Below are positions 1 to 32,435 of a stretch of DNA of 32,435 nt, one piece after another. Made by a program: the position numbers and the translations under genes. The DNA lies in the IMG/VR virus record IMGVR_UViG_3300032331_000980, positions 1-32,435 of that record, one strand, 5' to 3'. The notes below the pieces were generated by a model. It worked only from the letters and a program-made list of their open reading frames with translations. It had not been told where the DNA came from and did no database searches. The stretch comes from a virus. Numbering within the stretch: position 1 is the first letter of the stretch; every line of letters begins with the position of its first letter.

Positions 1-123
1 AAGTGGTATATTAGGATATGTAACTGGCTACCTTTATAATGGCTATCCAATAGTAACCGATTACTTAGCCAATGGATTGCAAGATACAATTGCAACAAAC
101 CAAGATACTTTTGCAATGACTAA
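1..123. repeat. Terminal direct repeat, left copy (circular overlap)
   Basis: These 123 bases are identical to 32313-32435. Joining the copies keeps one reading frame open across the junction, so the repeat is most simply an assembly overlap showing that the genome is circular or circularly permuted. It lies inside a tail gene, which argues against a physical packaging end here. Confidence 0.98.
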
Positions 124-934
124 GCTAAATGGTAGCTTTAAAAAGATGTATTGGAGTGCAACAAGTGCAACCATAATTCCTACATGGGCAATATACAATG
201 CAGGTGGCACAGCAGTAAGCACTAATATAAGCGTTGAGCCTACCAATAGCGATGGGTTAGTAATAGGTTCAGCAGTTACAACAGCATTTAAGTATGTGGC
301 TAATAGAGGTATAGCGTATATTGGTGGAAATGCTAATTATAGATTTGCAAGGTTTACAAGTGGTGGCGCAGGTAACTTAGGTAGCACATACAAATTAACA
401 CATTCATACACTGGCAATCCTACGCAATCAATCTTTGCAATAGATAGTTGCAAGCCTTTTATAGAATTATACTTTAAGAATAGATTAGGTGCATTTGAGC
501 AATTTGTATTCACTCATTATAGGCAAACGAATGACATTGAAAAAGTAAAATACAAGGCAATGGATAGCACAGCGAAGTTCATTGATACAATGGCTAGCTT
601 TTCAATTAATGGCGGTGGCTTTGTAGGCTACAAGCAAACAAGCGAAGGCGATAAGCAATATAGCACCACTATCAATCCAAAGTTTGACTTAGCAAAGACA
701 ATAATTGACTATAACGAGTACAATGCTTTTGTGGAGTTGATGCAAAGCAATGAAGTTTATTTGGCAGTGCCTATTTTAAATAATCCTGCATCAGATCCAC
801 TTGTCTATACGCATAAATTCATACCGATATCAGTTACTAATAATGCCATAGGTATTTGGAAGCCGAACATTGACAAAGCTACAGTTGCAAAATGCACAAT
901 ATCATTACCTAATTTTAAAAGCCAATCTAACTAA
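1..934 (+). CDS. Tail structural protein, 3' part of a gene split by the window ends
   Basis: The frame is open from base 2 and stops with TAA at 932-934. It continues in frame the ORF that starts at 31936, giving one 436-residue protein on the circle. The TTG at 77 is only an internal Leu codon. There is no clear signal peptide or membrane segment, and the composition is rich in Asn, Thr, Gly and aromatic residues, as in beta-rich virion proteins. It lies between a tail-completion-like gene and a 705-aa tail protein just before the tape measure, so a tail role is inferred from position. The stop overlaps the next ATG (TAATG at 932-936), which suggests translational coupling. I do not recognise the exact family. 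Confidence 0.8.
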   Translation, partial: SGILGYVTGYLYNGYPIVTDYLANGLQDTIATNQDTFAMTKLNGSFKKMYWSATSATIIPTWAIYNAGGTAVSTNISVEPTNSDGLVIGSAVTTAFKYVANRGIAYIGGNANYRFARFTSGGAGNLGSTYKLTHSYTGNPTQSIFAIDSCKPFIELYFKNRLGAFEQFVFTHYRQTNDIEKVKYKAMDSTAKFIDTMASFSINGGGFVGYKQTSEGDKQYSTTINPKFDLAKTIIDYNEYNAFVELMQSNEVYLAVPILNNPASDPLVYTHKFIPISVTNNAIGIWKPNIDKATVAKCTISLPNFKSQSN

Positions 935-3051
935 TGATAGAGATAATAGCAGGGCAATATAAGTTTGATGTAACAAATGAGGTGGGTATTCCATTGACAT
1001 ATCAGATAGATGATATTAAGGACATTGGCAGCCGTAATACTTCATTCAGCAAGACAATAACATTGCCAGGTACTTTGAATAATAACAAGTTATTTGGTAT
1101 GTTTTTTAATCCGCAAAAGTTTATTGATAAGAATTTGAGCCTAAGCGAACCTGATGCAAATGTAGGTACTTACTTCAATCCAAATATTAGCACAGATATA
1201 CAACTTTTTAAAGATGGTATGCAAATCTTTACAGGAACAATGAAGCTATTGCAAGTAAATAAAACTGAAGGGGTGTTTGAATATGAAGTAGCTTTATTTG
1301 GCGAATTAGGTGGGTTATATTTTGCCATGAAAAACTTTAACGGTAAGCGTTTAAGGTTAGAAGATTTGGGATGGAACCCAAGTACATTAGATGATTATAA
1401 TGATAGTACAATTTTCGATAGTTTTGGTAGGATTGGTGCAATAGGCAATAGAGAAGTCGTATATCCTTACATCAATTATGCCAATGCAATAGCACCTGAT
1501 ATAGAGATAAGAAACTATAGGCCTGCATATCCATTATTTGGCGCATTTATCAAGATGTTTGATAAGTTAGGCTATACCATAACAGGAGGTTGGTTTAATA
1601 CCGATGCCATGCAGAATAGTTTATTTATACCTAACAATAATGAGAAGTTATTGATGTTTACGAATAAGTATATTAATGATACACCATTAAATGGGACTTA
1701 TAATGTTTCATTAACTGGTGTAACATCTGCATTAAAAATGAATGGAGTAGGTTTAAGTACAGATATTTCATTTAATGCAACTAATTGTGAATATACTTAT
1801 AGTGGAACAAAAGATTTAACTTTAAATTTTAATGCAAGTTATAATTTTGATTTTAGTGGGGGCGGAGCAAATACTACAATTAATTTTACTTTATTAATGG
1901 TTTTAAATGGCAGTTCATTTTTAGCTGCAAATAGTAGTGTTTGGACATCAGGTAATACAAAACATATTAATTTAACAATTAATAAAAGTGTAAATTTATT
2001 ACCAACAGATAAAATAAGTTTTTTATTATTTACTAGTTCAAATGTTGGTAGTAGTACCATTACAACATCAAATGTAAATGGCGGTGTAATTGCATTAGCT
2101 ACTGAATTTACAACTACTGAACAAGTTTATAACCAACCTATTGACTACGACCTTAATTGTCCGCGTAATGTGTACATGGATGAACTTTTTACATCATTCT
2201 GTAAGCTATTTAACTTATACGTTACCGAAAGTAAGTATAATAAAAAGGAGTTGAATATTAGACCTTATATAGAGTTTTATAGTGGCAATAGCACTTTAAA
2301 TTGGAGTGATAAGTTTGATAATGAAAATTACAAGGTGCTACCAATTAGCGAAATTACACCTAATACTTTTAATTTTAAATGGAAGCCAGATAAGGACTAT
2401 TTAAACGAGAAATACGATAAGCAATATGGTCAAACAATGGCTGATTACATTGAAACAAGTGGTTTTGATAGCGCAAAAGGTGAGGAAAAGATAGAGTTAA
2501 TATTTAGTCCAAGCCATATTTACGGCATTGGTGGAGATGATAAGGTAACGACTGGCATATTTAAGCGTGATACAGGTGGCGATTTACCATTAAATAGCAA
2601 TATTAGACTGGTATTTTTAAAGGCTTTATCTTGTGATACACACAAACTTTTTGATGGTGCAACTGATTTGGGTTCATTATCTGAATATTGCTATGCAGGG
2701 ATGACAGATGACCCGTATAATGGTGGTTTTTTAGCCAGTGGTGATAGATTAAACTTAGGATTTGCTAGTCCTGCAGAGGTTTATTATGATTTGCCAAGTG
2801 GTAGCGGTGTATCAACTAGCTTTTACAGCATTTATTGGAGTCCTTACATTGGTGAGATGATAGATAGTAGCAATTTAATGCTGAATTGTAGATTGCATTT
2901 AGATACGGTGGATTTGTTCAGGTTAAATTTTGCAAACTACATTAATATTCATGGTATTGATTATAAATTGAATGCTATAAAGGATATTGATGTAAATACT
3001 AATGAGATGGCGAATGTTGAACTAATTAAGGTTGTAGATTATATATATTAG
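934..3051 (+). CDS. Large tail protein (hub or distal-tail candidate)
   Basis: A 705-residue protein. The N-terminal segment contains IPLTYQIDDIKD and TSFSKTITLPGT (about residues 19-47), a pattern I recall from large tail proteins of Bacteroidota siphoviruses, where this gene sits beside the tape measure. The rest is rich in Asn, aromatic and small residues, suggesting beta structure. The start overlaps the previous stop, and only two bases separate its stop from the tape-measure ATG, so these genes are co-translated. Around 1690-2110 the codons become even more AT-rich than in the flanks, which may mark a variable inserted domain. Hub or distal-tail function is inferred from position only. 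Confidence 0.65.
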   Translation: MIEIIAGQYKFDVTNEVGIPLTYQIDDIKDIGSRNTSFSKTITLPGTLNNNKLFGMFFNPQKFIDKNLSLSEPDANVGTYFNPNISTDIQLFKDGMQIFTGTMKLLQVNKTEGVFEYEVALFGELGGLYFAMKNFNGKRLRLEDLGWNPSTLDDYNDSTIFDSFGRIGAIGNREVVYPYINYANAIAPDIEIRNYRPAYPLFGAFIKMFDKLGYTITGGWFNTDAMQNSLFIPNNNEKLLMFTNKYINDTPLNGTYNVSLTGVTSALKMNGVGLSTDISFNATNCEYTYSGTKDLTLNFNASYNFDFSGGGANTTINFTLLMVLNGSSFLAANSSVWTSGNTKHINLTINKSVNLLPTDKISFLLFTSSNVGSSTITTSNVNGGVIALATEFTTTEQVYNQPIDYDLNCPRNVYMDELFTSFCKLFNLYVTESKYNKKELNIRPYIEFYSGNSTLNWSDKFDNENYKVLPISEITPNTFNFKWKPDKDYLNEKYDKQYGQTMADYIETSGFDSAKGEEKIELIFSPSHIYGIGGDDKVTTGIFKRDTGGDLPLNSNIRLVFLKALSCDTHKLFDGATDLGSLSEYCYAGMTDDPYNGGFLASGDRLNLGFASPAEVYYDLPSGSGVSTSFYSIYWSPYIGEMIDSSNLMLNCRLHLDTVDLFRLNFANYINIHGIDYKLNAIKDIDVNTNEMANVELIKVVDYIY

Positions 3052-3053
3052 AA

Positions 3054-5411
3054 ATGGCGGAAGAAATAATAGGGTTAAAGGTTGAATTAGATACCAGCGG
3101 TGCGAGTGCGCCAATGGCATCTTTAAAATCACAGATAAAAGAGGCTACCAATGAATTGGTAAACTTTACAGGCAAATTTGGTGCGACATCCAAAGAGGCT
3201 ATCAATGCAGCTAAAAGAGTAGCGGAGTTGAAGGATAGAATGGGTGATGCAAAGCAAATGGTAGATGCCTTCAATCCTGATGCAAAGTTCAACGCATTAA
3301 CGCAATCTATAAGTGGTGCTGTAGCTGGGTTTTCAGCGGTGCAGGGTGCAATGGGTTTATTAGGTGTGGAAAGTGAAAGCACACAAAAGGCATTATTAAA
3401 GGTGCAAAGTGCAATGGCACTATCTCAAGGGTTAAGCACTTTTTTAGATAGTGGACTAGAAGGTTTTAGAAACTTAGGGCGTCAAATTGCAGGTCCACTA
3501 ATTGACTCGTTTAAATCATTTAGCGCAGCGGCACGAACTGCAATTGCAACTACTGGTATTGGTTTATTGGTTATTGCAATAGGACTTATTGCAGCTAATT
3601 GGGATAAGATAAAAACTGCAATGAATGGAGTGAGTGAAGAACAAAAAAAGTTAAATGCGTTAGCACAAAAAAATGTTGAAGCTGAAGAAAATAAGCTAAA
3701 AAAAATAAAAGATTCTGAAAATATCTACAAACTTCAAGGCAAAAGTGAAAGAGAGATATTAAAAATGAAACAAGACCAGGTTAGGGCTACTATAGATGAA
3801 AAAGAGAAAAAATTAGAAGGTTTAATTATAACCAATAAAGCTTCTTTAGATGCAGCTACAAATAATAAAAGAATATTAACTAGTGTACTTGATATAGTAC
3901 AAAAACCATTAACATTATTATTAGATGGAATAGATTTAATTGGTAAAGCATTTGGTAAAAACTTTAATTTAAAAGGGCAATTATTAAGTTTTGAAGCTAA
4001 CTTATTATTTGACCCTGAACAAGTAAAAAAAGATAGTGATGCAGCTGTAAAGAATTTGGAGCAGGAATTATTAAATCTTAAAAATGAAAGAGCAGGTTAT
4101 GAATTATCTATAAAAGATATTGATAAAAAATCTGCAGATGATGCTGAAAAAAAACAAAAAGATGCGCAAGAAAAAAGAAAACAACTTGCAAAAGATGCTT
4201 ATAATAAACAATTAGAAGATTTAAAATTAAGTTTAAATGAAGAAAATAAAACTTTTGCAGAACGTAGAAAATTAGTTTTAGAAAATACAAAATTAACTGC
4301 AGAAGATAGAAAAAAATTAAATAAAGAAATTGATGATGATGAAAAGAAATACAATGAAGAACATCAAAAAAAATTAGCAGAAATAAATAAAAAATATGAT
4401 GCCGAAAGATTAGATAGAGAAGCGGATACAGCGGTAAAAAAAGAGGAACTAGATTACCAAAGAAGATTAACTGAAATAAATAGTTTAGTAGCAACTACAA
4501 CCGAAAAAAATATTTTAATTGAAAAATTAAATGCAGAGCATTTAGTTAGAATGGAAGCTGCTAAAAAAACAGATGATGAAAAAGCACTTGAATTAAGTAA
4601 AAAATATGATACTGAAAAAGCAAATAGAGAGGCAGATACTTATGTTAAGAAAGAGGAATTAGATTATCAAAGAAGGTTAGCAGAAATAAATAGTTTAGCA
4701 ACTAGTGAAACGCAAAAATTTGCATTAATAGAAAAGTTAGATGCCGAGCATAAAGCTAGATTGATAGAGGCTACAAAAAAAGATGCAGCCACAGCGTCAG
4801 CATTAAGACAAGCAGCTATAAATGCAGATATTGATACTTACATGCAAGCTGCAACTTCTATCAATAGCATACTATCAAAATCTAATGCAAATCAATTAGC
4901 AGATTTAGAAGCAAATTCACAGGCTAGGATTGCAGCTGCAGGTGGTAATAAAGAAGCTATTTTAGCTATTGAAAATGAAACAGCTATTGAAAAAAACAGG
5001 TTACAAAATGAGCAAGTAAAAAGAGAAAAACTATTTGCCATTGCAGAGGCAATTATTAATACTTATAAGGCGGCCGCGCAAGTATTTGCAAGACCAGCAC
5101 CAGGCGATCCTGTAACATCTTTAGGAATAAAGATAGCATCAATGGTGGCTGCAGTTGCAAGTGGAATAGCTAATGTAATGGCAATTAGAAAAGTACCATT
5201 GCCATCAGGCGGTGGCGGTGGTGGTGATGTATCAGGTGGTTCAGCACCTAACTCTCCAATGGGTACGGTATTTAATACAATAACCAAACTAAATAAAGAT
5301 AGTATTGATAAGATTAACGATAAGGCAGTAAAGGCTTATGTAGTTGAAACAGATATTAACAACGGACAAAAAAGAATAGAAAGAATATTAATTAACACAA
5401 AATTTAAGTAA
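3054..5411 (+). CDS. Tail tape measure protein
   Basis: A 785-residue protein. The N-terminal part is helical and Ala/Ser-rich. One hydrophobic segment runs from about residue 163 to 183 (start IATTGIGLLV). A long, highly charged coiled coil covers about residues 200-600, followed by a Gly-rich stretch at about 717-727 and a C-terminal tail. This order is typical of tape measure proteins, which set tail length and reach the cell envelope during DNA injection. The common rule of about 1.5 angstrom of tail per residue would give a tail of roughly 115-120 nm. Residues from 446 onward contain a tandem 70-residue repeat. It follows two tail genes and precedes the prohead protease by one base. Confidence 0.85.
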   Translation: MAEEIIGLKVELDTSGASAPMASLKSQIKEATNELVNFTGKFGATSKEAINAAKRVAELKDRMGDAKQMVDAFNPDAKFNALTQSISGAVAGFSAVQGAMGLLGVESESTQKALLKVQSAMALSQGLSTFLDSGLEGFRNLGRQIAGPLIDSFKSFSAAARTAIATTGIGLLVIAIGLIAANWDKIKTAMNGVSEEQKKLNALAQKNVEAEENKLKKIKDSENIYKLQGKSEREILKMKQDQVRATIDEKEKKLEGLIITNKASLDAATNNKRILTSVLDIVQKPLTLLLDGIDLIGKAFGKNFNLKGQLLSFEANLLFDPEQVKKDSDAAVKNLEQELLNLKNERAGYELSIKDIDKKSADDAEKKQKDAQEKRKQLAKDAYNKQLEDLKLSLNEENKTFAERRKLVLENTKLTAEDRKKLNKEIDDDEKKYNEEHQKKLAEINKKYDAERLDREADTAVKKEELDYQRRLTEINSLVATTTEKNILIEKLNAEHLVRMEAAKKTDDEKALELSKKYDTEKANREADTYVKKEELDYQRRLAEINSLATSETQKFALIEKLDAEHKARLIEATKKDAATASALRQAAINADIDTYMQAATSINSILSKSNANQLADLEANSQARIAAAGGNKEAILAIENETAIEKNRLQNEQVKREKLFAIAEAIINTYKAAAQVFARPAPGDPVTSLGIKIASMVAAVASGIANVMAIRKVPLPSGGGGGGDVSGGSAPNSPMGTVFNTITKLNKDSIDKINDKAVKAYVVETDINNGQKRIERILINTKFK
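4389..4808 (+). repeat. Tandem 70-codon repeat in the tape measure gene
   Basis: Two 210-bp units begin at 4389 and 4599. Both start KKYD and share READT, VKKEELDYQRRL, EINSL and the later IEKL-AEH pattern. The first unit is followed directly by the second in frame. This fits an in-frame duplication within the coiled coil. Confidence 0.85.
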
Positions 5412-5412
5412 G

Positions 5413-5994
5413 ATGGAATTACCACTATACGAGTTGAAACTCGATGAACAAACAAATGAATTTGGAGTAGATATAATTAGCCTAGTAGATGCACCTGCAA
5501 TCGAAAAGAATTACCTAATGTTTGAAAGCCATAAAGTAGAATGGACTGCAAACAATGAGAGGATGATAGTTAGCGGCCCTGCAATGATACCAGATAAGCT
5601 AATTTATCGGAATGATGCCAATGGTGAATACAATACTGTAATTAGTAAAGATACGATTGAGGCGGTTGTACTTCGCTATATGGAACAAGGTAACCAAAGC
5701 AATGTAAATCTAATGCACGGCTCAATGGCAAAGGATGTATTTGTATTTGAAAGCTTTATAAGTGATAGCCAAAGAGGCATAGCACCAATGGCAGGCTACG
5801 AAGATTTGCCAGATGGTACTTGGTTTGTTTCAATGAAAGTAAATAATACAGATGTATGGCAGCAAGTAAAAGAAGGAAAGCTAAAAGGTTTTAGTATTGA
5901 GGGATTTTTTGGGATGGAGAAAAAAGAAGTGAATGCTGAAATGAGTGTAGATAGTGCATTTGATGAAATATTGGAACTAGTAAAGGAAATATAA
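5413..5994 (+). CDS. Prohead protease, XkdF-like
   Basis: A 193-residue protein. It shows the pattern I associate with XkdF-type prohead proteases: GPAMIPDKLIYR (about residues 55-66), NLMHGSMAKDVFVFES (98-113), then GTWFVSMKV and KGFSIEGFF near residue 165. The conserved His at about 101 and the Ser of GFSIEG are the visible candidate catalytic positions of this protease fold. Its role would be cleavage of scaffold and capsid proteins during head maturation. It follows the tape measure and precedes scaffold-like and major capsid genes, which fits. Confidence 0.75.
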   Translation: MELPLYELKLDEQTNEFGVDIISLVDAPAIEKNYLMFESHKVEWTANNERMIVSGPAMIPDKLIYRNDANGEYNTVISKDTIEAVVLRYMEQGNQSNVNLMHGSMAKDVFVFESFISDSQRGIAPMAGYEDLPDGTWFVSMKVNNTDVWQQVKEGKLKGFSIEGFFGMEKKEVNAEMSVDSAFDEILELVKEI

Positions 5995-6029
5995 CAAGAT
6001 TTTTATATATATAATAAAGCAGAAATAAA

Positions 6030-6605
6030 ATGAGTGAAAATAAAGCAAATATTTTGCAACAAATAAAGAGCATTTTAACGAATGTGAAATTCGATGCGCA
6101 ACCAATTATAGAGGAAAGCGCACCAGTAGAATTGATGAAGGTAACAGATGCAAGTGGTAACGAATACGAAGTAGAGGCATTGGAAATAGGTAAGGTGATG
6201 ACAATGGGCGGTGTGCCTGTTCCTGCAGGTGAGTACATAGTAGCTGAAGGTGCGACAATTGTAACAGTTGGTGAAGGTGGTATAATCACAGAAATTAGCG
6301 AAGCAACAAGTGAGATGCCAGAGGCAGAAGTAGTTGCAGAAGTTGCACATCTATCAATTGAGAAAGTAGAGCAAATGATAGAAGAAGCGGCAAAGCAAAT
6401 GGAAGTAAAATACAATAAGCAAATAGATGATTTGCAAAATAGTATTAGCCAATCATTTGCATCAACTAAGCAAGCTATTGAAGTATTAGCAGACATGCCA
6501 ACAGCTGAACCAATCCACGTAGAACACAACAAAATAAACAAATCAGATAAGGAGCAACGCAGAGAATTATTAGGCGAAGCATTTACAAACTTTTTAAAAA
6601 AATAA
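6030..6605 (+). CDS. Scaffold-like capsid assembly protein
   Basis: A 191-residue acidic protein. The N-terminal half holds a Gly/Val-rich beta segment (PVPAGEYIVAEGATIVTV, about residues 63-80). The second half is helical and charged (about 100-160), and the end is basic and helical. The position between the XkdF-like protease and the major capsid protein, the acidic helical content and the size suggest a scaffold or head-assembly protein. The ATG at 6030 is preceded by A-rich sequence, as for neighbouring genes. No catalytic motif is visible; the role is inferred from position and composition. Confidence 0.6.
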   Translation: MSENKANILQQIKSILTNVKFDAQPIIEESAPVELMKVTDASGNEYEVEALEIGKVMTMGGVPVPAGEYIVAEGATIVTVGEGGIITEISEATSEMPEAEVVAEVAHLSIEKVEQMIEEAAKQMEVKYNKQIDDLQNSISQSFASTKQAIEVLADMPTAEPIHVEHNKINKSDKEQRRELLGEAFTNFLKK

Positions 6606-6615
6606 ATAAAAACAA

Positions 6616-7572
6616 ATGGCAACAGTAACAACAGCATTAACAAATTATGTTCCTCAAAATGTCAATGAGGTAATATTAGCCGCAACATTCGGCACAAGAT
6701 TTTTAACAGAGGCAGCATCAAAAGCAACCGTACAAGCAGGTGTAAAAACATCAGCAAATGTATTGTTGTTGGATGGCCCAGTAACTTTACAAAGTGGCAA
6801 TAGCTGCACATGGAATGCAAGTGGTTCAGCAACGATTACAGACAAGATTGTAACAGTAGCACCAATCAGCGTAATGGAAGAAATATGTTATGACGATGTA
6901 AGAACAAAATACACTCAATTAGCTATGATGAAGGGCAGCAAAAACTTCGATGAAGTTGCATTTGCTCAATCAATTGTTGATATGAAAGTAAAGCGTATTG
7001 CAGAAGCTAACGAAAACTTAGTTTTCAAAGGTGATACTGCAGGAAGTGGTAACTTAGTATTTTTAGATGGTTTATTAAAGCAAGTACAAACAGGTGGCGT
7101 AAACTCTAATGTAGCTTTATATACAACAGGTGGCCCTATCTTAACTGCAACAGGTATCACTACATCTAATGTAATTGCAATCTTCAATGGTATTGAGAAT
7201 GCAACACCAATCGAAATAGCAACATCACAAGATAGAGTAGTATTATGTGGTGCAGATACAGCGCGTAAATTTGCACAAGCATTAACTACTGCAAACTTAT
7301 TTAATTACACAGTTACTCAAGATGGAGTTAGTGAGTTTGTAGTACCTGGTACTGCAACTAGAGTAGTGCCTGTAAACGGAATGAATGGATCTAACATGAT
7401 ATTATCATTTGCATGGCCTAACATGGTTATGGCAATTGATGGCGAAGGTGAGCATGAAGTAGTTGAATTGAAGTATGATGAATACTCAATGAAAACAAGA
7501 TTGTATTGCAAGTACAAGTTAGGTGTAACTTTTGCAAGAACATCAGAGGTTGCTTACTTCAAATTAGCTTAA
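6616..7572 (+). CDS. Major capsid protein, HK97-fold type
   Basis: A 318-residue protein. Size, position after protease and scaffold genes, and the layout fit an HK97-like major capsid protein: an extended N-terminal arm, a helical segment around MEEICYDDVRTKYTQ (about residues 87-101), a spine-helix-like stretch through KVKRIAEANENLVFKGD (about 124-140), and a beta-rich C-terminal half ending LGVTFARTSEVAYFKLA. Relatives I recall in Bacteroidota phages also carry an 'E-lvf-Gd' motif. It should build the icosahedral shell. A strong hairpin terminator follows the stop directly, which fits a gene needing very high expression. Confidence 0.8.
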   Translation: MATVTTALTNYVPQNVNEVILAATFGTRFLTEAASKATVQAGVKTSANVLLLDGPVTLQSGNSCTWNASGSATITDKIVTVAPISVMEEICYDDVRTKYTQLAMMKGSKNFDEVAFAQSIVDMKVKRIAEANENLVFKGDTAGSGNLVFLDGLLKQVQTGGVNSNVALYTTGGPILTATGITTSNVIAIFNGIENATPIEIATSQDRVVLCGADTARKFAQALTTANLFNYTVTQDGVSEFVVPGTATRVVPVNGMNGSNMILSFAWPNMVMAIDGEGEHEVVELKYDEYSMKTRLYCKYKLGVTFARTSEVAYFKLA

Positions 7573-7582
7573 TTAATTTAGT

Positions 7583-7613
7583 AGGGAGTGGGTAAATTAT
7601 CCACTCCTTATTT
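7583..7613 (+). terminator. Intrinsic terminator after the major capsid gene
   Basis: GGAGTGG (7585-7591) pairs perfectly with CCACTCC (7601-7607). Flanking and inner bases extend the stem (G7592-T7600, T7593-A7599) around a 5-nt loop. A T-rich run follows on the + strand (TTATTTT, 7608-7614). Confidence 0.85.
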
Positions 7614-7643
7614 TAATAACATTCAAAAAAACAATATAAAAAT

Positions 7644-8156
7644 ATGCCTTGTAATTTAACAGCAGGATTTACTTTAGACGCATGTAAAGATTTACATGGC
7701 GGTGCGAAATCCCTAAGAATAACAGAACTTGCAAATGTTTCAAGTATCACAGAAACAGCAGGTGTAATTACAGCTATCACAATGGTAGCTACAAAGAAAT
7801 TCTATAACTTCATTTTCAAAAAAGAGGTGATTAACTTCAAAGAAACTGAAAACGTAGATGAAGAAAACGACACTGCAGAATACGTGATAGAAGTAACTGC
7901 AAAAAAGAATGCACTAACTACAACCACTAGAAATACTTTATTATTATTAGCGCAAAATACTTTGTGTATCATTGCAGAAGATAATAATGGTAAGTATTGG
8001 TTGTTAGGTGAGAAGTATGGTTTGACAAAATCAGGAAGCCGCGAAAGTGGTACTAAGTTTGCAGACTTCAATGGTTCAATGCTTAGCTTTAAAGGTAAAG
8101 AGATAGCACCATTTAAGGAAGTAGATAGTTCAATCATTGCAGCATTAACTGCTTAA
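7644..8156 (+). CDS. Major tail tube protein
   Basis: A 170-residue protein. It matches the pattern I recall for Bacteroidota siphovirus tail tube proteins: start MPCNLTAGFTLDACKD, then LANVSSITETAG (about residues 29-40), NTLLLLAQNTLCIIAEDNNG in the middle and a late 'F-G-mlSFkGKE-aPf' segment. Subunits would stack as hexameric rings around the tape measure. It sits between major capsid and portal genes, away from the other tail genes. It is bracketed by terminators at 7583-7613 and 8176-8209, suggesting that its dosage is set separately. No sheath gene was found, which supports a siphovirus-like tail. Confidence 0.75.
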   Translation: MPCNLTAGFTLDACKDLHGGAKSLRITELANVSSITETAGVITAITMVATKKFYNFIFKKEVINFKETENVDEENDTAEYVIEVTAKKNALTTTTRNTLLLLAQNTLCIIAEDNNGKYWLLGEKYGLTKSGSRESGTKFADFNGSMLSFKGKEIAPFKEVDSSIIAALTA

Positions 8157-8175
8157 TTTTTAAAATAAAATAATT

Positions 8176-8209
8176 AAAAAAGGTATGCTGGATAAGTGTA
8201 CCTTTTTTT
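8176..8209 (+). terminator. Intrinsic terminator between tail tube and portal genes
   Basis: GGTATGC (8182-8188) pairs with GTGTACC (8196-8202) with two G-T pairs, flanked by six A at 8176-8181 that pair with a T run at 8203-8209. The loop is TGGATAA. The ATG at 8185 lies inside this stem, so it is not the portal start. Confidence 0.85.
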
Positions 8210-8217
8210 ATAACAAT

Positions 8218-9948
8218 ATGGAAGGATTTAATTTAAAACTAGCAGAGGCATTAAAGCCGTACAATCCACTTTTTAGAGTAGGGAATAACGAAAGGCCAAT
8301 ATTAAATGTAGGTACTAATAATGTAAATTACAACGAGTATCTAATGTACTTATTCCAAAATTCACCAAAACATGGTAGTTTGGTTAAGGGCAAGGCTAAG
8401 TATATTTATGGTAAAGGTTATGCCTACAATCCAAAGGTAAGTGCAACCGATACACTTAATGACTTAGCTAAAAAGTGCATATTAAATTATGAGATATTCA
8501 ATGCTTTTTATATTGAAGTTATCAGAAACAAAAAAGGCAAAGTTGCTAGTTTACATCCAATCCCAAATAGGAATATTGCACGCAATTACGATGGTACTAA
8601 ATATTGGTATATTATCAATCCACAATTGACATCTATTGGTGCAAATAATTTAGTTGAATTTGTAATTTATGGTGAGCCAAATCCAGATGGTTTAAGAGAA
8701 TTATTTTTTTATGCAGAAAATGAAAATCCTGCGAATGTTTATCCTACTCCTAACTATTTTCAAGGGTTAAATTACATAGCTGCAGATGTTGAGGTAAGTA
8801 AGCATACTTATACCAATAGTAAGCAAGGGTTCAAAGCTACCAAGCATGTAACATTAGTAAATGGTGAGCCAACCGAAGAAATAAAGTCAAGAATTAAAAA
8901 GAAATTCAGTGACACTTACACAGGCGAAGGTGGCGAAAGTATTATTTTAGATTTTGTTAGTGATATTAACCGAAAGACAGTTATTGATGATTTAGGTGTA
9001 TCAGATTTAGTTAAAGAAAATTATAGCGCAATAGATGAGTTGATAAGAAATAATATATTTAGCTGCCATGAAGTAACTAGTCCAGAATTATTTGGAATTA
9101 GTGTGCCTGGTAAGTTAGGCGGAACAAATAACCTAAAAGAAAGCTATCAGATTTTCAATAACACCTATGTGTATTATCGTAGGGATGCAGTGCATTATGA
9201 GTTGATGAAATTGGTAAAGGATTTGAATGACACTTTAGACACTTCGGTAATGCAAATGATGCCAACCGATCCAATTGGAATAGTATTAGATAGCGCAACT
9301 ATTGCAACTGTACTTACAATTGATGAACAAAGGGAGTTATTAGGCTATGAACCAATGCCACAAGATACACCTAAGCCAATTGCAGCACCTGTAATGCAAT
9401 CAAAGCATGATGATTTATTGGCTATTTTTAGCGAATTTGGGGCAAATAAAGCCGATTTTAACCACTTTGTACGCCATATAGCACTAAGTGTAACTAAAGC
9501 CGATATAAGCGATATTTATGGCATTATAGCAGTAAATCCTGATGCAACGATTGAAGATATAGCAAATGAGATGGATTTGAGTGAAAATGATGTAAAAAAT
9601 GCACTAAATCAACTAGAAAAACAAGGTAAAATTAGCATTGGAACGAATGGAATTGAAGTAATTGAGCAACCAACTGCAACCGATTATCGTGTAATGTATT
9701 CATATGAATGGAAGGATGAGATACCAGTAAGCGAAAGAGATACTGCAGAGCATCCAAGTAGGCCATTTTGCCAAAGATTAATGGCCTTAGACAAGTATTA
9801 TAGCCGGAAAGACATTGAAAGTATTAGCGCAAGATTGGGTTATAGTGTATTTGATCGTGCAGGTGGATGGTGGAATGATGGTAGTGGCACACCTTCGCCA
9901 AGTTGTAGGCATAGATGGGTAGGTAATTTAGTAAGCAAAAATAAATAG
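8218..9948 (+). CDS. Portal protein with C-terminal winged-helix and CRHRW domain
   Basis: A 576-residue protein from the ATG at 8218. The ATG at 8185 would add 11 codons that lie inside a terminator stem, so I reject it. The first roughly 400 residues fit the portal family of Bacteroidota phages (NSPKHGSLVKGKAKYIYGKG; HPIPNRNIAR; SCHEVTSPELFGI). Residues about 428-480 read as a winged helix (DATIEDIANEMDLSENDVKN). The C-terminal segment resembles the end of Mu gpF-like minor head proteins: YSRKDIESISARLGYSVFDR, GGWWN and CRHRW at 563-567. The portal forms the vertex channel for DNA. It is encoded next to connector genes, with two bases before the next ATG. Confidence 0.8.
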   Translation: MEGFNLKLAEALKPYNPLFRVGNNERPILNVGTNNVNYNEYLMYLFQNSPKHGSLVKGKAKYIYGKGYAYNPKVSATDTLNDLAKKCILNYEIFNAFYIEVIRNKKGKVASLHPIPNRNIARNYDGTKYWYIINPQLTSIGANNLVEFVIYGEPNPDGLRELFFYAENENPANVYPTPNYFQGLNYIAADVEVSKHTYTNSKQGFKATKHVTLVNGEPTEEIKSRIKKKFSDTYTGEGGESIILDFVSDINRKTVIDDLGVSDLVKENYSAIDELIRNNIFSCHEVTSPELFGISVPGKLGGTNNLKESYQIFNNTYVYYRRDAVHYELMKLVKDLNDTLDTSVMQMMPTDPIGIVLDSATIATVLTIDEQRELLGYEPMPQDTPKPIAAPVMQSKHDDLLAIFSEFGANKADFNHFVRHIALSVTKADISDIYGIIAVNPDATIEDIANEMDLSENDVKNALNQLEKQGKISIGTNGIEVIEQPTATDYRVMYSYEWKDEIPVSERDTAEHPSRPFCQRLMALDKYYSRKDIESISARLGYSVFDRAGGWWNDGSGTPSPSCRHRWVGNLVSKNK

Positions 9949-9950
9949 CA

Positions 9951-10484
9951 ATGATAAACAGCCAAGTAAAACTAATTAACGAGCAGGTTTTTAAAGATAG
10001 AAACCTAGTACATGCAAATGTGCCACTAGAAATGCTAACACCTTCCATTTGTGCGGTGCAAGATTTATATGTGCATCCAATTTTAGGAGATACACTTTAC
10101 TACAAGTTAAAAGCCGATAAAAAAGCAAGTACATTGAGTGGCATCTATTTAAATTTAGTAAATGATTATATTTTAGATATTTTGATTTACGGAGTGATGG
10201 CAGATTATGTGATAGATAGCACCTATCAAAATTATACCAAGGGAGTTACTAAAAAAAGAGATGAATTTGCAGACTCAACTAGCTATGATGAACTAGAAAA
10301 GATAAGCGATAGGCACAAAAACAAGATGGATAGCTATTTGCAAAGGTTGGTGAATTATTTGCAGAATAATAAAACACTATTTCCAGAATACACTACCGAA
10401 AGTACAGATGTGAATGCAACTACAAATACCTATTCACCTTCTATCTATTTAAAGGATGATAAAAAGGATTGTGGATGGAGATAA
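9951..10484 (+). CDS. Head-tail connector, DUF6712-like
   Basis: A 177-residue protein. The segment AVQDLYVHPILGDTLYYKL (about residues 35-53) and the following helical region (VNDYILDILIYGVMADYV) match the pattern I recall for DUF6712 proteins, which follow the portal in Bacteroidota phages and are taken to be connector or adaptor proteins. It starts two bases after the portal stop. The C-terminal tail is polar and ends in DCGWR. The structural role rests on position and family memory; no biochemical motif is visible. Confidence 0.65.
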   Translation: MINSQVKLINEQVFKDRNLVHANVPLEMLTPSICAVQDLYVHPILGDTLYYKLKADKKASTLSGIYLNLVNDYILDILIYGVMADYVIDSTYQNYTKGVTKKRDEFADSTSYDELEKISDRHKNKMDSYLQRLVNYLQNNKTLFPEYTTESTDVNATTNTYSPSIYLKDDKKDCGWR

Positions 10485-10523
10485 AAAAGGAAAAAGATAT
10501 TTTAATCAAGTTAAAAAAATTCA

Positions 10524-10946
10524 ATGCAAACACTAAGCCAAATATATCAGATAATAACCGATGCAGTAAAGTTGCTACCAACAACTTACAACATCCTACA
10601 AGTTCCAATACAAAACATAATAGATGATAGCTTTGATGCTAAATTTCCATTGTGCAATATTGAGTATATTGGTAGTAACAACAATGCCAATGAGGTGATA
10701 AGGACTTATAGAGTGCATATGTTGAAAGTGCAAAAGCAAAGTGATATTGATTTAAATAATATTATTGGCGAGTGCGAGATTGATGCACTTACTGCAATTA
10801 AGCAACTAGATTACACTAGCCAATTAAATTTGTATAACATTGATGCAAGTGGGATTACACCAGTTAGGCAATTTACTGCAGATTATACAGCAGGTGTTTA
10901 TTTCGATGTAAATATTACCGAGATAAATAGCATAGATATTTGCTAA
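10524..10946 (+). CDS. Tail terminator or head-tail joining protein candidate
   Basis: A 140-residue protein. An N-terminal helix (TLSQIYQIITDAVKLLP) is followed by alternating strands and a helix (IDLNNIIGECEIDALTAIKQ), resembling the alpha/beta layout of tail terminator and joining proteins. It lies after the portal and DUF6712-like genes and before fibre genes, the usual place of head-tail completion genes. No diagnostic motif was found; the role is positional. Confidence 0.45.
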   Translation: MQTLSQIYQIITDAVKLLPTTYNILQVPIQNIIDDSFDAKFPLCNIEYIGSNNNANEVIRTYRVHMLKVQKQSDIDLNNIIGECEIDALTAIKQLDYTSQLNLYNIDASGITPVRQFTADYTAGVYFDVNITEINSIDIC

Positions 10947-10974
10947 TAATTATAAAAAATAATATATATAAAAA

Positions 10975-11301
10975 ATGGCTACTTACTTACCAAAACAAGA
11001 ATACACAATTACACGAATAGAAGGTAATGATTGCGACTTTGTCGTAGTTGTTCCTGCATTATTTCCATTAGCAGGAATTACAGCGTGCCAATTCAAAGTA
11101 GAGGGTAGTAATGATGAGTTGATTTTTAATAAAACAATGCCAACTATTACAATTGCAAGCCAAACTATAACTATACCAATTGCAGCAACAGATACTGCAA
11201 ATAAAAATGGTAAGTATAGATGGGAGTTGCAGACTACTATTGGTGGTAAGATTACAACGATTGGACTAGGTGATTTCATCTTAATTAATAAGGTTATTTA
11301 A
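10975..11301 (+). CDS. BppU N-terminal-like beta-sandwich protein
   Basis: A 108-residue protein. The pattern GNDCDFVVVVP ... ACQFKVEGSNDE ... ITIPIAATDTANKNGKYRWEL ... GDFILINKVI fits the beta-sandwich found at the N-terminus of baseplate upper protein (BppU)-like proteins, which anchor adhesion proteins to the tail tip. The stop overlaps the start of the collagen-like fibre gene (TAATG at 11299-11303), so the two are likely coupled and may interact. Conserved position and fold-like pattern support the call; no search was run. Confidence 0.6.
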   Translation: MATYLPKQEYTITRIEGNDCDFVVVVPALFPLAGITACQFKVEGSNDELIFNKTMPTITIASQTITIPIAATDTANKNGKYRWELQTTIGGKITTIGLGDFILINKVI

Positions 11302-13838
11302 TGGCGGATTTGATACTTGATTTATTGGTTGAACAATCGGTACTCTTAAATTTAGGAGTTACCGAGCAAGTATTTTTAAATGCTGAAGGAACTTATGTAA
11401 CTGTTCCTGGCCCTATTGGTGCTACTGGCTCACAAGGTGCGCAAGGCATACAAGGTATTCAAGGAATAACAGGTAATCAAGGAACACCAGGATTGGATGG
11501 TAATACAATTTTATTTGGCAACATTGCACCTATTAATTCAATAGGTATTGATGATAATTTTTATATTGATTTAATAACATGGAATTTTTACCAAAAGAAA
11601 ACAGGAAGTTGGGCATTACAAGGCAAGATTAAAGGAGATAACGGAACGAATGGAACTAACGGAACTAATGGAACGAATGGCACTAATGGTACTAACGGAA
11701 CAAATGGCACTAACGGAGTTGGGATAGTTTCAATTATTAGAACTAGTGGAACAGGTGCAGCAGGAACTACTGATACTTACACAATTACTTACACCAATGC
11801 AACCACATCAACATTCAATGTAGTTAATGGTGCGAATGGTGCGCAGGGCATTCAAGGAGTGCAAGGCATACAAGGGGCAACTGGTGCAACTGGGGCTGCA
11901 GGTGTAAATGGCACTAACGGAACTAACGGAACTAACGGAACTAACGGAACTAACGGTGTTGGAGTGCCAACAGGTGGAACAACAGGACAAATACTATCTA
12001 AAATAGATGCTACAAATTATAACACACAATGGATTGATGAAGCACCAGCAGCGTCTTTCACATCAGTAGTAAAACATAAAGTAAAACTTGGGTTAGCTAT
12101 TGCTAAAGGGCAAGCGGTGTATGTATCATCTGCGGATGGTACTAATATGATTGTTAGTAAGGCTTCTAATACAAGTGAAGCCACATCAAGTAAGACAATG
12201 GGGTTACTTGAAACAGGTGGGAGTACTAATGCACAAGTAAATGTAGTTACAGAAGGGTTACTTGCAGGCTTAAACACATCAACTGCAATTGTTGGAGATC
12301 CAGTATGGCTTGGAACTAATGGAGATTTGATTTATGGATTAACAAATAAACCCTACGCACCTGCTCACTTAGTATTTATTGGGATAGTTACTCGTGTAAA
12401 CTCTAGCAATGGAGAGATATTTGTAAAGGTGCAGAATGGCTTTGAGTTAAGAGAAATTCACGATGTGGATTTGATAACTAATGCACCAACTAATAATCAA
12501 TTATTAGCTTATAATAGTACAACAGGATTATGGTCAAATAAAAGTGTAACATTAGCTGATATATTAGCAGCAGGAAATGCTACTGATAACCAGTTCATTA
12601 AAAGCAATAATTTTAATTCATACATTGATATAAATGATAATTATATAGACATTGTAAGAGGTGATAGGGAGATATTTATTGATGATAGTCAGATACTTAT
12701 AAATGAGGGGAGTGCTGGTTCACAAATAAAGTTAACGGGTGGCGATATTCTTCTAGATTTTGCAGGTTATTTTAAAGCAAATGCAGAAGATGTTATAGTT
12801 ACATCATCTTTAAATAGCGCATTAGCTAATAAGCAAAACACATTAGTAAGTGGTACTAATATAAAGACAGTTGAAGGGCAATCTATATTAGGAACTGGCA
12901 ATATTGATATTACAAAAACAGACGTTGGATTATCAAATGTAGATAATACAAGTGATGCCAATAAACCTGTAAGTACAGCACAGGCTACTGCAATTGGATT
13001 AAAGCAAGATACACTATCACTTACAACAACAGGAACAAGTGGTGCAGCTACATTGGTAGGTGCTACATTGAACATCCCACAGTATAGTGGTGGTGGTGAT
13101 TACCTTAGTGTATTAACTGCGGCTGAAATAGCAATAACAACCACAGCAACTGCAACTATCGGAAGACAACATTTGATTAGTGGAACAAGTGCAGATTATA
13201 CAGTTACACTACCTGCTGCAAGTGGCAATACAGGTAAGTTTATTGGGTTCAGAATTTCAACAAGTGCAACTAGATTATTCACAATTAAAGGCAATGGTGC
13301 GGAGTTAATAGATGGTTTGAATACTCGTATAATGTGGAAGGGTGAAACAGCAATATTATATTGTGATGGCACAGGGTGGAAGAAAATAGCAGGTTTAAGT
13401 ATTCCAATGAAATGTATAATATATCTAAATGCAACACAATCAACTTTATTCCCAACAGCTACGGCTGTTAAAGTGCCATTAAATACAACTTATGTTGATA
13501 ATACTAGTTTTATGGCAAATCTAGCAAATAATAGGATAGATTTTAAAAGAAAAGGAGAATATATTTTATACGGAGCTGTTGAATTTAATGCACTTACTGC
13601 AAATGCTCCAAGATGTTTAACGCAAATAAATCTAACTGGTACTGTTGTAGCTAATGCAGAATGTAGTGGTTTAAGTACTGGATATCCAACACCATTTGCC
13701 ACAACATCAATTACAGTTGCAACTACTGATAATCTATCTTTATTTGGCTATCAAAATAGCGGAGTAACTCAAGGAGCATGGGGATATGCTACTCAGATAG
13801 TAACATTTATAGGAGTAACAGAAATAATAACATGGTAA
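11301..13838 (+). CDS. Collagen-like tail fibre / receptor-binding protein
   Basis: An 845-residue protein. Gly-X-Y repeats occur at about residues 39-67 (GSQGAQGIQGIQG), 114-139 (NGT triplets) and 177-219 (GIQGVQGIQGATGATG followed by more NGT). A fibre-shaft segment near residue 540 contains KTDVGLSNVDNTSDANKPVS, a motif common in phage tail fibres. The C-terminal part, about residues 702-845, reads as a C1q/TNF-like jelly roll (NRIDFKRKGEYILYGAVEF), a likely receptor-binding head. The chain probably trimerises through the collagen-like stalk. It overlaps the BppU-like gene and precedes the lysis genes. Host-specificity function is inferred from architecture. Confidence 0.8.
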   Translation: MADLILDLLVEQSVLLNLGVTEQVFLNAEGTYVTVPGPIGATGSQGAQGIQGIQGITGNQGTPGLDGNTILFGNIAPINSIGIDDNFYIDLITWNFYQKKTGSWALQGKIKGDNGTNGTNGTNGTNGTNGTNGTNGTNGVGIVSIIRTSGTGAAGTTDTYTITYTNATTSTFNVVNGANGAQGIQGVQGIQGATGATGAAGVNGTNGTNGTNGTNGTNGVGVPTGGTTGQILSKIDATNYNTQWIDEAPAASFTSVVKHKVKLGLAIAKGQAVYVSSADGTNMIVSKASNTSEATSSKTMGLLETGGSTNAQVNVVTEGLLAGLNTSTAIVGDPVWLGTNGDLIYGLTNKPYAPAHLVFIGIVTRVNSSNGEIFVKVQNGFELREIHDVDLITNAPTNNQLLAYNSTTGLWSNKSVTLADILAAGNATDNQFIKSNNFNSYIDINDNYIDIVRGDREIFIDDSQILINEGSAGSQIKLTGGDILLDFAGYFKANAEDVIVTSSLNSALANKQNTLVSGTNIKTVEGQSILGTGNIDITKTDVGLSNVDNTSDANKPVSTAQATAIGLKQDTLSLTTTGTSGAATLVGATLNIPQYSGGGDYLSVLTAAEIAITTTATATIGRQHLISGTSADYTVTLPAASGNTGKFIGFRISTSATRLFTIKGNGAELIDGLNTRIMWKGETAILYCDGTGWKKIAGLSIPMKCIIYLNATQSTLFPTATAVKVPLNTTYVDNTSFMANLANNRIDFKRKGEYILYGAVEFNALTANAPRCLTQINLTGTVVANAECSGLSTGYPTPFATTSITVATTDNLSLFGYQNSGVTQGAWGYATQIVTFIGVTEIITW
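11641..11716 (+). repeat. Tandem 9-bp repeat coding Gly-Thr-Asn, first block
   Basis: Units like GGAACTAAC and GGAACGAAT repeat in frame and encode NGT triplets of a collagen-like stalk. Third-position variation between units shows that the array is not a fresh duplication. Confidence 0.9.
11907..11957 (+). repeat. Tandem 9-bp repeat coding Gly-Thr-Asn, second block
   Basis: Several nearly identical GGAACTAAC units in frame. They are more uniform than the first block, suggesting recent expansion by slippage or unequal exchange. Confidence 0.9.
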
Positions 13839-13849
13839 AATAAAAAAAA

Positions 13850-14131
13850 ATGGATAAATATACACAAATAGAACCAATAACAATACCAACAAAGGGAATA
13901 GGTAAATATATTACAATAGATGCACAATCCTTTACATTAGGAGCAGATGCAGTTAATCTATTTTGGCGAATATTAGAAAATGTTGAATTAAATAGTGGCG
14001 CACCATTGGAAGGTAAGGAATTATTAAATGATACTTTAATAATGGCTAACGAAGATTTAGCCAGCTGGGGCGCAGATGATAATGTAGCTATTGACTATGT
14101 ACTTAATCAATTAAATCTAACTAAAAAATAA
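13850..14131 (+). CDS. Unknown protein after the tail fibre
   Basis: A 93-residue protein beginning MDKYTQIEPITIPTKGIGKY, with a C-terminal helical part containing NEDLASWGADDN. It lies 11 bases after the fibre gene and one base before the holin candidate, so it belongs to the late operon. There is no signal peptide, membrane helix or known motif. A small accessory tail-tip protein or a fibre chaperone are possible by position only. Confidence 0.6.
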   Translation: MDKYTQIEPITIPTKGIGKYITIDAQSFTLGADAVNLFWRILENVELNSGAPLEGKELLNDTLIMANEDLASWGADDNVAIDYVLNQLNLTKK

Positions 14132-14132
14132 A

Positions 14133-14405
14133 ATGAAAAAAGAAAAACATTTCATGCAATCAAAGACCATAATTTTTAACTTTATTTTTCTAGCACTAGC
14201 AATGTTCGATAGGTCATTCTTTGAAACATTGGGAGTAGGACCAGAAGCAATCCCAAAGATAGAAGTTATATTGGTAAAAATATGCGCAATTGGTAACTTA
14301 GCACTTAGATATTTTGGCGATGGAACGCAAATAAAAAAGATAACAGGAGATGACCAGGAAACTAAATCATTGGTTATGGTGATGGCTTTTATATTAGCAC
14401 TATAA
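14133..14405 (+). CDS. Putative holin (small membrane protein)
   Basis: A 90-residue protein with two hydrophobic segments, about residues 13-24 (IIFNFIFLALAM) and 43-61 (IEVILVKICAIGNLALRYF), separated by a short loop. The 'SKTI-N' start and the 'N-aLRy' end of the second helix match small phage membrane proteins encoded beside endolysins. It lies 261 bases upstream of the M15 endolysin gene, with one small gene between. An alternative start at 14154 (MQSKTIIFN) would suit that family better. Holin function is inferred from topology and location. Confidence 0.55.
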   Translation: MKKEKHFMQSKTIIFNFIFLALAMFDRSFFETLGVGPEAIPKIEVILVKICAIGNLALRYFGDGTQIKKITGDDQETKSLVMVMAFILAL

Positions 14406-14406
14406 T

Positions 14407-14670
14407 ATGAATACACTAGAATTAAACGATGCGGTTATAGACGCAATAGGAGAGCAATATCCTGACAAAGGACTATTTGACAAGCATTTCAATATAGCTT
14501 TGAATAGAGTGCCAAAAAACGCACCTAAAGACCTTATAATAAGTATCATGGTAACTTATATGCAAAGTATGCTAAATGATTATGCAAATACAAAAGCAAA
14601 TACCAAAGGCGGTAAGGTAGCAAGGTTCTTTGCAAGATTAAATCCATTACTATCAATATTTAAAAGATGA
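14407..14670 (+). CDS. Small basic protein in the lysis cassette
   Basis: An 87-residue protein. The N-terminal half is mixed in charge. A central helix (LIISIMVTYMQSMLNDYA) is followed by a basic C-terminus (GGKVARFFARLNPLLSIFKR). It starts one base after the holin candidate, and its stop overlaps the endolysin start (ATGA at 14667-14670), so all three are likely co-translated. It could be a lysis accessory protein, but no motif shows this. Confidence 0.6.
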   Translation: MNTLELNDAVIDAIGEQYPDKGLFDKHFNIALNRVPKNAPKDLIISIMVTYMQSMLNDYANTKANTKGGKVARFFARLNPLLSIFKR

Positions 14671-15173
14671 TTAAGACAACAACACCAGCGCAAACACCAC
14701 TATTTACATTGGTAGATAAGCCTTCAATGGATAAGATAAATAAACTGCATCCATTTGTAAGAAATGAAGTAAAGGTAATTATTCAGGAGTGCAATACCTT
14801 ATTAACTGGTAGAGCAAAAGTAAGAATAGCACAAGGATTTAGAACATTTGCAGAGCAAGATGCTCTATTTGCACAACGACCAAAGGTAACTAACAGTCGT
14901 GGCGGCCAATCAATTCATAACTTCGGTTTCGCAGTTGATATTGTACTAATAATAGACGGCAAAGAGGCAAGTTGGGATGTAAAGACAGATTGGGATGGTG
15001 ATAAGAAAAGTGATTGGATGGAGTGCGTGAATGTGTTTAAAAAGCATGGTTGGAATTGGGGCGGTGATTGGAAAAAATTTTTAGATATGCCACATTTCGA
15101 TAAAATCGGATTCAGTGATTGGAAAAAATTAAGCACTTACAAAAGGGATATAAATGGGTATATTATTATATAA
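14667..15173 (+). CDS. Endolysin, M15-type L,D-endopeptidase
   Basis: A 168-residue protein. It shows the zinc-site pattern of M15 peptidases (VanY / L-alanoyl-D-glutamate endopeptidase type): SIHNFGFAVDI with His84 and Asp91, and LDMPHF with His143. RIAQGFRTFAEQDALFAQ (about residues 53-70) also matches the family. It would cut the peptide part of peptidoglycan to release progeny. There is no signal peptide, so it needs the holin candidate upstream for export. A terminator begins just after its stop, closing the late operon. Confidence 0.88.
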   Translation: MIKTTTPAQTPLFTLVDKPSMDKINKLHPFVRNEVKVIIQECNTLLTGRAKVRIAQGFRTFAEQDALFAQRPKVTNSRGGQSIHNFGFAVDIVLIIDGKEASWDVKTDWDGDKKSDWMECVNVFKKHGWNWGGDWKKFLDMPHFDKIGFSDWKKLSTYKRDINGYIII

Positions 15174-15174
15174 A

Positions 15175-15212
15175 AAAATAGCACTAAATTATGAATAATT
15201 CAATGCTATTTT
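15175..15212 (+). terminator. Terminator after the endolysin gene
   Basis: AAAATAGCA (15175-15183) pairs with TGCTATTTT (15204-15212). A second stem sits inside (AATTA at 15187-15191 with TAATT at 15196-15200). The 3' arm ends in four T, followed by GTATCTTC. It begins one base after the endolysin stop. Confidence 0.7.
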
Positions 15213-15242
15213 GTATCTTCGTATTGACTAAAATATAAAGAT

Positions 15243-15356
15243 ATGGATACAAATATACAACACATTCCTGAAAGGAAATGTGTAAAATGCAAGGTTTTTA
15301 AACCAACAACATCGGAATTTTTTTATAGTGATAAAAATAGACTACATGGTTTATAA
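15243..15356 (+). pseudogene. Short zinc-ribbon-like ORF, probably truncated
   Basis: A 37-codon ORF, MDTNIQHIPERKCVKCKVFK followed by PTTSEFFYSDKNRLHGL. The CxxC (13-16) and the KP-T-eFF-dk-GL pattern match the first half of small zinc-ribbon proteins and of HNH-type endonucleases, which continue with a second CxxC. Here a TAA follows at once, so the second half is missing. A possible -7 box (TATCTTCG, 15214-15221) lies upstream, and terminators flank it on both sides. It may be a remnant of a homing-type gene or a functional mini-protein. Confidence 0.4.
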
Positions 15357-15363
15357 GCAAATT

Positions 15364-15388
15364 AGCGTGCCATTGGTGCGCTTTTTTG
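15364..15388 (+). terminator. Intrinsic terminator closing the late region
   Basis: AGCGTGCC (15364-15371) pairs with GGTGCGCT (15375-15382) with two G-T pairs and an ATT loop. Six T at 15382-15387 follow. This separates late genes from the early region. Confidence 0.88.
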
Positions 15389-15410
15389 TTTTATAGTAAA
15401 AATTTATAGG

Positions 15411-15459
15411 CTATAAATAAAATATATTTGCTTTATCTAAATATATAATAGTATATTTG
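15411..15459 (+). promoter_or_regulatory. Early promoter, phage-specific class, copy 1
   Basis: TATATTTG at 15452-15459 fits the Bacteroidota -7 box TAnnTTTG. TTTG at 15427-15430 lies 21 bp upstream as a -33 element. CTATAAATAA at 15411 begins 41 bp before the -7 box and is shared with the promoters at 16176 and 22398. A second TATATTTG at 15423-15430 might be an alternative start. It drives the gene at 15488. Confidence 0.75.
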
Positions 15460-15487
15460 CATTATAAAAGTAATCAAAAAAAAAATC

Positions 15488-15817
15488 ATGACAACAAAAT
15501 TTCACAAAACATTCGGACAAGTAGAAGTAATAAACCAAGATTTAAATACAACTACTATATTAGTTTTAAAAACAAATGAAGTAAAAAAATTGATAAACCA
15601 ATTTGCTAACTTATCGGATAGTCCATTTGTTGAATTAAAAGTTAAAAAAGTTAGCCAAGCTAAAATAAAGTTAACTAAAGAAGAAGAAGAAAGAGTTGCT
15701 ATTAGTGTAAATAATACAGTTAGAAAAGCAATTGAAGATGGTAAATTGAGAAAAAATAATTTGGAACAATGGATAGAAAATGCTAAATATAGACAAGCAA
15801 GTTCAAACATTAGATAA
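15488..15817 (+). CDS. Unknown early protein
   Basis: A 109-residue protein, the first gene behind the early promoter. The N-terminal half has short strands. The C-terminal half is basic and helical (KLTKEEEERVAISVNNTVRKA). The start lies in AAAATCATGACAA, a context nearly identical at 15848, 16395 and 22470. There is no membrane segment or recognised motif. Its location makes it a candidate for host takeover or regulation, but nothing shows this directly. Confidence 0.65.
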   Translation: MTTKFHKTFGQVEVINQDLNTTTILVLKTNEVKKLINQFANLSDSPFVELKVKKVSQAKIKLTKEEEERVAISVNNTVRKAIEDGKLRKNNLEQWIENAKYRQASSNIR

Positions 15818-15847
15818 CAATTTATAAAACCTTTAAAAGAAAAAATC

Positions 15848-16168
15848 ATGACACAAAAACAATTACAATTAGAAATCAGATGCAATTCACAAGTAACAAG
15901 TTTATTAGTTGCAAAACCAAATCAGCACATCTGCAATGCTCTATCATTAGGCAGAGTATTTCCAACCACTAAAGCACAGGCCATGCGAGTTTATAAGAGG
16001 GGTTCATTCGATGTATTATACCTATTAGATGTTGATACGCTAATTGAGCCACTATTAAACAAACATGGCTTTTCTGGTGATTACAACTTAACAAAGTCAA
16101 ATAGATTTTGCAGATTAAATAATTTTGCAGATTTTAAAAAAGCATTAAAAGCAGAGTATAAGTTTTAA
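15848..16168 (+). CDS. Unknown early protein
   Basis: A 106-residue basic protein starting MTQKQLQLEIRCNSQVTSLL. The middle contains KAQAMRVYKRGSFDVLYLLD and the end is lysine-rich and helical (FADFKKALKAEYKF). The start context AAAAATCATGACACAAAAAC is almost the same as that of the gene at 16395, so the two leaders share ancestry or a common regulator. There is no terminator between it and the gene at 15488. Function unknown. Confidence 0.65.
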   Translation: MTQKQLQLEIRCNSQVTSLLVAKPNQHICNALSLGRVFPTTKAQAMRVYKRGSFDVLYLLDVDTLIEPLLNKHGFSGDYNLTKSNRFCRLNNFADFKKALKAEYKF

Positions 16169-16175
16169 TTATATC

Positions 16176-16223
16176 CTATAAATTAAATAAATACAAATAA
16201 ATAAATATATATTATTATATTTG
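16176..16223 (+). promoter_or_regulatory. Early promoter, phage-specific class, copy 2
   Basis: TATATTTG at 16216-16223 is a -7 box. CTATAAATTA at 16176 begins 40 bp upstream, as at 15411 and 22398. There is no TTG at the usual -33 distance (17-23 bp upstream), so the distal element may replace it. It drives the gene at 16240. Confidence 0.65.
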
Positions 16224-16239
16224 TAAAAAATTAAAAAAC

Positions 16240-16374
16240 ATGAGTAAAAAATTAGGCAGACCAACCAAGTACAAAAAACCACTAATAATTGTAACATTGC
16301 AAGTTCCAGAAGGCGAGAAAGCACAGATACAACTAGCAGCAAAAAAACTTAGAGAAAAAAACTTAAAAAATTAA
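16240..16374 (+). CDS. Small ribbon-helix-helix-like DNA-binding protein candidate
   Basis: A 44-residue basic protein, MSKKLGRPTKYKKPLIIVTL followed by QVPEGEKAQIQLAAKKLREKNLKN. The basic GRPTKYKK arm, a single predicted strand (IIVTLQVP) and following helices resemble small ribbon-helix-helix regulators such as CopG/Arc relatives, which act as dimers. It is the first gene after its own promoter. No operator can be assigned from sequence alone. The family call is tentative because the second helix is short. Confidence 0.5.
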   Translation: MSKKLGRPTKYKKPLIIVTLQVPEGEKAQIQLAAKKLREKNLKN

Positions 16375-16394
16375 CAAACAAAAAAATCAAAATC

Positions 16395-16709
16395 ATGACA
16401 CAAAAACAAAACATTTTAAAAGACATGCTATGGAACAATTGGAGAAAGATGATCTCTATTGAAGTAGCTAACGAGTTATTAGACAAATATCCAACAGATG
16501 ATTATTGGAAGCAGAACAGAAAGCAAAAGGTTTCTGAACTTGCAGATAGTATGCAAGATTTAGTTGACTTTATTGCAAAACTTGACCAGGTAGAAGATAA
16601 TAGCAATGCAGAATTAGATGCCTACATGCAATCTTTGCCAACTTATACGCAAAGTAAAGAGGGATTTATCCACGATGCAAAACTATTTTTTGAAGCTGAA
16701 AATAGATAA
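16395..16709 (+). CDS. Unknown early protein
   Basis: A 104-residue acidic, mainly helical protein: MTQKQNILKDMLWNNWRKMI at the start, a central KVSELADSMQDLVDFIAKLD helix, and a C-terminal GFIHDAKLFFEAENR. It starts in the AAAATCATGACACAAAAAC context shared with other early genes. It lies 20 bases after the RHH-like gene and is followed by two strong hairpins. No recognised motif. Confidence 0.6.
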   Translation: MTQKQNILKDMLWNNWRKMISIEVANELLDKYPTDDYWKQNRKQKVSELADSMQDLVDFIAKLDQVEDNSNAELDAYMQSLPTYTQSKEGFIHDAKLFFEAENR

Positions 16710-16715
16710 TAAAAA

Positions 16716-16772
16716 TAGGCGCAGTAATTACGCTGCGCCTATAAACAAAAAGTGCAATCATGACATTGCACT
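16716..16772 (+). promoter_or_regulatory. Two tandem perfect hairpins in an intergenic gap
   Basis: Hairpin 1 is TAGGCGCAG (16716-16724) with CTGCGCCTA (16733-16741). Hairpin 2 is AGTGCAAT (16751-16758) with ATTGCACT (16765-16772) and loop CATGAC. Neither has a T run downstream on the + strand, so simple termination is unlikely. The loop of hairpin 2 holds an ATG at 16760 in the ATCATGACA context used by early genes; it opens a 24-codon ORF to 16834 that overlaps the next gene's start. RNA processing or translational control is possible. Confidence 0.7.
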
Positions 16773-16799
16773 GCAAAAGTACAACTAAAAAATTAAAAT

Positions 16800-17078
16800 A
16801 TGCTAAGTATTACCAATGCAACCGACCACATTAAAAGTTGGGTTAAGAGTTGCGAAACAAACCAACAACTAGAAACTTGCAAAAACGTATTAGGTAGCTT
16901 CATTACACAAAAGCTATACAACATTAGTGAGTTTCAATGCACAGCAATAAAGTGCGAGATTAACGAATTAATTAGCATCCAAGCCGTATTAATTGCCAGT
17001 AACACAACAAAAAAAGCTACAAAGCAAAGACCGCCAAGCGATGACGAACAACCATTTTTTAAACAAATATTTTATTAA
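16800..17078 (+). CDS. Unknown protein upstream of ERF
   Basis: A 92-residue protein. The N-terminal half is helical (DHIKSWVKSCETNQQLETCK), with Cys residues at several points and no CxxC pair. The C-terminus is basic then acidic (KKATKQRPPSDDEQPFFKQ). It ends two bases before the ERF gene, so it may be translationally linked to recombination functions. A short upstream ORF overlaps its start. Function unknown. Confidence 0.6.
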   Translation: MLSITNATDHIKSWVKSCETNQQLETCKNVLGSFITQKLYNISEFQCTAIKCEINELISIQAVLIASNTTKKATKQRPPSDDEQPFFKQIFY

Positions 17079-17080
17079 TT

Positions 17081-17650
17081 ATGAAAATTTACAAAAAATT
17101 ACTAGAAATCCAAAAGAAAGTAAACGGATTTAAGAAAAACGCAAAATCTTTCGGCTACGAATATGTAAGCGGAACAAAAGTATTAGAGCATATCAAGCCT
17201 TTAATGAATGAATACGGTTTGATTTTAAAGCAAGAGATTACCAGCATAGAAAATACTAGGCAAGATTATCTATCTGCCAAAGGTGCGCAGAAAAACGAGA
17301 TACTAAGTAAGGTTATGATGAGATTTACTTGGATAGATTGCGAAACTGGCGAAAGTGATGTGAATGAGTTTGGCGCAAATGGGCAAAACGATTGGGAGAA
17401 GGGACTTGGTTCAGCATTAACCTATGCTGAAAGATACTTTTTATTAAAGTTTTTCCACATAGCCACAGATGAAGATGATATAGACAATGCCGACCGCAAG
17501 ACAAGTGCAGGAGTGCCATTGGAAACTGCAATCCGTGAAGCTAAAACACTTACAGAATTAACAAATATCTATACCAAATACAAGCCAACAGATAGGAATT
17601 TATTAGACTTAATGAGTGCTAAAAAAACTGAATTAACAATAAACAAATAA
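17081..17650 (+). CDS. ERF-family single-strand annealing protein
   Basis: A 189-residue protein. ERF-family features are present: KKNAKSFGYEYVSGTKVLEH near residues 18-37, PLMNEYGLILKQEI, and the hallmark GLGSALTYAERYFLLKFF (about residues 108-125) followed by an acidic ATDEDDIDNAD. ERF proteins bind single-stranded DNA and pair complementary strands during phage recombination and replication. Neighbours include a small acid-tailed protein, a primase-helicase and nucleases, consistent with a replication-recombination module. Confidence 0.85.
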   Translation: MKIYKKLLEIQKKVNGFKKNAKSFGYEYVSGTKVLEHIKPLMNEYGLILKQEITSIENTRQDYLSAKGAQKNEILSKVMMRFTWIDCETGESDVNEFGANGQNDWEKGLGSALTYAERYFLLKFFHIATDEDDIDNADRKTSAGVPLETAIREAKTLTELTNIYTKYKPTDRNLLDLMSAKKTELTINK

Positions 17651-17655
17651 ACAAT

Positions 17656-17844
17656 ATGGAAAAACTAAATTATAGCTTAATTAGCAATATTGAATTTAAA
17701 GGCATCAACCATAGGGATTATCCAGACTATTGCGATGCATACATTGTAAGTGCAGAGTATGATGGAAAAGAGATGGCGCAAGAGCAAATTGAAATGCTAG
17801 ATTCAGATTTCGTTTACGAAAAACTAATGGAACAAATTTTTTAA
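17656..17844 (+). CDS. Small acidic unknown protein in the ERF operon
   Basis: A 62-residue acidic protein (MEKLNYSLISNIEFKGINHR start). The central DYPDYCDAYIVSAEYDGKEM and the last part, EQIEMLDSDFVYEKLMEQIF, resemble small proteins I recall in replication regions of Bacteroidota phages and plasmids, without known function. It starts five bases after the ERF stop. Confidence 0.6.
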   Translation: MEKLNYSLISNIEFKGINHRDYPDYCDAYIVSAEYDGKEMAQEQIEMLDSDFVYEKLMEQIF

Positions 17845-17864
17845 AAAATTAGAATTAAAATAAA

Positions 17865-18161
17865 ATGCAAAAATCAGAAGTAAAAACAACCGACAACAAC
17901 ATGATTGCAGGCGTGAGATTATTCGCCAAGCATCACAACGCACCAGAATTTGTAATAGCCGACATGGTTCTCACACTAGATGACCTTTACACATGGGCAA
18001 AAACCAATCCTGAAACCTTAACAGAGTACCAGGGCAAAAAGCAGGTTAAGTTACAAATCCTTCGCAGTAAGGATGGCGCACCATATGCCAAGCTAAATAC
18101 TTACAACGGTAGTAAGCAAGCCGAGCCTAAACAAGAGGAAACCGAAAGTTTACCATTCTAA
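17865..18161 (+). CDS. Small protein with an SSB-like acidic tail
   Basis: A 98-residue protein. Residues about 14-80 form an alpha/beta unit (AGVRLFAKHHNAPEFVIADM; KKQVKLQILRSKDGAPYAKL). The last residues are EETESLPF, an acidic stretch ending in Pro-Phe like the tail by which bacterial SSB recruits partner enzymes. It follows ERF and precedes the primase-helicase. A single-strand-binding or partner-recruiting role is a guess from the tail and location; I see no clear OB-fold signature. Confidence 0.55.
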   Translation: MQKSEVKTTDNNMIAGVRLFAKHHNAPEFVIADMVLTLDDLYTWAKTNPETLTEYQGKKQVKLQILRSKDGAPYAKLNTYNGSKQAEPKQEETESLPF

Positions 18162-18171
18162 GCAAAACCAA

Positions 18172-18215
18172 CTATTCAGCCGGTAAAGCCTACAGCTTCA
18201 TAAGCAACTGAATAG
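18172..18215 (+). promoter_or_regulatory. Inverted repeat after the acid-tailed protein gene
   Basis: CTATTCAG (18172-18179) pairs with CTGAATAG (18208-18215) around a 28-nt loop that can form minor inner pairs. No T run follows. It may stabilise the upstream mRNA or mark the 3' end of the ERF operon. Confidence 0.4.
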
Positions 18216-18231
18216 CTAAATTAATAAAAAT

Positions 18232-18315
18232 ATGTACAAATCAATAAAAGAAAGCCAAGAAAAGAAGCGCAAACTAAGACTTTACAAAAATAAGGTAGTG
18301 GATTATCCAATTTAG
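18232..18315 (+). CDS. Possible lysine-rich mini-protein
   Basis: A 27-codon ORF starting MYKSIKESQEKKRKLRLYKN and ending KVVDYPI. A TATG context with A-rich sequence precedes it, as for real genes here. It is very basic. The stretch between 18161 and 18733 otherwise holds only repeats, a promoter and a structured leader. Coding status is uncertain. Confidence 0.3.
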   Translation: MYKSIKESQEKKRKLRLYKNKVVDYPI

Positions 18316-18362
18316 CGCGTGCCACATCCAACACTAAAAAATACTTGGATTGAAAGAAAAAA

Positions 18363-18566
18363 TGTTACAAATGTTACAAAAAGCATTGATTATCAATAGA
18401 AATTGTAACAATGTTACATGTTACATTTAAAAAAAATGTATTAAAAATAAAAATGCAAAATATTTTTGTAACATTTGTAACATGTTACACAAAAGCATTG
18501 ATAATCAATGTAAAAGTGTAACATAATTGATAAATGTTAAGTAAAAATGTTACAAATAATGTTACA
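18363..18566. repeat. Iteron-like cluster of TGTTACA/TGTAACA with two dyad cores
   Basis: Eleven copies of TGTTACA or its complement TGTAACA begin at 18363, 18372, 18404, 18412, 18419, 18467, 18476, 18483, 18517, 18548 and 18560. Two larger elements (18372-18410 and 18483-18523) read TGTTACA, then AAAAGCATTGATWATCAAT, then TGTAACA, each an imperfect palindrome centred on ATTGATWATCAAT. The cluster is very AT-rich and lies just before the primase-helicase promoter. A replication origin or a multi-site operator is likely. Confidence 0.85.
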
Positions 18567-18596
18567 TAACAAAAGTTAAGAAATAAAAATAATAAA

Positions 18597-18625
18597 TTGA
18601 TGTTAGCAATAATATTATATATTTG
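18597..18625 (+). promoter_or_regulatory. Promoter of the primase-helicase operon
   Basis: TTG at 18597-18599 and TATATTTG at 18618-18625 are 18 bp apart, fitting the Bacteroidota consensus TTG-N17-23-TAnnTTTG. The start would fall near 18630-18633, the first bases of the leader hairpin. The upstream CTATAAAT element of the other early promoters is absent; the iteron cluster is there instead. Confidence 0.7.
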
Positions 18626-18631
18626 CAGAAT

Positions 18632-18718
18632 AATTAGTAGGGGAATTACTAATTTAATTAAAAAACATTTAAGCCACTGCATCAGCATTTATTCCCCAAA
18701 TGCTTTTGTATGTGGCTT
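18632..18718 (+). promoter_or_regulatory. Structured 5' leader with complementary hairpin loops (kissing-loop candidate)
   Basis: Hairpin 1: AATTAGTA (18632-18639) with TACTAATT (18647-18654), loop GGGGAAT (18640-18646). Hairpin 2: AAGCCAC (18671-18677) with GTGGCTT (18712-18718), TGCA (18678-18681) with TGTA (18707-18710, one G-T pair), and AGCATTT (18684-18690) with AAATGCT (18698-18704), loop ATTCCCC (18691-18697). The loops are perfect 7-nt complements, so a loop-loop pseudoknot can form. The leader spans almost the whole distance from the predicted transcription start to the ATG at 18733. Confidence 0.75.
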
Positions 18719-18732
18719 TGCTATTTTAAACT

Positions 18733-20964
18733 ATGATAAGTAAAGAATATTTAAAAAAATTGGTTAGTGTAGGATACTCAATAATACCAGTAGATGATAA
18801 TAAGAAACCTATTGGCGAATGGAAGCAGTACCAGACTACTGCAAGGCTTATAACCGATATAGATGTGCTTAATTCGCCTAAATATGGATTGCTAACTGGG
18901 TATAATGGACTAGAGGTAATTGATGTTGATTTAAAAGTATTTGACACCTTGCAAGAGCAGACTAACTTTTGGAATGAATACCTATCATTCCTAAAAGATA
19001 ATATTGATGACTTCGATAATAAGTTTGTTATCTATAAAACTATTAATAAAGGCTATCACATACTTTACCGATGCAGTAATGTAAAGAAAAATAGTAAAAT
19101 AGCCAAGTTAAAAGGTCATCCAGGTGCAGTAATTGAAAGCAGGGGATTAGGTGGTATGGTTGTGCTATATGAGAATAAGATTAGTAAGTTAGCCTATTCA
19201 GAAATACAAACTATTACCGATATGGATGCCGAGTGCATCTGGAGTATTAGTAAATCTTACAACTATGTTGAGAATATTGAAGTAGAAAAGCACCAAGTTA
19301 AAGAATATCAAGATAGTGCTATCACTCCATGGGCAGATTATAATGCAAAGGTAAGTATATTTGACATTGTGCAAGATGAGTTTAAGATAGTTAGGAACTT
19401 ATCAAATAGGTACGAGATACTAAGGAATGGGGCGAAATCTGCAACGAGTGGGAGCATATTTAAGAATAGTGGGTGCATGTACTTATTTAGCACAGGCACG
19501 AATTACCCAGCAGAAAAGTTAATCACTCCTTTCATAGCATACTCCATCAAATACCACAATGGTAATTATAAAAATGCAGCAGGGCAACTTTATAAGGATG
19601 GTTATGGTAGTAGGTCTATTCCAAAGATTAAAGAAGCCGAGCCTAAAGAAAAGATTATTATAAATGAGAACGACCTTAATTTTCCATTGGATATTTTCCC
19701 AAAAGAAATACAGGATTTTATAAACGAAAGCGAAGTAACATTAGGATTAGTGCCAGACTACATGGGATGCAGTTTACTTTGGCTAATTAGCTTATCAATA
19801 GGGCAAAGTTTGCACATCAAGATAAAGAACGGTTACACACAGCCAGCAGTAATATGGATTAGTTTAGTAGGTAAGGCAGGGATTGGTAAGACACCATCAA
19901 TTAACCACATTATTAATCCACTAAAAAAGCTGAACAATCAAGAGATTAAAAACTATATTGAAAAAAATAAGCAACATAAAGAATATGAAAGTTTAACCAA
20001 AGCTGAAAAGAATAATAGCTTAGAAATACCAAAACCAAGTAAAACGCAATTCATAGTAGATGATATTACACTAGAGGCATTAGTAGGGTTGCATGAAGAC
20101 AATAAGCATTCAATAGGTGTATTTAAAGATGAACTAGCAGGTTGGTACATGGACATGAATAAGTATAGGGAAGGTTCAGACTTGCAGTTTTGGTTGAGTA
20201 GTTGGGGTGGTGAAAGTTATACATTGAATAGAAAGATGGCTGAAAGTAGTTTTTTGGATAAGACATTTATACCTATACTAGGTGGCATCCAACCAGCAGT
20301 TTTAAACACACTTTACACTGATGAAAAAAAGGATAATGGATTTATTGATAGGATGCTATTGTGCTATCCTGATTTACATGTGCCAAAATATAACCGTAAC
20401 GAAATAAGCGAAGATAAATTAAAGTGGTTTAGTGATATTATTTGCGGTTTATATTCGGAGTTTAAGAATAAGATAATTGAATACTTTAACGATGGGAATG
20501 TGAAGCCTAAACTGGCTACAATGGATGCAAAAGCATTTGATGAATATGTAAGGATTTATGATAGCTATGTTGATATTCAGAATGGCGATAATGAGAACGA
20601 GTACATGAAGTCAATGTACCCAAAGCAAAAAAACTACTTACCTAGATTTGCGCTATTAATCCATGTATTTAACTCAATGTTTAATGATGATAATTTAGAA
20701 ATTATTACAAAAGATAGCATGATTAAGTCTGAAAAATTGAGTAAGTATTTTATTGCACATGCAAAAAAAATAAAGATTAATAGCAGCAGTTTAAATGAGA
20801 TGAAAACCACTATCAATTCAGCAAAAAATAAAAGCAATAAAGAAAAGTTTAATGAAATTTACAAATTGGATAATAATTTTAATGTTGGTGAAATAGCAGA
20901 ATTATTAAATGTAAGTAGGCAAACAATTTACAGATTTAAAAGTGAAATAGAAAATGCAAATTAG
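18733..20964 (+). CDS. Primase-helicase: PrimPol domain plus DUF3987-like ATPase
   Basis: A 743-residue protein. The N-terminal part fits a bifunctional primase/polymerase domain: GYSIIPVDDNKKPIGEWKQY, then a metal-binding IDVD (Asp64, Asp66) and GYHILYR. The C-terminal half fits DUF3987-type ATPases: Walker A GKAGIGKT (380-387), FKDELAGWYMDMNKYR as the Walker B region, and FWLSSWGGESYT. The last 28 residues hold a helix-turn-helix (GEIAELLNVSRQTIYRFK). It should prime and unwind DNA at the phage origin. The iteron cluster and a structured leader lie upstream, and the next gene overlaps by 11 bp. Confidence 0.85.
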   Translation: MISKEYLKKLVSVGYSIIPVDDNKKPIGEWKQYQTTARLITDIDVLNSPKYGLLTGYNGLEVIDVDLKVFDTLQEQTNFWNEYLSFLKDNIDDFDNKFVIYKTINKGYHILYRCSNVKKNSKIAKLKGHPGAVIESRGLGGMVVLYENKISKLAYSEIQTITDMDAECIWSISKSYNYVENIEVEKHQVKEYQDSAITPWADYNAKVSIFDIVQDEFKIVRNLSNRYEILRNGAKSATSGSIFKNSGCMYLFSTGTNYPAEKLITPFIAYSIKYHNGNYKNAAGQLYKDGYGSRSIPKIKEAEPKEKIIINENDLNFPLDIFPKEIQDFINESEVTLGLVPDYMGCSLLWLISLSIGQSLHIKIKNGYTQPAVIWISLVGKAGIGKTPSINHIINPLKKLNNQEIKNYIEKNKQHKEYESLTKAEKNNSLEIPKPSKTQFIVDDITLEALVGLHEDNKHSIGVFKDELAGWYMDMNKYREGSDLQFWLSSWGGESYTLNRKMAESSFLDKTFIPILGGIQPAVLNTLYTDEKKDNGFIDRMLLCYPDLHVPKYNRNEISEDKLKWFSDIICGLYSEFKNKIIEYFNDGNVKPKLATMDAKAFDEYVRIYDSYVDIQNGDNENEYMKSMYPKQKNYLPRFALLIHVFNSMFNDDNLEIITKDSMIKSEKLSKYFIAHAKKIKINSSSLNEMKTTINSAKNKSNKEKFNEIYKLDNNFNVGEIAELLNVSRQTIYRFKSEIENAN

Positions 20965-22177
20965 ACCAAATCAATTAAAAGCTAGTAGTGATGCAGCAGC
21001 TATTTTATTAAAGTATAAAATAGCCTACCTAGCAGGAGAAGTGCGATCTGGTAAGACCATTAGCGCACTAAATGTTGCTAAACTACTCAATTACAATAAT
21101 GTGCTTTTTATAACTAAAAAGAAAGCAATTACTAGCATCCAAAAGGACTATGAAGCTATGCAGTACAGTTATAATCTTTATGTTATAAACTACGAAAGTA
21201 TGCACCTAATGGATAATATGTACTTTGATTTTATAATACTAGATGAGGCGCATGGGTTAGGTAGTTTTCCTAAGCCAAATAATAAAGTAAAACACATCAA
21301 AAAACATTTTGCACATCTACCAATGCTATTAATGAGTGGAACGCCAACGCCTGAAAGTTATAGTCAGTTATTCCATCAATTTTATTGCAGCAATTATAGT
21401 CCATTTGCACAATTAAAAAACTTTTACTGTTGGGCAAAGCAATTTGTAAATATTACACATATAGATTTTGGCTTTGGTAAAGTAGCTGATTATAGTAAGG
21501 CAAATAAAGAGATGATTGATAATGTAACTAGACACCTATTTGTCTATACAACACAGCAAGATGCAGGCTTTAAATGCGTAGTAAATGAGCATGTGCATTA
21601 TGTGGAGATGCAAGCCAGCACTTATGCAATAATAAACAAGATAAAAGCAGATAAGGTAATTGAAAGTAATAGCGGTGTTATATTAGCAGATACAGCAGTT
21701 AAGGAGATGATGAAGGTACACCAGCTTTGTAGTGGGACTATAAAATTTGAAGATGGAAATAGTACAGTATTTGATTACTCAAAGGCTGAATACATCAAAA
21801 AAACATTTGCCGGTAAGATAGCTATATTTTACAAGTTTAAGGCTGAATTTGAGGCGTTAAAATCTATTTACGAAGGTAACTTAACAGATAACCTAGATGA
21901 GTTTTATAATACTGATAAATCAATAGCTTTGCAGATTGTAAGTGGACGCGAAGGTGTAAATTTAAGTGCTGCAAATTGCCTAGTATTTTACAATATAGAT
22001 TTTAGCGCGGTAAGTTATTTTCAAGCTAGGGATAGAATGAGCATTGCCAGCCGTACGGAAAATAATGTGCATTGGATATTTGCTAAAGGTGGGATTGAAA
22101 ATAAAATTTACAACGTGGTAAAAAATAAAAAGAACTTTACAGCAAAGTATTATGAAAGAACAACAGATACAAAGTAA
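20954..22177 (+). CDS. SF2 helicase, SNF2/DEAD-like
   Basis: A 407-residue protein. Visible helicase motifs: I GEVRSGKT (28-35), II LDEAH (96-100), III SGTPTP (128-133), V-like VSGREGVNLS and VI-like QARDRMSIASR near the end. This is a compact SF2 ATPase as encoded by many phages beside primase genes, acting on DNA in replication or recombination. It overlaps the primase-helicase by 11 bp and the VRR-NUC gene by 26 bp, so the three are probably translated together. Confidence 0.85.
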   Translation: MQIRPNQLKASSDAAAILLKYKIAYLAGEVRSGKTISALNVAKLLNYNNVLFITKKKAITSIQKDYEAMQYSYNLYVINYESMHLMDNMYFDFIILDEAHGLGSFPKPNNKVKHIKKHFAHLPMLLMSGTPTPESYSQLFHQFYCSNYSPFAQLKNFYCWAKQFVNITHIDFGFGKVADYSKANKEMIDNVTRHLFVYTTQQDAGFKCVVNEHVHYVEMQASTYAIINKIKADKVIESNSGVILADTAVKEMMKVHQLCSGTIKFEDGNSTVFDYSKAEYIKKTFAGKIAIFYKFKAEFEALKSIYEGNLTDNLDEFYNTDKSIALQIVSGREGVNLSAANCLVFYNIDFSAVSYFQARDRMSIASRTENNVHWIFAKGGIENKIYNVVKNKKNFTAKYYERTTDTK

Positions 22178-22403
22178 GGTAATCAAGCTAATGGAAAGCA
22201 AAGGTTACTATGTGCTGAAGCTATCAAAGACAAATAAGCAAGGCATTCCTGATTTGCTTTGCTTAAAAAAAGATGAGCCGCCTTTCTTTATTGAGGTGAA
22301 GACAGATAAGGGTGTAGTAAGTGCATTGCAACTTTATAGGCAAAAGGAATTAAAGGAATTAGGATTTAAAAGTATAATTATAAACAATACTAATAGCCTA
22401 TAA
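22152..22403 (+). CDS. VRR-NUC nuclease
   Basis: An 83-residue protein of the stand-alone VRR-NUC type. The PD-(D/E)xK site is clear: GIPDLLCL with Asp34, FFIEVKTDKG with Glu48 and Lys50, then SALQLYRQKELKELGF. These small nucleases often sit beside SF2 helicases in phages and cut branched DNA such as recombination intermediates. The ATG at 22152 lies inside the helicase gene and gives the usual family length. Confidence 0.88.
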   Translation: MKEQQIQSKVIKLMESKGYYVLKLSKTNKQGIPDLLCLKKDEPPFFIEVKTDKGVVSALQLYRQKELKELGFKSIIINNTNSL

Positions 22404-22445
22404 ATAAAATAAATAATATAATATGAATATATATTTATATATTTG
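22398..22445 (+). promoter_or_regulatory. Early promoter, phage-specific class, copy 3
   Basis: TATATTTG at 22438-22445 with CTATAAATAA beginning at 22398, exactly 40 bp upstream as in copy 2. The element overlaps the stop codon of the nuclease gene. No TTG lies at -33 distance. It drives the gene at 22470. Confidence 0.65.
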
Positions 22446-22469
22446 CTTTATAAAACAAAACAAAAAATC

Positions 22470-22667
22470 ATGACACAAGTACAAAAAACAACTTTAGGTA
22501 AATTACAAGATGGTTCAACTATTGTAATTAATTACAAAACGCCAAGCGGTATAAAACTTGCTACTTTAGAGGCTTTAAAAAAACAAGGTCATATTAATTA
22601 TGAAAGAGTACCAGCTTTACATTTATCAGGTGCTACAAAAGCATTTTTAATATCATTAAATAAATAA
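22470..22667 (+). CDS. Unknown early protein
   Basis: A 65-residue protein starting MTQVQKTTLGKLQDGSTIVI. A longer frame from the TTG at 22443 is rejected because it lies in the promoter -7 box. The ATG sits in AAAATCATGACAC, the early-gene start context. A strand-rich N-terminus is followed by a helix (GIKLATLEALKKQG). Function unknown. Confidence 0.6.
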   Translation: MTQVQKTTLGKLQDGSTIVINYKTPSGIKLATLEALKKQGHINYERVPALHLSGATKAFLISLNK

Positions 22668-22673
22668 AAATAT

Positions 22674-22769
22674 ATGGAAACACTAATCAAACACAAATAC
22701 GCTATAATAATAGTATGCGCATTGATACTACTAGCAGCTTGCAGTAAAACCTATAAAATATACTTTTAA
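22674..22769 (+). CDS. Tiny predicted lipoprotein
   Basis: A 31-residue protein. A basic N-terminus (METLIKHKY) is followed by a hydrophobic segment (AIIIVCALIL) and a lipobox LAAC at 20-23. Cleavage before Cys23 would leave a nine-residue lipopeptide, CSKTYKIYF. The gene sits six bases after its upstream neighbour and one base before the next ATG. Phage lipoproteins of this kind can block superinfection or act in lysis, but this one is in an early operon, not in the lysis cassette. Confidence 0.6.
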   Translation: METLIKHKYAIIIVCALILLAACSKTYKIYF

Positions 22770-22770
22770 T

Positions 22771-22968
22771 ATGACACAAATAACAATAACAACCGATTGC
22801 CAAGATGAGGCAAAGATACTTTTACATGCAGTAGTAAAGTCAATAGCTATTGCAGACCTTAGACAAAAATTAAGGTATAAGCTAAAAGAAATAGACTTTG
22901 GCGAACATGAAAATTACATTGAAGAATTATATAAAGAACTTTGCGAGATAGACGCGATAGGTAACTAA
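22771..22968 (+). CDS. Small unknown protein
   Basis: A 65-residue protein starting MTQITITTDCQDEAKILLHA. The C-terminal half is helical and acidic (ENYIEELYKELCEIDAIGN). It lies one base after the tiny lipoprotein stop and three bases before the gene at 22972, so it belongs to one tight operon. No recognised motif. Confidence 0.55.
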   Translation: MTQITITTDCQDEAKILLHAVVKSIAIADLRQKLRYKLKEIDFGEHENYIEELYKELCEIDAIGN

Positions 22969-22971
22969 ATT

Positions 22972-23136
22972 ATGAAAATTACAGTAACTAACATTAAAAA
23001 AATACTAGAAAAAGAGTATGGGTGGTTTCATCTGGATTCAGAAACTTATAAATGGCTTGTTGATGAAATTATTGAAGACACATTGAAAATAATTGACGAT
23101 AAATTAAAGTACCACAAAAATATTTCAATTAAATAA
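22972..23136 (+). CDS. Small unknown protein
   Basis: A 54-residue protein starting MKITVTNIKKILEKEYGWFH; the second half is helical (KWLVDEIIEDTLKIIDDKLK). It follows the preceding gene after three bases and ends one base before the next ATG, which supports real coding despite the small size. No function can be assigned. Confidence 0.55.
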   Translation: MKITVTNIKKILEKEYGWFHLDSETYKWLVDEIIEDTLKIIDDKLKYHKNISIK

Positions 23137-23137
23137 T

Positions 23138-23476
23138 ATGACAAACGAAAAAATTAAAACACTTGCAGACGGATATTATGCTGGTAATGCAGACTGGTTA
23201 AACAATGAACAAGAACAAGATACTAAAGTAGGTTGGAGGCAAGGGTTTGCATACGCATTTCGCCAATTTGCTGTTAGCGGTAGTGTTTTGAAGGTCAAAC
23301 TGCACGAATATGGATATAGCTGTGGTGATGGATGTTGCTATAATTACGGAACAATTACAACCGTTAATGATATTGAATTGCCTTGTCATAACCAAGATGC
23401 TGAAACAATACTTAGGCAAGTATTAGAGCATTTGGGTTATAATGTTGAAATTGATTATAGTGATGATGTCGAGTAA
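23138..23476 (+). CDS. Chimeric ORF: phage N-terminus fused to a cassette-borne Cys-rich protein
   Basis: A 112-residue ORF. Codons 1-45 (MTNEKIKTLADGYYAGNADW ...) lie before the predicted cassette boundary. From codon 46 (base 23273, GTTAGCGG) the sequence belongs to cassette A. The cassette part looks like a complete small protein starting at TTG 23288: MKVKLHEYGYSCGDGCCYNYG, ending with an LGYNVEID region and an acidic tail. The Cys-Gly-Asp-Gly-Cys-Cys motif may bind metal. The stop at 23474-23476 lies 6 bases before the attC-like site, as in integron cassettes. The fusion may be expressed, or only the cassette gene. Confidence 0.6.
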   Translation: MTNEKIKTLADGYYAGNADWLNNEQEQDTKVGWRQGFAYAFRQFAVSGSVLKVKLHEYGYSCGDGCCYNYGTITTVNDIELPCHNQDAETILRQVLEHLGYNVEIDYSDDVE

Positions 23477-23482
23477 CATTAC

Positions 23483-23575
23483 CGCTAACGGTTTCGGGCT
23501 TGGCGAAGGTGGGCTTGTAGGATGCTCAAATTTAGCAGGATGTGTCTGCCCACTTTTGCCAAACCCGTGTTATGT
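23483..23575 (+). other. attC-like recombination site 1
   Basis: The R''-like box CGCTAAC (23483-23489) and R'-like box GTTATGT (23569-23575) bound a 20-bp imperfect stem: 23495-23514 (CGGGCTTGGCGAAGGTGGGC) with 23548-23567, one mismatch and two G-T pairs, around a 33-nt loop. The spacer between outer box and stem is longer on the left (5 nt) than on the right (1 nt), an asymmetry typical of attC sites. Confidence 0.78.
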
Positions 23576-23622
23576 GTCAGTTTGTTTTTAAATTTTTAGC
23601 GTGGGAAATAATAAACGAAAAT

Positions 23623-24240
23623 ATGAAATTAGGAAAATTTGATTGTTCTACTGGGTTAATAAACGTGCTTTATTCAGACCCTATTAAAAATATATCAGTA
23701 AGAACTTCAACTATAAAAGATGTTCTTTTGATTGATAAACTGCAAAAGGAAAACTCCTATGCGGTGGGATTTATTCAAAAGACTATTTGGGATAAATATG
23801 TTTTTGGTGGGGAACGCAATTTTGTTGTATTTATTTGTGAGGCTAATAATGATGCAGTAGGATATGTTTTAATAACTCCGGGCAAAGGTGCTTACAAGTA
23901 TGGAAAAATACAACAAATTGCAGTTAGAAACGATGCAAGAAGGTTATATTATGGAACTGCTTTATTAGATGTGTGTAGGCAATTTTGCGAACAATTCCAT
24001 AGGGTAGGATTTACTTTAAGATGCCGACAAGATTTAGAAAGTAATAACTTTTGGAAGGCATTAGGATTTGAAAACTATGCAGTATGGGAAAAGGGGAAAA
24101 TTAACCACGTTGGATTTAAAGCAAGTGATGATATTAACCTTTGGAAAATTGAGTTGAACAAAAACATAATTACTTTATTTGACGATATTAATGAAGCGGA
24201 TGTTCAATTATTCTCTAAGGGTGCGTGGGAAAAAATTTAA
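23623..24240 (+). CDS. GNAT-family acetyltransferase on cassette B
   Basis: A 205-residue protein from the ATG at 23623. The longer frame from 23542 is rejected because it starts inside the attC-like site. The GNAT core is visible: VGYVLITPGKGAYKYGKIQQ strands, then motif A region IAVRNDARRLYYGTALLDVC (acetyl-CoA pyrophosphate loop, slightly degenerate) and a late FWKALGFENYAVWEKGK segment. It should transfer an acetyl group from acetyl-CoA to an amine; the substrate is unknown. Its codons and the attC sites on both sides suggest origin in a bacterial integron rather than the phage. Confidence 0.75.
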   Translation: MKLGKFDCSTGLINVLYSDPIKNISVRTSTIKDVLLIDKLQKENSYAVGFIQKTIWDKYVFGGERNFVVFICEANNDAVGYVLITPGKGAYKYGKIQQIAVRNDARRLYYGTALLDVCRQFCEQFHRVGFTLRCRQDLESNNFWKALGFENYAVWEKGKINHVGFKASDDINLWKIELNKNIITLFDDINEADVQLFSKGAWEKI

Positions 24241-24251
24241 AAACAAATTGC

Positions 24252-24382
24252 AGATAACGTTTTGGGGCTTGTAGCAGTAGGGGACTTATAGCACTACTGT
24301 TCAATGCACCACTAAAGCTGATTAGAAGTACACAGCTAAATTAAAGCACTTCTGCCCCTATTGCTACAAGCCCTTGTTAGCA
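24252..24382 (+). other. attC-like recombination site 2
   Basis: R''-like AGATAAC (24252-24258) and R'-like GTTAGCA (24376-24382) bound a 19-bp stem: 24265-24283 (GGGCTTGTAGCAGTAGGGG) with 24355-24373, 18 Watson-Crick pairs and one G-T pair. The 71-nt loop holds an inner stem (AGAAGT 24325-24330 with ACTTCT 24348-24353). The left arm shares the AACGkTTTsGGGCTTG pattern with site 1. Confidence 0.8.
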
Positions 24383-24429
24383 GAAGTGGCGGTTAATTTA
24401 CAAGGGTATAATTTTAAAATTTAAACAAA

Positions 24430-24681
24430 ATGTCAAACAAAAAACAAGATTTATTAGACCAATTTGCAATGTCAGCATTAACAGCTTTAATCGCTAAAAT
24501 GCCATTTTATGACAGCAATGCAGAACACGGAAAAGCAATTGATGAAGATGAATTGCAAATCATTAAAAAGAACGTAACAGCAACAGCTTATGAGTACGCT
24601 GGATGGATGATGATTGCAAGAGAGGATAACAAAAAATGGCTGAAAGAAAACGAAGATGTTAATGCTGACTTCGGGTCGTAG
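24430..24681 (+). CDS. Unknown protein on cassette C
   Basis: An 83-residue protein starting MSNKKQDLLDQFAMSALTAL. It is acidic and helical; NVTATAYEYAGWMMIARED (about residues 48-66) resembles small proteins I recall from Bacteroidota phages and cassettes, with no known activity. Its stop codon overlaps the first base of the inverted arm GCCATTTCTGCTAAC, as expected when a gene fills its cassette. The start lies 53 bases into the cassette. Confidence 0.6.
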   Translation: MSNKKQDLLDQFAMSALTALIAKMPFYDSNAEHGKAIDEDELQIIKKNVTATAYEYAGWMMIAREDNKKWLKENEDVNADFGS

Positions 24682-24695
24682 CCATTTCTGCTAAC
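24681..24695 (+). other. Truncated third attC-like site (R'' arm only)
   Basis: GCCATTTCTGCTAAC complements the start of cassette C (24376-24390) at 14 of 15 positions, so it is the gene-proximal arm of the cassette's own site. The GGGCTTG-type stem and the right arm that should follow are absent; TCACTTATATACGC follows instead. Confidence 0.7.
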
Positions 24696-24731
24696 TCACT
24701 TATATACGCAATAAAACAAACATAACTACCT

Positions 24732-25256
24732 ATGTATCAATTTGTAAAGATAACCATTGATGACCGTATCTATTTTTTTAGTAAACCGCATCATCTATTC
24801 CATGATGGTAAATTTTATAAAGCATTTGTACATGGTAGCCAATTAGCATGGAAAATAAAAAATAAAATAATCACATATAAAAAACTTAAAATTATGATAA
24901 CAATAGAAAAAATAACCGAGATAGTTGCAAAGACAGCTAATGCACCAATTGAAGAAATATTAGGCAAAAGTAGGAAGCGAGAATTTGTACAACCGAGATT
25001 TGTAGCAATGAAGCTGGCAAAGGAGTTTACCAAAGATAGCCTAGTTAAGATTGGTAATTACTTTGGCGGTAGAGATCACACCACTACCATCCATGCCATC
25101 CAAACTATCAATGATTATATTGATATACGAGCCAACCAACCTATGGAAAGCGCATTGTATTTTACTGCAAAAGATAATTTGCATAAGTACCTACTAGCTA
25201 CTAATGGAATTTCGCAAAGTATTTTATTAACACCACATTCAATACCAAAATGTTAA
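24732..25256 (+). CDS. DnaA domain IV-like DNA-binding protein
   Basis: A 174-residue ORF. From the internal ATG at 24894 (120 residues) the sequence fits DnaA domain IV, the part that binds DnaA boxes: EEILGKSRKREFVQPRFVAM, then the signature GGRDHTTTIHA (58-68 of the short form). There is no AAA+ ATPase domain. The 54-codon extension from 24732 reads like a separate small domain (MYQFVKITIDDRIYFFSKPH ... KIKNKIITYKK), but the bases at 24850-24893 are leader-like, so 24894 may be the true start. A role at the phage origin, or competition with host DnaA, is plausible. Confidence 0.75.
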   Translation: MYQFVKITIDDRIYFFSKPHHLFHDGKFYKAFVHGSQLAWKIKNKIITYKKLKIMITIEKITEIVAKTANAPIEEILGKSRKREFVQPRFVAMKLAKEFTKDSLVKIGNYFGGRDHTTTIHAIQTINDYIDIRANQPMESALYFTAKDNLHKYLLATNGISQSILLTPHSIPKC

Positions 25257-25675
25257 GAGAAATTGATATTCCAGAAGCACACTTTGATGAAGCCAATGCG
25301 AGTAGCATACTGCAACTCGCATACATCCAAGCCTTAGCACTTGAAAAGACATTGGAGTTGATGGATAATAAAGATGTAACTATCTTTGGAAAGCCATTAA
25401 AGCAAAAGGAATTGAAAGTAAAGTTAGCACAATTAAAGCCAATATTAGAAGCCTTTTATTTAAAGTTTAACCAGTATGGGCAAAGTGATAACAGTATTAA
25501 CTTGATTGATGCCGTGAATAATTGTCACGAGTTATTTAAAGCTATGGTAGTAGTAGGCATTGATAGCCTTAGTACTATTGGGGCATGTGTAAGTCTAAAG
25601 CACTTTAAAGAGCCACTTTGGAACACCTTAACAACTAACATTTTTAAATCAAATTTAATAAGTAAAGAAATATGA
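25250..25675 (+). CDS. Unknown protein
   Basis: A 141-residue helical protein (MLREIDIPEAHFDEANASSI start; QKELKVKLAQLKPILEAFYL in the middle). The start overlaps the previous gene by seven bases and the stop overlaps the next start, so it is part of a coupled operon. No recognised motif or membrane segment. Confidence 0.65.
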   Translation: MLREIDIPEAHFDEANASSILQLAYIQALALEKTLELMDNKDVTIFGKPLKQKELKVKLAQLKPILEAFYLKFNQYGQSDNSINLIDAVNNCHELFKAMVVVGIDSLSTIGACVSLKHFKEPLWNTLTTNIFKSNLISKEI

Positions 25676-25875
25676 AAACAGCAACAGAATGGCTATTTGA
25701 TAAACTTTGGGATGAGCCAAAAGACAAATTAACATGGTATGCTATATTGTACCAAGCCAAACAAATGGAGAAAGAGCAGATTATGGATGCTCATAATATG
25801 GGTTATGGTTCAGGGTATATGGATGAAGGTGTATCACCTGAAGATTACTACAACGAAACATTTAAAAATAAATAA
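25672..25875 (+). CDS. Small unknown protein, phage-conserved type
   Basis: A 67-residue protein. The pattern TATEWLFDKLWDEP ... QAKQMEKEQIMDAHNMGYGS ... DYYNETF is one I recall repeatedly from Bacteroidota phages, always small and without known function. ATGA overlap (25672-25675) couples it to the upstream gene, and one base separates it from the next. Confidence 0.7.
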   Translation: MKTATEWLFDKLWDEPKDKLTWYAILYQAKQMEKEQIMDAHNMGYGSGYMDEGVSPEDYYNETFKNK

Positions 25876-25876
25876 T

Positions 25877-26029
25877 ATGATAGAAATAATATTAATAGCA
25901 TCATTTTTTATTATAATAGCAGCAGTTTTATATCTAATTTATTTAGGAAATAAAAACAATCCAATGTCAATATCAGCAACAGAAGATATTATGAAAATAT
26001 GTAAAAACAAACCTTTGGTAAATAAGTAA
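25877..26029 (+). CDS. Small single-span membrane protein
   Basis: A 50-residue protein. An N-terminal hydrophobic helix covers about residues 2-22 (IEIILIASFFIIIAAVLYLI), followed by a short polar tail with lysines. A longer frame from 25739 is rejected because it runs inside the upstream gene. Membrane location is predicted; function unknown. Confidence 0.6.
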   Translation: MIEIILIASFFIIIAAVLYLIYLGNKNNPMSISATEDIMKICKNKPLVNK

Positions 26030-26041
26030 ATAAATTATATA

Positions 26042-26049
26042 TATCTTTG
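26042..26049 (+). promoter_or_regulatory. Promoter -7 box for a leaderless transcript
   Basis: TATCTTTG fits TAnnTTTG. The ATG at 26055 begins five bases after the box, where transcription normally starts. TTTG at 26014-26017 is 24 bp upstream, slightly too far for an ideal -33 element. Confidence 0.55.
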
Positions 26050-26054
26050 CACAA

Positions 26055-26462
26055 ATGATACGCCATTTATACACCGATGCTAATTACGAATATACGCTAG
26101 AAGTGATATTTACTTCGGATGTAAAGAAAGCATTAAAGGCATTGTACAAAAAGTGGAAGATGGATGATGATATTGTGGATGCTGAGGGGTTTACCGTATG
26201 CTGCAAGAATGACATTACCAAATATGCTCTTATTTTTGACTATGATAAACTTACCAATAATCTTATAAGCCACGAGGTACTGCATGTATCTACTTTTATA
26301 CTGGATGATAGGACAATAGACCTGGCAGGTGGCAATGATGACTATGAGAACCTAGCATGGCTTAATGGACATTTGAACGACCTTGTAAGGCAAATTATAA
26401 AAAAGGAAGGCATCAGATTGCATCCTACTTTAATTCAATCAAAAACTAAAAAACTTGGGTAA
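26055..26462 (+). CDS. Putative HExxH metalloprotein
   Basis: A 135-residue protein. HEVLH at 73-77 is an HExxH zinc motif, followed by DDYENLAWLNGHL with Glu98 as a possible third ligand. This 'HE--H ... E-laWLn-hl' pattern recurs in small predicted peptidases of Bacteroidota phages. No target is known. It may be read from a leaderless mRNA. The next gene starts with TTG inside its last codons (eight-base overlap). Confidence 0.6.
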   Translation: MIRHLYTDANYEYTLEVIFTSDVKKALKALYKKWKMDDDIVDAEGFTVCCKNDITKYALIFDYDKLTNNLISHEVLHVSTFILDDRTIDLAGGNDDYENLAWLNGHLNDLVRQIIKKEGIRLHPTLIQSKTKKLG

Positions 26463-27612
26463 ATGGACTGCATATAATAGCGAGATAATTGCACTTTTAC
26501 AAGGCAATGAAGGAATGAGCAACCATCTTGCAGCGCAAACTATCTTAAAAACAACCGAGTCAAAGGATGATAGTGTAGATGTAAATAGTTTAACGCAACA
26601 TATTAGAAGAAATAGGGCGGAATTACTAGATAAAAATGAAGGTATTTATAATGCAACCGAAGAAATGGATGTGCCGAATACCAAAGTAAAGCACTTATGG
26701 TTAAAAAATAAAACTGCATCTTTATTTGTTAAAAATCCTGACTATGTTGATAGTGTTGAGGCTAATTTATCTAACTTAAAAAATGAATTGATAAATGACT
26801 TGCAAGCCTATGCACCAATATTTAACAAGATTGAAAGGATTGAAAATAAAGATAGCTACTTACTTGTAATAGATCCAGCCGATATTCACATTGGTAAACT
26901 ATGCTCAGCATTTGAAACAGGCGAAGATTACACCAACCAAATAGCAGTTACAAGAGTGCTAGAAGGTGTTAAAGGTATATTGCAAAAAATATCATCATTT
27001 AATATTGATAAAATATTATTTATAGGTGGCAATGATATTTTGCACGTTGATAATCCAAAAAGAACAACAACAGCAGGAACATCGCAAGATACTGATGGAA
27101 TGTGGTACGATAATTTTTTAATCGCGAAACAATTGTATATTGATATTTTAGAATTATTATTATCTGTTGCAGATGTACATTTTACTTTTAATCCAAGTAA
27201 TCACGATTATACCAATGGCTTTTTTTTAGCGCAGGTAATTAAAACATACTTTAAGAATTGCCAAAATATAACCTTTGATTGCTCAATAGCACATCGGAAG
27301 GCATTTAAGTATCACAATAACCTTATAGGCACTACGCATGGGGATGGTGCTAAGTTGCAGGACTTACCTTTGCTTATGGCAGTTGAATTTAGCAATAATT
27401 GGGCAAGTACAAAGCACAGATATGTTTATACTCACCATGTACATCATAAGACAAGTAAGGATTATGCTGGAATAACTATTGAAAGCCTAAGGAGTCCAAG
27501 TGGAACTGATAGCTGGCATCATAGAAATGGCTACCTTAGCATAAAGGCAATAGAAGGTTTTTTGCATTGTAAACACAATGGGCAAATAGCCAGAATTACG
27601 CACATATTTTGA
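26455..27612 (+). CDS. Calcineurin-like metallophosphoesterase
   Basis: A 385-residue protein with a TTG start overlapping the previous gene. Metal-binding motifs appear in order: DIHIG (Asp143, His145), GGND (191-194), SNHD (Asn249, His250), THGDG (His295) and HHVHH (His328, His330). These are the five conserved blocks of calcineurin-like phosphoesterases, many of which are DNA nucleases or phosphatases. The N-terminal 130 residues are helical and may bind DNA. The location between early genes and TerS suggests DNA processing before packaging. Confidence 0.8.
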   Translation: MGKWTAYNSEIIALLQGNEGMSNHLAAQTILKTTESKDDSVDVNSLTQHIRRNRAELLDKNEGIYNATEEMDVPNTKVKHLWLKNKTASLFVKNPDYVDSVEANLSNLKNELINDLQAYAPIFNKIERIENKDSYLLVIDPADIHIGKLCSAFETGEDYTNQIAVTRVLEGVKGILQKISSFNIDKILFIGGNDILHVDNPKRTTTAGTSQDTDGMWYDNFLIAKQLYIDILELLLSVADVHFTFNPSNHDYTNGFFLAQVIKTYFKNCQNITFDCSIAHRKAFKYHNNLIGTTHGDGAKLQDLPLLMAVEFSNNWASTKHRYVYTHHVHHKTSKDYAGITIESLRSPSGTDSWHHRNGYLSIKAIEGFLHCKHNGQIARITHIF

Positions 27613-27643
27613 TGATATTTATCTATATATTATAAAAAAATAT

Positions 27644-27651
27644 TAATTTTG
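27644..27651 (+). promoter_or_regulatory. Promoter -7 box before TerS
   Basis: TAATTTTG fits TAnnTTTG. The TerS ATG at 27656 begins four bases later, again predicting a leaderless or nearly leaderless mRNA. No TTG lies 17-23 bp upstream, so strength may depend on a phage or host activator. Confidence 0.5.
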
Positions 27652-27655
27652 CAGT

Positions 27656-28084
27656 ATGGCACGACCTAAAGGAACGAAATACATTGAAACACCAGAAGAT
27701 ATGCTTATATTATTTGAAAGGTATAAGGCTTATGCTATTATGCAGTGTGAGCAATGGAAACAATTTCAGTATGTAGGTAAGGATGGAATGAGAGTAGAAG
27801 ATAAGTTGAAAGTACCTTTAACAATGGAAGGTTTTAGAATATTTGGTTATAATAATGGTGTAACTATTAAGCATTATTTTGATAATACAGATGATAGATA
27901 TGCAGATTATAGTACCATCTGTTCGCGTATAAAGGATGAAATTAGAGAAAATCAAATAATAGGGGGCATGTTAGGCATGTACAATCCATCTATAACACAG
28001 CGTTTGAATGGATTAACGGAAAGAGTAGAGCAAAAAACAGAAGGCGAAGTGAAACACGATGTAATAGTAACTTTGAATTTATGA
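27656..28084 (+). CDS. terS: Terminase small subunit
   Basis: A 142-residue protein. MARPKGTKYIETPEDMLILF at the start, a helical centre, and NPSITQRLNGLTERVEQKT near the C-terminus match P22 gp3-like DNA-packaging proteins. The small subunit binds the packaging site and loads the large subunit. It is five genes upstream of TerL, with small genes between. ATGA at 28081-28084 couples it to the sigma-like gene. Confidence 0.75.
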   Translation: MARPKGTKYIETPEDMLILFERYKAYAIMQCEQWKQFQYVGKDGMRVEDKLKVPLTMEGFRIFGYNNGVTIKHYFDNTDDRYADYSTICSRIKDEIRENQIIGGMLGMYNPSITQRLNGLTERVEQKTEGEVKHDVIVTLNL

Positions 28085-28677
28085 TAAATAAAATACTTTT
28101 ACTTTTAGAGCAGTCAGCATCATTCAATAAATATATTGATAGTGTGCATCCTTCGGATTTACAGCAAGACCTTAAAAGTGAAGTATATTTAATTTTATCG
28201 GAAAAGAAACCTGCAGTATTAGAGCAGTTAGTTAATGATAATAAAGTAGAGCAGTTTGCGGTGGCAATAGCTAAAACGCAAATACAAAGCACCAATAGCG
28301 CATTTTACATTAAGTATCGAAAGCCTTTGCCAGTGCAAAAGCAAATAGACAGCTATCAAGAAATGGATATTGCTACATTAAGGGCGGTTGATGATGAATT
28401 GGTGAGTGCATTGGTGAATGTTGGATGTAATGTTAAGAAGCTAAGCAATCAAACTAAGATACCTTATAAGGCCCTACTAGATATGACAAAAGAAATTGCT
28501 GAAAAAAACCGAATAAATAAGCAAGGTATTGCAACATCCATCACTATCAAAGTGGAGTTGAAAGTAGCAGACCACAATAGAAGTATAACATCCATTAAGT
28601 CAGATGTGAATAAATTATTGAATAGTCAATTGAAAGGTGTAAAGGTTAAGGATGTACTTTTGTCTAACTTTATTTAA
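28081..28677 (+). CDS. Sigma-70-like protein
   Basis: A 198-residue protein. HPSDLQQDLKSEVYLILSEK (about residues 23-42) resembles sigma region 2.1 ('D-qQe-fl-l'). IAKTQIQSTNSAFYIKYRKP matches the 'S-tSpFY-kYR' block I recall from sigma-like proteins of Bacteroidota phages. Near the C-terminus, VKKLSNQTKIPYKALLDMTK looks like a region 4-type helix-turn-helix. It could direct RNA polymerase to late promoters. Weak conservation leaves room for another DNA-binding role. Confidence 0.5.
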   Translation: MINKILLLLEQSASFNKYIDSVHPSDLQQDLKSEVYLILSEKKPAVLEQLVNDNKVEQFAVAIAKTQIQSTNSAFYIKYRKPLPVQKQIDSYQEMDIATLRAVDDELVSALVNVGCNVKKLSNQTKIPYKALLDMTKEIAEKNRINKQGIATSITIKVELKVADHNRSITSIKSDVNKLLNSQLKGVKVKDVLLSNFI

Positions 28678-28838
28678 TGATTATCATGATAACAGAAATT
28701 GATGATGATGAATTATATTTGCATTTGAGTATAATCAATGATAAGACATTATTAGACCTTTATAGAAGTTTAATAAAGAATGAGCAATACGAATTTTGCC
28801 AAATGGTACTAGATGAAATAACAAAAAGAGGAATATGA
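28677..28838 (+). CDS. Small acidic unknown protein
   Basis: A 53-residue acidic helical protein (MIIMITEIDDDELYLHLSII start). An alternative start is 28686. The TAATG overlap with the sigma-like gene and the ATGA overlap with the next support translation. A TATATTTG string lies inside it but has no gene start nearby. Function unknown. Confidence 0.55.
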   Translation: MIIMITEIDDDELYLHLSIINDKTLLDLYRSLIKNEQYEFCQMVLDEITKRGI

Positions 28839-29089
28839 TAGAACATTTAATAACTACAATACTACTTACATCAGGAATACTTATCTATTGGTTTGATGTA
28901 GCAAAACTGCATTTAACATTTTGGGTTAAGCCTTTTAATTGCCAATCATGCCTAGCCTTTTGGGTAGGTATATTTAGCTATTTAATACCTACTGAATACC
29001 AATTACCTATTATTGGGGCAACTTACAGCATATTTATATATATATTTCTAAAAGACAGATATAATGGCAATACAATTAAACGCAAATGA
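28835..29089 (+). CDS. Membrane protein with CxxC motif
   Basis: An 84-residue protein with about three hydrophobic segments (residues 5-20, 39-50 and 57-73). The NCQSCLAFWVG motif (about residues 35-45) is typical of small DUF1360-like membrane proteins that recur in Bacteroidota phages. It may sit in the inner membrane. The Cys pair could bind metal or form a disulfide. The role in a packaging operon is unexplained. Confidence 0.65.
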   Translation: MIEHLITTILLTSGILIYWFDVAKLHLTFWVKPFNCQSCLAFWVGIFSYLIPTEYQLPIIGATYSIFIYIFLKDRYNGNTIKRK

Positions 29090-29351
29090 GATAGTTTTTC
29101 TTTACGAAAAGATGGTAGATAATATCACCTATGTAAAGGTTCGTGAAGTGCAAGCACCAACAAAAGCAGATAAAGAAATGTACTCAAAAATATACACATC
29201 ACACATAGCAAGCCATAAAGAGATAGATTGGAATTGTGCTAGTTGTGTAGTGGATGCAGTAGGACAGATATACAGAGAAACAGCACCTTATGCTGATAAA
29301 TTAGCTGAGGCTAAAGCTGAATTGAAAGCAAGTGCAAAAAAAGCAAAGTAA
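29064..29351 (+). CDS. Unknown protein upstream of TerL
   Basis: A 95-residue protein. An N-terminal part of mixed structure is followed by WNCASCVVDAVGQIYRETA (CxxC at about residues 58-61) and a lysine/alanine-rich helix. It overlaps the membrane gene by 26 bases and ends right before the TerL TTG start. Both this and the preceding gene carry a CxxC, which may be coincidence or a shared metal partner. Confidence 0.6.
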   Translation: MAIQLNANEIVFLYEKMVDNITYVKVREVQAPTKADKEMYSKIYTSHIASHKEIDWNCASCVVDAVGQIYRETAPYADKLAEAKAELKASAKKAK

Positions 29352-30545
29352 TTGCCAATAAATATAGTTTATAACCGGCCGCATCTATACGACTACCAAA
29401 CAAATATAATTGATAGCCATGCTAGATATACGGTTACTTCAGCAAGTACCAAAGTAGGTAAGACTGCAAGCCATGTAGTCTGGTTGCATGAGCAAGCCTT
29501 GCAAGGTAAGTTAGGCTATAACTATTGGTGGGTAGCACCTGTTTATAAACAAGCCGATATTGCCTTTACAAGATTAAAAAACCAACTAAGCGCAAAGGAG
29601 TTATACAAGTTTAATAATTCCAATCTAACTATCACTACTCCAGTAGGTAGCATTATTCATTTTAAGAGTGGAGAGAAGCCTGATAATCTATATGGCGAGG
29701 ATGTGTATGCTGCAGTGATGGATGAGTTTACAAGGATGCGAGAGGCTGCATGGTTTGCGATGCGTAGTACCTTAACCAAAACAAAAGGTAAATGTAAGTT
29801 TATTGGTAATGCACGAGGCAAAGGATGGGGTTACAAGTTAGGTGAGAATGCAAAGAATGATACGAGTGGTATTTGGCAATTTTTTAAGGTAACTGCCTAT
29901 GATGCAGTTGATGCGGGGTTACTTGACATTGCAGAGATAGAAGATGCAAAGCGTACACTACCTAAAGAGGTATTTGATGAATTATATTTGGCAATCCCTA
30001 GCGACAATGGCACTAATCCATTTGGTGTTCCTGCAATCCGCAATTGCATTAAGCCAATAAGTAATAAGCCTGCAAGTTGCTACGGCATAGACCTTGCAAA
30101 GTCATTTGATTATACTGTAATAGTAGGATTAGATGATGATAGTAATGTTTGTTATTTTGATAGATTTCAAGCGGATTGGAGTGTAACGAAAAACAAGATT
30201 ATGCAATTACAAAAAGGCATTGAAAAGAATATTGATGCTACCGGTGTAGGTGATCCGATAGTAGAGGAGTTGCAAAGGTTAGGTAGTAATGTGTATGGGT
30301 TTAAATACAGCAGTCAAAGTAAGCAACAGTTAATGATAGGTTTGCAGAACGCTATCCAACTTGGCGAAGTATCAATATTAGAAGGAGTGATGCAAGACGA
30401 AATGGAAAGTTTTGAATTTGAATATACACGCACAGGTGTAAAGTATAACGCGCCAGATGGGATGCATGATGATACAGTGAATGCACTAGCACTAGCCAGG
30501 AACATTTGGAAAAAACGAGGCACAGGAATATATAATATAGTATAA
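29352..30545 (+). CDS. terL: Terminase large subunit
   Basis: A 397-residue protein with a TTG start directly after the preceding stop; no ATG lies nearby. ATPase: Walker A SASTKVGKT (30-38), Walker B VMDE (122-125) and coupling motif FIGNARGKG. Nuclease: GIDLAKS with Asp247, DATGVGD with Asp295, and MHDDTVNALALA with Asp373/Asp374, the acidic triad of an RNase H-like fold. It drives DNA into the procapsid and cuts genome ends. It is somewhat shorter than many TerL proteins but complete. The tail chaperone gene follows after three bases. Confidence 0.9.
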   Translation: MPINIVYNRPHLYDYQTNIIDSHARYTVTSASTKVGKTASHVVWLHEQALQGKLGYNYWWVAPVYKQADIAFTRLKNQLSAKELYKFNNSNLTITTPVGSIIHFKSGEKPDNLYGEDVYAAVMDEFTRMREAAWFAMRSTLTKTKGKCKFIGNARGKGWGYKLGENAKNDTSGIWQFFKVTAYDAVDAGLLDIAEIEDAKRTLPKEVFDELYLAIPSDNGTNPFGVPAIRNCIKPISNKPASCYGIDLAKSFDYTVIVGLDDDSNVCYFDRFQADWSVTKNKIMQLQKGIEKNIDATGVGDPIVEELQRLGSNVYGFKYSSQSKQQLMIGLQNAIQLGEVSILEGVMQDEMESFEFEYTRTGVKYNAPDGMHDDTVNALALARNIWKKRGTGIYNIV

Positions 30546-30548
30546 ATT

Positions 30549-31199
30549 ATGAATTGGGAAAATATAACCGTTGAGCAATTTCAGCAACTGAATGAAATTG
30601 ATAAAGACTTTGAGGCATTAGATAAAGCCTATCACACCGTATCTATTTGTAAAAAGATAGATATTGAAGAATTGGATGCAATGCCAATAGCAGAGTTTAA
30701 TAGGCTTTCAAATGATTGCCTATTTGTTGTTAAGCAACCTATTCAGGATGTAACCGTTAAGCGTTTTGGTAGGTTTAAATTCATTCATGATATACGCAAG
30801 ATTAAGAGTGCAGTAGCAAGGTATATTGAAGTAAAACACTTTGCACAGGATTACATACCTAATATGCATTTGATACTTGCATCTATGGTTCAGCCACAGC
30901 GTAAAAATTTGCTTGGGATGTGGGTAGATGTTCCATACGATAGTAAGGAATACGAAACCTACGCTAGTGAATTGCAACAGATACCAATAACGGTGGCTAT
31001 GGGGTGGATTGGTTTTTTTTTGCGAGTATACGAGAAGTGGAGAGTGGTTTCCCAACAATCTTCCCAAAAGAAGATGGAGAGTCAAAAGATGACACTGATT
31101 TGGAAGATGATGCTGAAACACAGGATGCCAAAGAAAGAAGTGGAGAAAATAGTCAATCCTTTATGGGAAAGTATGGTTGGCTCTACCAAATCGACTTAG
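30549..31199 (+). CDS. Tail assembly chaperone, zero-frame product
   Basis: A 216-residue frame. Residues 1-157 look coherent (MNWENITVEQFQQLNEIDKD ... VDVPYDSKEYETYASELQQI), of a type I recall for tail assembly chaperones in Bacteroidota phages. After the nine-T run at 31013-31021 the zero frame continues for 59 codons to 31199, but that tail reads poorly (KKMESQKMTLIWKMMLKHRM), while the -1 frame reads well. So this product is either the short chaperone form or an artefact of an indel. Chaperones of this kind coat the tape measure during tail assembly. Confidence 0.65.
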   Translation: MNWENITVEQFQQLNEIDKDFEALDKAYHTVSICKKIDIEELDAMPIAEFNRLSNDCLFVVKQPIQDVTVKRFGRFKFIHDIRKIKSAVARYIEVKHFAQDYIPNMHLILASMVQPQRKNLLGMWVDVPYDSKEYETYASELQQIPITVAMGWIGFFLRVYEKWRVVSQQSSQKKMESQKMTLIWKMMLKHRMPKKEVEKIVNPLWESMVGSTKST

Positions 31200-31333
31200 T
31201 AGCTGAATTAGAACGAGTTAAGAGAGATGATGTTTTTAACATGGATTTGATACCATTCTTGGCAGATTTACTATATATAAAAGAGAAAGCAGAGTTTGTA
31301 AATGAAATCAATAGGCAAGTCGCAAGCAGATAA
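30549..31333 (+). CDS. Tail assembly chaperone, -1 frameshift fusion (G/GT-like)
   Basis: If ribosomes slip back one base in the T run, codons 30549-31019 join codons 31019-31333, giving a 261-residue fusion. The -1 part is acidic (KEDGESKDDTDLEDDAETQD), then MGKYGWLYQIDLVAELERVK and a leucine-rich C-terminus, the pattern expected for the T domain that binds tape measure. Location after TerL and three genes before the tape measure matches the G/GT position of lambda-like phages. Start of the -1 frame alone at GTG 31004 is less likely. Confidence 0.6.
31013..31022 (+). other. Slippery sequence for -1 frameshift
   Basis: A run of nine T followed by G. In the zero frame (GGT TTT TTT TTG) it contains the heptamer T-TTT-TTG at 31016-31022, a classical X-XXY-YYZ slippery site. 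GGGGTGG at 31001-31007 lies just upstream and might act as an anti-Shine-Dalgarno stimulator, though that signal is little used in Bacteroidota. Confidence 0.6.
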
Positions 31334-31958
31334 TTTAAATTATTTAGATATACCTGGCAGTAGCAAAAGTAACTATACTAAAGCCACTGCAAGCTATGTA
31401 AGTGATACAGTTGATAAGTTTATTACAGAGGCGCAAGACATCATCAATAGGAACGGTAGAGTAAGTAAAGGTAACTTATCTGACATAGTTAATACAATTA
31501 CCCAAGCTGGTAGTAAGATTACAATTAGCATAGGCTACGATAAACGAAATCCAGCGAAAAAATATTATGACTTTATCAATAAGGGAGTGAATGGAACATT
31601 AGTAAAGCATGGTAGTGAATATTCATTTAAATATAATGGAGTATCAAAAGCATTCCTAAAAAGTTTAATGGGGTGGAAAAAGTTTAATGTAAGAGCAAAC
31701 AAAAACGAAGACCAGAGCAAGGGCAAAAGTGGATTGCAAAAGAAACGCCAAAGCGTAACCGATGCAAAGGAAAGTAGTGCGTATAGTTTAGGGGTTTACA
31801 TTAAAAGAAACGGCATAAAGCCTATACATTTTTTTGATAAGCCTGCAAAAAAATATTTTGGTAAAACATTTGAAAGGCAATTAAGTAAGGAGTTAGGCAA
31901 AGATATAAAAGTAAATATTAAAATGGATTTTTTAAATGGCAATAACAGTAATAAATAG
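31302..31958 (+). CDS. Tail completion or neck protein candidate
   Basis: A 218-residue basic protein. KKYYDFINKGVNGTLVKHG (about residues 87-105) resembles the 'y--fv-~Gv-Gt' block of HK97 gp10-like neck and tail completion proteins. The start overlaps the chaperone -1 frame by 32 bases and the stop overlaps the next tail gene by 23 bases, consistent with a compact tail operon. The family link is tentative. Confidence 0.5.
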   Translation: MKSIGKSQADNLNYLDIPGSSKSNYTKATASYVSDTVDKFITEAQDIINRNGRVSKGNLSDIVNTITQAGSKITISIGYDKRNPAKKYYDFINKGVNGTLVKHGSEYSFKYNGVSKAFLKSLMGWKKFNVRANKNEDQSKGKSGLQKKRQSVTDAKESSAYSLGVYIKRNGIKPIHFFDKPAKKYFGKTFERQLSKELGKDIKVNIKMDFLNGNNSNK

Positions 31959-32435
31959 CGGTAGTGAATTTAATTTAAATAAATTTAAAAGCGCATTAGT
32001 AAGGCAGAATATAATAGTAGATAGCACAAATAAAGCAGTAACGAACTTTAGATATGTTTTTAGAATAACAGTACAATCCAATACATTGAATGCAGGTTTG
32101 CAAAGTGATTATATTGGGGAGTTTCAAGTAAGGCCACAAGGTGCAAATAATTATGGTTACTTTGACATAGCAGAAGTGGCGCGTAATTGTTTTAGGAGTA
32201 CAGATTTTTTGAATGGATTTAAAAATAGTGCAAATGATATTTGCGTAACTGATGACCATTCACTTATATTAGCATTTACAGCCGAATTAAGAGAGTTTGA
32301 TGGTGTGAATGTAAGTGGTATATTAGGATATGTAACTGGCTACCTTTATAATGGCTATCCAATAGTAACCGATTACTTAGCCAATGGATTGCAAGATACA
32401 ATTGCAACAAACCAAGATACTTTTGCAATGACTAA
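31936..32435 (+). CDS. Tail structural protein, 5' part of a gene split by the window ends
   Basis: It starts at ATG 31936 (MAITVINSGSEFNLNKFKSA) and is open to the window end. After circularisation it runs in frame into 1-934, giving 437 codons including the stop (377 bases up to 32312 plus 934). The start lies 23 bases inside the preceding gene. Beta-rich composition and position suggest a tail component. See the entry at 1-934 for the rest. Confidence 0.8.
   Translation, partial: MAITVINSGSEFNLNKFKSALVRQNIIVDSTNKAVTNFRYVFRITVQSNTLNAGLQSDYIGEFQVRPQGANNYGYFDIAEVARNCFRSTDFLNGFKNSANDICVTDDHSLILAFTAELREFDGVNVSGILGYVTGYLYNGYPIVTDYLANGLQDTIATNQDTFAMT
32313..32435. repeat. Terminal direct repeat, right copy (circular overlap)
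   Basis: Identical over all 123 bases to 1-123. It should be counted once; the unique genome is 32,312 bp. Confidence 0.98.

Follow-up and report, generated by a model that had tools for sequence, protein, structure and literature searches.

A probable attI-bearing, integron-like cassette platform in a phage genome without a matching integrase gene

Why should a small tailed phage carry, between flanks that it holds in common with its relatives, a row of short genes whose ends are complementary to one another? The window, by which we mean the whole 32,435-nucleotide stretch of DNA analyzed here, is a closed 32.4-kb tailed-phage genome with a 123-bp terminal repeat, which encodes a terminase, an endolysin, an Erf-like annealing protein and an exonuclease and has no DNA similarity to catalogued phages. 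Three small genes occupy positions 23273-24695, each in a cassette that starts with GTT, finishes with AAC and has complementary ends. We propose that 23273-24711 is probably an integron-like cassette platform without an integrase of its own, bearing an attI site and recombined in trans. The locus comprises the following features:

23250-23272, plus strand: possible half attC at the distal array junction
23273-23489, plus strand: body of cassette A, at the distal end of the array; ORF at about 23288-23476
23481-23577, plus strand: attC-like site A (97 bp), between cassettes A and B
23569-24258, plus strand: body of cassette B; GNAT acetyltransferase ORF at about 23623-24240
24250-24384, plus strand: attC-like site B (135 bp), between cassettes B and C
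24376-24695, plus strand: body of cassette C, attI-proximal; ORF at 24430-24681 (83 aa)
24692-24711, minus strand: attI-like site, the fixed right boundary of the array
24696-24893, plus strand: conserved phage flank past attI, reaching a gene with a DnaA C-terminal domain

The preliminary description of this DNA had rested its case on complementary cassette ends, and these are borne out: the ends of cassette A (23273-23287 and 23475-23489) and of cassette C (24376-24390 and 24681-24695) are each complementary at 14 of 15 positions, and those of cassette B, which match at only 10 of 15 without gaps, extend as a 20-nt inverted repeat at 95% (23578-23597 and 24231-24250). The best of 5275 other GTT...AAC pairs lying 150-800 bp apart in the window reaches 12 of 15; end complementarity is above chance for cassettes A and C, and for cassette B it is so through the long extension. 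The product of cassette B matches Pfam Acetyltransf_1 (1.8e-9), while the 83-aa ORF of cassette C gave no family match in Pfam, and a search for viral relatives of this cassette found none.

The two attC-like stems described around the GNAT gene both fold better than shuffled sequences, with z-scores of -4.4 (plus strand) and -3.7 (minus strand) for site A and of -2.6 and -2.5 for site B. A covariance model built on 45 sites with 22 base pairs (R1) scores site A at 86.6 bits and site B at 62.5 bits, values that are partly given by construction as both window sites are in the model, and finds nothing comparable over the rest of the window; RNAalifold alone on the R1 alignment returned 18 pairs, 14 of them with compensatory changes. 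Independently of any model, the 80-bp core of site A is 98.75% identical both to a Bacteroidota chromosome contig (L033) and to a viral contig (L067). A control model (R2), small and built on 14 attC sites (12 class 1, 2 from a cyanobacterial plasmid), gave no match at either window site even with filters off, R1 gave none on class 1 arrays, and Rfam holds no relevant match for the window. CALINs are recognized by two or more attC sites in a 4-kb span that has no integrase; the locus has such sites with R1 and lacks them with the small class 1 model. The canonical R-box consensus is RYYYAAC ... GTTRRRY; the window boxes keep the AAC and GTT cores, and GTTATGT, GTTAGCA and CGCTAAC deviate from the RRRY and RYYY parts.

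Full attC-like sites number only two in the window, with none complete to the left of cassette A or to the right of cassette C. At the distal junction, a right arm, TTTCGCCAATTTGCTG before GTTAGCGG, was recognized by eye only as a possible half attC; it resembles the right arm of the attC family alignment and was missed by R1. An open frame at 23138-23476 crosses from phage DNA over this distal boundary into cassette A and is possibly a fused gene.

Such hairpins might be regulatory structures, such as terminators or mRNA processing sites between small genes, with the matching ends a coincidence, and their strong stems and intergenic position would fit this. The end complementarity of A and C beats all 5275 background pairs, however, and it is not confined to this locus. 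A pattern derived from the hairpins retrieved 26 stretches in species-representative genomes, almost all of them Bacteroidota, as well as over 119 from viral contigs, and complementary cassette ends recur in these viral and chromosomal stretches, not in shuffled controls. Where cassettes are shared between contigs, their limits coincide with the complementary ends. We regard a purely regulatory role as extremely improbable.

If the locus is a cassette array, where does it begin? To address this point, we used a weight matrix trained solely on 21 host attI sites beside chromosomal integrases, whose positions had been picked by end complementarity and by eye, and ran it on both window strands. 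Its best hit lies at 24695 on the minus strand with 23.5 bits, against 12.8 bits for the runner-up and a maximum of 19.3 bits in 40 shuffled windows. The sequence there, TTGCGTATATAAGTGA followed by GTTA with the crossover G/TT at 24695, has its closest host counterpart in L228 (ttgcatatataagtga followed by GTTAGCGG), where 15 of the 16 upstream bases equal those of the phage TTGCGTATATAAGTGA. In other viral arrays, a motif above 15 bits was found at the predicted side and strand in 9 of 53 cases, as against 1 of 159 control regions. As the fixed boundary carries a host-type attI motif, the array starts at 24695 and runs leftward. So read, site A is the attC of cassette B itself and site B that of cassette C, and the cassette genes run against the array, which gives them the same orientation as the phage genes. 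The opposite, forward reading, with attI on the left, was discarded, given the attI boundary on the right and the gain of a cassette there in a relative (L015). The attI at 24692-24711 on the minus strand, the leftward direction, the non-canonical nature of the system and an explanation of the missing outer stems were all absent from the preliminary description.

Relatives of the phage, gathered through searches with the terminase and the DnaA-domain protein and 88-97% identical at those proteins, have both flanks in common with the window and differ in the cargo genes at the array spot. These include an N6/N4 methyltransferase (L015), a C5 methyltransferase (L004), a PAPS-reductase-like protein below the Pfam cutoff (L012), a weak match to the restriction-alleviation protein Lar (L016) and further unknowns. 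The entire region is absent from L007. In L004, L006, L012, L015 and L016 the array always ends in AAC followed by T(C/T)ACTTATA(T/G)ACGCAATAAA, the matrix scores 22.9-23.2 bits at the same place, and the flank alignments, at 91-94% identity, start at 24696; the matrix has no match in L007. L004 also holds a second attI copy (18.3 bits) with a methyltransferase cassette at 4740-5684, interrupting the DnaA-domain gene region, and a tRNA-like sequence, seen by eye, beside the variable region at about 3724-3829.

Two of these relatives form a natural before/after pair. Positions 3007-3132 of L006 and 1-126 of L015 are 100% identical up to AAC, after which L015 carries 923 bp extra before homology restarts at L006 3130 and L015 1050, so that one methyltransferase cassette with one hairpin has been gained exactly at the fixed junction, a whole-cassette insertion at attI with crossover at G/TT. 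At the level of sequence comparison, then, there is a single-cassette difference at a fixed site, the identity of shared cassettes ends at GTT...AAC, and the attI motif is shared with integrase-bearing loci, with no such integrase in the window phage. The site-specific insertion of cassettes suggested earlier is supported by this pair and by the end-to-end sharing of cassettes A and B, and the exactness of the L015 insertion also speaks against the regulatory reading of the hairpins.

The same comparisons bear on whether the array might be a passive block of cassettes, a CALIN, that spreads between related phages by homologous recombination, its attI-like sequence an inert leftover. The phage encodes both an Erf-like annealing protein and an exonuclease, the long flanks common to related phages would allow homologous exchange, and phage-borne CALINs are known (PMC9892861); we count the possible spread of arrays between phages through the Erf-like protein among the points against our own interpretation. 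Such exchange does not readily account for L015 being L006 plus exactly one cassette at the attI junction, for cassettes A and B occurring in contigs without homologous flanks, or for an attI sequence kept in five relatives and present twice in L004. We consider a passive block unlikely, and favor an attI-bearing platform that is recombined in trans.

Cassettes A and B are common to other viral contigs, not to the sampled bacterial genomes. A viral contig (L119/G240) has a copy of cassette A with 99.1% identity that spans precisely its 217 bp and sits at that contig's own attI, between flanks unrelated to the window. For cassette B, a copy with 90.8% identity covers precisely 23568-24258 in the phage L262, in which both terminal boxes are altered relative to the window in a matched way, a separate hairpin lies to the left of the cassette, and the adjoining genes are phage replication genes. 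At least 92 viral relatives of the cassette B protein were retrieved, but a search of 396 Bacteroidota genomes, run without a positive control, returned neither its gene nor the array; a host origin of the GNAT cassette, considered as a candidate, is unsupported by these genomes. Across L262-L341, the GNAT of cassette B appears as a widespread phage gene, and L263-L265 have close copies as ordinary genes outside cassettes, L263 retaining part of a cassette end. In the simple cassette model, a cassette moves together with its stem. The stems beside the shared cassettes A and B differ in L262 and G240, which, like the lack of a full stem to the left of cassette A, counts against our interpretation; it may be that stems are swapped, or that cassettes do not always keep theirs.

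The preliminary description had proposed looking for such sites in Bacteroidota chromosomes, and matching ones do lie there in chromosomal arrays. Sites of the R1 family are present in 76 of 198 Bacteroidota genomes and form large chromosomal arrays beside integrases (for instance at L227, L228, L230 and L236) that standard integron surveys have apparently overlooked. Bacteroidota-type sites also turned up in archaeon-binned contigs (L043 and L046, from a record titled Candidatus Nitrosotalea), probably through a binning error. The site-bearing genomes encode tyrosine recombinases that match TIGR02249, the integron-integrase model, in two pieces, with about positions 181-237 missing, and the 13 Bacteroidota integrases that we aligned are without the IntI-specific insertion seen in a true IntI (L194). 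Together with the failure of the class 1 model to find either window site, this tells against reading the locus as a canonical integron. In host contigs, strong R1 sites share one strand and are located 3' of the integrase (exceptions: L192 and G181), and the first cassette comes after a motif such as ttgcatatataagtga followed by GTT, usually about 65-130 bp past the integrase stop codon. A close integrase (>430 bits) is present in 20 of the 198 genomes, 19 of which also have R1 sites (Fisher p 4e-8).

Complete versions of the system also appear in viral contigs. Six of these (5, 59, 62, 127, 170 and 310 kb) carry the gene for a relative of the host-clade integrases next to their own array, whose start lies 50-86 bp 5' of that gene's start codon. 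These contigs (G240, also L119/L260/L352; G242, L257; G232, L258; G231, L259; G241, L261; and L049) carry apparent complete integrons, with an integrase devoid of the IntI domain and several to about ten attC-like sites per array; some of the contigs are above 100 kb. An initial view of the integrases in large viral contigs as unrelated to arrays, based on inspection of the 3' side only, was overturned by the junction and array on the 5' side. On the host attI matrix the viral junctions score from 17.5 (G240) down to 5.9 bits, with no motif in G231, so that phage attI sequences differ in part from those of hosts. A Gp23-type capsid gene is present in two of the six contigs. For the others, the two markers tried gave no confirmation of a phage, and one of these markers, Terminase_6C, is uninformative here as it missed the window's own terminase too.

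In a midpoint-rooted tree of limited sampling, 26 host integrases form one clade (support 100/98), and the phage integrases, in five rows (100/99), form its sister (joint support 97/90), with the sixth phage integrase (G231) outside the phage clade; host and phage clades stand apart from XerC, XerD and canonical IntI. This placement matters for a further candidate mechanism, in which another recombinase, for example host XerC/XerD, moves modules with inverted ends at a dif-like site at 24692-24711. That site does have two inverted half-sites (GCGTATA ... TTANNNGC), a common tyrosine-recombinase layout, and Xer proteins are present in all hosts checked; yet hosts have this type of site next to the separate integrase clade, viral contigs have it next to related integrases, and in the tree the array-linked integrases branch apart from XerC and XerD. 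We judge Xer-driven movement to be very unlikely.

As previously claimed for the closed genome, the profile of array-linked integrases has no match in the window, nor does it have one in seven relatives. We infer that a recombinase would act in trans, on attI and attC, with the protein donated by another genome, most plausibly a member of the tyrosine recombinase family of Bacteroidota and their phages, which is integron-integrase-like but without the diagnostic extra domain. The earlier attribution of the insertions to a host integrase names one candidate source but not the sole one, since six viral contigs encode a related integrase as well; the enzyme could be supplied by the host chromosome or by a co-infecting phage that carries the complete system. 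In the proposed model, the attI-like site at 24692-24711 (minus strand) would take up circular cassettes singly, by site-specific recombination at G/TT, and new cassettes would enter beside attI and shift older ones to the left, making C the newest, B (GNAT) intermediate and A the oldest. By analogy with IntI, recombination may proceed through folded single strands. A benefit of the cassettes to the phage is conceivable in view of the DNA methyltransferases among the relatives' cassettes.

How does this compare with known systems? Like integrons (IntI-attI-attC; class 1 and sedentary chromosomal), the system has single cassettes entering at an attI that adjoins an integrase gene, with crossover at G/TT, hairpin recombination sites, many-cassette arrays, and toxin-antitoxin, acetyltransferase and methyltransferase cargo. 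Unlike them, its integrases are without the IntI-specific domain, the class 1 attC model and R1 do not find each other's sites, host attI lies 3' of the integrase, and the window phage has attI without an integrase. Phage CALINs, including one in Polaribacter phage P12002L (Qi et al. 2023, PMC9892861), likewise have attC sites and cassettes without an integrase in phage genomes and methyltransferase cargo, but their sites were found with canonical models, and one published P12002L site is active with IntI1. R1 finds nothing significant in P12002L (L250), and we rejected its attC sites as members of the same family; there may thus be two or more kinds of cassette site among Bacteroidota phages. 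In the portions of the open-access literature searched, no earlier report was found of a phage that has an attI-like site but no integrase, together with a before/after insertion pair.

Treponema chromosomal integrons resemble the host loci here in that transcription of the integrase runs toward attI, but they belong to another phylum and are treated as ordinary intI systems, with no phage platform described in the excerpted text (PMC3607928). An integron-like subgroup of simple tyrosine recombinases has been delineated, and the insertion called essential for integron function (PMC8138268); in the sections of that source consulted, members without the insertion are not tied to cassette arrays. 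For Bacteroidetes proper, the only complete integron reported with IntegronFinder 2.0 is that of Salinibacter (PMC9024848), and set against the R1 family in more than a third of the Bacteroidota genomes here, a large system seems to have escaped standard models. Overall, an integron-like system of Bacteroidota and their phages appears to fail the defining tests of canonical integrons, though working like one.

We think it likely that these loci represent an undescribed, widespread integron class in Bacteroidota and their phages, with an integrase without the "essential" domain, in which small phages would be attI-only and supplied in trans and cassettes would circulate between unrelated phages. 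It is similarly likely, within that interpretation, that large phages hold complete copies with their own sister integrase clade, and that the pool includes anti-restriction genes. Phages would thereby have a defined route to gain or swap single genes, DNA methyltransferases included, and the need for the IntI-specific domain in cassette recombination would become a testable question.
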